Assembly (NCBI GenBank): GCA_025331435.1
Contig: JAIWNI010000034.1
Span: 124,001 to 188,000 of the forward strand
Direction: 5' to 3'
DNA: 64,000 bases
From: Choanephora cucurbitarum
Lineage: Eukaryota > Mucoromycota > Mucoromycetes > Mucorales > Choanephoraceae
Each line of letters begins with the position of its first letter. Position 1 is the stretch's first letter. Below, one piece after another: positions 1-64,000 of this stretch. Position numbers and translations under genes: made by a program. The notes beneath the pieces were generated by a model. It was given only the letters and a program-made list of their open reading frames with translations, was not told the DNA's origin and did no database searches.

Positions 1-1091
1 TCTCTAAACCAGCCTGAGTGGCTAAGGGTTGACTAGAGAACATTTGGCATAAATATGATATGCAAGGGGTGCGCGTATACAACCATCTTATTGTCGTATC
101 GAGTTACTTACGAACTTGAGACAACAGCGTGTGTACCATAAACTGTTGATCGACGAGATATAAAAGGTAAACTGTTTGTTTTCATTCTTTTTTTTTTTCT
201 GCAAAAGACAAAACAAAGAGAAGATACAGTTGCTCCAATTGGTCATTTCTACTTTTTTAAAGAAAAAAAAAAGTCGGATTTTGGAAATAAAGTTAAATCC
301 GTAACTGCGATTGAATTAAACACTCTATACGGATCAAAGCTTATTTGATTAGAATCAACAGGTTAAAGAAAGTCCATTTAATGGCATCAATGAAATAGAT
401 CAACTTGGATTGAACAAAACACTAGCTCTTTGGGTTGCTTATAGGAATGCCGTACTTGAGCTTTTCAGGTGGCAAAGGGCTTGTTCTTGATGGTTATTGT
501 TGAAGATTCAGTGATTGTTTGATGGATGGTGCAGACCTTGGATCTAGAATTGATTAGAGGTATCTAATATGGGTTCATCTTTGGCAATGCAGAACTACTT
601 TAGGTGCGTCATCCTATCTCCAGGCACCCTGTAGCTCGATTACTTGACAGGGTTATATTGCAGAATTTACTGTCATCTTTATCATTATCTTATGATAAGC
701 TTAACTATATCATATAGTACAATAGAAGCTGGTATAGAACAAGGTATTACTATCACTGGTGTAAAAACTAGAAGCGAATTTAAAGATCAGGATACAGAGT
801 AACAGCTTAGAGAGGATCAATGGCAATAGCTTGTATCAAATGAATTATAAGAAATTATAAGGATTTCTTTTTATTTGGACATGAGAAACTAAAAGATACT
901 TTTTAGGTGTATATAAATATATGTAAATGGATGGCATGAGATTAACAGTGGGATAAGAGAAAATGACTTTTTTTGTATATGACAAACTTTTTAGAAGAAA
1001 TGAGGTTTAAGAATTACAAAATGTACAGGAGAGGATGATGATGTAGAGATGAAAAATGTATATATATGTGTGTGTGTGTGGCTTGAGAAAT
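1..1091. other. Gene-free left flank
   Basis: I see no supported gene here. The stretch is AT-rich with many stops in all frames. A short alternating TA/TG run at about 1059-1079 lies just beyond the stop codon of the minus-strand gene and is probably in its 3' region. Weak coding-like traces on the minus strand near 400-560 are too broken to name. Confidence 0.6.
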
Positions 1092-3106
1092 TTAGAACAT
1101 AATGTCAATTTCTTCATCGGTATCTTCGTTTTCATCTTCATCAACAGATGCCATGACAACCACTTCAGATTGACTGGATATCACTGGAACCTGGTGAATA
1201 ATTGTACGGTTATCAACAACACCAAAGTCCATTTTCTCGTCACCAAACACTATTAAAGGGCTATTATCGTCCTCATCTTCATTGTCTTCATTGTCAGAAG
1301 GTGCAAGCATTTCTTCTAATAATCTTCGCTTGTGAACTGCTGCTCTTCTTTTAGGTCTAGATGAAGCAATACTGTCGGGATCCTGGAAAACTGTCACAGA
1401 TGAAGAAACAGTACCATCATCATCTCTACGACGAGGCTTACTCTTCTTGTTATTTAACTTCCTGCTGCGATTGTTGGTAGTGCTATTGCGTGATGGTTTA
1501 GTGGGCGCATTGCCTTTCTTTGAAAGAGAAGCCATGGACATTGGGCCTTCGTAGTGCTTGGATTTGGGCATCATTTCTTCTTCACCTGAAGAGTCGTCGG
1601 ATGATGATGAACCAGCATCGATATCCTCTGTCAGGTCGGCACGCGATCTGGATTTGGGCTTGGCAGGTCGACGTCTTTGTTGTTTGGCAGGACGTCTCTT
1701 CTTGGGTTCAGAAGCCATTCGACCTTCATCCACCAATGCGGGGCGAGTACGAGGTCCCTTTTTCGCAGGCTTCTTTTGGATATAATCCTCTACACGCACA
1801 GCAGGACCACCACGTTGTTCTAAAATACAAGCATCAACATAAGAAAGTACCTGAACTAGTTGTTCACGAGCCAGACAAGACAGATCAATTTCTACTTCAT
1901 CTTCATGTTGGCTGTTGGCCTTTTCAGAAGACAAAATGGGTAAAATGCCAGGTAGTTTTTCGGGATGAAGTTGATTTGTGATTCTATCTAAAAGGGTTTC
2001 TTCAATTTGACGCTTGTGCATGTACATGTAAGAGTTAGGAGCAGGAGACATGGCACGAGAGCGATGACCAGGCATCACTTCAGCATCGGAATCAGAGTCT
2101 GAGGAGGATGAATAGTTCATTCTACCTCGACTGTTCATGTTGGCAACAGTAGTAGGGATTACAGTGGCTTCATCTTCAGACTCAGAATCGGATTCAGAAC
2201 CAGAAGATGAGTCGTCTTCACTAGAGCTTTCAGAGCTTGAAGAATCTCTTCTACGCTTCATTGGACTGGACATTGATACGGGCGCAGGAGTGGGTGTAGG
2301 TGTAGGTGCGATAATAGGTTGCTCATCTACTTGGATATCTTCTTCAATCTCTATGTCATCTTTCTCGTCCAAGTCAAGTTGCTGAACAATAGCATCTTCT
2401 TCTTTTAATTGATTGAGGTGATTGTCAGAAACAGATTGAATGATTGGACTGACTTGAGCAGAACTGTCGGAAGGAGAAGAGGCTGAGGAGGTGGATGCGC
2501 TCAATTGAAGTGAAGCATCATCGGAAGCTTTAAGAAAAATAGATAAATATTGATAAGTCTTTCCCTCCTTCTAGTTGCTTAGTCTTTATGTTTACCAAAA
2601 GCAATCTCATCGTAGAATCCAGATTGTGCAATGCTTTGTGTAAAGTCTAATTGATCTTGACCAAACAAATCTTCGAGTTGAAATGGCTGAGGATACATTT
2701 GAGCATCAAGGCCAGCAAGACAACCAGCATTTTCAGCCATCCAGGGTTGAAGCCAAGAGTTCATGGAGTCTCTGTATGACCGAGAAAAAGAAAGAAGCAA
2801 ACCCGATTAATAACTGAAATGCAGAAAAATTTTTTTGTCTTATTGTCTACTCTGCTGTACCTCATCATCAATTCCTGCACTTCGTTTGTCAAGTCCTCGA
2901 CTGGCATATTGCTAGGCCATTCAGCAGAACCAGCTAACAAGTGATTTAATTGTTCCTCGTCCACAGTTTCTGAGGAAAGTTCAGTTGGGTTGTTGTTTGC
3001 GAGTTGGTGAGCAATAGTAACACTATTGTTTCAATATGGATTAGCTACAGTCACACTAAAGGTGTTCGATTTATCTTTGTCTAAAGAGACCAACTTACCC
3101 AGTCAT
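1092..3106 (-). CDS. Acidic Ser-rich protein with NET-like domain
   Basis: Four exons on the minus strand: 3099-3106, 2861-3022, 2596-2771, 1092-2527, giving 593 aa. The first coding exon is only 8 nt (ATGACTGG) and is followed by a GTAAGT donor. The large last exon starts with long Ser/Asp/Glu-rich low-complexity stretches. A compact segment at about residues 290-360 (LPGILPIL, then EVEIDLSCL and a helix) resembles the NET (extra-terminal) fold of BET proteins and of FAM199X-like proteins. After it come basic Lys/Arg-rich tracts (KKRRPAKQQRRR and others) that look like nuclear localisation signals, and an acidic C terminus. No bromodomain is present. A nuclear chromatin or transcription role is inferred; the exact family is not established. 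Confidence 0.75.
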
Positions 3107-4261
3107 TGTCTAAGAGAGTATATATATGTGTATGTATAAAGAAAGGTGGGGTAAAAAAGAAAAGAGAAAGAATTCTCGAAAAAGAAAGGGTAATGTTTTA
3201 ATGAAGTATGTTTCAAGCAGCACTAATGCAGAGTGGTATTTCTTTTTGTTTTACGGCTTCAAAATTCGTTTATATACAAAGTACACACAAAGCGGCTGGT
3301 TGATCTCCCTATCAAGGTGAGAAAATAAAGTAAAAAATACAGTGAAAAACTTTTTTTTCATCTCTTGTCAAAAATATTTAAACTAAGGCAAGAAAAAAAT
3401 TTGTTCAAGCCCAGACAAAAAGCAACGTTTGCAGTCACGAAAGCAGTACAGAAAAAAAACTTTTTTTTGTATCTCACTTTTGGCATGTTTTTGGAGTAGC
3501 AAAGTTCATGTCGTACACAATTACATGTAGTTAAATAGATGGCATCTCAAAAGCAAGCAAGATCGAAACAAAAGGGATATAAAAAGAGTATCTTTCATGA
3601 CATAAGAGGACCAATAAATGTATAGATTTTTCTTTCCTGTTTTAGATAACAAACTAATTGTATACCTGTTTGTCGCATTTTGAAATAACCATTTGTCGCA
3701 TTTTAGAAAATCATTTGTCGCGTTCTGAAAATCAGCAAGTCTATTTCATGGCAGATTTGTGACTCACTTTTGAATTTTTTTCTATGAAAGGCACTTAAAA
3801 AAATTAAAAAATCTTAATTGGTAATTTAGAGCAAAGTGGAATAGGATTCTTTCTTTCTTCGACTATTGCCTGTGTCGCCTAGCGTATTGCAAAAAGGCAT
3901 AGTCGTAAGAGAAATAGTTTTTTCTTTATGGGGTTATGAATAGCATTTGGTTTTGACAAAAAGCACCCCTTTCGGGAGTTGAAAGTTGAAATCTACTGTA
4001 AATCAAAATCTACGCGTAGAGTGTTGATGGAAAAATTCGCGATTTTGCAACCCCGTAAGCTTATTGTTGTTCATCATAAAATTCTTGAATGAATGCACCT
4101 TCTACTACTCCTATTATCAAAGGACTCAATAAGCAACGTTTTGAGTACGGCTAAGATAGATTGACAGGTTATTTTCGCCGGGAAAACATGGTCTAGATCG
4201 CAAGAGCTTTCAATTTATTTGAAACAGTCGTAAAACAGCATGCCAAAGACTACATAAAACC
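3107..4261. other. Intergenic, repeat-derived
   Basis: No gene is supported. The stretch holds a short tandem repeat (3668-3735) and AT-rich DNA. The part next to repeat copy A (about 3960-4261, minus strand) has broken coding-like fragments that may be a continuation of that repeat not present in copy B. Confidence 0.5.
3668..3735. repeat. Three tandem 22-23 bp units
   Basis: The core TTTGTCGC occurs at 3669, 3692 and 3714, each followed by ATTTT or GTTCT and then GAAAAT-like sequence. Period is 22-23 bp and the copies are imperfect. Confidence 0.75.
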
Positions 4262-4400
4262 GAAGTTATTCTATATAAGCATCCTACCGAAAAGAAGACG
4301 ATTCTGTTTATGCATGATTTGAACCTTACAAGTCAAAGTTTTCGCTGAGTCAATTGGTGCTTAACATTGCCACTTTTTGAATCCAATATAGATTTATGTA

Positions 4401-4441
4401 CAGTGGGGTTGCAAAAAATAAGATAAAAATTTAAATTTCCG
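4401..4441 (+). repeat. Left TIR of Tc1 element
   Basis: The 41 bp are the exact reverse complement of 5689-5729. Confidence 0.97.
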
Positions 4442-4601
4442 CAAAATTCATATTATTATCATCATTGATCTTGACCTACTAAACACCATTAAACTATTAC
4501 TAAATGTCCTAAAATGCTCGAAAAGTCATTAGAAATTGTCTGGACTTGTTTTAAACTTTTTATTGCTTTGAAATAATACAAATAGGTGAGCTAGTAGCCA
4601 G

Positions 4602-5627
4602 CTAATATCTTGTTGCCCCACCTCTGTGGGCAAGGACATATCTCAGTCTTTTGGGCATGCTTGCAATGAGATTACTCCAATCTTTTGGCCTGAAACTGTC
4701 CCATACTTCTTGCAAGCATGCCCGGTGAGCTTCTGCGTTGGGGAAGCGCCCGTGTCTGCTTCGGTAGGCCTGCACTCGTCGCTTCATGATCATCCAAAGA
4801 TTTTCGATCGGGTTTAAATCTGGCGACTGTGCAGGCCAGTCTAGCACCTTCAATCCCTTCTCCAACTTCCAATCTTTTGCAGATCTGCATCTATGAACAG
4901 GAGCCCCATCTTCCATTAGTATCAGATTTCGCTCCCGTCCATAGAATTCAAGGAGAGGGCCATTGTATATAGACGATACAAAGCCTTCTCCTTTGCGTTC
5001 AATATCGCTGCAGAAGTGGAGTCGGGATTTACGACCATACCTGATGGCACCCCAAACCATCAAGCTGGTCCTACCACTCTTGAAACTAGGTGCTAGACAT
5101 TCTTCGAAGTACTTTTCAAACGGTAGGCGCCAAACCATCACCTTCGCAGAATTTTTGCCGTTTTCGAACGAACTTTCATCCGTCCAAATCACCTTCTTCC
5201 AGTCTTCCACTGTCCAGTGCTTGTATTTTTTTGCAAAGTCGAGTCTTCTTCTTCGGTGGAAGGCATTTAGGAATGGCTTCTTCTGTGCTACTCGGCTTCT
5301 ATAACACATTCTGCGCAATGCACGACGAACGGTGTCCCTGTGAACCTTGACAGGCAAAGAGGACGTCAATTCGGCCAAAGTTGCTCTCCTGTTGAGCACA
5401 ATGACCCGCTTAAGAATTCTTAAAACTCTGGGAGTGAGTTTTCTAGGTCTTCCAGATCCTTTAGCACGATCTGTTGTACCTTGCAATTTTTGCCTTCTCA
5501 AGAGTGTGTATACGCTGGCCAATTTTACACCTGCAGCTGTTGAAATTTGCTTAGCTTTCATACCATTTTGGCTTAGTTTGACAATAAGACGTTTTTCTGC
5601 ATCAGTTAAGTGGGTTCTTTGAGCCAT
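4602..5627 (-). CDS. Tc1-type DD34E transposase
   Basis: Intronless 341 aa, the usual length for Tc1 transposases. It has a bipartite N-terminal helix-turn-helix (about residues 5-110) with a GRPRKL hook-like linker near 59, then a DDE core: D150 in WTDESSF, D240 in MEDGAPVH and E275 in DLNPIENLW. There are 34 residues between the second Asp and the Glu, the DD34E signature of the Tc1 family. It acts by cut-and-paste transposition at TA sites. No stop or frameshift interrupts it and all three catalytic residues are present, so it may be active. Confidence 0.97.
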   Translation of the reverse strand: MAQRTHLTDAEKRLIVKLSQNGMKAKQISTAAGVKLASVYTLLRRQKLQGTTDRAKGSGRPRKLTPRVLRILKRVIVLNRRATLAELTSSLPVKVHRDTVRRALRRMCYRSRVAQKKPFLNAFHRRRRLDFAKKYKHWTVEDWKKVIWTDESSFENGKNSAKVMVWRLPFEKYFEECLAPSFKSGRTSLMVWGAIRYGRKSRLHFCSDIERKGEGFVSSIYNGPLLEFYGRERNLILMEDGAPVHRCRSAKDWKLEKGLKVLDWPAQSPDLNPIENLWMIMKRRVQAYRSRHGRFPNAEAHRACLQEVWDSFRPKDWSNLIASMPKRLRYVLAHRGGATRY

Positions 5628-5688
5628 TTTGATATAAAAAAGAGATAAAGGGGATCAATCATTCCATGCATTGCCAACATATTTGAGA

Positions 5689-5729
5689 CGGAAATTTAAA
5701 TTTTTATCTTATTTTTTGCAACCCCACTG
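5689..5729 (-). repeat. Right TIR of Tc1 element
   Basis: The 41 bp are the exact reverse complement of 4401-4441; the adjoining TA at 5730-5731 completes the target duplication. Confidence 0.97.
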
Positions 5730-6320
5730 TACATCCTTCTCTCATACCTTTCTGCTCCAGTCCAAGCTAGACGTGCTGATTTCTGCTTACACTTTTTAGA
5801 GTTGGTTTCTTTGTTATAACACATGATTTGAGATCCTTTGTCTAAAACACTTTTCAGAATCTGTTCACAGAAACTTTCTTGCCACATCCCTACAAAAGTG
5901 CGGGGATTGCTTCCATGCAAATGGTGCTGGGTCTTTAGTGATAAACCATGGATCAATTGATCACAAACTCCATGTTCAAAGTCAAAATGAGAAGACTGCC
6001 AGATAGTATGTCTTATAGCGAGTCTAGCTAGCTTGGCCTTTGATGGATAAATAAGAGCGCTCGTAGAATCAATGCTGCTTTCCAACACTGATGATATAGC
6101 TTGGGCAACTTCCTGAGGGATTTGAAGCCGGTTTGGTTGATCGTATTTGGTCTCTCTTTGGCACTTTGTTTGGAAAATACAGCTGTCCTTGTAACATCGT
6201 ACAGGCCAGAAAGATCCTCTGTTGCATGTGAAAGCATCACAAACAATCATGCTGTTTCTAGCAAGACAGGATCAAGGAAGTATGTCTGCCCATTCTCAGA
6301 CCTCATAGTCTCAAAATAAT

Positions 6321-7858
6321 GGGGACGAGTGTAGTTTTGCCGAATGTGACAAAAAAAAGCATACACAACCTAAAGCAATAGAAACAATGTGAATAAACAT
6401 ACCCTATTTTTCTCAAGTATATTAGCATAAGATGAAGAAGCCTTCGTTATATGCTTTGCATAAAAAGAGGGATGTTTACGATTCAGTTTCAATAGAACAA
6501 GAATGAAAAGTCTCTACGCCATCATTTCAACGAAAATATGTTTGTAATTCTCTATTTTTTATTATTGCCTCTAATGCAATCTTCTTTCTTGTAATGCTCT
6601 TGGGCCCTCTCTTGCTATATATTTGATTTTTTGCTGAGGTTTGAAATTCCCATTTAATGCAAGAAAAAAATCGACCAACCTCCTTTGTATAGGCCTAGGG
6701 CTGTTCCTAAAGCAAAAGGAGGGAGAGGGAGTGAGCTCAGCCTGAATAGTCCAAACTGTTGCATTAAATATCAAATCAAAAGAAATTGTTGCCACAAAAA
6801 AAAGGGGTTCTGAAGCATTTGAAAGTTAAAGTCAAGTCAGCCTTTCTTTTCATAAAAAATGGATAGACAACAAAAAGAAAACCAGACAAAGGAAATTAAG
6901 TATTTTCTGAAAAATAAGCATAGTAGCAGTGCGTGAGTTTAAGACTGATCGCATTGTTTGGCTTCTTTTTTTTAACTTGCAACATATATATATCTGCAAA
7001 TTTGCTTGAATATCAATGAGTACGAGGCCAATCACGTACTCGCATCAAACGCGCCTATCATTTACTTTCTGATGCAGAGCTGTTCTAAATTTCAATGATA
7101 CAACCGTTTGCTTTGCTTGCTATGAATTCTTTAGCTCAGTCTTTACTGTGCTACAAGACAAGAAAAAAAAATCAACGAGCAGGCTTCATATCTGTACCTA
7201 TGTATTGAATTGGTATATGATACCCTTTAAATAAGAAGAACTCGTATATAGATGGGAATTAACTAAATTACTCTTTTCAAAACAAAGCCGAATTGGCTAT
7301 TGAGTAGTTTGAAATCCAGTGGTTGGTTTAGTAGAGCCAATGAAAGATAACAGAACAAGTATCCTATTAAAGGTTAACAAACAGGACTCAATATATACCC
7401 GCCATAAGTTGCTTTAATGCAATTGGTAGTACAAAGAGTATATTCCACATAGGGATCTTCATTTCTTGGTTATTATGAGACATGTTAAATAATTGAATAT
7501 CAGCTTGTCAAGCAGCAGATTTACTCTACTGCTACGCAAAAGCAGAACGCATTAACCCTGTCTACATATATGTAGCGTCGCTGGTTTTATTAGAGTTGTT
7601 TGGCCGCGTTTAAATGTTCCCATAAGTCAAGATAAAAAAAAAGCCTAACACATCATTTATTTTCAAATTGCTGGTTGTAATTTTAAGTTTATTGTTTTGA
7701 ATAATATCGATGTCATTGCCACCCTTCCCACGCTACGCATAAATCTACGATTGAAACAGATAGTCCATGCATAAACAGTTTATAAACCCGGGTTTGCTTC
7801 GTCTCTTTTTCATTTAACTTTCTTTTTTCTTATCTTTTACTTGCATTAATAATACAAA
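6321..7858. other. Gene-free interval
   Basis: About 1.5 kb without a supported gene. Open frames of 60-75 codons on the minus strand have no recognisable features. The part just before 7859, with a pyrimidine-rich stretch, is presumably the promoter of the small gene that follows. Confidence 0.55.
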
Positions 7859-8113
7859 ATGAACTCTCAAGGCGCTAAACTCGAAGAATTAGTTGAAAAG
7901 ACACATCAGGCAAGTACTGAAGACATACTTTTGAAAGCATGGGTTTCTTACCATTGTGCTTTTTAGGTCTCTTCTGATGCTGAGCGCAAGAAGGTTGCTG
8001 AACAAGCTAATCACATCCATGAAGAAGCAACAGGACATTCTATGAAGATCGATGAACATGGAAACATTGACACTGCCTGCAAGGAAGCTAAGCAATGCCC
8101 TAAGCTTCAATAA
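7859..8113 (+). CDS. Small unknown 65-aa protein
   Basis: Two exons, 7859-7909 and 7967-8113, join in frame to a 65-aa hydrophilic, probably helical protein starting MNSQGAKLEELVEKTHQ and ending CKEAKQCPKLQ. The 57-nt intron begins GCAAGT after CATCAG and ends TTTTTAG, so it appears to be a GC-AG intron with an otherwise perfect donor. The ATG follows an AT-rich leader and a normal context. No signal peptide or membrane segment is seen and I do not recognise the family. It is convergent with the RNR-like gene, with 127 nt between stop codons. The model rests on frame continuity and the good splice consensus. Confidence 0.7.
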
Positions 8114-8240
8114 ATAAGTTTACTTTTTCGAATCGACAACATTCTTGTTTTGTTAAATAATAAAGAAAACGCGACTTTATTTTTGTAAATATACAAAAAA
8201 AAAAAGACTTGCTATAAAAAATAACACGCTTTTAAGCATA

Positions 8241-10724
8241 TTAACCGCTACAGCTGACACAAGCATCTGGATTGTCCAATGAGCAGGCAATAGCAGCCAT
8301 ACCATCTGTTATGTTCTCAACTTCTTCAGTCTTCTCTACAGACTCCTGAGAGACAACCAAACGTGTAGCGCTTTGGGGATCTGATCTCAAATACTGCATG
8401 CCAGTCTTTAAGCCTTTCTTCCAAGAGTAAAAGTGCATGGAAGACATACGACTATAATTTGGCTCGCTAGTGAAAAGATTAAGAGCTTGAGATTGATCAA
8501 TGAAAGCAGCACGATCTACAGCCATGTCAATAATCACACGCTGAGAAATTTCCCATACTGTCTTGTAGAGTGCCTTGATATCATCAGGAATAGCTGCTAT
8601 CTTTTGAATTGAGCCATTATCAGCTTGGATTAATAAGTTTCTCATTTCTGGTTTCCATAGGCCACGCTCAGCTAAGCTCATAATCAGATGAGGATTGATT
8701 GAGTGGATATCACCAGTAGCTCCACGGTGAACAAGCATCATGCTTTGGTAAGGTTCAATGCTGTCATTGTTGCCAAGGATCTGACTTGTGGTAGGGGTAG
8801 GCATCAAGGCAAGTAAGACAGAATTACGAATGCCATGAGTTTTAATTTTAGAGCGCAAAGTAGTCCAATCAAGACGATCAGAACCATCCACCGACCACAT
8901 GTCATGTTGAAATATACCTCGACTTACAGGAGATGCCTCATAAGTAGAATAAGATCCGAACTTCTGTGCAAGCTCATTAGAAGCCTCGAGAGCAGCAAAA
9001 TACATAGATTCAAAGATAGACTTATTTAACTGACGTGCTTCAACAGAGTCAAAAGGATAGGCCATTTTCAAGAAAACATCGGCTAACCCTTGAACACCCA
9101 AGGCGACTCCGCGATGCTTAAGTGCAGCTTCTCTAGCTTCTTCTAATGGATAAGCATTGATATCGATCATTTTGTCCAGGTTCTTGACAGCCACCTTGAC
9201 GACGTCATGTAACTTGACGAAATCAAATGTACCATCTTCATTCACACATTTTGTGAGAGACACAGAGGCAGCATTGGCGGAACCAATCTCTTCGTCATCA
9301 GCATACTGCATATTAGCAGGAGAAAGACTTGATCCAGTGATAATACCCAAGTTTTTCTGGTTGCTCTTCTCATTGATAGCATCTTTATAGCACATAAAAG
9401 GCATACCACTTTCCATTTGAGCATCCAAGATCGAAAACCAAAGCTTCTGAGCCGATACAGTTTTTCTAGCTTTACCAGCTTTTTCATAAGATAAATAAAG
9501 GTCTTCAAATGCTTGACCAAACGAACTGTCAAGACCAGGACATTCATTAGGACACATCAAAGACCATTCCCCATTTTCCTCTACACGCTTCATAAATAAA
9601 TTGGGAATCCAAAGGCCGAGGAGCAAGTGACGAGCACGTAAGTTTTCTTCACCGTTGTGTTTTGAGAGATCAATATATTCAAATATATCTGGGTGCCAAG
9701 GCTCAAGATAGATTGAGTAGGTACCTTTGACCTTTCTAGCGCCAGGTGTAATGAAACGGGCTGCGTCATTGAATACACGCAACATAGGAATGATACCATT
9801 AGACGTTCCGTTGGTTCCAGCAATGTAAGATCCTGAAGCACGAATCTTTTGACAGCTCATGCCAACAGAACCAGCTCCTTTGGCTACACGAGCACATGTG
9901 GCTACTGTATCATAAATACCCTCAATACTGTCATCCTTCATCTGTATCTCATAGGCACTGGCTAGCTGACCACTATTCGTACCTGCGTTCAGCAAAGTTG
10001 TAGGCTCAAAGCTAAACAAGAGGCGAGATGTGTAATCGTATGTAGAGAAAGCGGCTTCCAAATCTTCTCCATGGATAGCTAAAGCAACACGCATAAATAA
10101 ATGTTGTGGTCGCTCTACAATCTTCTCATCCAACTTCAACAAGTAGTTTTGTTCCAATGTCTTAAATCCAAAATAAGTCAGATAGAAATCGCGCTGGTAA
10201 TCGATGGCGGCATCAATCTTATCAGCATGCTTCAATACGAGGTCAAGAAAAGGCTTAGCAATGACAGGATTAGGACCTCCTGATTTGGGATGCTTATGGT
10301 TATAGAGATCTTGCATGACTTGAGAGAACTTATCATGGGTCTCCTTTTGAAGGTTTGAGATTGAAATTCTAGCTGAGAGAATAGCATAGTCTGGGTGAAT
10401 GCCAATCATGTTAGCAGCTATTTCAGCAGCTAAGTTATCGAGTTGAACAGTGGTGATACCAGGATACATAGCAGAAACAACCTATCAAATAGTGTCCGAA
10501 TGACTTGAGAGGTCATGTAATACTATAGTTCATTATATGTACCTTTTGAGCAATCATAGGAGGGTCGACTTTGCTTTCGTCAAGACCTTTGCAGAGAATG
10601 CTGATGCGGGAACTGATCTTGTCGAAAAAGACTTTCTCTTGGGTACCATCTAACAGGCCATCAGTCGCTCATTCTTATGTGGCTTGACGAACTTTGCAAA
10701 ATTACCTCTCTTGATAACATACAT
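8241..10724 (-). CDS. RNR1-like: Ribonucleotide reductase large-subunit homologue, catalytic residues lost
   Basis: Three exons (10706-10724, 10543-10649, 8241-10481) give 788 aa. The whole class I RNR alpha architecture is there: N-terminal ATP cone (MYVIKRDGTQEKVFF), the specificity-loop region (KDDSIEGIYDT; GSYIAGTNGTSNG), the barrel (LEPWHPDIFEYID; NQKNLG; HGIRNSVLLALMPT) and a C-terminal CVSCSG tail. The catalytic positions are changed. Where active enzymes have SNLCTE this protein has SSLSPA (about residues 426-431), removing Asn, the thiyl-radical Cys and Glu. The two redox Cys are Ala (near 218 in QLASAYE and 444 in GSANAAS). The Tyr pair of the radical path (YYLR) is QYLR. It therefore should not reduce ribonucleotides. 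It could regulate or scaffold an active paralogue. The frame is intact and the promoter has ACGCGT. Confidence 0.93.
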
Positions 10725-10807
10725 AATGCCTCTCCTTAAAAAAGTATGTGGTTGCTGAAATATTATATATTTAGACAAAAAAGGGGGGAGCTACCTCGAA
10801 GCGCAAG

Positions 10808-10824
10808 ACGCGTATGTTGACGCG
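10808..10824. promoter_or_regulatory. MCB-like (ACGCGT) sites upstream of RNR-like gene
   Basis: ACGCGT lies at 10808-10813 and ACGCG at 10820-10824, 84-100 nt upstream of the RNR-like ATG at 10724. ACGCGT is the MluI cell-cycle box bound by MBF in yeasts and is typical of DNA-synthesis genes, including RNR genes. G1/S control here is inferred from the motif alone. Confidence 0.55.
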
Positions 10825-11181
10825 ACTTGGCACTCCGTTCAATCGGAGAATAAACTCACGTGTATGCATATCGGTTGTAAGATTCCAGTTTACTGTATCC
10901 AGAGTACAAGGGCAGCAATAGATCAATTAAAACTAAACCGTATAGTATGTATCATATCAGCTTTTGACATTGGTAGACTTGCACTATTATGGTTTTAATG
11001 TTTGACGCTCTCTCTATCCATCAAGAAATATTGTGTTTTGCAAGAGAGTAAAAATTCTAATTTGGAAAGAATTTTGTATTCCAACAGCATTTTAAACTAT
11101 GAAAAGGAATGCACTGGATAGCAAAACGCCTAGAATATACTTTCATAAGTCTCTTCTTTTTTCTTGTTGGATTAAGATCAA

Positions 11182-11610
11182 ATGCAATACAGCCCTTTTA
11201 CTTTTTTATTTCTTTCCGCCTTTCTGATCTTCACTGTCAACTCAGTCTACATTGGCAAGCGGGATGAAGGCCTTGGATTGATAGAAATCGGACCTGGAGT
11301 GCTACTAAAAATCGAAACTGAAATCGAAGAGCATACCATTTTCTCATCTATCGATATGGTCATTACTGAACTCAGCACTCAGATTGAAACAGTGATCGAA
11401 ACCAATATTGTAACAGCATCAGAGAACAATATGATCTATAAAACGTTATTTGATATAGTAACTGAAGTCACAACAATAGAGCCAATAACAAATTTTGTTA
11501 CTGTAGTAGAGTATGATTATGAATATGCTACTGAGGTATTAACGTATACCGAGACAGTACCTGCTACTTCTCAATTGAATTTTCTATCATCATCGACTGT
11601 CCACCAATAA
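11182..11610 (+). CDS. Small secreted protein, unknown
   Basis: Intronless 142 aa. The N terminus (MQYSPFTFLFLSAFLIFTVNS) is a typical signal peptide, and a KR dibasic site follows at about residues 27-28, a possible Kex2-type processing site. The mature part is rich in Thr, Val, Ile and Glu, with loosely repeated E-T-x-I-E-T and V-T-x-V-T-T units; there is no Cys and no membrane segment. It resembles low-complexity fungal wall or secreted proteins in composition only. It is divergently arranged with the RNR-like gene and shares the 457-nt interval 10725-11181. Confidence 0.65.
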   Translation: MQYSPFTFLFLSAFLIFTVNSVYIGKRDEGLGLIEIGPGVLLKIETEIEEHTIFSSIDMVITELSTQIETVIETNIVTASENNMIYKTLFDIVTEVTTIEPITNFVTVVEYDYEYATEVLTYTETVPATSQLNFLSSSTVHQ

Positions 11611-12151
11611 ATTTATTCTTTCTTACCAAATCAATTAGAATATCATCATATAATTGTATAGCAAAGGACAATAGGAGAATATTAGTACCAAAGGAAAATC
11701 TTGTTGCATGAATTTCATCTGAATTTGAAATTTTTGTTTGATGATCTGATCTGAGGGTTGAACATGATATCAATTAGCATAGACCAAAAAAAAAAAGAAG
11801 AGCGTGCGATTTTCGTGCTTTATGTGCTTAGTTTCTCTGACTCCATTCTATTATCGATTCATGTGTGCGCTACTATGTCGTCAGTGTTAATGAAAACAAG
11901 ATCAACTGTAAAAGGGTCATGCTGTTTCTGATCGTGACATCAATTGCTAGCCAAGGGTTTCTTATTCCAAGAGAATTACAATATACAGGTTGATTGGACT
12001 ATTGCACGTTTCAATTGAGCTGGATCTGAGACTCGATATCGATGTATTGAAAGGCATTTGTAGTCTCTGAATCCATTTTCTCTCTTTTCTCTTTTAAATA
12101 CATAAAATTTGAGATCTCTTTAACTATTATTTTATATTCCAAAAAAGAATA
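11611..12151. other. Intergenic, nothing recognised
   Basis: About 540 nt of AT-rich DNA between the secreted protein and the PalI/Sur7 gene. It ends in a CT/T-rich leader just before ATG 12152. No RNA gene or repeat seen. Confidence 0.6.
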
Positions 12152-13367
12152 ATGTGTTTTCCTACACTTACTACGTTAGGTTCATTTCTCTTACTTTCCA
12201 GTTTTTTATTACAACTGTTTATCATTATAGCTCAACTGTCTAATCGAGCTTTCCTTAACCTAATCTATTTTGTCTCAGCATGGGATCAAAACCGAGTTTA
12301 TAATGTCGCATTATGGTAAAATGAATATAAATATGTTATATGTCACATTTTCTCAACCGTATTTGATTAGGAACTATTGTACAGGACTGCCTGGTGGTAA
12401 CGTCCAAAGCTGTACTCAGCCGACACCTGCATATAACTGGGCAAGAACACCGGGTATCTCGGGGATAGCTACTAGTCAAGCAAACAGTGGTGCTGTCCGA
12501 GCATTCTTTTTGGCTATGTTCATCTTGTTCTTCGTTGGTATGGGCCTCAGTTTCTTCTTTTGGCTAATGAGTCTACCTATCTGTTGCTTGAAGCGTCGCG
12601 CATGGGGTATCTCCATGTCTACCTTTGTATTGATCAATTTCCTTGTAACCCTGGCTGCCTTGATATTGTCACTCATAGCAATTTTGGGCGGTATCAAGAG
12701 CTTCACGGGAGGTAACAGTCCTTGGAATGCACAAGCAGGTAACGCACTTTGGATTGCTATTGGTGCTACAGTCGCTTTATTCTTGGCATTCCTCTGTTAT
12801 GGTGGAGGCAGCTGCTGTGCTGATCCCGGTAACAAGAGAAGTAGAAGAAGAAGACAAGACGAGGAATACTATTACAACAGCGGTGATGAATCTAATGGTC
12901 GTCGTGCAGGATGTTGTGGAGGTCGTCGCAAGAAGAATAAGACTAGAGTCGATCCTAACTACAAAGAAAGTGACAAATATATTCCTGGTACTACTCAACC
13001 TATGTACGCTCAATCTCCTGTGTATCAAAGTGCAAACAATCCTCAGACCAACATGTTGCAACAGCCCTATGTAGCCTCAACTGGTTTGGATCAACAACGC
13101 ACAGGTACTACTGATTTGAACAATAACTACAACTCAAACGCAGTTGGTTATGATGGTTACGACAGTCAAAACTATGCTCCTCATCTTTCTAACCAACAGA
13201 ATCAAGGTTATGATGCGGCTGCTAATACAGGCATGTCCTATGACCCGAATACAACTGGCAACTTGGGAGATACAGCTGTTGGTACAAGTCAGCAAAACTA
13301 TGGTCCTAGTGCCACCAACACGGGCTATCAAACCCCAGTTCTTCAACCTGCTAATACTCATTCTTAA
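12152..13367 (+). CDS. PalI/Sur7-family four-helix membrane protein
   Basis: Two exons, 12152-12315 and 12371-13367, give 386 aa; the junction restores ALW|NYCTGLPGG, the W-NYC-G extracellular motif of Sur7/PalI proteins. The first membrane helix is at about residues 8-30, followed by the motif-bearing loop and three more helices at about 85-115, 125-150 and 165-185. The cytosolic tail is basic and Cys-rich at first (CCADPGNKRSRRRR; RRAGCCGGRRKKN) and then a long Asn/Gln/Tyr/Gly-rich disordered tail. Sur7 proteins organise eisosome-type plasma membrane domains; PalI/Rim9 assists ambient-pH signalling. Which role applies cannot be decided. The first exon is shorter than 60 codons; translation from the internal ATG at 12270 would lose the first helix. 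Confidence 0.85.
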
Positions 13368-13508
13368 TCCTATTACTATTATTTACATTTAATCTATAAT
13401 AAACTTATTTTGACTTGACATTTACGTTGTACAAAATAATTCTAAAAAGAGTAAAAGAAAAACTAGTCACTTGCATATTTTTTTTCTTTCTTCCTTCTCT
13501 ATACAAAA

Positions 13509-15588
13509 ATGACTACTGAAAGCAAGTTAGATCTCTTGTTACAATGGTTTGATCAGAACAAGATCAGTTGGGACAAAGACGCTTTAGAGATTAAGCAAGT
13601 GAACGGCTCTTTTGGTGTCTATGCTAAAAAGAAGATTGAAAGCAACAAGCCTGGTAAATATGATTTGACAGCCACTGTTGTATTTGTGTATTCATTGATT
13701 TGGGAATAGTTGTCAAAATTCCAAAGGAATGTATTCTTTCTATCAAAACAAGTGGTATTGCCAACATTTTGGATGAAGCTAGTCTTGAGGGCGGTTGTCC
13801 TCTTGCTTTAGCTGTCTTGTATGAAATTGCTCAAAAGGAACAGTCACCTTGGTATGGGTATCTTCAAGCTTTACCTGATCAAGGCGAAGACCTTCCTATT
13901 TTTTGGGATGAATCTGAGAAGGCTCTTTTCAATGGTACCGAAATGGAAAGTGCTGTCCGCAACGATTTGGTAATTAGACAAAAAACATAGCCCATTGACA
14001 ACCATCTCATTTTTTGGATCTATATAGAATGATCTCCAAGAAGATTACAACGAACTGATTGTACCTCTTTTGGAAGAACATCCTTATGTATTTAAGAGAG
14101 GAGAAGCCCCAGAGCAAGATCCTTATTCATTTGAAAAATTCCTGAAAATTTCCACATTGATTTCTTCTCGTGCTTTCGAGGTTGATGCTTATCATGAAAA
14201 TGCATTAGTCCCTTTCGCTGACATATTCAATCACAGAGGGGAAAATGAACATGTTCACTTTGAGACCGAGTTTGAAGTCTGCGATGCATGTGGTGCTCTT
14301 GAATACTGTGAACATCAATATTTCCATTACATGTATAATAGTGATGCTGAAGGCGAGGAGGAAGAAAATGAAGAATGGGAAGATGAAGAGGATGCGTCCG
14401 ATATGGAAGGCGATGAAGATGGATCAGATATGGAAGAAGAAGAGGAGCCTTTAGATACTGAGTTGCCTGATTTAGAAGAACTAGAAAATGCCGGTGTCAA
14501 CTTTTATGAAAACAGCGATGAAGAAGAAGAGGAGGAGGAGAAAAAGGATACTTGTGATATGGTTGTTGACTCTGATATTAAGGAAGGCGAAGAAGTCTTT
14601 AATACCTATGGCGAGCATCCCAACATTGCCTTGTTAAGCAAATACGGCTTTTGTTACGACAATAACACAAATGATTATATCTCTGTAGATGAAAACACCA
14701 TCGTAGATTGTGTGATTGCTATTACAGCTGAAAACTTGAAGACAAAAAAGCCCAAAGCTACTGAAGAACAACTTGAGAAGATGGCTATAGAAAAGACTGG
14801 TCCTCGATGGGAATTCTTTTTGGAAAACGAACACATCTTATGTCCTTCTGCGGATACTGATGAAGATCAACAAGATGATTTTGAAGATGAAGATGGCTGT
14901 CAAGATGGTTGTTGCGGTGATGAGCACGGTCATGATCATGACGAACATGAAGACCATGAGGATCATGAAGAAGAACACGAGCACGATGAAGATGGTGGAT
15001 GTTGTGGTGGAGAAGATGAGAAGGCCGGAAAGTCTAAGCCTTACTTTGTCAACTATGAAGGTCTCTTCGAAGACAAATTAATGTGTTTACTTCATGTCAT
15101 GTTTGTGAGTGAGGCTAAGTTTGCCAAATTCACTGAAGACGTTGAAAATGCGTTGGAATATTTCGAAGAACTTGCTGAAAGCCAGGGTGAGAACAAGACT
15201 AAGGCTATGATTGAAACTAAACTCCAGATTTACCATGTTTGTCGCGCTCTTGTCGAAATCAGACGAATGGACTATTTGGAAGATGGCGAATGGAAGACAG
15301 TTGAACAAGAATTGGAAGAGCGTAACAAGGTAAAGGATCAGAATGGTGTCTCTTCATTTTGTGTTTATCTGACTTCTATTTTCTTTTCTATAGGTCGCTG
15401 ACAACAAGCGCAAGTATTATGCTTTGACTTGCCGCATTAGCGAAAAGAAGATTATTGAAAAGGCTATCGCATATTATGCTGACCTTATCAAAGAATATTC
15501 ATCGGCTACCCCAGTCGCTAGTAATACCAGCTCTAGCAAGAACAAGAAGAAGACTGCTTCCAAAAAGATCAAGAAGATGAAATTGTAA
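13509..15588 (+). CDS. SET-domain lysine methyltransferase (Rkm/SETD6-like) with metal-binding-like insert
   Basis: Four exons (13509-13653, 13710-13969, 14028-15329, 15394-15588) give 633 aa. The split SET domain shows FADIFNHR (about residues 198-205) and EVFNTYGEHPN (about 323-333), the NH and YG motifs of the Rubisco-LSMT/Rkm/SETD6 class, whose fungal members mostly methylate ribosomal proteins. Directly after NHR is a CxxC...CxH cluster (C220, C223, C229, H231), then a long acidic insert, and later a segment with five Cys and eight His in about 36 residues (426-461). The C terminus is Lys-rich (NKKKTASKKIKKMKL). Target and location are inferred as ribosomal protein and nucleus/cytosol. 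The inserts make it longer than typical Rkm enzymes. Confidence 0.88.
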
Positions 15589-15681
15589 ATAAGACATCGA
15601 TTTGTATTTATTATAAACACGAAAGAAATCACAATAATAATAATAATAATAAAGAAACAGTTAGAGTTACTTCTTTTTTAA

Positions 15682-17710
15682 CTATTGATCAGTAAAAGAT
15701 GAGCCGTTATTAATCCATTCATAAAACATGCCTAATGAATTAAGTGGCTGATAATAAGGCACTTCATGACCTGCTTCATAAACACGAATAAATGTCAAGA
15801 GACCAGAATGTTGGATTTGGCCTGCTTCTTTGCCTTGAATTATCCAAGGATTCAGTTTTTCTGCATTAAACAATTTGCTACCATTGAATTTGAGATTTTG
15901 TGTTACTGCGTGTACACCATACTTTTTTTTATAGGCAGCATACAGAAATCAAAGTTGATTAATGAAAGAAAAAGATGATAAAAAGAGCAATAACCATACC
16001 CAATTGCAAATATAGTCCGCATCTCCTGCATAATGTAGCACTTTAATACCTTGGTTTAGAACTGACTCGATATAAGTGGATGAATCTCGCATGCTATATT
16101 TCTCAAGATGTTAGTTCGTTTCTAGCAATATATAGGTATATATTATTACCCTTCACCATCATATATCATAGCTTCATACTAAACATATTCAAATAATAAG
16201 AGGTATTTCAATAAGAAGCTCAGCAAAGCAAAAAACTATGACTTACTGATTTATCGCCACATTGAATGAATTTTCTTGAATCAACGCCCAAGATGTGTTG
16301 GACTTTTGGACTGTCTAGTATGTTGAGATAATCTTCAGGCGGTTCAACGATATTGCTCTTTTTTCGTACGTCATAGAAGTTTCGACCCGAGCTCAAAAAC
16401 ACGCTATCGACATTTCGTGAACAAAAAGCATCAGCCGCAATGCAATCGACAACTGTATTTGTATTGTAGCATTTACTAACTGATAAAGACATGTTGGCTT
16501 TTTTTAGTTTCTTTCATCTATAAAGAAATCATCTTGCAATAAACTTACTCAACTGTTTGCATCCAACTGCATTTCCTCTCATCGATTCACAGAGAGAATC
16601 TGACAGAAGAGGACCATCTTAATTGAATGTTAGTTAGAACTTGTTAAGACAGATATTTTTCTTAAAGAATGAAAGGTATATTTACAAGAGGAGTTACAAG
16701 CCATTACCACATTTTGTTCCCTATAAAAAAAATCCGCTTTGTTTTAGGAAGCAAGGTCATAGATCGACTAATTGTACTTTACATTTGTATCAACGGATTT
16801 GTCCAACCATTCCCAATACCAATAGATGCCAAAGGAAATCTGTTTGCTGGCGCCAAGACTTGGTTTTGCTTAATGATATAGTCCGCAAAGATAGGTATGT
16901 AACGGCCAGCAAACGATTCGCCAAAGATATGCAAAGGAAGCTGGCTATACCGGGGAAATGCCTCATAAAACAATTGGATAGCCATATGGAATACTTTTGC
17001 TGTATCTTGTACACGATTGTCAACAACAGCTCCATAAGAATAGCCAGAGCCATTTGGCTGCAGCTTTGTTAGTTGTCTTCTCGATCTGTAACTTATCTAT
17101 AATTAGCCATACCTGATCGATGAAAAGCATATTAGAGTACCGGTTCCAGGTGTGTGGGTTATAACCAATTGATGTGCCATTGTCTAAACTTCTACATGGA
17201 CCATTTTCCTGCCATAGTCCTCTATCAGATTATAGAGTTAATGATTTCATATATAGATATGTATTTGTATTTAGTGTTGTTTTCTCTTTTTCAATCTGCC
17301 TTACATCATGCTAGAGCATCCAGGCCCTCCGTTTAACCACACTGTCAATGGGCTGTTTGCGGGATCGCTCTGGCTTTCAAAGAACCAAAAGAAGTATTGG
17401 TGGCCTGAGCCAATATCAACATAGCCTGAATACTAATATGTTCATCGCAAAAAGTGCGTGAGAAGAGAATTAGAGTTTGCAGATGAATAGCCATGTATGA
17501 ATTGGCCTTCAAACTAACTTGTGTCACATTGGGATTGCATAGATTCGGAGTTAAATATCTGATACCATAGCCTTCTTTTTTGAATAATGTGCTGTTAAAG
17601 AAGTTGTAGTCAATAGATGACGACAATGTATCGTTAATAGAAGAGATAGAGAGTTGAACTGAAAATGGAAGAAACGAAATCAATGTGGTTACAGCCCATA
17701 ATAATTTCAT
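15682..17710 (-). CDS. Secreted or vacuolar serine carboxypeptidase (S10)
   Basis: Ten exons on the minus strand: 17519-17710, 17305-17432, 17113-17221, 16783-17057, 16686-16720, 16549-16617, 16247-16479, 16150-16178, 16000-16093, 15682-15921, giving 467 aa. All junctions keep frame. A signal peptide ([16 protein letters not shown]) starts the protein. Family marks appear in order: [30 protein letters not shown] (oxyanion region), the nucleophile Ser in [11 protein letters not shown], the catalytic Asp in [11 protein letters not shown] and the catalytic His in [11 protein letters not shown]. The triad is complete, so it should be an active carboxypeptidase of the secretory pathway. Length is normal for the family. 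The intron before exon 6 has a textbook ACTAAC branch motif. Confidence 0.95.
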
Positions 17711-19566
17711 AATGTATCAAATATAAATAGATTAGTCAAAAGAAAGAAGATGACAACAAGAGCAGCATTTTGTGATTCGCATTATTGCTGATCTTACAAA
17801 TAATACAGAAAACAGGTAACAAATATTTAGTATAGAATTTTGGTTTGTTTCTTTAAATGCAATTTCAAGCTAAATGCTATCTGAACCTAAACTCTTCTAT
17901 CTTGAAGTGACTCAAGCTTACATCAAACCTTGGCTCAATTATTTGGCTTAATTCTATAGGACTTGGTACAGTCCAAAGAACAAAAATCAAGTACGTTACA
18001 CTGAGTAAGCTTCTGGATATAGGAGCTCATCTTCAAATGGACAAAGTGAACAGAGGAATAACATTTCTACAAGAAAAAGGCTTTTGTTGTTGTTTATTAA
18101 ACCTGATTATGCTATATGAACACTGCTAGTGTTATATACTTTTTGTCTGATTGAGCATTTCTACCTATACAAAAGATGGATCTTTGTTTGGTTGATACGG
18201 AGCTTTCGTCCAGCTACACAGAAGAGCCATGGCGATTCTTTTTAATTTATGCACTGTCTATTTTAAAACGGTCGCATCTTTAGGAAACATTCTTTTGGAC
18301 TGAGGTAATCCAGATTGGAAACAAAAAAAAATTAGTGACACAGGGTTCTATGATTTTTCCATTGTGCTTACCTTTGTTTGTAGACTGTCATTAGTGACAT
18401 AAGTTGCTTACAAAGTGCATTTCTAAACAAAAAGACATAAAGGGAATATGGTCTATTAAAAAAAACAGGGTCAAAAGTTGAAAGAATTGCCACTACGGCA
18501 TGGTATTCAAATACAAATTGGTGGTAGTTATTTTCTCTTTTGTCAAGTGTCCTCTTGTTTATGAAGAATTGTTAGACTATCATAGCCTAACATCTGCCAA
18601 ATGTAAACATTGTTTGCTCTAGTGTTGATTTGATTTGAAAATACATGTATATTTAAATACAAATCAATTTGTATTTGCATCAAGCCATACTAGTAACAAA
18701 AGCACTTCTTTCTATAAATTCGTTATGCAGACTTATACTAATTCTTCTTGCATTTTATAGTGATCGCGACACTAATGAATTAACTTTACACTATAGAAAG
18801 CTTTTTAATTTCCTTTTAAAAAAAGAAAGAAGCTTGTGTTTCTTATTTAGACCTCTGTTTCAATAACCTTTTTTTTTTTCATCATGATAGCTATATGCAT
18901 TCGTTAGCGGGAATGAAAGTAGGAAAGAGTAGTACAATTTTCTTGTTCGTTTTATAAATATAAACAGCAAAAACTTCTCAATTTTAAATACATGATCATC
19001 ATCGACGATTGACGTAGCTGACCTTCACTCGGAAAATACACAGACTTATCCCCTTTTTTTCCAATGACAGGTCATGGCATGATATCACTGCCAATGCACT
19101 GACGTCACGGAAATGTTACACAGGGCATAGCTTAATTATAGTTTCTGATTGGGTTTAATCGATCGTATTAATATTAGACGACCTATTCAACTATCCCTTT
19201 TAAGTAGTATATACCTTATGAGGCTTTTAGTGCTAATACTAAATGACTGAGTAGCCTTGACAAAGAACCAATTCTTATTCTGGAACAACTTCCTTATTTC
19301 CTTCTTTGATATGTAAACAATTTGTGTCAAAAACCTTGGTGTAACATGACGTACAGAAAGCGAGAAAGAGATGTAAACTCCTTTTCATCTTCTTATATGG
19401 TCAAAGTTTCACTTCAAAAAAAAAAGCTGCTCTCTAAATATTTTTATGATTCCGAAGTTAAATGAAAATATATAGACATCAATTCAACGTTAAGGATATA
19501 GCAGTTTTCTTTTCTTTTTTTCTTTCAAAACCCTATTTTTTTCGTCTTTTTTTAGAAAAAAAAAAC
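17711..19566. other. Gene-free interval with promoter of transporter
   Basis: About 1.85 kb with no supported gene. The distal part contains three TGACGT-type sites listed separately and a T-rich leader just before ATG 19567. Confidence 0.55.
19010..19354. promoter_or_regulatory. Cluster of CRE/bZIP-like TGACGT sites
   Basis: TGACGTAG is at 19010-19017, the palindrome TGACGTCA at 19100-19107 and TGACGTAC at 19347-19354, all within 560 nt upstream of the transporter ATG at 19567. TGACGTCA is the ATF/CREB site and related sequences bind Gcn4-type factors. Control by a bZIP factor is inferred. Confidence 0.45.
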
Positions 19567-21383
19567 ATGTCCACAAACAATCTAAACAATGAGAAGAGAG
19601 GCACAGCCAATCTGAGTGATATTAGAAGCAAGTCATATACAGCCCCTAAATCCACTGCAACTACTACAAGTTCTGGCATTCTCAATTCACCAAAGCAACC
19701 AGGCCATGCTCATTTTGCTCCTGGCAGTATGGACCAAATGCCCAATCGTAAATCAGTGCATGACTATAACGAAAACAGTCGAGCCAACTCATTTGCAAGC
19801 TGGGCCCCGAAAACTACTCGTCCAGGAATGTACAGCCGTACAACTTCCTTTGCTTCCCTTTCCGCCAAAAGAAAATCATTTGCTCGAACCGTTTCATCTT
19901 TTTCTGTCTACAGTAATTTTGCTGGTGAAAGGCTGGACCATAGTCGACGCAATTCGAGACAAATGGGTTCTTTGGCTGAATCTGAGAAACGTCAAAGCAT
20001 TGGATCTGCAAAGGCTTCTATCCGCAAACACAAAGAGTCTACTGTAGGCGAAGACTCAATTGAAGCAGTTGAGGATGAAGTGCCCAAGGCTTCTGTAGGA
20101 AAGGCCATGTTTATGTTTTTAAAGGCCTTCATCGGTTCTGGTGTTCTGTTTCTACCTAAAGCGTAAGGTTTATTATATTTTAAGAAGAAAAAAAAATTTT
20201 TTTACTTATCCTTTTTTGTGTATCATCTAGGTTTCAGAATGGTGGTTTAGCACTATCTATCGTACTTATGGTTGTTATTGCAGCTATCTGTCTTTTCGCA
20301 TTCTTAAGATTGGTCAAAACCCAACAGTTAGTAGGAGGTTCATACGGTGATATAGGAGGCATACTCTACAACCAGGCTGTTCGTTATACTGTGCTGTTCT
20401 TCATTGTGATTTCACAAATTGGTTTCGTATGTTCTTATTTCATCTTTATTTCTGGTAATCTGGTGAGCGTTGTTGATGTGCTTTCTAATTGTTCTGCTGG
20501 TATTGAGCAAAAGTATTATATCTGGATGCCTCTGGTAGCTCTTGTTCCTCTCTCCCTTATCAGACATATTGCCAAGTTGTCATTTGCAGCCATTGTTGCA
20601 GATGTTCTTATTCTCTTTGGTTTGATTTGTATTATTTACTTTACTGCCGCTACTCTTAGCACAGCTGGTATCGGTCCCAATGTTGTTCCTGTCAATCCCT
20701 CTAATTTCGCCCTTATGATCGGTACTGCCACATTTTCATTTGAAGGTATTGGCTTGATTATACCCATTGTCGAGTCAATGGATCGTCCCGAAAAATTCCC
20801 CTTTGTCGTCACTTTAGGCATGATTATTGTCTGTGTCGTCTATATCTTGATCGGTACTTTATCCTACTTGGCTTATGGCGATACAATTCAATCTGCAGTC
20901 ATCTACAATTTCCCTGCTGACAACAAGCTTACAATTACTGTTCAATTGTTGTATTCTTTAGCCATCATCTTGACTTCCCCTCTTATGCTTTTCCCAGCTT
21001 TGAAGATCATTGAAAACGGTCTTTTCAGTCGTTTCAGATCTGGCAGAGACAGTTTGGCTGTCAAATGGTCTAAAAACGTCTATCGTACTGTTCTTTCTGT
21101 TGCATGTGCTGCTATTGCATTTGGTATCGGTGGTGAAAACCTTGACAAGTTCGTTTCCTTGGTTGGTTCTATCGCCTGTGTACCTCTTTGTTTCATTTTC
21201 CCCGGTATGTTTCATCTCAAGGTTTCAAAGAAACGCACAGACATGATATTTGATTGCTTGTTGATTATCTTTGGTGTTGGTATTCTCATTTATACACTTG
21301 AGGTCACAGTTGATTCATGGATTCATCCTAAGGACACTGGTACAGAATTACCTGGTTATTGTGAATCATTAGGTCGAGCTTAA
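19567..21383 (+). CDS. Vacuolar-type amino acid transporter (Avt3/4-like)
   Basis: Two exons, 19567-20162 and 20231-21383, give 582 aa. I chose MSTNNLNNEK at 19567 rather than the in-frame ATG at 19462 because the upstream segment is a T-rich leader. Residues 1-170 are a Ser/Arg-rich soluble tail. The Aa_trans (AAAP) domain starts at about 180 with KAMFMFLKAFIGSGVLFLPK and AFQNGGLALS, the AVT3/AVT4/PAT signature, followed by about ten hydrophobic helices. Yeast members export neutral amino acids from the vacuole; the same role is inferred. The gene converges on the Shr3-like gene. Confidence 0.9.
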
Positions 21384-21744
21384 GTTGTGTTTGTCTCTTT
21401 TTTCTTTATTCCTTCATTTGATGTATGTATATAGTCTTCTCTTTAACCTCAAAGTATCACAGTGAATTAGATCTTTTTTTTTTCGAAAGAAAGCACTGTA
21501 GATACTTGAAATAACATATCCTTATCTTCTTACTGAGTCAACGAACGTTGATTTCAATGTTCTATTAAATACCTTTTTGCAATGTACTTTTTAAATATAA
21601 TCTTCCTTAAAAAAAGAAAAAAAAAGTGCATTATTTTACAAATAAATAGTAATATATTGGCTTGCAAGAACAATATGTGGTAGAGATAAATGACTTTACA
21701 ATAGTCTGGTTTATTATAAATACACATATACATATACAAATTGG

Positions 21745-22504
21745 TTATTTGTTCTTCTTCTCAACAGCAGCTTCAACCTTTTCAGCACTATCAGCTCTCT
21801 TTGTTAAGGCATAGTGTGTGATTTGTAAACCGACAATACCGGTAATAGCCAAAGTCATTATGAAATGAGCAGCAGCAATGTTTTTCAAATTCTGACTTAA
21901 TTCAGCAACATCTTCAGTTTGAGCAATGTTATCAATGGCTATTTAGAGCAAAATAAGATTAGAGTTTTTTTTTGTACGTGTAACATATCCTTTACCGGGC
22001 TTTACTGAGGTGGAATAAGTGGAGATAGCAAAAAGCATCAAAACTGACAATATACAATTAGCATACAATACAACAAAAATCAAATAAAGGAAAAATACCT
22101 AAAGAGGCACCATCAAATAAAACATTTCCATCGGTCATGTTGGCTAAACCAGCTGCGAATCCAACAGCAGCGATCATCAGGTTAATAAATGGAATATACT
22201 TGATAATGTCAGGAGCGCTTGCTCGGCTTATATAATATTGCTAAGTTGTATGCAAATATGAGACTATGTTCTGCCATGATTTGGTTACGACTCACTGTAG
22301 CTCTAGCAACTGCACCAGGGTGTTCAGCTATATTAGCCCAAAGAAAGTAATAGTCAAAAGCCCAGTCAGACCAGGTTGTCTGTTTCAAGCATGAGTCAGT
22401 TGTTTTTGTTCTTTGATATCTAAGGCCAGACTTACACCATAAGCAAAGAAACAGGAGCAAAGAATTAAAACTACTTTGGCAGATTGCATGTGTTCTCCGG
22501 GCAT
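21745..22504 (-). CDS. SHR3: Shr3-like ER chaperone of amino acid permeases
   Basis: Five exons (22436-22504, 22296-22379, 22099-22240, 21996-22043, 21745-21938) give 178 aa. Four hydrophobic segments: KVVLILCSCFFAYG, YIPFINLMIAAVGFAAG, GASLVLMLFAISTYS and AAHFIMTLAITGIVGLQ. The first helix is followed by WSDWAFDYYFLW, in the position of the P-Y-D-Y motif of yeast Shr3, and the third by a segment resembling its S-x-K-x-x-I ending. The Lys-rich end (EKKNK) could help ER retention. Shr3 keeps amino acid permeases from aggregating in the ER. Assignment rests on topology and local similarity. It is convergent with an amino acid transporter, 361 nt between stops. Confidence 0.7.
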
Positions 22505-23259
22505 CTTGAATAACTATTTCTTGTTGCAAAATATAAAAAGAAAGAGTAAATAGGTGTTGCTGTTATTGAAATTCTCGCGACTTTAAGTGAATCATAAGCC
22601 ACTGCCTCTTTCGATAGTGTACTAACTGCACAACTGTGTCTTGAAGTTAAAGTAAGTTTCTTGATCATTCTTTGTTAGTATGAATCGTCTTTTGGTCTCC
22701 ATTAAAGTCAAAGGGAGGGAGTAATGATACTTTACGTAAAGAGGGCTTTTTATGAACTAACTTTAAAGCACTGGCCTTGTTCTATGCAAAACTGAAAAGT
22801 TAGTCAGCCTCAGCAAAAAGATAAGATGTATTTCAACCAACTTGGCCTATCTGATTTCCCCCCCCCCCCCCCTTCATCTCAGTCTACACAAAATGCTTCT
22901 TCCTTTTCCTCCACGGTTAATTACAAATGTACGGTTCCATGGAAAAGAAATTTATGGTATCACAAAGTTTTCTGACAAAGATCAGATATTCTAAAAAGCG
23001 ATTGCTGCTCTTGTTTGCTTATCAGGAAAGCTTTCAAGAGAGCCAAACAAGCTTACTCTACTTGATCACTTTGTTTGCTTACCTAATAGCAGTGACTCTT
23101 CTTGCTTTAGTTGAAATTCCGAGGAAGACCTTTGCAGGGTCCACCCAAAATCTCTGACACCAAAGTGGGGCTATAAAAATAAATAAATAATAAAAATAAA
23201 CACGTTCCTCCCCTTTTTATTTTTATTTTTTTTAATATCCATTTCTTTTTTGTACCAAA
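22505..23259. other. Intergenic with homopolymer C tract
   Basis: No gene is supported. The notable feature is an uninterrupted C run at about 22859-22872. The divergent Shr3-like and deaminase genes share this interval. Confidence 0.6.
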
Positions 23260-24574
23260 ATGCGTTTGATTGTTCGACAAGATTATGAAGAAGTATGTGC
23301 CTATGCAGGTAAGCAAATAAAAGAAATATCCTTGATTCCTAGCAGCCTTAATGAACAATTGTACGGTGAATGATCGAATTCCCCCATTTTTATATATAAA
23401 AAAAAGCATATTATGTAAAAGAGAGAATAAATCAGTTCAAACCAACTACAGAGCAGCCATTTGTGTTAGGATTGCCGACTGGTTCCTCTCCTATGGGTGT
23501 ATATCATAAATTAGTCGAGTTTTACAAGGCAGGAGAATTGAGTTTCGAACATGTTGTTACGTTTAATATGGATGAATATGTTGGGTTGCCAAGGTATTGT
23601 TTATAAAAGAGAGAGCATTCAGCTGTATATTCATTCAGAGAAAAGGGTTTGCGATTTGTTGATCTATTTGAGTGTTGTATAGGGACCATCCTCAATCATA
23701 TCATACATTCATGTGGAATCATCTTTTCAAGCATGTCAACATCAAAAAGGACAATATACATATACTAGATGGAAATGCAGAAGATCTGGATAATGAGTGT
23801 TCTAAATTTGAAGCGGATATTGTCAAATTAGGCGGTATTGAGTTATTTTTGGGTGGTAAATTCTGTCTCCTTGTTGTACCAGTCTTCTTTGTTGACCATC
23901 TATTTCTTTTAGGGATAGGGCCAGATGGACATATTGCATTTAATGAACCTGGATCTTCATTGACATCACGCACAAGAGTGAAAACATTGGCTTATGAAAC
24001 GATTATCGCAAACGCAAGATTTTTTAGCGGTGATGTCTCTAAAGTACCTAAATTGGCATTGACAGTAGGTGTGGCGTAAAGTATCTTGAGAAAACTTGTT
24101 TCTTCTATAGACAAATGTTGATTGCTTTTGAATTCAGGACGGTCATGGACGCAAGAGAAGTGTGTGTGGTAATTACAGGTGCACACAAAAGCTTAGCACT
24201 CGCCAAATGTTTAGAAGAAGGAGTCAATCATATGTGGACAGTATCAGCAATACAAATGCACCCCAAAGGACTGATCATTTGTGATGAAGATGCCACTCTA
24301 GAACTTCATGTCAAGGTATAAAACAACACCAAATAAATAATCCAAAATATCTAATTGGTCAATGTTTTTATAGACCGTGCGCTACTTTAAATCAATTGAA
24401 CATGTTCACCAATCAATTATTGGTCCTCATAACCTTGGCTTGCAGGGTAATTTACTAAGGAACATGATGGACAACCAAACTGCCAAACATCGAAGAAGAC
24501 TAATGCTTCAGAGCCTATTGAACGATGCAGAAGATACAGGGCAGTTATCTAGCCTAAAGAAACAAAAGATTTGA
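23260..24574 (+). CDS. NAG1: Glucosamine-6-phosphate deaminase
   Basis: Six exons (23260-23308, 23407-23593, 23683-23855, 23913-24075, 24138-24315, 24374-24574) give 316 aa. It begins [20 protein letters not shown]. Active-site motifs are complete: [47 protein letters not shown] (catalytic Asp, His, Glu) and TVMDAREV with VITGAHKS. The enzyme converts glucosamine-6-phosphate to fructose-6-phosphate and ammonia, the last step of GlcNAc (chitin) catabolism. A longer C terminus than bacterial NagB ([13 protein letters not shown]) is normal for eukaryotic forms. The neighbours are unrelated to chitin use. Confidence 0.95.
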
Positions 24575-24871
24575 GTCAGGAAGAAAGAACAAATAAATAC
24601 AGAAAGGACAAAGCATCCTTTTTCCTTTGTCCATTCTTGTTTAGATCTATCAGCTGTATTTTACTGACTTTCAAAAAAGAGTCAAATCTTGTCCACCTAT
24701 CGAATAGAGATGGGACTGTCTAGGGCTTGAATTAGCTTACACCCCCCCCCCTGCTAATTTTTTCAACAGATTTGCAAACTCTTATAAAAAGGAACCAAAA
24801 ATAATTTCTTTTAAAAATTTTTCTTTCCTTGATTTCTCCCCTCTCCTTTTCTTTATTAACAGAAAATCAAA

Positions 24872-25919
24872 ATGGCTACCGACCAAAACAAGTTCGTTAT
24901 CGTAAGTTCATATAATGTATGCTTGAGGAGACTTTCTTTGACACTCTGTAAATGCATAGGATTTCCTTATGGGTGGTGTCTCCGCCGCTGTCTCCAAGAC
25001 TGCTGCTGCCCCTATTGAACGTATCAAGCTCTTGATCCAAAACCAAGATGAAATGATCAAGCAAGGTCGTCTCTCTCACCCCTACAAGGGTATTGGTGAC
25101 TGTTTCGCCCGTACCATGAAGGATGAAGGTGCCATCTCTTTCTGGAGAGGTAACACTGCTAACGTTATCCGTTACTTCCCTACCCAAGCTTTGAACTTTG
25201 CCTTCAAGGACAAGTTCAAGCGTATGTTCAACAAGGACAAGAAGAGAGATGGTTACTGGGCCTGGTTCGCCGGTAACTTGGCTTCTGGTGGTGCTGCTGG
25301 TGCTGCTTCCCTCTTCTTGTAAGTTACCTATTTTTTTTTGAATTTGTTTGGAAGATATCGGGATTGAGTTTCCTAAAAAAAAATTTTTTTCTTCAATAGC
25401 GTCTACTCTTTGGATTACGCTCGTACTCGTCTTGCTAACGATGCCAAGTCTGCCAAGAAGGGTGGTGAACGTCAATTCAACGGTTTGGTCGATGTCTACA
25501 AGAAGACCCTCGCTTCCGATGGTATCTCTGGTTTGTACCGTGGTTTCAACATCTCTTGTGTTGGTATCATTGTCTACCGTGGTCTCTACTTCGGTTTGTA
25601 CGATTCCGTCAAGCCCCTCATGCCCGAAAACTTGCAAAGCTCTTTCTTGGCTACTTTCGCTCTTGGTTGGGCTGTTACCACTGGTTCTGGTCTCGCTTCT
25701 TACCCCATCGATACCGTCCGTCGTAGAATGATGATGACTTCCGGTGCTGCCGTCAAGTACGACTCTTCCCTCCACGCTTTCCGTGAAATCGTTGCCAAGG
25801 AAGGTACCAAGTCTCTCTTCAAGGGTGCTGGTGCCAACATTCTCCGTGCCATCGCTGGTGCTGGTGTCTTGTCCGGTTACGATTACCTCCAAGTTTTGGT
25901 CTTCGGTAAGAAGTACTAA
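24872..25919 (+). CDS. AAC: Mitochondrial ADP/ATP carrier
   Basis: Three exons (24872-24901, 24960-25318, 25400-25919) give 302 aa, the normal length. Three mitochondrial-carrier repeats with [24 protein letters not shown] and [13 protein letters not shown]; the RRRMMM hexapeptide is diagnostic of ADP/ATP translocases. It exchanges matrix ATP for cytosolic ADP across the inner membrane. Codon use is unlike its neighbours: strong preference for C-ending codons (TCC, GTC, ATC, AAC, AAG), as expected for a highly expressed gene. That bias also produces a long antisense open frame which I reject. Confidence 0.98.
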
Positions 25920-26482
25920 GTTGTTTCTTAGTCGCTCTGTCTAGCCATTTCCATATTCATTTTCTGTAATATTATCTATATTTAATTCTCAAAAAATTAA
26001 AATATACACCATTTTGAAAGGCTCTAGCAATTAGCTAGAAGCCTTTGTATCAGAATAAAAAAAGAAACATAGAACTTAATCTAAATTTCCTATCATGATT
26101 GAAAGTAGTTAGAAGGAATTAAATGGATGTTACACAGAACACAATTTTTGCCAACTAATCATGGTTTTCGTTAGCTAGTACAATTTGGTGAGTTAAAAAC
26201 ATTGTGTACACTACTGCTTGCAGAATACTCGATTCAGAACGAACTCAGATACTCCTGATGGGATTTGAATTTGGCCATGTTGCCTCTTCAGACTCATGAA
26301 CGAATGAGTGCTTTATCTTTTATTTAATAATTTGATTGCAGCTCCTAAAAAGAAACACGTTTCTTCAAGCACGCATACCGCGTACGGTAAAGTACATCAT
26401 TTTTGTTAATATGTCTTTACAAGCTTAGTCTCATTGTAATCAAACATTTATGTCAAAAACACTAAAATGTAATGTCTATCAC
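25920..26482. other. Intergenic, nothing recognised
   Basis: AT-rich DNA between the carrier gene and the TIR element. No gene, RNA or repeat can be supported. Confidence 0.6.
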
Positions 26483-27445
26483 ACCAGTTAGCCCATAGGG
26501 GAGCGAGTTTGTTTTCTCCCGTCATTTCCTCCCGAGGGAGCGAGTTAAGGGGAGTAAAATGTCGATTTACTCCCCTCTGAGTTAATCGGTGTCAAGACAT
26601 GTCTTGACACATTCATCTTTGTCAATGCAAACCTTATCTCGTGAGACGAATACATCGCACCATACCTTGAAACCTCTTAATATTTCTTTTATGTTAGATT
26701 GATAGGCTATCTTGTGCATGGTAGCCCTAAGTTGCTTTTCTACTAAAGAACAAGTTTGTCCACAATGAGCGCTAATTTGCCGACTTGATGGTATCCATCA
26801 ATGATGCTTCTCAATTGCTTTATGGCGCCCTTCATAAAATTCGGTCATTCAGCATCTGGTGACAAGAGTGGTAGTTAACTGGTTTTGACAGCACTCAAAG
26901 ACTGTTGTGTTTGAAGCAATAATTTTGAGCAATATCATGCGATGGCTGTTTGTCTTGTTTGTCGCGTCAATAATAACGCTTTCAGGAGGGCATTTTGATT
27001 CTTCTCTTCCATGCTCACATAGGCAACACTATCCAGCTTAGTGAGCACTTGGTCTCTTGGTTGTTCAAAATGAGAGTTGAGCTCAAGCTTATCAGAAGAC
27101 ATATCGCGATAGAAATGCTGCTGGATATTATGCATGCTGTTTTTGACAAACGAAATACCTTACGGCAATTCAATTGAGTTTCAGGAAGCTTAAGCTTCAA
27201 GCAAACTGATATGCGACAAGAAAGGTCTATATGAAATCACATTGTTCTGTGTTGAACTCATGTATGCATTTGCTCACTTTTTCTTTTTGTATCATAAGGC
27301 CCAGCTAACTTGATAAATGCAGTTTATGCTAATTTACAACGGTTAACTCAGAGGGGAGTAAATCGACATTTTACTTCCCTCAACTCGGTCCCTTGGGAGG
27401 AAATGACAGAAGAAAACGAACTCACTCCCCTTTGGTTTAACCAGT
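26483..27445. mobile_element. About 1-kb element with ~105-bp inverted ends
   Basis: Sequence 26483-26589 and the reverse complement of 27339-27445 match over about 105 bp with scattered mismatches (start ACCAGTTAGCCCATAGGGG versus ACTGGTTAAACCAAAGGGG). Each end itself contains the inverted motif GGGGAGTAAA...TTTACTCCCC. The interior has no intact transposase; a 66-codon minus frame (26935-27135) and flanking broken frames look like decayed coding sequence of unknown origin. No clear target duplication is seen. It is best described as a non-autonomous or decayed DNA transposon with long TIRs. Confidence 0.8.
26589..26610. repeat. Perfect 22-bp palindrome
   Basis: GTGTCAAGAC and its mirror around a central AT give a perfect palindrome just inside the left inverted repeat. 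It could form a hairpin or bind a dimeric protein; no function is known. Confidence 0.85.
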
Positions 27446-27450
27446 ACCCG

Positions 27451-28177
27451 TTAATTTGAGACTATGAGGTCTGAGAATGGACAGACATACTTCCTTGATC
27501 CTGTCTTGCTAGAAACAGCATGATTGTTTGTGATGCTTTCATATGCAACAGAGGATCTTTCTGGCCTGTACGATGTTACAAGGACAGCTGTATTTTCCAA
27601 ACAAAGTGCCAAAGAGAGACCAAATACGATCAACCAAACCGGCTTCAAATCCCTCAGGAAGTTGCCCAAGCTATGTTATCAGTGTTGGAAAGCAGCATTG
27701 GTTCTACGAGCGCCCTTATTTATCCATCAAAGGCCAAGCTAGCTAGATTCGCTATAAGACATACTATCTGGCAGTCTTCTCATTTTGACTTTGAACATGG
27801 AGTTTGTGATCAATTGATCCATGGTTTATCACTAAAGACCCAGCACCATTTGCATGGAAGCAATCCCCGCACTTTTGTAGGGATGTGGCAAGAAAGTTTC
27901 TGTGAACAGATTCTGAAAAGTGTTTTAGACAAAGGATCTCAAATCATGTGTTATAACAAGGAAGCCAACTCTAAAAAGTGTAAGCAGAAATCAGCACGTC
28001 TAGCTTGGACTGGAGCAGAAAGGTATGAGAGAAGGATGTACATAAATCTATATTGGATTCAAAAAGTGGCAATGTTAAGCACCAATTGACTCAGCGAAAA
28101 CTTTGACTTGTAAGGTTCAAATCATGCATAAACAGAATCGTCTTCTTTTCAGTAGGATGCTTGTATAGAATAACTTC
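27451..28177 (+). mobile_element. Dispersed repeat copy B (uninterrupted)
   Basis: Nearly identical to copy A (4262-4400 plus 5732-6320, opposite strand), about 727 bp, with the pre-insertion site of the Tc1 element intact at TA 28039-28040. An open frame at 27520-28089 encodes about 189 aa starting MIVCDAFICNRG, of unknown function; two shorter overlapping frames exist, so the true frame is uncertain. It abuts the TIR element on its left with only about 5 bp between. Confidence 0.85.
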
Positions 28178-28425
28178 AATTGTCTAAAGCCCTAAGCACG
28201 CTGCTTCTACGGCTGACTTAAATAAAAGAAAAAAACTACATGAAATTGAGACACTTTCTTCTTTGTACAAGTATGAAATCAAGATACTTTCCACAAAAAG
28301 TCAGAAAGATGCCTTCCATAAGTGAATTTCAGCACCGCGTTCATGCTCTCACTTAAAAAAGTCACAAGCATAACTTTCCTAATTTTTTTTTTACTTTTTT
28401 CTATTATTTTTTCTACTATAAGAAA

Positions 28426-30279
28426 ATGAGTAATTTGACAGACGAAGACGACGAGTTTCTTTATGGCGACACAGAAGCCGACAATGTGAAGGATAGTAAC
28501 ATGAACCTGGATATAAGAAATGGTAATACGCGTTTTTTACATAACAAACAACTTTACTCACTGTTTCTTTCTCTTTATAGAAGTGGATGATCTATATGAC
28601 TTGTACGAAGAAGAAGATACAAAAGAGTAAGCTTGTGCTTTGCTTTTATTCTTCGTTTGATTATTCATACTATATTTTTAATAGAAACGAGCAGTGAGTT
28701 GAGGATTCTATAAAGAAAGAACAGCTTTATTGAGTTTCTATTAGAAAAGAAGAAGAGCAACCAAAACCACCAAGCGAGCCTGAAAGCAAACAAGACTCAC
28801 CTGAACAGCAAGAGCAGCAACAGCAAGAAGATGAAGATGAAGAAAGTGACGATGTAAGAAGAAAACAAATGTCTATAAACGCAGCGGATTGACCTTTTAG
28901 AGAAAAGGATCTGGAAATTATTTTAGAAGCAGAAGAAGAAGCACAGCCTGAACCATCTGTGGAACCTGCATCAGGGTAAGGTATACATATATTTGTACAT
29001 TATCTTTTTATTAACAAGACATATAAAAAACAAAGGGAACAAGCAGCATCAGGCGAAACTAAAGATACACCTGTCAATATTAAGCCAGGTCAACAAGGCA
29101 AACCATCTTCTACACCCACAGCCAATGCAACAGCCAACAACACCATGACAAAATCTCAAGGTGGCATTAATCTGGAAGCCATTGGAGAATACAATGGAGA
29201 ACCTATTACAGATGTGGATTTAGATAATGTAGAGGATAAGCCATGGCGAAAGCCAGGTGCAGATATCACAGATTACTTTAATTATGGATTCAACGAAATC
29301 ACTTGGCGATCCTATTGTGCTAAACAAAAGATGCTGCGAGAAAACAAAAAGGTATGGAAAGTCAAAGGAGTGGAATCAGTAGCAGGAATGAGTGACTTAC
29401 TTCATAAAGATGATGGGTGATATTGATATGAATGATTTCATGTCCATGAGTATGATGATGCCTCCCAACATGATGGAAGCTACAATGTCTGGTATGCCTG
29501 GTATGCCTGGTATGCCTGGTATGCCTAATCCAATGATGGGTTTACCTATGGGCATGCCTCCTCCTCCACCTTCTTCAGGAACAGCAAATTCTGGACGTGG
29601 ACGAGGTAATGCACCTTCTAATTTCAACCAGAGAAATCCAGCCAATGGAAGAAATATGATGCATCGACCCAAGGCAGATGGAAAAGAAGGTGACATGTAA
29701 GTTGAAGGCTATCTCGGTTGTCTTGTCAAAAAAATGTATTCATTTGAGTTTTCTTTTTTTTAAAAAGGATGGAAGGCGCTATGGATGAAGGTTCGGGTAT
29801 GTTCCCTATGGAGTTCCCTGGAGGACCCGGTAGTTTACCTATGAACATGTTCCCACCAGACATGACAGGAGGCCCTATGGGTATGCCTTTCTTTAATCCA
29901 GCCATGCCTCCACCCCCGCCACCTCCAGGTGCTATGTTCGATAACGATTTCAACCCTCGCAACAATCGATCAATGCGAGGTGGCATGAACAATCGAAACA
30001 CAAGTCGAAATGAGTCTTCTAACTGGCGTGGTTCATCTAGTCGTGATCGAGACAGAGAGAGAGACCGAGACAGCAGTCGCGATACTTCAAGTGGACGTGA
30101 CCGAGATAGAGATCGAGACAGTCGAAGAGACCGAGACAGAGATGATTCCCCTCGTTCAGACTCGTAAGTGACATTGCATATATATAGTTTTATTTATGTA
30201 ACTTTTTTTTTAAAGACGGAAGCGACATCAAGAAAGAGACTCTCATCATGATGATTACAGTAAACGATCACGCCGATAA
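28426..30279 (+). CDS. FIP1: Fip1, pre-mRNA 3'-end processing factor
   Basis: Nine exons (28426-28522, 28581-28626, 28685-28693, 28745-28853, 28908-28975, 29036-29351, 29410-29696, 29768-30163, 30216-30279) give 463 aa. The N terminus is acidic. The Fip1 motif lies at about residues 170-215: [20 protein letters not shown] followed by [11 protein letters not shown]. After it comes a Met/Pro/Gly-rich region with tandem GMP repeats and an R/D/E-repeat C terminus, as in metazoan FIP1L1. Fip1 links poly(A) polymerase to CPF/CPSF in the nucleus. Exon 3 is a 9-nt microexon; the acceptor of exon 5 (28907) was chosen over an AG 7 nt upstream because only it keeps the acidic frame. The stop is 6 nt from that of XPO1 on the other strand. 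Confidence 0.92.
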
Positions 30280-30285
30280 AATAAA

Positions 30286-33200
30286 TCATAGTTGTCTTAA
30301 CAATTCTAATTCTGCATTCATTTCTTCTTGAGCTCTTTCTTCTCCTACAGAAGCTTCACTGACTTCTCGAATGTCAATCAGGAAATCTCGAATATCATTC
30401 TGAAATCGTTGTAGATCGCCACTGTATTCAAACATACCCATCACCAAGACTTCAATTTGATCCCTATCTTATAATGAATAATGATACTTTCTATACACAG
30501 TGCTGTTACTTACTTTTGAAGCAATGGAAATGCGTTACATAGTAAGTTTAAGACATACTGTTGCAAATATTCCACATTGGACATCAATGGGTTGGACACC
30601 TCAGCTGGATTGAACAGACGAGTATAAATCTCACCTTCTTGAACAAGCTCCAATAAACGAGATAGCACTTGACTTTGATAATTAAAGCCTACAAGTAGGA
30701 TGATTATCTATACAGTTTCTGGCTCTTGTCTTTCAAATATTCTATACCATGACGACAATCAGGATCTACCAAGATTTCCAATATATCTGTTAAAATGCGG
30801 ACATAAAATGTCTCAAAAAACTGGCTTGAAACATCTTCATCTTCTAGTTCTGCTACTGTATTAATCATATCAAGGCATGTCTGAAGGGCCATCTGAGCTA
30901 TTTCGCGTACTGTATGTTTTGTGCCCCACATAATACTATCAATCACTAACTGGAACAATTGAGGTGATTGAAATAGATCTAATTGTGGTTGATTTTTTTT
31001 TTCATCAGAGGTGAAGAAGCTTATAATCTTATTAAACTTACTGAGGAAACAGCGTCTATTGAGCACGCGTAATAGGCGATAGAATTCATGTCGAAATTCA
31101 GGATAATCAGAGAAATTGGTATTGATCATCGGTAGAGTAGACATGAATTCAATTTGAATAGTTTCTTGAAGTAAATTTGGCCAAATTGGATCCTTTTGTA
31201 TATGAGAAACTGAATAATGACATCAATAGACATATGATGCGTATTGTATTTACCTGTATTTTCTCAAAATAGCTAGTCAATAGGCTAAGCACATTGGATT
31301 CGCGTGCTTCAGGTTGGCGTGCTTGCTGATAATCTTTTAGAATAACAGTGATCAGCCCAGCCAATGTTGTTTGATCTTGCATATCAATGCGCTCATTAGA
31401 ACAAAAGAATGTTTCTAACAATTCCAAGATCAGTCTTCGAACGCGACGGAATAACGCGGTCTGGTGGTTGGGTTGTTCTTGTTGACGGATGGCTTGACTG
31501 GCTAGTTGATAGCATGTAGTCAAATCTAACAGGATAGTTTGGATTTGTTGCTTAAAGATAGGCCCTACTGGTTTGCAGACAGAAATATTTAAGCGAATTG
31601 CCTGACTCATCTGATGAAACGATCCAGTCTGTTGAGCTTGTTTAAGCTATGTTTAGAGTATGTTTAATTCGGGTATATCTCAATGCAAATAAATAAAAAG
31701 ACTTACTATGGTATTGGGGAAAAGCATTAAGGATTGAATTGAAGAATGTTGTAAGGCAGAATCCTCCAGAGTTGAAATCAAGGTACCAATCGCTTCAAAC
31801 ACCATACACATTTGGTGATCATCTGATCGAGCTACCATGGTCTTTAAGGCAGTCAAAGATGAAGTAAGAATATCAGATTCAGGCTGTCCATTAGCTAACT
31901 GATGAGGTACAACCAATTCCCTCTTACAGCATTGGCATATCTTGAGAAAGGCGTCGCAGGCCATATCACGTACGCTAGACTGTTCGTATTGCATATAGCC
32001 CACAATCCTTTGAAGTAAGAACGAAGTAAAATCCCAATGTGACTTGAGAAAATGAGGGTATTGACCGGCAATCGACAACAGGCAAGAGGCGACAACCCAT
32101 TCTTGATCCTCTGTTGTCTGTCTCTGCAACAACTGAACCAAATCATTTAAAACTGTTTCCAAAAACTCGTTCTCTTGCTGTTCACTCACTGCACCCGAGA
32201 TGGATCCAATAGCCCAGCAAATACGAAACAAATGGTTCCAAGACCAGTTAGGTTGATCAAGAGGCAGTTGCTGCAACTGACTACGAATCATGTTATGAAT
32301 AGAGACAGGATCTAGGCTGGTTAGCAGACTGAATACATGGCGCATGGATTGAGAGAGAGCAGTTGTATCACTCTGTCGAATAAATTCTCGCTGAATCTCA
32401 TCGTCATCATCATGCTGGATAATCAAGATATCGTCTGGCTGAACCATGTTATCGATCATGATCAAGCTGAGTTGTTGAAGGATTGACTGATATGGGGAGG
32501 ACTGGCCATGGTTTGAATCCTGTACAATATCATACACAAAGATACCCCAATACTCTAAGCAAATCTTCCAAATCTCTTGTTCAGGAATGCGCGACATACA
32601 CAACAAGCAATCCAGCACCTCATGAACTGTCTCTACACCTTCTGTCGATTCAATCAATAGCCGATATTTCCCCATCACTGTCGTTAGAAAGATGGCCATT
32701 ATTTCGATATAGTGCTGATCTTGAGTGTCTAGACTAGTATAATCAGCAGTCAACATATGACTTGATTTAAGCTGCTTGACTTCAGTATAGACAATAGAGT
32801 AGATATGGAGAATGATATCACTGTACTGTTGGATATCAACAGTACTTAACCCAATGATCTCCGTGAAGCATTGAAGTGCTAAGTTTCTCTGAGTAGCCGA
32901 TGCTGCCTGCTTGAACTAAAGAGAGAACCATGTCAAGTCTAATTCATGCGTGCATATACATAACTTACATTTACTTCTAATATCTGAATCAAATCTTGAC
33001 GGTAAACGAACTGAATAGGTATCCAACTGATAAATCGATGTAACGTCTCCAATGTAGCAGTCAACACCACCATGCTTGTGGAAGGAGTAGATAATACTTT
33101 TTTGCAAAGATCAAAGACAGATCCAAACTCATTGACCATTTGATTTTTCAGTTTGGTCATTTTGGTAAATGTCATGTGATCTGCAGAAAAATCAAATACT

Positions 33201-33902
33201 TCTTCACTAAAAGAAAAAAAAATAAGCTTATTTTGATTCAAGTCATTAGTTTCTTTTACCTTAGATACTGAAGAATCTTCATATTGTTCTCGCATAAACT
33301 AGGACTAATAGCACTAGAGTCTACTATTTCTTGAATAAAAGTAGGCCAATAATGTGGCCAATCTTTCTTGAGTATCTGAACAAGGACTAAATCAAGCTTG
33401 TTTAGGTAAACAGTCTCTGATCGGAGTGTAGATTCATTGGAGGAAATATCAATTGTTGTCTTGACAACAAAATCCCGTATTCCTTTTTTTTCTCGAGTTA
33501 ATTTCTTTTTTTCAACTTGTTGAGTCTCTTTTTATTCTAAATACCTAGTCGTTGCTCCACTGGCAATGTATTCCATCTTACTTTGATGAATTCCTCTAAT
33601 ATACCTAAAGCTATAAACTGTGTACCAAGTCAGCAATTTGGCTGATTCTAAAAGCAACTGCATTTACTTTGGTTTGTAAACTTGATGACTGTTCCAAGAT
33701 GCGATCGACCAATTGCCATGCATTGGGATCTTGCTGGAATTCAGTCAACAAGTTCTGTGCTCTTTGTCTCTAAAAGAATGTTGTTAGTACAATAGTAAAA
33801 GGATGTTTGCAACTCGATTACCTCTGCTTGACTTGTTCCTTCATAAAAGCTTTGAACTAACGAATCGAGTTCAGCTACATTGAACGTGGCATGGCTTGAC
33901 AT
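30286..33902 (-). CDS. XPO1: Exportin-1 (CRM1) nuclear export receptor
   Basis: Eleven exons: 33822-33902, 33668-33769, 33545-33617, 33260-33482, 32969-33206, 31707-32915, 31254-31646, 31042-31192, 30748-30978, 30514-30688, 30286-30463; 1017 aa against about 1070 usually. HEAT-repeat karyopherin with an importin-beta N-terminal part (VQILKKDWPHYWPTFIQEI), the CRM1-specific NWSWNHLFRICWAIGSISGA, the groove-region IAGQYPHFLKSHW and RDMACDAFLKICQCCKRE, and the C-terminal EFRHEFYRLLRVLN...DSIMWGTKHTVREIA. It carries leucine-rich NES cargo out of the nucleus with RanGTP. It is clearly orthologous in layout but more divergent and somewhat shorter than usual CRM1, so a second copy in the genome is possible. 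Intron 30979-31041 is 63 nt and stop-free. Confidence 0.93.
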
Positions 33903-34147
33903 CTACTGTTGTTGTCAATTTTCTCTTGTATACTATATTGTGTTTTTTTGTTTGAAATGACATCTTACATGGACACTATTATTGAAAAAATAAACGAAAT
34001 AAATGCTAAAAAGAAGGAACTCCTATTTTTCTCTTCTTAATTTGAGGTACATTGAAACAAGCTATTTTGCCATTAAAACTACGCTATAGTTAAGCCTGGG
34101 GGTTATTTCTTCCCTTTTTTTTTTCTTCCTTATTTTCTCATTACAAA

Positions 34148-34423
34148 ATGTCAAAAGAGAATCAAGAAAAGTTCGTGTTCAACAAACAAAGCAATCACCC
34201 TGATACCAAACCTCATCAACATCGATGCAATGCTCATTTGGAGGATTTCTTAGAAGGCATTCTGGCCTTCGATCTAGTTAAGCCCTTTGGTGTCTTTTTA
34301 GATTGTCTTCGATCTCAACCAGGTAAAGAAAGATTGATGACAATTTGTTCTCTATGTGACTTATGCTTCTTTCTGAAAACAGGACAAGAACCACCTCGAT
34401 ATCAACCCAAAGACAAACAATAA
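34148..34423 (+). CDS. Small unknown 71-aa protein
   Basis: Exons 34148-34322 and 34383-34423 join to 71 aa: MSKENQEKFVFNKQSNHPDT at the start and GQEPPRYQPKDKQ at the end. The 60-nt intron (GTAAAG...AACAG) is a multiple of three without a stop, so an unspliced 91-aa product is also possible. The middle part (ahead of the intron) is amphipathic, with CNAHLEDFLEGILAFDLVKP. No signal peptide or known domain. A T-rich leader precedes the ATG. It is divergent from XPO1 (245 nt between start codons). Not recognised. Confidence 0.6.
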   Translation: MSKENQEKFVFNKQSNHPDTKPHQHRCNAHLEDFLEGILAFDLVKPFGVFLDCLRSQPGKERLMTICSLCDLCFFLKTGQEPPRYQPKDKQ

Positions 34424-34523
34424 CCAATATAGACGACTGTAAATAATACCACCTTATAAATAGACTTCATTCTTTTCTTTTTATTATTAAACTGGAAAGA
34501 AAATTTTCTTCTTTTTCATGGAT

Positions 34524-36101
34524 CTAGTCGTTTAATTTGATTCGTTTGGAAGCAGAGGATTGATGAGATGAATCGCGCTTCTTTTTTCTTTCCCGTCTAA
34601 TAGCACTTAAAGCCAAAAGATCAGCCTTTGCCAACATCTTGATCTTCTCTACAGATTCTGCAGTTGCTCGTCTTTTTGGGTATCTCGAATGGGATTGAAT
34701 AGATTGTGTTGAATCAGTAGAGGCAGAGATGACTTTTTCTTCATCTTTTGTTTCAGAGGGTTTACTGATGGTTATGGTATCTATGGCAACCTTTTCTGTA
34801 GTTTCCAATTTGACTGCGATCTCTTTTTCTTTTGGATCTGATGTTTCTTTGACAGAAGAAGTTTGCTCTTGGATCACAGGTTCCTTGTTGGCTTGCTTTT
34901 TATTGGTTGCCTCTTCAATTGGTTGTTGTTTCCCTTTTGGCTTAGCGTTGCTCTTTGAAGCTTCTTTGACGACTGGTGGTAGGTCATGATGATTATTCTC
35001 GGGCAACTTCTCAATTAGGATCTTTGCGTTGGATGGTTCGACATCCTTCTTTGCTAATTTGGCCTTCTTTTTGAATTGGTTATTGTTCCTTTTTGGTGGT
35101 GCAACACTTTTCTTGGATGAATCAGTATTCTTCATGGATGAGCCAGCATTCTTTTTGGTTGATTCAATGTTGCTTTTGGGCAAGTGAGCTTTCTTCTTAG
35201 GCAATTCAGCGCTTTTCTTAGGCAATTCAGCGCTTTTCTTAGGTGACTCAGTACTCTTTTTAGGTGATTCAGTACTCTTCTTGAGTGCGATTTTGACATT
35301 TTTGCTCTTCATCTTAGCGCTTATTCCTTTCTTCTGAAGCTTCTTCTTTGCCCTCTTGGCTTTTCGTTTATCTGTCTTGTTCTGAACAGATAATGCTTTT
35401 TTCTTTGGTGGTATGTGATTGATATGTTGCTCAAGACTAAGATCATGAATGATATTATAAGGCTGATCATCGTCATCTTCTTCCCCTACTTCCACTATTT
35501 CTTTCTCTTCGTCTTCTGCCAAAGTTTCATCTAATTCATCTCTGCAAAAATAGATAAATGAGAAAATGAATTAAATGTCGTTTGATCACAAGTAAATTCT
35601 TACATGGACTGAAGGCCTATGTCTTCTTCATCGTCGTCTTCTTTTCCTTGAGAGATATAATTGCCTAGCAAATCAATAGCGCTAACGTTGCTACCGTTAT
35701 AAAAATGGTTCAAAAAGGAAAGAGATTTTTTTCTTACTTTGGACCTATAGATCGAAGTACAACAGGTTCTCCTTCCAAAAAGGTCATGTCAACCACTTGT
35801 TGTTCAATCTATTAGTAGCTTTAAGCGAAAGTCAAATATGAGCGCGACAGGCAATCAACTCACTTTTTCTGGCATTAACGAGCATAACAAAAGGCTTTTG
35901 TCTTGAAATTCAACAAAGATCGATGTCCGTTGAGATCCTTTAAACTGACTGAGCGATGCCTGTCTTCTAGATCAGTTATGATTCTTCTTGGAAACTTAAA
36001 AAGAAAACATTTACCATGGTGATACGAAAAGAGACAGGTGCTGTCATTACATGTCTTTCTCCAGGTCCCATGCGTTGACCCCATAATCCTCTGATCAACA
36101 T
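34524..36101 (-). CDS. Nucleoplasmin-like (NPL) domain protein without FKBP domain
   Basis: Five exons (36015-36101, 35864-35959, 35738-35808, 35604-35690, 34524-35541) give 452 aa. Residues 1-105 match the NPL domain of FKBP39/Fpr3/Fpr4-type histone chaperones: GLWGQRMGPGERHV, SFRITMASLSQF, TSIFVEFQDKSLLLCSL, VDMTFLEGEPVVLRSIGP. An acidic tract follows (EDDDEEDIG; VGEEDDDDQ), then Lys-rich sequence with 8-residue repeats (KKSTESP, KKSAELP) and a basic C terminus (RRERKKKRD). The FKBP prolyl isomerase domain normally at the C terminus of Fpr3/4 is absent. A nuclear or nucleolar histone chaperone role is inferred. The start lies only 45 nt downstream of the PMT stop on the same strand. Confidence 0.82.
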
Positions 36102-36146
36102 GAATAGAATACCACTTGTAGGAAAACAAAAGAGAGAAAAAATTTA

Positions 36147-38835
36147 TTATGTAAAATGATTTCGATTGATGATCAAATTCCAGTAAGGAAACCAGTTTCG
36201 ACTGGAATACTGCTTGATATCGCCTTCCATACCAAATGAAAAGGGAGCAAAATGTATGAAGTTAGCCAAGAACATACAGAAAAACAAACCATAGATCAAA
36301 GCACGCTTGGTTGGGTGACTGGAGGCTAAGAAATGCTCCAACAAAAAGGGCACCATAAACACACTAAAGTAAAGGGCAGGGAAATAATGATGAATATAAG
36401 TCACACGTCCCATCATATAGAATGGAATGTAATGAAAGAACCAGCCTAGAAGAAACAGTTTGCCTACAGAACTGAAATGCTTCCATCGATTATGTGGCAT
36501 ATCTACCAGATGTCGTTGTTGACGGATCACATAGACAACAGTGCTTATTGAAAAGACCAAAATGGCTAAAGTAGACGACCACCAAATCATAGGATTACCA
36601 ATCAGAAAGAACTTAATGGTTTTCTCATCCCATCCACACATACGTAAACCAACATGAACCAAAGGCCATTGAGTAGGATTAGAGGCTAATAAGTCATCTT
36701 TGTCAGGATCTGGAATCAATGCATTGTTGGTGCGCCACATGACTACATTCAAATTCCAGAAGTCTTCCCAAAAGCTAGCTTTAAACGCATTCTTTGGTGC
36801 AGGAGGCACTAAAGTTATATATATATATATATATATATATACGTAAGAAATCTATGTTGAAGGAAATTGCTTCCAATAGATTAACTTACATGCTTTGTTA
36901 TGGTTATTTTCAATATTCCACCAGGTACGTTGATCTGAAGGGCTACTCTTTCTATTACAATAAACTTCATTTTGTCTGAATCCCCATTGAGGCAAAGCAG
37001 TACTACCAGAAGCTAGGTAGCAGTTGAGAAAGGTATGATAAAGTCGGAATCGAGTTGTCAAGGCTCTCAATTGCTTGGGATGACGTTCGTTAACGTCCTT
37101 GACAATCTCCACACGCCAGTTATCCTGAACATCCATTTGTTCTTCATTACCATAGGCGCTGACTTCCCAATGCTTTGAAGATACCGGGGCAGAGATAGCG
37201 TGGCTATGTAAGTTGGTCTTGGTCATTATATGAAAGAGGCGAATGACATCGCCATTTTGAACAAACTGCATTTGATCATAAGATGTCTTAACTTGACCTG
37301 TTTGGTTATCGAGCGGGTAGCGTACTTGCCATACATTGTTATCATCTTTGAAGGTGTAGCCTGTTACCTGTTGTTGCTTTGAACCACCTGGATAGAAATG
37401 AGGATGGGAGTGCAAGAGAGGTCCACCGTAAGCATGGTTTCGAATCGTAACGTTGGAACCAAAAGCAACCTCTACAAAGGAGGAGAGGAAAAGAGTATGA
37501 TTAGATGAAATGTATGTTTTAGTTCGCTCCATTCTAGCGTTTACCAAGGGGGTTGTTTCGAAAGGAGCTTCCTTCCAAGTTAGCTTGAAACAAAGAACTC
37601 ATACTAGAATCACCTGAGCCTGACTTGGTCAAGATACGGAAATGTGCGACGAAGCTAGCTACATAGATTGAAAAAGGGAGTGCGATCAAGCAGACGCCAC
37701 GGGCAATCCAATGACAGAAATATGTTTTCTTTGGCATATGAATATCACCCAACATATCCCACAGATCTTCTAAAGTATAAGTACCAGCCAAGGCAACTGC
37801 AAATAATCCTACCCATTTGACACTAGGAAAACAAATATAAGTTATCCGTAGAATTGATTTCAACAGAAAGCAAACAAAGACAAAATCCTTACCTTAATAC
37901 ACAGCCCAAAGAGAAACCTAACCCAACAAGCCATGACCACCAAGCACTCGAAAAGGGTCTATACCAACAAAGTTAATTATCCATAGTAACAAGAGATTTC
38001 AACACAACTTTACTGGTCACGATTCGATCTAAATCCAGCAAGACAAAAAAATGTGGATCCTGTAAAGAACAATAACATAGAATCCAATAGAACAAACCGA
38101 CTGATGGTCAACAAAGCATTATCCAGCAGAACCATGGTGGCTGCCAAGAGACTTGATTTGGTCGAAAAATTAAGATAACGAGCAGTACCATAGGCCAAAG
38201 GAACCAACATGACACCCCAAGTAGCACTGAAAAGACGCATAGTGGCAATATCCATACCTTCTGGATAAGAACTACCTGATTCGAAGCTAAATGAGCCATT
38301 GTAATTGGCCAACACACCAGAAAGACCCACCAGCATTTTACCCAAAGGAGGGTGTACATCAAAATAGAATTCGTTCTTTAGATAGAATGAACCAAACTAT
38401 AAGAGAAGGTCAGCAGCCGTCTTGCAATAGATAATGTAACTTGCCTTTCCAAAATGCGCCTAAAACACAAACAGAAAGGAGTTAGTGGATACTTTCTAGT
38501 TTCTTCTGAATAGACTATATACCTCATCCCAAACTACTTTTCTAGAGTAATCGATCATTCTAAATCGCGTCCAAAAAGAAACCAAAGTCAGGACAGTAGC
38601 GAAAATAACATGCTGATATTTCTGTGCCCAAGACTATACAACATGAGCTTATAACTTAAGAAATACAACAGAAAAGAAAGTGATTTACCTTATTGTGTTT
38701 GTCTTCTGGCTTAAATAATTTAGATTGCTTATCTTCTTCAATTGTATCATCTACAGATATGTTTTCAAATGTTTCATTATATCTTGGTGTTGCTGAATGG
38801 GATATGTAATGATGTCTTCGTTTTAGCGTATCCAT
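36147..38835 (-). CDS. PMT2: Protein O-mannosyltransferase, PMT2 family
   Basis: Eight exons (38689-38835, 38523-38633, 38445-38459, 38014-38396, 37893-37958, 37545-37822, 36890-37471, 36147-36808) give 747 aa. The catalytic D-E pair is in [20 protein letters not shown], followed by DVHPPLGKMLVGLSG and multiple ER membrane helices. The lumenal MIR region includes YGGPLLHSHPHFYPGGSKQQ and QVTGYTFKDDNN. The C terminus (GRVTYIHHYFPALYF) is typical. PMTs transfer mannose from dolichyl-phosphate mannose to Ser/Thr in the ER. Exon 3 is 15 nt long and is followed by a GC-AG intron (GGAAAG|GCAAGT). The last intron contains a pure (TA)n run near 36815-36840. The in-frame TTG upstream is not used; ATG 38835 is the start. 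Confidence 0.95.
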
Positions 38836-39482
38836 GATACCTGTGAAGTAAGGCAAAGGAAAGAAAAAGGAAGGGAAGGAACAAACATAGACTATGTTTT
38901 TTTTATCATTAACATGGGCATTCTTTGACTACAAACTTGAATGACTATTGTTTATATCTAAACTTGGAAATGGTATTTAATTTAAATAAAGTAGTGAGAT
39001 ATGAGTGTGTTTAAGTTTACAGAGAAAATTTCATAATTGTTTTTCTTACCTCAAAGCACCAAACATTACAAAAGAAAGGGCACCTCCAAAACAAACCGTT
39101 TTTTATAGTCAAAGAAAGGAAAGTTTAATTCAACATAGTATCTTGTTCCATGATACTGAGACTGTCTCATCACTTTGAGTTTGATTCTAACGTTGGCACA
39201 TTTATATTGCTTAGAAAACTGATGAGCTTCAGAAGAGAAGACCTTTGGGGGGCATCCGGAAACCTCAAGAGCTTACCGTTGTAGCCAATGAAATCCTATT
39301 TACAGTGCATCAAAAAGAAGTCTAAATGCCAATTTTTAAGCATCCTCTTTCCTTATTTGACAATACGAAGGAACAATTCTGAGCAAATCGCAGCTAGAAA
39401 TCTAGTAGGTTGAGTTTGACAGGGCAGAAAAAAAAAAAGGACTGAAGTTCCTGTGAGTTCTAGTTTTTTTTTCGTTGAGACG
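38836..39482. other. Shared upstream region of PMT and Dus genes
   Basis: A 647-nt interval between divergent start codons. AT-rich with T-runs near both starts; no RNA gene or repeat recognised. Confidence 0.6.
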
Positions 39483-40680
39483 ATGCTGAAACAGTTATTT
39501 AAAAAGACAATTCAAACGAGTTATCGCTCTATATACACAAGTAGATTAAAAAGACCTATCAGTGTTGCTCCTATGGTAGATATTAGCACACCTGTAAGTT
39601 ATCTTTTGTCTGATTTTTTTTTGCATAGTGTCAGATTCATATTAACTTTTTACTATAAAGCAATTTCTAGAATTACTTCGGATTATATCAGGACAACGTT
39701 ATACGTATTACACTGAAATGCATCATTGTCGAGCCATCATGAGTCATGCCGATCATCTCGATCGTTTCCTTGGACCACCTCATTCCAACGTAGTTGTGCA
39801 ACTGGGTGGATCCAGTGTAGAGGACATGGCGATGGCAACCAAAATCCTTCAAGATCAAGGTTATGCAGAAGTCAACATCAACAATGGCTGCCCCAGTCCT
39901 AATGTGCAACATGGTAGTTTTGGGGCTGTGCTGATGAAGACACCTCAACTAGTGGCTGACATGTTGACAGCTATGGATCGGCTTCATGTCACTCTACCGG
40001 TCACAGTCAAGTGCCGCATCGGTGTAGATCATCAAGAGAGTGAAGAGTTCCTTTTTGCCTATTTAGATACCTTATTGACACAGACAACAAAGCCACCCCC
40101 TCATCTAATTGTGCATGCCAGAAAATGTATCTTAAAGGGACTCTCACCAAAGCAAAATCGAACCATACCGCCTCTGAATTATGACAGAGTTTTTCAACTG
40201 GCAAAAGCCTATCCTGATCTGATTGTGTCTATCAATGGTGGATTTGACCAAGTGGACTCTATTCAAAATGCACTTGATCAAGTCGATGGTTGTATGATAG
40301 GTCGTAAAGGTAAAACAAACACAAAAACAAAAGCTTCATAATTGAATCGATATTTACTCTTTTCTTCTTTAGTGATGGATGATCCTCTCTTCTTACAAAC
40401 ATTAGATTATGCATTCCACCCTCAACATCAACAGAAATCAGTTGAACAAATCACTCAAGAATACCTAGATTATGCAGATCGAATCTACTCCATTCCACTT
40501 CAAGCACAAGACTATGGTCATCCACCACCCACATTGATGATCAGGCCTCTGACAACGTTGTTTAAAGGTCGTACTGGTCGTCAATTCCGTCGTGAAATCC
40601 AAAAGCAGTTGAAGGCAGATACACCTACTCATCTATTCCATTCCATAGTCAAGCATGCTCTTCATCAAAGTAAATTGTAG
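39483..40680 (+). CDS. DusA-type tRNA-dihydrouridine synthase, probably mitochondrial
   Basis: Three exons (39483-39593, 39661-40309, 40373-40680) give 355 aa. FMN-dependent TIM-barrel motifs are those of the bacterial DusA class: ISVAPMVDISTP, YTYYTEMHHCRAI, VVQLGGSSVEDM, VNINNGCPSPNVQHGSFGAV with the catalytic Cys, VKCRIGVDHQES, LIVHARKCILKGLSPKQN with RTIPPLNYDRVFQL, and SINGGFDQVDS. The N terminus (MLKQLFKKTIQTSYRSIYTS) is basic and Ser/Thr-rich without acidic residues, like a mitochondrial presequence. It reduces uridine in tRNA D-loops. The match to DusA is far closer than to the eukaryotic Dus1-4 types, so bacterial or organellar origin is inferred. It converges on the mitochondrial bL34 gene. 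Confidence 0.93.
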
Positions 40681-40760
40681 ATATTTTTAATAGAAGCGAA
40701 AATAAATGTACAGTAAGAGGGGTAGCGTATATCTAAAGAAAAAAAGGCAGTGCATACATT

Positions 40761-41114
40761 CTAGTGAGACAAGTACTTTCTGCCCTTCATGCGACGTCTG
40801 TTGATCACACGTCTGCCGTTTTTGGTAGCTAAACGAGCCAAGAAACCATGTCTTCTTTTACGAACGAGTTGAGAAGGTTGATAGGTGTTACCGTATGTAA
40901 CGAAACGCATCTGTGTCATGAATGGGTTGCGAAATGCACCGAGACTAATAGAGGATTAATACTGGCAATCTAAAAGTAAAAAAAAATTTTTCTCCAATAG
41001 TTACGTTGCAGACATGATGGGAGAAACAGAAGGTTGGAAAGCTTGCATGGCTGATGTGCTGGCAGAAGCAGCAAAGCGTGTAGAAGCTGTAGACAACAAC
41101 TTTTGGAAAAACAT
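40761..41114 (-). CDS. MRPL34: Mitochondrial ribosomal protein bL34m
   Basis: Two exons, 41005-41114 and 40761-40944, give 97 aa. The N terminus ([20 protein letters not shown]) is a mitochondrial targeting sequence. The C-terminal part is the bL34 signature: [20 protein letters not shown] with [15 protein letters not shown]. It is a basic protein of the mitochondrial large ribosomal subunit. Only 80 nt separate its stop from that of the Dus gene. Confidence 0.95.
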
Positions 41115-41325
41115 AGTATCGATTAAAGAGAAAGGAAGAAAAAAAACTTGAAAGATCAATTGCTCCCCTTGGACTTGATGGTTTACCCTTGTATGGCCAG
41201 CCAATCAAATGTCATTACTCGGAATTTTAAAAAGATGTAACATTTCCTGCAACAATTTGAATTGAGATATGTAAAGAAGAGTAGGCGTTTGATTTAAATA
41301 TGTCTTTGATCATTTATTTTTATTT

Positions 41326-42114
41326 CTACCAAGGTGTGATTTTTCCATGATTACCAAAGAAACTGCCATTGTCCTGAAGTGTAACTTCGTCAATCTTGGC
41401 AAGCTGATTAGCCACTGATTCTTCAGGTGTAAGTGCAGCATTTTTGCCACCCATATCAGTCTGGACATGACCGGGACAAGAGGCATAGACAATAAAGTTT
41501 TCCTTGGCTAATTTAGCGGCAGTTAAACGAGTCAACATATTCAGGGCAGACTTGGAGACACAGTAAGGGAAAACTTGAAGGGTCTCCTCAAAGTTTGTAA
41601 CCATCTCGACAGAACCAATGGTTGAGCTTATGTTAATAATCTTCTTGATCTTGTCTTGTCCACGTTTACGAAGCAATGGCAAAAGGGCCAGAGTAACATC
41701 GTTTGTGCCACATACATTAGCCTCAAATGTTTTTATCAAATTCTCTCTTGTCAGTTCTTCAAGAGTGTTATGAAAATCGCCCGTAATGCCCACGTTGTTG
41801 ATAAGTACGTCGATACCTTCAGGAGCTCTTTTTTCAATTTCTTTTGCAGCAGCCTAAAAACTCGTATATATTAGCTTGCATGCACATGCAGTAATGAAAA
41901 GACAAAATGATCTCACCTTGATAGACTCTCTGTCAAGAGTGTCCATCTTGATTGAAATAACCTGCTTGTTATCGACTAGTTCTTGAAGTTTCTCAGAAGC
42001 GTCTGGATTACGAGCACAGGCAAAGACGGTATGACCCTTGGCAGAGAGTTGGCGAGTCAATTCAAGACCAAGGCCACGAGAAGTACCGGTAACAACAAAG
42101 ATAGAGGAAGTCAT
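41326..42114 (-). CDS. Short-chain dehydrogenase/reductase
   Basis: Two exons, 41917-42114 and 41326-41853, give 241 aa. Rossmann NAD(P) motif VTGTSRGLG at residues 8-16, LINNVG for the NNxG motif, catalytic Ser in INISS and Tyr/Lys in YCVSK. The layout resembles the C-factor/sniffer-like carbonyl reductases (cytosolic, NADPH-type). The substrate cannot be deduced. Confidence 0.92.
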
Positions 42115-43393
42115 TTTGAGTTTGAATATGATGAGTGAGTTTTTTTTCTTTTTCTTCAAAATTCGACAATTGCACATCTTCCTTATATATGTATTTCTCT
42201 GTCTTGCGCAGCCAGTTCCAAAAATCGATTAGATTGTGTATCAATCGAAGCCAAAAAAAGACTTCGCTTGCTTTCCAAAACTAGGATGCTAGAATGCGTC
42301 ACGTCTCTTTCTCTTTTAGTGTACACATTATTTATACATGGCTATCTTATAATTAATTGAATAGCGATGCGTTTTTCTTTTGTCGTCAAAGAATATGAAT
42401 CTAGTTTGATTCAACAAAACCTTCTCCCATTAAAGTTGTCGAGCACGGCCTGGTAATGCTTATCATGCAATATACTACTGCATTCGAAATTCAAAGTCAG
42501 TTACTGATCTCTGGAAAAATAACGGCGTCTCTTTCTCGAAACCCGGAAAAATGTCAGGATACCCAAATCAAGAACGTTAGCTTTCTGGCTGTAAAGATTA
42601 GATACAAGCACCATTGACAACATCAAGAACTGTAAATCAATCGATGTTCTTCTTCTTTTCTCTCCATCTCTCTATAAAACTATCAGAAAAAGCAAAGGGA
42701 GAATAGAGCAAATACTAGCTATCTTGTTGGCTATGTTCATCACAGATGATGAAAGTGAATCACATGATGCTAGATACACAGAAAATTTCATCGAACTTTC
42801 TCTCGTTTGTTAGTTGCTTCACCACAATCCCAACCAAAAAAAGATAAAAAAAAAAGTTTCTAGAAAGATGACTCAGCAATGCTGACAAACTTGATCACTT
42901 GGCAATTTCCAAAATCATGTTGTAGAGTGATCTACGAGGTAACCTATCAAAGCGTATTCTATTGAAACGGCCAACACCACTCGAAAGCGATTGCCAAGCT
43001 ATATGAAAACAGAAGTTCAGTTAAATAAAAGGCTATACTCTTCAGCAAGCATGTGGTGCTAAATGCAATACGAAAAGTGTGAAACAATGAACGGACTTTT
43101 GCCAGAATTGACGGATTGTTGTAGAATGCTAAGCAGGTTTATTACAAACACATACAGATGCGCTTTCTATAATGGATAGATCGAATTGCTTAGAATAGTA
43201 CAATATGCTTTATCTAATGTGATCAATATCAGCCATCCCGCCCATTGTTTGACAAAAACAATACTTTAGGAAGTGGCTAAGTATTGCGCAGGTATGTACA
43301 ACAAGTATACCATTTTTGTATTTTTTATTATAGTTGCTATTACTTTATTATACATGCAAATGCTTTTTTTCTACAATAAAAGGGTTCTATCTA
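42115..43393. other. Gene-free interval
   Basis: About 1.3 kb of AT-rich DNA without a supported gene, between the SDR promoter and the peptidase fossil. Confidence 0.6.
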
Positions 43394-44150
43394 CTAGAGA
43401 AGACACCTTTCAATCTTGTTCATAAGTGAGTTCACTGGACAGTTAAAAGCAGCAGTAAAATCGGCATTATTTCGGACAACAGGAATAGCACGGAGCTTTG
43501 AAGTTATGTAATTACCATCCATCTGCGAGAGAGACGACTCAGACGACAAAAAAATCTCAGCCAGCACTTACAGTCTCATTTCTCGATCCTAGAGTAATGC
43601 TTTAAAAATAACTCATACCAAAACGAACAAATAGCATTTCTTCAGGAGTCAATTGCTCAAATCCAGGCAAAGGGAGCTCAGGCTGATCTTGTCATTTTTC
43701 TGTCTGCGTATATTTTGTAAGCATGAAATGTGGTATACAAGCCGCCTGCATCAGCAATGTCTTCATACAAGTTAACTATTTGAATAGCAAAACAAAGTTG
43801 AAATCCAATACTATTACAAAACAGTAACATACAGTAAGGATTTACGCTACCATTGGCAAATGATCTGTTGCCGGTTGTATTTGAAAGAAAAAGACTCGAA
43901 TATTCGTTAATAAAGCATTGTTGTCTCACATAACACTCAGTCTTGGCTTGAGGTGGTCCCCAATCTTCTTTATTATAGAGGCTTCCGTGTGAATCAATGT
44001 CGTGCCATTTTTTTTTATGTGTGTATATCGATTGTTAGATAAGGTTTATGTAAAAAAAAAAAAAAAAAATTACTTGCCAGAAGTTGATGGCCAATAACAA
44101 AACCAAGACCGTCAAACTTAAGATATGCAGGAAGTTTGTTACGATACTTA
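43394..44150 (-). pseudogene. M13 (neprilysin-like) peptidase fossil
   Basis: On the minus strand, pieces in different frames correspond in order to the C-terminal half of M13 zinc peptidases: PAYLKFDGLGFVIGHQLLAS; WHDIDSHGSLYNKEDWG; CYVRQQCFINEYSS; LYEDIADAGGLYTTFHAYK; LPGFEQLTPEEMLFVRFG; and the end KLRAIPVVRNNADFTAAF, NCPVNSLMNK. The zinc motif HExxH reads HQLLA, so the catalytic Glu and second His are gone. The N-terminal half is missing. Frame changes, a poly-T run in the zinc-motif region and an early stop (FGMSYF*) confirm decay; unrecognised introns may explain some breaks. Confidence 0.8.
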
Positions 44151-45337
44151 TGGTCTTGTAATAACCTCAAGCTTGTATTTACCTTAGGGAGAGTATTAGC
44201 TTTAAGGAAAGAAAAGAGATAGAAAACAACCACTTATTGTATCAGATGATACTCAATAGAGAGCGTACCACTTGTATAATGCTATAGGTTTATCACAAAC
44301 ATAGTAAGCAAGGCTGTTGAAAGAAGAGAGATTGCTATCTTTTCTAGTTAAAGGGGGGGGGATAGCTTTTTATTAGTATAGTTTTTTAGATTTTTAAACA
44401 ATATTTAAGATGTATATTTCTTGAATAACAACACCACTTGTTTTGCAATTAGGAGGAACAAGTTATTTCTGTCTCTCTTATATCTTCATAAGAGTCAAGA
44501 GCATATTGAAACTAGTTGCCTCCTTTCTTTTATATGAATGTCATTTTCTATGAAAGAAGAAGCTTGCATCCCATCAAACAAAGATTCTCACCCAAATAAG
44601 ATTGCTGTAGGGACTGATTATTATCAGTCAATTAAGAGCATTACAACTTTCAACTGGCTTTGCTTTAGAATATATATATTTCCTTCTGGTCATTTTTCTC
44701 ATCAACAAAAAGAGGGCAAGAATATCATGATGTGTGCCAAATACCTTGGCTAATTTTTTATCAGGCCCGTTCTATACTAACGACCTGGTTCTAGAAGCTT
44801 ACCTGTTTATCTGAGCTTGGATGTCTAAAAAACCAAAATAAACAAAAGCGAATTTAACATTGATGGAATTGCCTGTCAATCAAAAAAAAGAAAAAAGGTT
44901 TTATCTTAGCTCAAATCACTTTGGATAAAATACTAAACAACTGGTCAAATAAACTTTATTTAAGTTTCTTTTTCTCGCTCTGCCTATCTCTTTTTCAAAT
45001 CATAGCGACATACTGCATCTACATAACTGAGAAATGTACAAAAAAAAAAAAGAAAGAAATCATCTTAATAATAACCATAGCTAAAGCAAAAGAAAGCTTC
45101 AGATCTGACACAGGACAAAAAGAAAAGATGAATTCAGTTCAAAGGGAGAGAAGCGAACAAAATTGAATTAAATCAACGCGTATTGTTGTTGTTTATTTGC
45201 ATATTCCAATTAACATTCTTCACAAGCACGTTAGGATTTAATCTATTTTAGACAATAGTTATAGCCTCCTTATCTTCTTATGATTCTTCTTTCTTTCTTT
45301 TGATTACATCTTTACTATAGTCTACTAGATAACCCTT
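44151..45337. other. Gene-free interval
   Basis: About 1.2 kb, with a G run near 44355-44363 and short frames without recognisable features. The last 150 nt are presumably the GT15 gene promoter. Confidence 0.6.
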
Positions 45338-46874
45338 ATGAAAGGCATTTTAAAAATATGTTTATTGTCAATCACGACTAGTGTCGTTTTGGCCATATTA
45401 AGCAAGGCCATCTTATCTTTTCTTAATTCAACACATACCCATAGCTTCGATGTGGATACATTAACGCAGTCCTGTTACAAAAATGCTTCATTAGATGCCT
45501 TAAAAGAGAGTAATAAAGTAGACCATCTGTTTGGTGAAGACAATCGTTATCGACAGTTGATGGAAGGCGATAAAGAAATCAATCCGGATATCTGGAAAGA
45601 TCTACCTGTGAAAGGTGCATTGTACATGTTGGTCAAGAACGAGCAACTTCAGCATGTGCGTGCCACCATTAGAAGTATAGAGGATCGTTTTGTTCGACAT
45701 CAAACGGCAAATGGAACCAGCAGTTATCCTTGGATCTTGTTAAGTCATCAACGATTGACGCCTGATTTCATTAAATATGTTCGAATGGTTCTCAAAGACC
45801 CTCATCGTATCTATTTCGGCCATGTGGATCCAGAAGTATGGGATTATCCTATCTGGATTAGTTCTGATCGTGCAGAGAGTACTGCATTGAAATTAGTGGC
45901 AGCTGGTACCAGAGATGCTTTTAGTCAACATAATCGTAAACGAATGAGGTAAGAATATTATTTTTTTTTTGTAAAGAAAACAAAAGGGGGAAAGAGGAGA
46001 TGACCAATTATACATGAAATAGATACCAAGCTGGTTTCTTTCATTATCATTCTCTTTTTGATCAAGTGGATTATGTATGGCGAATGGAACCTGGTACAAC
46101 CTATACCTGCGATATGTTACCATTCAAGGACGATCCTTTTGTAACTATGCGTTCTGAAGGTAGAAAACTAGGTAAGTCTTGAACTGGAAGAAAATGAAAA
46201 GAAGCTCAATTGTTATGGGGAGGAAACAGGGTTCTCAGTCACAAAGAAAGAAGATCCTAGAGCTGTCTTGAGTTTATGGCCTGCTTCTTTACAGTATATG
46301 CAACGCCATATGGAATCGATCATGCCTTATCATCGTAGTTTTATTCCATGGTTTATTAACGATAAGCAAGTGCCAACACAATGCTTTATGAGCACAGATC
46401 AAGAATGGATAGACCTTAGCTTTCTAAGGTCAAAAGATTATACGTCCTTTTTTCAATACTTGGATATGATCGGTGGCTTCTTTTATGAAAGGAAAGTGAA
46501 TGAGGAAAGAAATACATGGAACACGATTAGTTATCTTCCTCTCCTTACTTTAGATGGACAGATGGTATGGTGAAGTCAATTGCAGCAGCCATGTTCTTAC
46601 AACCTCGTCAAATCAAATTCTTTAATGACATTGGAACAGAGTATGGCCCAATAAGCCATTGTCCTTTTGCAAGTGATGTAATGAATCAATGTGCATGTAA
46701 CTTTGAAAAGAACTACAGTAAGTGAAATGATGTTAGCACAGTCAGATTTTATCTAATTGAGTATTGTCATCAGATTTCAGAGCAGACAGTTGTACTATCA
46801 GTCTACTTCGTCATATAGATCCTCTGTTTATTGAGGAAATGCTTGTTTTTGCAAAGGAAAGAGGCTTACGATAA
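45338..46874 (+). CDS. GT15 (Kre2/Mnt1-type) alpha-1,2-mannosyltransferase
   Basis: Five exons (45338-45948, 46023-46171, 46230-46491, 46554-46717, 46774-46874) give 428 aa. Type II membrane topology: short cytosolic N terminus, anchor at about residues 5-30 (ICLLSITTSVVLAILSKAIL), Golgi lumenal domain. Family motifs: ALYMLVKNEQLQHVRATIRS, IEDRFVRH, YPWILLS, FGHVDPEVWDYPIWI, YQAGFFHYHSLFDQVDYVWR with MEP, DMIGGFFYERW and SIAAAMFLQPRQIKFFNDIG. It adds alpha-1,2-mannose from GDP-mannose to O- or N-glycans, downstream of PMT. To keep the conserved FYERW-T-D-G-M-V-K the intron 46492-46553 must start GA rather than GT, which is unusual. Confidence 0.88.
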
Positions 46875-47077
46875 TATCAATAAAGAAAAAAAAATCAGGG
46901 TTGTAGAATTTAATTATGATAATCGCCTCGCAAAGTAGTGATTTTGAAAAAACAATGAAAGCCAATCGAGAGAAATCATATATTCTATGTTTGTTTGTTC
47001 TGTCAATCGCCTGTTTATCTTTGTCATTCTTTGAATTATCCTCTTTCTCTTCTTGTCTATTTTCTTTAGATAGTAAC

Positions 47078-49188
47078 ATGACACCTTCTGGGCATGATTC
47101 AGTTTTATCGTTCGAAACTCGACTTGACTTGTCAGATAATGCTTCTTAGTAAAAAAGAGTTCCCAAAAAAAATAGGTTCATCTCAATTAATCTTTAAAAA
47201 AGTCTTCCTTCTAGTCTATTCTTACCTCGATCAGGTCGTTTTAGCCGAAAACAACATGCAACTTTTGTCCACCAATTACTCTTGAGACGCAATGGACTTG
47301 ACTCGCTCGAAATCTATACAAAAGCCCTTTCACAATTCAAACATCATCTGATGGAACTCTCCTTAAGAGAAAATCACTTCAAGAAGTTTCCACCTCAAAT
47401 AGTGATGTTTGAAAACTTGGTGTCGCTATCTCTAGCTCAAAATCTGTTGCAACATGTTGAAATAGGTGTTTTGCCTCGGTTGGGTCGTCTTCAATGGCTC
47501 AATTTAGGTCATAATCGATTAGAAAATTTGCCAGCCGATCTCTTTCAATGCCGAGAATTAAGAGGGTTAAATCTAGAAAGCAATCAATTCAAAGGCATGC
47601 CATAAGTTCAATGAGAGACTACTTTCTCTAACCTTTCTCTCTCTCTTCTTTTTTTAAAAAAAAACAAATAGTAATTCCACTTGTTCTCTGCTATCTACCT
47701 CGACTTGAAATACTTATGCTTCAAAAGAACAAAATTGAATTTATTCCATCCGACTATCGCCTACCAAGTACATTACAGACACTTAATCTATCATTTAATC
47801 AGTTAAATTCCGTACCAGACACACTTGTTTATCATCCACCGCGTTACCTGTCTCATTTACATCTCTCAGGCAACACCTTGCAGACATTGCACCCTTCATT
47901 CTTATCTGTAGGTTACACCCATCTTGTCAGTCTGGACCTGCATACCTGTCACCTTACTCAACTATCCGATGATTTCTTCCAACGATTGGGCAGATGCACA
48001 GAATTTAAACGACTGAATCTAGCCATCAATCACCTCAAGGCGCTACCTTCCACACTGGGACAGGTCAAGAGCTTACAATGGCTCAATCTAAATGACAATC
48101 AACTTCGACAAGTACCACCTACCATGGCCAATCTAACAGAACTTGTCAAGCTAGGCCTTGTTCAGAACCAGATTGAATCTCTTCCTCCTTTTCTCTTTTT
48201 AGGTATGCTTCAGTTACAGAAACTCGATGTGCGTCGGAACCAATTGAGGTATCTACCTTCGTCTCTGCTGGTACTAGCACCCAAGGAAGAACTAGATGGT
48301 CATGTTGATCTGACTGTACCTCACTCTGTCTTCTATACACGTCGACATCAACAAGGCGGATCACTAAAGACGTTGTTGGTCTATGAAAACCCAATGATCG
48401 AATCGCTGGACGGTCTCTTGGCTGATTTGGATACCGACAAGGACGAGACAGCCAGAGCCATCCAGCTTGCCAGCTTAGATGAGACCCAGGAGATCTTGGC
48501 ACTAGCCGGCTCGCCTGAGGAAGGCATGCAGTTATTAAAGGCCTCCAAGAGATCGCCACTGGATCAAATCCTGTTTCAACACCTGATGACACGCATAGCT
48601 CCCTTAAAGGAAATGATGCTACAGCAGTATCTGACAAAGATGCATCCACAGGACATAGACCAGACATTCTCAAGTGAACACGTACCACTTTTGATCCGAT
48701 CCTTTGCCGAGACATATGCTCAACAGTGCGATTACTGTGATGGATGGTATACCTGGACTTCTGTTCAGATAGGTTACCTGTCTCGCTTATGTCGTTATCG
48801 ATTACAGGTACCGATACGCTTTCAGCTCTGTTCATTTCGATGTGCTGTAGAGGCCATGATGCGGGTACAAAAGGCCTCTCTTGATTGGGAAAGAAAGAAG
48901 AAGAAGACATCGGATCCACCTGAATTATCCAGTTCGAGATTCTTCCGAGATCGTGTAACTCATATAGCCTCAAGTATTCTACATACGCGAACATCACCAC
49001 CACCGCCTTTACCCCTCTTGTCCAGCACAAGAGAACCACCAGCGATCATGTCACTTGCTTCAAGAATAGTGGAATGTATCCTTCAAGTAGACAGTACACC
49101 TACACCCTTGCCTCTGTCAACACCTACACCTAATCCAACCGGTTTTCATCATTTACCTCGAGACGCGATTCGTCTTGAACGATTTTGA
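47078..49188 (+). CDS. Leucine-rich repeat protein with C-terminal Cys-rich region
   Basis: Exons 47078-47148, 47215-47594 and 47672-49188 give 655 aa. About 11-12 LRRs of the LxxLxLxxNxLxxLP type cover residues 50-340 (LMELSLRENHFKKFP; LQWLNLGHNRLENLPADLF; LQWLNLNDNQLRQVPPTM). A helical part follows, then CDYCDGWYTW...C-R-Y...C-S-F-R-C at about 510-550, a possible zinc site, and a Pro/Thr-rich end. No signal peptide, kinase or GTPase domain is seen. Intron 47595-47671 appears to be GC-AG; with it, LRR spacing (ESNQFK|VIPLVLCYLPRLEIL) is perfect. A protein-interaction scaffold is inferred. Confidence 0.83.
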
Positions 49189-49348
49189 AAATAAAAAACA
49201 AACCATCCAATCAAAATGCGTCATCGTCAAGTAGAAATAACCTATGCTACCTTTTTTTTTTTTGAGGGGAAACCCTTTTCTTTTTTTTTTTATTTTGGAC
49301 AAAGAAAGAGAGTGTACCTGTGTATATAGATAGATAGAATAGATAGTC

Positions 49349-51016
49349 ATGAGTCAGACAAAAGAAACCAACGCAAACCAACTTGATTCTCAAGATGTAG
49401 GACTTATCTTTGTTCGCGAATATTATACTTTCCTGAACAAGAAGCCTCATCGTCTTCACGCCTTTTATAACAAAGATTCACTCTTTGTCCGAGGCGATGA
49501 AGGTACTATTACCAACACAGCTAAGGGTCAAGAAGTAAAGTAGACAGACTACTTGAAAGAAACAATCGACTTATTTTTTGATTTTTAGGAAATCCGTAAA
49601 AAGATTGAAGAATGTCGATTTGAAGACTGTAAAGTTTTGGTGACTCAAGTAGACAGTCAAACCTCTGCCAACGGTGGCATATTGATTCAAGTCCTTGGTG
49701 AGATGTGCAACCATAACGGCCCCTCTCAAAAGTTCAGTCAAACCTTCTTTTTGGCTCCTCAGCCTAATGGTTTCTATGTCTTGAATGACATCTTTCGATT
49801 CTTGAAAGATGAAGTTGAGATGGATTATTACAGTTGCGACCCTACTACCCCTCCTCCCGTCAGAAAGGAATCGCCTATCCCCTTGAGACGAATTGAGACT
49901 GTCATTGTCGAGACACCCGTCTCTCCTGTGATGTACGAACAAAGGATTCAGGAGCCCATGATGAAGCCTGTAGAGACTATCGTGATCGAGAGAGCAGATT
50001 CACCTGTGCCTGTGGTAGAGGAAAAGAAAAAGAAGAGTCATGGAGATAAGGCATCTAAGGCTGAAGCTAAGGCTGAGCAAAAGGCAGAGGCTGTTAAGGC
50101 GGAACCCAAGGTAGAGACTAAGCCAGAACCTAAGGTTGAACCCAAGGTTGAAGTGAAGACAGACACTGCCAAGGCTGAATCTAAAGTAGAAGCCAAGTCA
50201 GAGCCTAAGGTTGAAAAGACAGAATCTAAGGTAGACCAAAAGACAGAACAAAAGCAACAACAACAAAAACAAACAGAAAAGATCAACCCTCCTCCTGCTC
50301 AAGCTTCTCCTAAACCTTCTGCTCCCAAGACTTGGGCTAATTTGACTGCTGCTGCTGCTGCTCCTTCTCCTACCAGTACTGCTGCCACACCTTCTGCCAC
50401 ACCTTCTGCCACACCTACAAACACTAATACTACTACTACTACTACTACGACTGCTACTGCTGTTACTGGCAACAGTACTACACCCTCTACTCCTGCTGTT
50501 ACATCTACACCCAACACAGAAAAGACAAATGAAAAGCCTCAAAACAAGAATCAATCCAATCGTAAAAGTAAGTTAAAAAGAAAAGTAATGATACAAACAA
50601 GACTAACATACAACTTAAAAAATAAAGTCATTGATCCTACACAGATCTTTGTTAAACTGGTCAATGAATCAGTTCATGAAGAACAACTGCTTGAAGCATT
50701 TAACAAGTTTGGTACAGTCAAATCCTGTAATATTGCTCGTCAAAGAAGCTGTGCCTTTGTCGAATTTGCTTCTCCTGATGCCTGTCAAAAGGCTCTGGCT
50801 CAACACAAAGTCACCCTGAGTAACGGACAACATGTCTTGGCTGAAGAACGTCGTTACAATGTGGGTCAACAGAACAACCATCAAAGATACCAAAACAATC
50901 GACCTCAAAACAACTCATTCGATCAACGTCGATCCAACAACAATCGCCGTCAAAACCAACAAAACCAAAATACGCGTCAACAACAAGGCAAAGGAAGAGG
51001 CAGTGGTAACAAATAA
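49349..51016 (+). CDS. NTF2-like plus RRM protein (G3BP/Nxt3-like)
   Basis: Three exons (49349-49534, 49589-50567, 50628-51016) give 517 aa. Residues 12-135 are an NTF2-like domain: VGLIFVREYYTFLNKKPHRL, HAFYNKDSLFVRGDEG, FSQTFFLAPQPNGFYVLNDI with FRF. A long Lys/Glu/Pro/Thr linker follows with EVK-type repeats. An RRM sits at about 385-455 (QIFVKLVNESVHEEQLLEAF, CAFVEFASPDACQKAL), then an Asn/Gln/Arg-rich tail (RRSNNNRRQNQQNQN; GKGRGSG). The order is that of G3BP/Bre5/Nxt3, stress-granule RNA-binding and Ubp3-cofactor proteins. Intron 50568-50627 has GTAAGT and a GACTAAC branch; it is 60 nt and stop-free, so retention would add 20 residues before the RRM. Confidence 0.9.
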
Positions 51017-51038
51017 ATAAAATACACATTTTTTTTTT

Positions 51039-52716
51039 TTATTTTTGTGATAATTCGTCCATGTCTACATCTTGTTGTTGAATTTTCTCTGCCATCATGG
51101 CTACAATAGCAGCACCTACAATACGGGAATGTTGAACGATACCGACAGAGAGTTTAGAGGCCACCTGTTCAGGTACAATACCACGAATAGCTTCACATAC
51201 TCTAGGATGAAATAAAGGATAATCCTTATAGAGATCTCCACTGATGGCTAAATTCCAAAAAAAAAGCATAAGTAGATTGTCAATCAATAGGTTTTTTTTT
51301 TACCTATAGCAAATCCTTCTTCTTGATCTAATGAGCCATTATCCACCATATATTGCACTATACTGGCAATACTGACACCCAACAAAAGAGCTGCCCGATG
51401 ACCCACCCATTCACATACTTGTTTTACAATCAGCCTGTCTTCTAATGTTGTCTCACTCACTCGACACATATCTTCTAGTATTAACCGGGTATCCTCTAGT
51501 TCACCTTGATCTGCCTCACACACATACATATAGCTTGTATCAAACTGATAAGGCAGCAACAACAGACAGGCATTCTCATCATCCATCTCATTCTCATCAT
51601 CACTCTCTGGCTGAAATGAGACAATACGCTGTTCCATCAAATAGACCAGTACTTGACGTGTGATTTCACCTAGATACATGCCTGCTGTCATCTTTTCAAA
51701 GTTGTGTATATTGGGATTATTGGACTGTTGATCCAAGAGTTGATCAAATGGAGTGATAGGCAGATGACGTGCACCAAAATTACACCATTCTGTATTGATG
51801 ATCATATCCTGTTGATCTTCTGTTGACTTGAACTGTCCAATATTGGTCACTTTATCATAATAAGCACAATTTGTACCTGCACTATGGATCACACCAATGC
51901 GTGTAGATGGATGTTGATAGGCATGAGCCAATAAGGTACAGACACCATCTAAAGAATGGGTTTAGTAGAGAAAAGATTGAGTCAAGGTATTCCTTACCAT
52001 TGGCAATAGCCACAATATTGATAGCTAAACCTTTGGCCTTGAAGCGTTGATCAAACAGGTCAACAGCATCTCTTCCAATGGCATTAGGGTAATCAAAGCC
52101 GTGTTCAAGTGCGATGATCTTGCCTTGGTTCACTCCAGTCTGAATCACGGCAAATCCAAGACTGATGGCCATACTGTAGACTGTCTGTTTCGTTGATTGA
52201 ACGCGTTCTTGAAAGTCATCGACACAGTCAGCAACATAATCAATCAGGATATCGACATCATCACCTGCTGTCAGATCATCAGGAATCTTGTATTGGTATT
52301 GGTTGATGGCCAATTTGCCTCCTTCTCCTTTTAGTTTCACTTGGCAGACATATATATCTACTCCACTTATTTCAAGTGCAAAATAAGTGCCTTGTTCATC
52401 GCCCGTAGGATAGCCTTCATGATATAAAAATAAGATTGTTTTATTTTTTTTAATAAAAATAGAGGTGAAAAAAGTATAAAATAAAATATAAAAACGAAAA
52501 AAAAAAATTAAATGCACTCTCTCTCTCTCTCTCTTTTTTACCAGTAACATAAGAAGGAATCATCTTGAGTTCACTACTTTTGTCAGTTGGATCAGTCATG
52601 GCAAGACCTGTCTTCATTTCCTCATGAAAGCCTTTGATGAGTTGGTCGATTTGGTCACTATGGACTCGAAAGGCATTTTCTATGTTGGCCAATAAAGTCT
52701 GTTTATTGTCTGCCAT
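51039..52716 (-). CDS. Hexokinase-family protein with degenerate active site
   Basis: Four exons (52542-52716, 51998-52414, 51304-51948, 51039-51247) give 481 aa, the normal hexokinase length. The fold is recognisable: FEKMTAGMYLGEITRQVL, INTEWCNFG with its Glu, NIVAIANDGVCTLLAHAY with the catalytic-position Asp (made by the exon 2/3 junction), AAIVAMMAEKI. But phosphate motif 1 (normally LDLGGTNxRV) is LEISGVDIYV, the sugar loop FSFP is deleted (SLGFAVIQTG), the Lys of WTKGF is lost (LEHGF), LGTGTN reads HSAGTN, and the adenosine motif near the C terminus reads QHSRIVGAA. Loss of sugar phosphorylation is inferred; comparable non-catalytic hexokinase homologues regulate metabolism in other fungi. 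Introns hold a (CT)n run (about 52516-52533). Confidence 0.9.
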
Positions 52717-52980
52717 TGTTGTTGTTGTTGATGTTTAAAGAAAAAAAAAAGAAAAGAGAAGAAAACAAGATAAATAAATATCTATTTAACTCTGATTCTC
52801 TCTTCTTGATTGCCTTACTCACGTGATTCAAATGTACCAATCAACATCGACCATTAAATTAATTCTCTATTTTTATTTTTTATTATTATTATTTTTGCAT
52901 AATCATCAACGTGATTTAGTATAGAGGATATTCTAATGAAAAAGAGTTAAATCATGACTCTTCTATAAAACACACTAAAA

Positions 52981-54200
52981 CTACTTACGATTTCCTCTTG
53001 TTTCCCCACTAGGATAAATACGAGTCTTTTTCATGAATCCTGTTCTTGGTGATGGTAAATCAGAGATAGGTCTAAAGGTGTATCGACCATTGCCTTCTGT
53101 TAAACGCTCTTGTGGTGGTTGATTGGATTTCATTTGAAACATAGGTGGTTTCATATTGACACTGGGTGGGGCTAATGGAGATCTGGGAGGTGTAGGCACA
53201 GGTGAATTGGATCTAAAGGGTTCATTCTGTGAAGAAGAGGAAGAAGAACGAGGTCTTCCAGGTGGTAAGGCAGGTGGTACTGCTAAACTTGAGACTGATT
53301 TATTACCACCAAATCGAGAGGCAATTGAATTGACTGATTTGATAGGTGTCTCTTCTACCATATTGGCTGGTGGAGTGGGTACAGAACGAGGTGGAGGGGG
53401 TGGAGGCACTGGACGTTGAGGTGAACTATTGGATCGAGCACGGCCTGGTATAGGTGGAGCAAGTGCTGCTTGAATCTTTGGAGATACACCTGACATAGGT
53501 GGTGAGGCTAATCCTCCCATGGTAGATGGTGGTGGTGGTGGTGGGGGTGGGGGTGGAGGAGATCCTGGTGAAAAAGAAGAGATTGCTGGTGGTGGTGGGG
53601 GTGGGGGTGGTGGAGCAGCCGTATTGGAAGGTGCATTAAAAGAAGGAACAGGAGGTGCTCTTCCTGGAATAGGTGGTGGTGCTTTAAAGTTTCTAGGTAA
53701 TGTTTGAGTACTAGAAGGCATTTTATTGAATGCAGGAGATCTTCCTGGTGTAGGTGGTGGTGGTGGTGGTGTTGATGGTGCTGAACCTTAAAGAAATCAT
53801 CAATCATGATTTCATCTTTGTCTCATTTTTTATTTTATTTTTTACCTGTGCCTCTACCTGTATCAACAGCTGCACCTCGTGTCTTTCGAAGGGTGGGCAT
53901 ACCATTAGCAAAGAGTCCAGCTAATGGAGGTCCAGCACTGGGTGCAGGTACAGAAGGTGCTGAAGCTGTATGTGGCATAGAAGGTGCTGCCATACTAGGC
54001 ATGGGAGGTCTTGCCATCCCTCCTCCCATTCCACCAGAAGAAGGCTTGGGTGCTGATGTCGAGATGACGATAGTATTAGATGAAATATCTTCTTTTTTTA
54101 GCATTTACTTACTTGTTATTTGAGGTGCTGATCGATCATTTGTTACTGTCTTTTTGAGTGATTTACCCTTTTGAATTTGAGACAAAAGAGCTGAATCCAT
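52981..54200 (-). CDS. VRP1: Verprolin/WIP family actin regulator
   Basis: Exons 54113-54200, 53846-54052 and 52981-53786 give 366 aa. The N terminus is a WH2 actin-binding motif (ALLSQIQKGKSLKKT); a second partial WH2 follows (LAGLFANGMPTLRKTRG). The middle is proline-rich with polyproline runs for profilin and SH3 partners. The C terminus (GRYTFRPISDLPSPRTGF...KTRIYPSG) matches the WASP-binding block of WIP/verprolin. It organises cortical actin patches and endocytosis with WASP/Las17. The annotated stop lies inside a GTAAGT; a 56-nt intron there would replace the last residue by a short QYPLY tail, so the exact C terminus is uncertain. Confidence 0.9.
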
Positions 54201-56929
54201 GTTGATATGATATAAAGAAAGAAAAAAAAAAAAAAGAAAAGCTCGAGTTTTTCTTTAAAGAAAAGATTGATATTCCGAACCCATTTCAGTCTAAAAAAGG
54301 AAACCAAATGACACACTCTAAAGATTGAGGCTTGAGTTTCAACAAGTAGAGTTTATCAGGCACAAAGAAAGGAGTCAAGCCATCAATTGCTCCTTATCGA
54401 ATCCTTGGCAGAAACCATAGTTAATTATCCATTGAGAAATAAAAATAATCATTATGGCTGGTGAATTTAAAGATTGCCAAGACCAAGAATTTCTCTTGCT
54501 TTGCTTAGAAATGATATCACTAAAATAGGTGTCTCGCTAGTTATTTGCTCTGAGTTTCAAATGAATGGCTTGCATGAATAAGCGATGTGTATGAACACTT
54601 TTGATATAGTTTGAGTGTGCTGATTAGCAAATGAAATCAACTTCACCTTCTATTTGGGCTTAAGACAACCAGCTTATAGCGTTATCACGCTTTTATCTTT
54701 CAATCTGACGAAGTCCTCACCACCGCTCTGGAGTGACATCGTTGATAGAGGCAAACAGATCCCGTTTGTCTAGATCAAAAAGAAGAATTTGTCTTGGACT
54801 GTTAAACAGAAGCCTAGTGTTCTGTTTGAACACACGACTACATCGCCACCTCCATTAACCTCAAGGTAGCTACGATCATGAATGGAATAGTGTTGTTTCC
54901 CTTTTCATCCAGTCTTTTTTTTTTCTTGTTATGCTAATGCTTATGATGTTATTGCTGTCCTAGGCAAAGTCAATGATTTTAGAAATAAGAGTGGATATGT
55001 TCGTCGCGCTTCCAATGATCGTCTCATCGAAGCCGTCTTTCTTTTGCTAATAGACAAACAAAAGGCAATAACTACCATGTTGGCTATATTCACTTTTTAA
55101 TTCTGCCCAATTATTTACATACGTTATTCATTCATCCGATTTTGATTTTCTCAAGTTACACTCATTCGATTTTGACCATTCTGACGCTTATACTGGCGGA
55201 TTTATGTAAATGTTATCAGTTTTTATATTCCTCTCACTTCATCACTATGTATTTTCAAAGTTGTGTAGACTTTCATTATATTAGTTAAATGAAATTGGCT
55301 AGCCATAGTACTATGGCTACGCAAAAAGCTTTGAAAGGCGGTTTCCATGCACCAGTCCAGCCGATCGAATATGCACCTGTAGTGGTACTTCTATAGCGCT
55401 CGACAAAGCCGTACCTAAAAGAACCAATGTAGAGTCTGAAAGGCGCTCTTCAGCGACGATTTTAAAGCTGATGAAGGCTGTCCAGGTGGGCGAGTTGAAG
55501 CATCCGAGTCCAATAAACCCATTTGGTAAGACATTCGACAAAGAAGTGAAGTAGGCGAGAGGCAAAAAAGTTGATAAATGACAATACCGTTAAATCCAGA
55601 AATTAACTAGCCAATGGAAGCGTGGTGGCGGCTAACAATTCCTTGGGAAGCAGGCTTCCGTATTTCATGGTTCCTGATCGAAAATACAGCGATAGTGATA
55701 AGTCCAGAGGGTGCTGAGGGCACTACCAAAGAACCAAAGGGTGGATACGGGCAGTAATTCATTGTGTTCACCTTGAAAGCTAGTGAGAACAACCCAGACA
55801 GAGTCTACTGTTGGAAAAGTTGCTGTCAAACTATTATACTATAGGGATTTGGTCCCAGTATTGCCATTTCAATGGACAATCCCCAAAAAAAAATGAAAGA
55901 CGGTTTCCGGAGAAATGAGACACACAGGGAAAAGAGGGGAGAGATCCAAGGAAGCTTTGAGACATTGGCTACACAATTATGCAAAAGACGCCACCAAGGA
56001 ATGAATGCCGTCGGCACAAGAGGTAAACGCCAAAACACCTGCCAACCAGACCTGGGAAGTCGGAGGGGGGAGCGGGCATTTGGAAAGGCACTCTAGCAGG
56101 GACGATCTCGGTATTCAGGTCCCCACCAGCGACGCAATTTGCCCAAAGAGACATCAAACACTGGAATAGAGCCCCTCACGACCCAAAAAAAAAGGTTGTG
56201 TTTTTTTTGAAGAGAGTATGTAATTTGTCTAGGAATTTGGCTTTGCTATATCGTCTACTGCTCGTCATTGAGTTCAAAAAAGTTGTGTTCTTTATTTCTT
56301 TCGTAACGTAGTCATACGAGAGAAGGGGTTTGAAGGTGAATAGATTTTTCTTAAAATAGAGAGAGTATAGACAATACAAAGGCTTGAGCAATGTGATGTT
56401 CTTGTTTATCTTTAAATATGATAGAACTTAAGGAGATATGTAATATCTTATTAGTATATGCTACTTGATAGGCAGTACAAGGAGCTAGTTTAATCTTATG
56501 ACTTGTTTAGCTTTGAATATGTTTCATCTTTTAGCGACTTGGTTATTCAGAAACTATGATAGTCTTAGAAGCAGACTTGTTTAGTTATAATAAAAATAAA
56601 GTAAAGTGTTCCGAATATGTTAATTTATTAAAAACTTGGTGATTCGAGGGCTAATCTTTGAAAGTCTTGCTAAATCAGACTTGTTAAGTTTAGCAATAGT
56701 CAGATTAAGAAAAAGTAAAAGTAAAAATATGAGTAAAAGAATAAAGTAAAGAAAAAATGAAGAATTCGTATCGGATGAGAGTTATATAAAAGTTGAGATG
56801 AGAACAAAGCTGATGATTTTATTTCAGTGAAGAATTGGCTATTTATAAAAAATATACGGCCACATTTTGGATGTTACATTTACAGTTTTCAATGAAAGTC
56901 AGCATGATATTTGAAGAGACTTCTTTCAT
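54201..56929. other. Gene-free, degenerate region
   Basis: About 2.7 kb with no intact gene. The part 55300-56160 is richer in G and C than its surroundings and has minus-strand frames of 60-80 codons with hydrophobic runs (for example LVVPSAPSGLITIAVF and KLPWISPLFSLCVSF) broken by stops, which suggest a decayed membrane-protein gene; family not recognised. 56200-56880 is AT-rich and monotonous. Confidence 0.5.
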
Positions 56930-58166
56930 ACTGACAACAGATGAGATTCTGGGTCTCATCCAGGCCTTTTTCTAGTTTAGTCTTTAAGAACGCAGCAGTT
57001 TCCTTCTCCTTGTCATCGAACGCTACTTTGTTCTTTGTCATTCCCCCCACACCTTCCCAATTGGCTGTAGTTCATAATGGTAGGGTGGAGTAATCATGAT
57101 AGTGTGTCCATACTTCCCTACTATCAAGTATGTAGCATAGATGGGCTCAATAGCAAGCTTTTTTTTTTTTACTATGTCTAAAAGCTCACTTTTTTTCTTT
57201 GATTCATCTGGATTAGCGAGATATCCATTCTCAACCAATCAAGACTTGATTTCGCTCTTCTTACTGTTACTGGTTGGTACTTTGTTGATACGATTCTTAT
57301 GGTAAGAAACACCATCTATATGGGTGATGCAATTACCATAAGGGACCAACGACACACAGAGCTTCTCAAAAAGACTGGCAAATTTGTCCTTGTCGAAATT
57401 GCCATGGTAATCTGTTTCAACGCCTCTACTCCCTTTTGCTGGCCAAACAGTGATACTGTCTTTTATCATGCTAGCCCTGCGCCTTTGTTCTTGAGTATAG
57501 ACAACAAAGGCAGCAACAGATCACCAACATTGGACCTTTGTTCTTCTCGTTTATGGTGGCTCCAGTTGCTGCCCAAGTCTTTTTTGGCATGGTGATTTAC
57601 ATGACAGTAAGATTCATTCAGAAACACTTCTGGGCGTATGAGTTGGTCTCGGCCATTGATGTTTTCTAAACGATTGCATACATACATATGTCTGTAGGCA
57701 ATGTTGTTGATTGAGTCGTGCATGATGTTCTTTCTGTCACCAGTCTTATATTTCAAGCCTATAGAGTGCAAATCTTTAAGAAGGCTTGCTTTAGAGATGC
57801 CAAAACCCCGAATCTCATGGAGTCTGTTTCCAATCGACTTGACAGTGTTTTGTCTGCCTTCCTTGTTGTTGTTTTCAACAATGTCCTTTACGGCTAAAAT
57901 ATATTCCGTTGAAAGAGTCTTGAAATGAGGTCCTCTCTTCTTCTTTTTTGGGAAACCTCCAAGGGGTTATTGTACATACGAATAGCCTTTTGTGTAGCGC
58001 GTTCTGTATTGTTGAGAAGTTTAGCAAGACGCTCACACTTGCTTTTTTGCTTCATCGAAGGTGCATTCAGCTGATCATCCTTTATAGTGCCAGAAGCGCG
58101 ACTTAAAAGCTTGTAAGTTTCATCTGAAAATATGGAGCAATCGAAGGTTTTGGTTGATGTTGACAT
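56930..58166 (-). pseudogene. Decayed IS630/Tc1-superfamily DDE transposase
   Basis: On the minus strand, frames follow each other in family order: N-terminal part from MSTSTKTFDCS (58166); IGNRLHEIRGFGISKASLLK; RPEVFLNESYCHVNHHAKKD; GVETDYHGNFDKDKF and ITHIDGVSYHKNRINKVPTS; TYLIVGKYGHTIMITPPYHY followed by ELQPIGKVWG. DDE features are visible (ESY region, HIDG), but frameshifts near 57890 and 57470, a stop near 57240 and replacement of the catalytic Glu (LNPIE to LQPIG) show it is dead. No inverted ends were identified. Confidence 0.8.
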
Positions 58167-58269
58167 TTTTAAGAGAAGAGAAGAAACTTTTTTTTCGTTA
58201 TAACACATCATTTCTCCATTTTAAGTAAAGCATAATTCAGTGTGTTTCTGTCAAATATCTATTGTCAAA

Positions 58270-60320
58270 TCACACTTAAGAATAATGCACAATATGAGTC
58301 TTGCTACTTTCATTCCTGCTATAGGGATAAAGTGTGACATTCTCGAGAAATCCATTCGTATATGCCAAGACTATGCCAAGTCTAAGGAATGTATCGTTTG
58401 TGTTGCAAGCTCTATGACAAACACAGCAGCAAAGAGGCGCCGTTACTGTGTTTGTTCCGGTAAATACAAGACAACAAGCAACTTCCCAGCTAAGAGACAG
58501 AAAATAAGCATTCAATGCAACTGCAAATACCGTATTCGAGTCAAGGAAACCGAAAACGATTGGATTATCACTCATTTTGATGACTGTCATCATCATCATG
58601 GAGCTCTTGAAATGCAGACCTTCTCAAAAGCTAGACAGTTGGACAAAAAACAAATGCAAACTTTTCTTGACTTAACAAGCAATGCTTCAATTTCCAAAAT
58701 GATATCTGATCCAGAGAACAACAAGATTGTCTTGAAAAGAAGATGTACAAAACGTGAGAGTAAAGCATTCTCTTGACGAAGGTGACCATGGTGAATCCCT
58801 GAGACCTTTCTTGGAAGAAAAGGTTTACATAGTGTCTAAAAAAAAGACCAACACTAAAGGAGAGCCGACACATTTGTTTTTTGCTCCTACTGTAGCTGTC
58901 GAAATGGTAACATTCTGCTGCATGAAATTAACACATCTGTTATTATCTCTTCAGGTTGGAAGATGCTCAGAGGTTCTTATTGTTGACGCGACCTATAAGA
59001 GCAACATGTACACGTTCCCTCTGCTGAACGCTATAGGTATAAGCAATACCTATGGAGATCATTACAACAAGAAAAGAGTAAACAATCGATCTCTCATGAA
59101 TTTTCAGATTGAACTTGCTTGGTCTATTGATGAGACAACAGAGAGCTATTTTTGGTTTTTTGAACAGTTAAAGAACAAGGTGAAGATTATACTGAACTTT
59201 TTGAAACTTCCTCATTTACCCAAGACTATTGGCTTTATAGATTTACTCGGAAAAGAATTGCGTTCCTGATGTTATCATGGCGGATCGGGACAAAGCTGTC
59301 CGTGTCGCCGCCGCCTAAGTGTTTTCTTCAAGCAAAAAGATGCTTTGTGCTTAACATATCATTGACAAAAACTTTGAGGAGAAATGCAAAAAATCCTTCA
59401 ATAGCAAAAGAAACTTTGAAGATTTTGTTGATCTTGTATGGGGACTGCAAAGCTGCAAGAACGAAGAGATGATTGACGTACATGTGGCAGCGATTCAAAA
59501 GCATTGTGTATTGCATTCTTACGAAGCCTCGAAGATCATGCAATACATAGAAAGTCTCTTGAAAGAAAAAGAATGCTGGATAGCCTGTTGTGTAGACAGC
59601 TTTCCGCATCTAAATACTTACACCAAAGGCCGTGTAGAATCCCAGCATGCCACTTTGAAAAGGGGGCTGTTCACTGCTGTCACTTTTGAAAAGGCATTCA
59701 ATCTCATGCATGATGCATTGTTGGGCCAAAGGGCACATCAGCAAGGAATAACTACCAACAGCAAAATGCAACTTCTCCCATTCATGACCAGAGATAGACA
59801 TTTTGACGAGGTTAAGTACAAGGTAAATAGAGACTAACGATATGAGATCTACGTCCTTAATAGATGCTAAGCAAAGTAACATAGATTACATCAGCTGCGA
59901 TTAACCTCTTGAAGACGCACATTATGCTTTATTATGATGAAAAAGCAAATGACAGGCAAAATGTGTGCAGTGGAAGATTCAGAAGTATCTACAAGTTTCC
60001 TTGCCGGCATGAATTTGATGCTGAAGATTCCAACATGCCTATCAGCTTGTAGTTAGTTGATAGGCGTTGGTTTGTTTCTTGCGACGTAGACAAGGAGGTG
60101 GAAGACATGCGTCCAGCCGTGACAGAAAGCCAACCAACTGACTCGGCAGGTATTAGCACTCAAGATGTGAATGCCTTAGTGACCAGGGCCCTCTACAAAC
60201 TGGAACATGTCCTGAACACTTGTGACGACAAAAACCGCAAGATGTATATTGTCAATCAAATTGAAGAATGGTACAATGAGTCTGAGCAATCAAACCTTCA
60301 ACAGGTAAACATATATTGAA
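58270..60320 (+). pseudogene. Decayed MULE-like transposase
   Basis: Plus-strand fragments resemble MULE/FAR1-type transposases in order: a Cys/His-rich FAR1-like DNA-binding part (VCSGKYK...CNCKYRIRVKE...DDCHHHHG), the DDE core start VGRCSEVLIVDATYKSNMYT with PLLNAIGIS, IELAWSIDETTESYFWFFEQ, PDVIMADRDKAVRVA, KGRVESQHATLKRG, and a SWIM-like FPCRHEF with DRRWF. A stop sits in frame at 59315 (RVAAA*VFSS) and others follow; some gaps could be unrecognised introns (one at about 58905-58955). It probably no longer encodes transposase. Confidence 0.7.
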
Positions 60321-60361
60321 CTTCACAAATCAAGCATATACATAACTGTTTATTAGGCTAT

Positions 60362-61258
60362 TTGATCAGCAAGTCCTCCAAGAAAACAAAGGAATTAAAG
60401 GAATTGACCAAAATGTATGAGCATGATCTTGTCTATGATCAAATTCAAACGAAAGCAGATAGAAGCGCCCACTGTGTAATTCGTGATTCCTATAAGTCTG
60501 GTGAATTTATCAGAGTCTTAAAGAGTCTATGGATCTCAGGAAACGGATCAAGCTTACGAGAGATGTTCTCCATCTCTTCTCGTCATCATATGCTTTTGCG
60601 CGATCAAGATCTTAGGAATCTGAACTTCTCTAATTGCTTTTGTACCATTATTCCAAAGAAGCGACATAGGGGAAATCAGCAGGCTGTTGCTTTAGATTTT
60701 AGCTTAGACAAAGGAAAGACGTTGAAGGAAGGAGAAGTTAAGTTTGCTTGCGTTATGCGTCATGAAAACCTGTTCAGATGTCCATTCGGTGCCTTTGCAT
60801 TCTTTATGCTTAGCTTACTTTAGGTAAATTATTGCCCTCTCAATTTGCAAGAGGTATGGCTGTTTTCTAGGACAGGCCCCTTTGGATTGTCAAGAAATAG
60901 TGTGTCACCATCACTAGAGTTGCAAAAGACAATTTTCCCTTGGATTGAAGACTACTTTAGGTCCAACAACGCTGAGTGATTAGAAGTCTGTGAACGAGAA
61001 ATAAAGAAGATTGACGAGAACAAAGATGAAGAAAACAATATAATCAACTTGGAAGTAGAAGAAGAGCCGATCGTGTTTGTTGAGGGAAATGGCGTTATTG
61101 TGAACAAAGAAAGAAACCGTAAAGGAAAACAAAAGGCAGTTCATAATAGTGTAGATACAGCAAAGAGAGGTTTCCTAAGATTACTGATCAGATGCAGACG
61201 AATTATATTGCAAGATGCCGCTGTCTACTTACACCTCGAGAAGAAGAGAGCAGAATAG
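60362..61258 (+). pseudogene. Decayed Crypton-like (Ndc10-type) recombinase
   Basis: Frames 60362-60823 and 61049-61258 carry FIRVLKSLWISGNGSSLREM, LNFSNCFCTIIPKKRHRGNQ, LDKGKTLKEGEVKFACVMRH followed by ENLFRCPFGAFAFFM, and a tail with GFLRLLIRCRRIILQDAAVY. These match the Ndc10/Crypton tyrosine-recombinase-derived proteins common in early fungi. The N-terminal part is missing or belongs to other sequence, and stops (60822, 60979) break the frame. A short coding-like trace extends to about 61490. Confidence 0.6.
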
Positions 61259-61531
61259 TCAATCATAGAAACAAGCTCAGTGCTCTCCCTCTCCTCTTTT
61301 GGTATGCGCTCACGACCTTTTTCCAATGTCAAAGGGACTGTACGGACTACTTCTGTTCTCGTCTCCTAGGTACTGGTTTAGCTACGCTATGGTGCTATCA
61401 CTGGCTTAGTTTCCTTTGAACAAGGTTTATGGAACCCCGCAGCTGCCTTAGCTCTTCATCAGGAAAACTTTTATTATTTAGAATAACTTTCATTCACTGT
61501 TAAATAAAGTTTCACTAATACAGAAAAGCTA

Positions 61532-63435
61532 TTAACACACTCTTGGTATCAAGCGAGTCACTCTGCCTAGACATTTTGATTTGCCTTCAATAAACAAAAT
61601 CTGTGCCCCCAACCGTAGATATCGAGGCTCATGCATCAACCGAAAAGTACATTTGCCTTGTCCGCCTGAGGAGATGACAGAGGATTCAGACAACAAAGAG
61701 ACCACTCGAGCATGCTGTCGAATAGAGCCTGAATGAATCATGCCAGAGGTACCACAACTGACGCCTGTTGCATGAAACAAGACAACCAATTCAGCTTCAA
61801 ACTCAAAATAGCATTCAGGATAATCTTCTGTGCCCAACAAGACCATGCCTCGATGAATCTTCCAATCGACAGGAACAGGATACTCAATGGCCAAAGTGGC
61901 TGTCTGACCACAATGAACAAAATGAACAGGCATACGATGACGATGGATAGAGACCACATTGACCTTGACAAATTCACCTTTTGCATTAGGACCCAAATGG
62001 TAATCTCGGTGCTCCTTTACATTCACTCGTCCCTGACTCAATAGACCACCAATCACGATACCCACATCTAGACAATAACATGAGCTATACAATAGAGAGA
62101 GAGAGAGAAAAGAGCGTATTGTGTTACCTGGTAATGAATAGACTTCTTCAATCTGAAATTCAACAGGCTCTTCCAATAGTGTATCATAATCCAATCGAGT
62201 AGGCTTAGGAAGACAATGAAAGAACTTTTGTAACAGAGGTATTCGAGATCCAGTCACATTAGAGACCATAAAGATAGGAATCTCAGGACCCCTTCGAGCA
62301 AAATGAGAGGCACAGGTCACTAAATCACCTTCTGTCTGAACCACCACAGGCACCTTATTCATCCAAGGTGATTTCAAAATAGTCAAGAGTGAATGAAGAG
62401 TGCGCCTCAGTTGATCGGGTGTAGCAATATCCGATTTGGTGATCACCACAAACACAGGCACATCAATCATGACAGCAATCGAGAGATGTTCACGTGTGAT
62501 ATCAGCCACTGTACCTGCATTCCCTGCAATCACCAGACAGGCATAATCAGGCGCATAGCCCATCAGACCCGAGATGGTGGTCCGAAGGTATTTGGGGTAA
62601 CCACAGGTATCTAAAAAGGTAATGATCTTACTGCTAGATTCACAGATCTGCTCCCATGTACTGACATTGGTAGTGGCATAGTTGATGAGACCACCGTCTG
62701 AATCATAGCCAATGATCTCATGTGAGATAGATGAACTTCGACCTGATTCCAGTTCATGGCGATGCCGCAGTAGATTGAGACGTGCCTTGCCTCGACCGTT
62801 GTCTTTGGCACCATGAGCCAAGTGACTGACCAGTGTGGATTTACCTGCACCTAATCCACCTACCAACGCAATACGGAGATCGGCAAATGGCTGAATTTGG
62901 TCATCTGTGGGTCTTCGTCGGACTAGAATCTCGGCTACCTTTAGATTTGATTTTGTGTGATGATGGAGTGTGAATTCTCGCATGACTGAGATATCAGCTT
63001 CCAGGGCAGTTGCCATTGTCCTTAATGTCTCAATTGTCGTGTTCATATCTTCTGTTGTCAATCCTTTATTTGATTGTGTGAATGACTGATGTTTAGCCCT
63101 TTTTTTTTCAGTATTACCTTTCATGGAACCATCGTCTTCTATACCTATCTCATACACAGCTTCACCATTGCCTTCAGATAGTCTATTAGAAGATAGTCAA
63201 TTTGATGTAATGCATAGATATAGTTGAAATAGACCTCCATTTCATCTGAGTGATCAAATGCTCTAATCGTTCAATTGATGTATTTGTCAGTTTAAGCTAT
63301 GTATTGTTAATAGACTTGTACAATAAACAATGAACTATAGATTACTTTGTATTCTATATTGCCTTGATCATCCACTTCTGGAGGAAGATTGCCATAAGGA
63401 TAACAACGAGTCAGTAATGAAGACCCTACTACCAT
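61532..63435 (-). CDS. GTPBP1/GTPBP2-like translational GTPase
   Basis: Four exons (63346-63435, 63235-63296, 62128-63182, 61532-62067) give 580 aa; the upstream exons restore the family N terminus (LPPEVDDQGNIEYK; LITQMKWRLSEGNGEAVYEI). GTPase motifs: G1 GGLGAGKST (159-167), a DNGRGKARLNLLRHRHELES switch region, G3 DTCGYPKY (242-249), G4 TKSD (299-302). Domains II and III follow with SIHRHRMPVHFVHCGQTATL and MIHSGSIRQHARV. The family acts in ribosome rescue and mRNA surveillance in animals. The catalytic His of the DxxGH switch II is Tyr here. Intron 62068-62127 is 60 nt and stop-free. Confidence 0.92.
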
Positions 63436-63696
63436 AATAAATAAACTAAAGAAATAAAAAATGAAAAAAAGAAAAGGCATTAAATCAAGCGAGCTGAATC
63501 ATAAATACACTGAGTTTAAATTAGTCTAAGGGCATGAATGATATAGACCGCAGTCAAGTGAGTCATCATAAGCACACTGCATTCTTAAAAAGAGTGTCTT
63601 TTTACACTGTCTAAAGAGAGAGAGAGAGTCAGGGAATGTACTAATGGGTATGGTTTTGCTTTATTGTACACGAATAAATAGATGATCCAATCAGAT

Positions 63697-64000
63697 TCAA
63701 TCGAGATCCATTGGTTCAAACATGTCATCATTGTCAGATTCAGAACTGGTTAAACTATCAGTGTCTTCATTGTCTGTGATCTCTGTTATTCTGGGCATTG
63801 AATCATGCTTTCGATATAATACAAGAGGACCTGAAGTGAAAGGGAGATAACTATCGTCTTTCATTGTCAGTTTATCTACTGGTAGCTTGTTTATGTATCA
63901 TACGTTACTCTGAGCTAGAATTGGATAGAATGAAATGAGGAATAGTATACCTTGATGAACCAGCCTTCTGTTCCATTGGAAGCCATGTACCATTCACATC
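63697..64000 (-). CDS. 3' end of an unidentified gene (partial)
   Basis: Two exons, 63951 to beyond 64000 and 63697-63885, read on the minus strand give the last 79 codons of a gene that continues past the window. The visible protein is CEWYMASNGTEGWFIK joined to LPVDKLTMKDDSYLPFTSGP and ends in an acidic Ser/Asp/Glu-rich tail (NEDTDSLTSSESDNDDMFEP). The frame crosses the intron cleanly, using the acceptor at 63886. I do not recognise the family. Confidence 0.65.

Follow-up and report, generated by a model that had tools for sequence, protein, structure and literature searches.

The analysed window, a 64,000-nt stretch of the Choanephora cucurbitarum genome, carries on its minus strand a gene whose 788-aa product resembles the large (alpha) subunit of class I ribonucleotide reductase (RNR); we refer to this protein as pseudo-alpha. 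The gene consists of three exons separated by two GT-AG introns (Table 1). The original prediction had described an intact 788-aa frame, and this was borne out for the spliced product, which contains zero internal stops. The unspliced gene is not one continuous ORF: it holds six stops, all upstream of the exon 3 frame, which lie in introns or in the stretch of exon 2 that is read out of frame. Pseudo-alpha matched human RRM1 over residues 1–787 against 1–791. A C. cucurbitarum protein of 98% identity (P0001, 17 of 788 residues different) scored above the curated Pfam cut-offs for all three of the ATP-cone, all-alpha and barrel domains, and the window frame 8241–10469 alone gave the all-alpha and barrel domains (not the ATP cone).

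Table 1. Features of the pseudo-alpha locus and its neighbourhood (window coordinates)
Feature	Position	Strand	Basis
Pseudo-alpha gene, 3 exons, 788 aa	8241..10724	-	
Two MCB-like sites (GTCGCGTC and ACGCGT), ~85–100 bp upstream of the start codon	10808..10826	-	motif scan; function putative
Exon 1 (MYVIKR + 1 nt)	10706..10724	-	splice model
Intron 1, GT-AG, 56 nt	10650..10705	-	splice model
Exon 2, N-terminal half of the ATP cone; E11, F15, D16, K17, I18 kept	10543..10649	-	splice model and clade alignment
Intron 2, GT-AG, 61 nt	10482..10542	-	splice model
Exon 3: rest of the ATP cone (D57), specificity site (D226, K243, R256, loop 1), rebuilt loop 2	8241..10481	-	alignment and domain search
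Exon 3, continued: replaced active site (A218, S427, S429, A431, A444), Q738-Y739, tail C775/C783/C786, stop	8241..10481	-	alignment
Tc1/mariner-type transposase ORF, 341 aa, DDE_3 and HTH_Tnp_Tc3_2 domains	4602..5627	-	
Leucine-rich-repeat protein (490 aa), then NTF2+RRM (G3BP-like) protein	47716..51016	+	

In each of the genome's three RNR alpha genes, intron 1 interrupts the KRDG Asp codon in phase 1. It is the only intron that pseudo-alpha has in common with the active B-type alpha (contig C343, minus strand), which has six; the second pseudo-alpha intron lies at codon 43 in phase 0 and is not shared with the B-type gene. The 742–743-aa gene models of several relatives start at a Met four codons past pseudo-alpha intron 2, so the 5' exons of these relatives were probably missed by annotators. 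The transposase ORF lies ~2.6 kb from the RNR gene, and nuclear genes elsewhere in the window encode, among others, CRM1/exportin repeats, a PMT mannosyltransferase, a hexokinase and an EF-Tu-type GTPase.

Catalytic residues in the window protein and its paralogues

In human RNR, catalysis and substrate binding are described as involving Ser202, Ser217, Cys218, Gln288, Arg293, Asn427, Cys429, Glu431, Cys444, Thr604-Thr607 and Tyr737-738 (PMC5819950, available text). Human and window numbering coincide to about residue 660 and the window is one higher at the YY site, where human Y737-Y738 corresponds to window 738–739. At these positions pseudo-alpha has P202, S217, A218, P288, V293, S427, S429, A431, A444, T604-P605-T606-T607 and Q738-Y739. 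The replacements named in the original prediction could all be read in the window protein, namely SSLSPA at residues 426–431 in place of SNLCTE, Ala at both redox-cysteine positions (218 and 444) and Gln-Tyr in place of the radical-path YY. Missing are therefore the thiyl-radical Cys429 with Asn427 and Glu431, the redox pair Cys218/Cys444 and the radical-path Tyr737-Tyr738; present are the three domains, a C-terminal CxxC (CVSC at 783–786) and the specificity-site residues D226, K243 and R256 with loop 1. The earlier description of the retained parts stood for the ATP cone, loop 1, the barrel and the CxxC and failed for loop 2, which has been rebuilt, so that the specificity loops are not both kept. 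Because the catalytic and substrate residues are replaced, the window protein should lack normal NDP binding and be unable to generate or use a thiyl radical, and NDP reduction with the small (beta) subunit is predicted to be absent. The retained residues support the suggestion that pseudo-alpha may still bind nucleotides.

A search of the same genome for a second large subunit with SNLCTE was made among the best-scored candidates in the 33.4-Mb assembly, which may be incomplete and in which the window lies on a 279,686-bp contig. Two canonical alphas were found, on contigs C306 and C343; each has SNLCTE together with the redox cysteines, YY and CxxC. The window protein was 60% identical to the C343 alpha and 55% identical to the C306 alpha, and the C343 alpha (on a contig of 118,935 bp) was identical over 799 aligned residues to a C. 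cucurbitarum protein (P0046). At least one RNR beta was found among the best candidates, with the C-terminus FTLDADF, the R2 C-terminal heptapeptide that is described as bound by mouse R1 in the available text of PMC3483043.

MCB sites drive S-phase genes in fungi. Upstream of pseudo-alpha there are two MCB-like sites, and the C306 and C343 alphas have three each within 250 bp upstream; 0.34% of the 120-bp stretches of the window contain at least two such sites. These motifs suggest that pseudo-alpha may be co-expressed with the active alphas.

Class II RNR is B12-dependent, and for this reason an nrdJ gene assigned to Mucorales as a B12-independent class II RNR is possibly a misassigned class I alpha. 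The assignment appears in the available text of PMC7928374.

Conservation across the Mucorales clade

Relatives of pseudo-alpha were collected from 5.8 billion proteins. Among the best 120 of 8000 scored relatives, beyond which further dead alphas would be missed, 15 had a replaced active site, giving 16 members with the window protein. The members include proteins of ten named species (Choanephora cucurbitarum, Gilbertella persicaria, Mycotypha africana, Mucor lusitanicus, Mucor mucedo, Rhizopus microsporus, R. arrhizus, R. stolonifer, Cokeromyces recurvatus and Benjaminiella poitrasii), and five further rows carry no organism label. A Mucor lusitanicus gene model without residues 427–431 (P0032) was excluded from all clade counts, and P0009, a near-copy of P0007, from the tree and the regional-constraint comparison. 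In a tree of 71 of 153 sequences, the 15 members used formed a single clade with an SH-aLRT of 100 and a stem length of 0.56 changes per site; the window protein falls in this Mucorales clade, near the B-type alphas. The branch joining the dead clade to the core B-type alphas had a support of 20 and that joining it to all Mucorales B-type alphas in the tree 94 (neither starred), so the duplication may have taken place within core Mucorales or before their origin.

A profile search (best 120 of 8000 scored) again returned the dead clade first and found no dead alpha outside it; all 30 newly listed proteins had SNLCTE and YY. Among the best 120 matches there was likewise no dead alpha for Lichtheimia, Phycomyces, Cunninghamella, Syncephalastrum or Apophysomyces, though canonical alphas of these genera were listed, an absence that we regard as suggestive. 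None of the 106 other alignment rows, the two paralogues included, had a non-canonical residue at window positions 218, 288, 293, 427, 429, 431, 444, 738 or 739 (gaps aside), and the replacements are therefore not due to chance.

Of the 16 members, 13 to 16 had replaced the radical cysteine, the redox pair, the catalytic Glu, the first Tyr of the radical path and the substrate contacts in loop 2. C218, Q288, R293, E431 and Y737 were kept in none; C429 was kept in 1, C444 in 3, N427 in 7, Y738 in 6, A605 in 2 and S606 in 1, and S202 was among the phosphate contacts replaced in most or all. C218 and C444 never occurred together. Residue 429 was H, N, S, Y or C and residue 431 D, N or A, and the position of Tyr737 was occupied by Gln or His in 16/16. 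The persisting substrate contacts were S217 and T604 (16/16 each) and T607 (15/16). No sister species was found to keep the full catalytic set, the only member with Cys429 being that of Rhizopus stolonifer (P0017), from which C218, E431, C444, Q288, R293 and Y737 are gone.

Residues T53, D57, K88, D226, S227, K243, R256, I262-G264 (A263 and G264 included) and S269 and the tail cysteines C775, C783 and C786 were kept in 16/16. Cone residues before about position 40 are visible in 6/16 members, the other models lacking them, and F15, D16, K17 and I18 were kept in all six. In human RNR, a change of Asp57 is reported to abolish dATP inhibition and a change of Asp16 to disrupt the hexamer (PMC5819950, available text). 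Loop 2 has been rebuilt with Q288P, R293V/I and a basic TPG[AS][RK]K[VI]K[GS] stretch that is nearly the same in all 16 members, one of which has the final Ser.

We then measured constraint by amino-acid conservation and codon-position differences. Regional identity was taken as mean pairwise identity with eight sequences a side (dead versus active B-type), matched by species or near relative. The specificity-site and dimer region 222–285 had an identity of 0.92 in the dead proteins versus 0.93 in the active B-type alphas, while the active-site region 420–450 had 0.63 versus 0.96, region 596–625 0.67 versus 0.97, the linker 744–771 0.40 versus 0.74 and the 17-residue tail 0.845 versus 0.92. 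Over the whole dead protein identity was 0.74. In 32-residue steps with seven sequences a side, 239–398 differed from the B-type by −0.03 to 0.04 and 399–494 and 591–686 by 0.22–0.30; in this stepwise comparison region 687–744 had an identity of 0.83–0.84. Region 222–285 ranked 7th of 634 stretches by identity and only 54th by loss of constraint relative to the B-type, because stretches around 320–398 were equally well kept.

Among the 317 sites fixed in active alphas, 195 were kept in all 15 members compared and 31 were lost in all, 14 of the latter being re-fixed to a different residue, with three of these in loop 2 (286, 288 and 293). For hand-picked regulatory sites fixed in active alphas, 24/25 were kept by all members, and of 22 hand-picked active-site positions fixed in active alphas, 7 were lost throughout the 15 members, 9 in some of them and 6 in none. 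Loss by all members thus affected 7/22 active-site positions versus 24/295 sites elsewhere (Fisher p 0.0026). We take this pattern to mean that sensing and assembly, but not catalysis, have remained under selection.

In favour of a decaying duplicate (a young pseudogene) or of a sequencing or assembly error, the dead clade does evolve about 2.4 times faster than the B-type (median ratio, 21 species pairs). We nevertheless consider this extremely improbable, given the 98%-identical protein in another Choanephora record, the uninterrupted relatives in nine other named species (predicted proteins, many of whose models lack the first exons, with the R. stolonifer model marked partial), the 195 sites kept throughout and the codon differences between pseudo-alpha and the B paralogue of 0.33, 0.22 and 0.58 at positions 1, 2 and 3. 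The original proposal of a conserved pseudoenzyme agrees with these results, as no listed member of the Mucorales clade has a complete active site and canonical paralogues occur in the same genome; pseudo-alpha is almost certainly a conserved non-catalytic protein.

The AlphaFold model of P0001, made with a 123-sequence alignment, had a pLDDT of 86.6 and a pTM of 0.88, and its best PDB match was human RRM1 (3hnc; TM 0.92 by query and 0.98 by target, rmsd 1.6). The model shows compatibility of pseudo-alpha with the RRM1 fold and is not independent proof of it, because the input alignment (123 of 150 proteins) consisted mostly of active alphas. When the input was limited to 14 clade members, no usable model resulted (pLDDT 44.0).

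Possible roles of the retained parts

One conceivable role is a different chemistry in the old barrel. The whole barrel fold is kept in the model, residue 429 is His in 9/16 members and residue 431 Asp in 7/16, and S217, T604 and T607 persist. Nevertheless, the substitutes at 429 and 431 vary within the clade and conservation of region 420–450 falls below the protein-wide level, and because the replaced centre is not conserved we rank a repurposed enzyme low, as very unlikely.

The mechanism that we propose is a non-catalytic RNR large subunit, alpha-prime, kept by selection in core Mucorales. Its cone would bind ATP or dATP and its specificity site a dNTP, and it would join active alpha in mixed dimers and hexamers, the likeliest partner being the B-type alpha on C343 as the nearer paralogue. 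Alpha-prime would supply its neighbour with loop 1 of the shared specificity site and with a CxxC arm that re-reduces the neighbour's active site. With the catalytic half of alpha-prime itself silent, the outcome would be a regulated, half-active RNR. Two descriptions of working RNR bear on this arrangement. The specificity site is placed at the dimer interface with loop 1 contributed by the neighbouring subunit (PMC5819950), in a wording of the available text that is also readable as both loops; and the tail of an adjacent R1 is said to enter the catalytic site and take over the disulphide (PMC3618301, available text, citing earlier work).

The CxxC tail is the discriminating clue. Because no member has both C218 and C444, the clade offers the CxxC no disulphide of its own to reduce, yet the CxxC is kept in 16/16 members while the linker has diverged. 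This is most simply explained if the arm acts on an adjacent active alpha. Parts given to a neighbour are kept and most self-used parts are lost, from which we infer mixed alpha/alpha-prime assemblies and hence the hetero-oligomerisation of pseudo-alpha with active alpha that had been suggested at the outset. The CxxC could have been kept for another role, such as glutaredoxin contact or structure. We give an even chance to the reading that alpha-prime senses dNTPs, pairs with active alpha in mixed assemblies and may re-reduce it in trans, the partnering being deduced from the pattern of kept and lost residues. The rebuilt loop 2, almost invariant in the clade, suggests a further function outside the alpha-prime model.

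The specificity-site and cone residues would be equally well kept by a homo-oligomer, and pseudo-alpha might instead be a stand-alone dNTP sensor or scaffold, whose homo-dimers or homo-hexamers bind ATP or dATP and interact with partners other than RNR, active alpha being absent from the complex. The retained cone, specificity site and dimer region agree with such a role; the 14 re-fixed sites, including those in loop 2, fit a new binding job; and a fungal RNR alpha can have a second function, as described for Neurospora crassa UN-24 in nonself recognition (PMC3618301, available text). This reading leaves the retention of the CxxC tail unexplained in a clade that has no redox pair, and we consider it unlikely.

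Pseudo-alpha might also be an inhibitory decoy that reduces RNR activity outside S phase by binding beta or capping active alpha. Region 687–744 is fairly conserved, the beta found ends in the heptapeptide bound by mouse R1 (PMC3483043), and the replacement of Tyr737 of the radical path is universal in the clade. Such a role is hard to reconcile with the upstream MCB-like sites, which suggest co-expression with the active alphas and not opposite timing, and a pure decoy needs no CxxC; we judge it distinctly unlikely.

Returning to the alpha-prime model, its widest form holds that the RNR large subunit of Mucorales is split in two: a catalytic alpha, and a dedicated alpha-prime without catalysis, in which the shared effector site, the dimer and hexamer contacts and the CxxC arm are kept and loop 2 is rebuilt as a fixed switch. 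We advance this form only tentatively.

In nearly all organisms, RNR determines dNTP pools and, through them, the fidelity of replication. If the alpha-prime model is true, a non-catalytic large subunit maintained by selection in cells would add a new level to the control of these pools. It would also be a natural case in which sensing is separated from catalysis, showing which parts of alpha may serve a neighbour. The source labels of most listed clade proteins are RNR alpha or large subunit, and Mucorales annotations therefore probably count one working RNR gene too many.

Comparison with known systems

The open literature searched yielded inactive alphas in betaherpesviruses only (PMC5469499, available text) and an inactive RNR partner on the beta side only, yeast Rnr4 (PMC3267527, available text). 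No paper was found there on the RNR large subunit in Mucorales and nothing relevant on RNR and pseudoenzymes, and the words 'inactive' and 'herpes' are absent from the main text, as available, of a family-wide RNR phylogeny (PMC9531940). A cellular, built-in regulatory RNR large subunit is thus of a kind that we did not find described in the open literature, which is not a claim that it is unpublished.

Pseudo-alpha has the domain order, fold, A-site, S-site and CxxC tail of active class I alphas such as the B-type alpha (C343, P0046) and human RRM1. It differs from them in the catalytic Cys, the redox pair, the catalytic Glu, Tyr737 and the base contact Q288, which are replaced in most or all of the 16 members, as are the phosphate contacts R293, S202, A605 and S606, while S217, T604 and T607 are kept. 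The betaherpesvirus R1 homologues HCMV UL45 and MCMV M45 are likewise alpha homologues without most catalytic residues, a likeness drawn from their published description, but they are viral and are reported to act on RIP1/NF-kB signalling (PMC5469499, available text). Viral descent of pseudo-alpha is unlikely because the window protein sits in a Mucorales clade near the B-type alphas, in a tree without viral sequences.

Among fungal proteins, yeast Rnr3 is likewise an extra alpha paralogue, but it is described as a minor catalytic subunit (PMC6545439, available text), whereas pseudo-alpha is without the catalytic residues. Neurospora UN-24 is a fungal RNR alpha whose C-terminal domain is reported to form a complex with yeast Rnr1p (PMC3618301, available text); it is a working large subunit, whereas the catalytic residues of pseudo-alpha are lost. 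Yeast Rnr4 (beta-prime) is described as an inactive RNR subunit paralogue that is required as the heterodimer partner of its active counterpart (PMC3267527, available text). Rnr4 is a beta subunit and pseudo-alpha an alpha whose partnering is proposed here; by analogy, alpha-prime would be the counterpart on the alpha side of yeast Rnr4 on the beta side.
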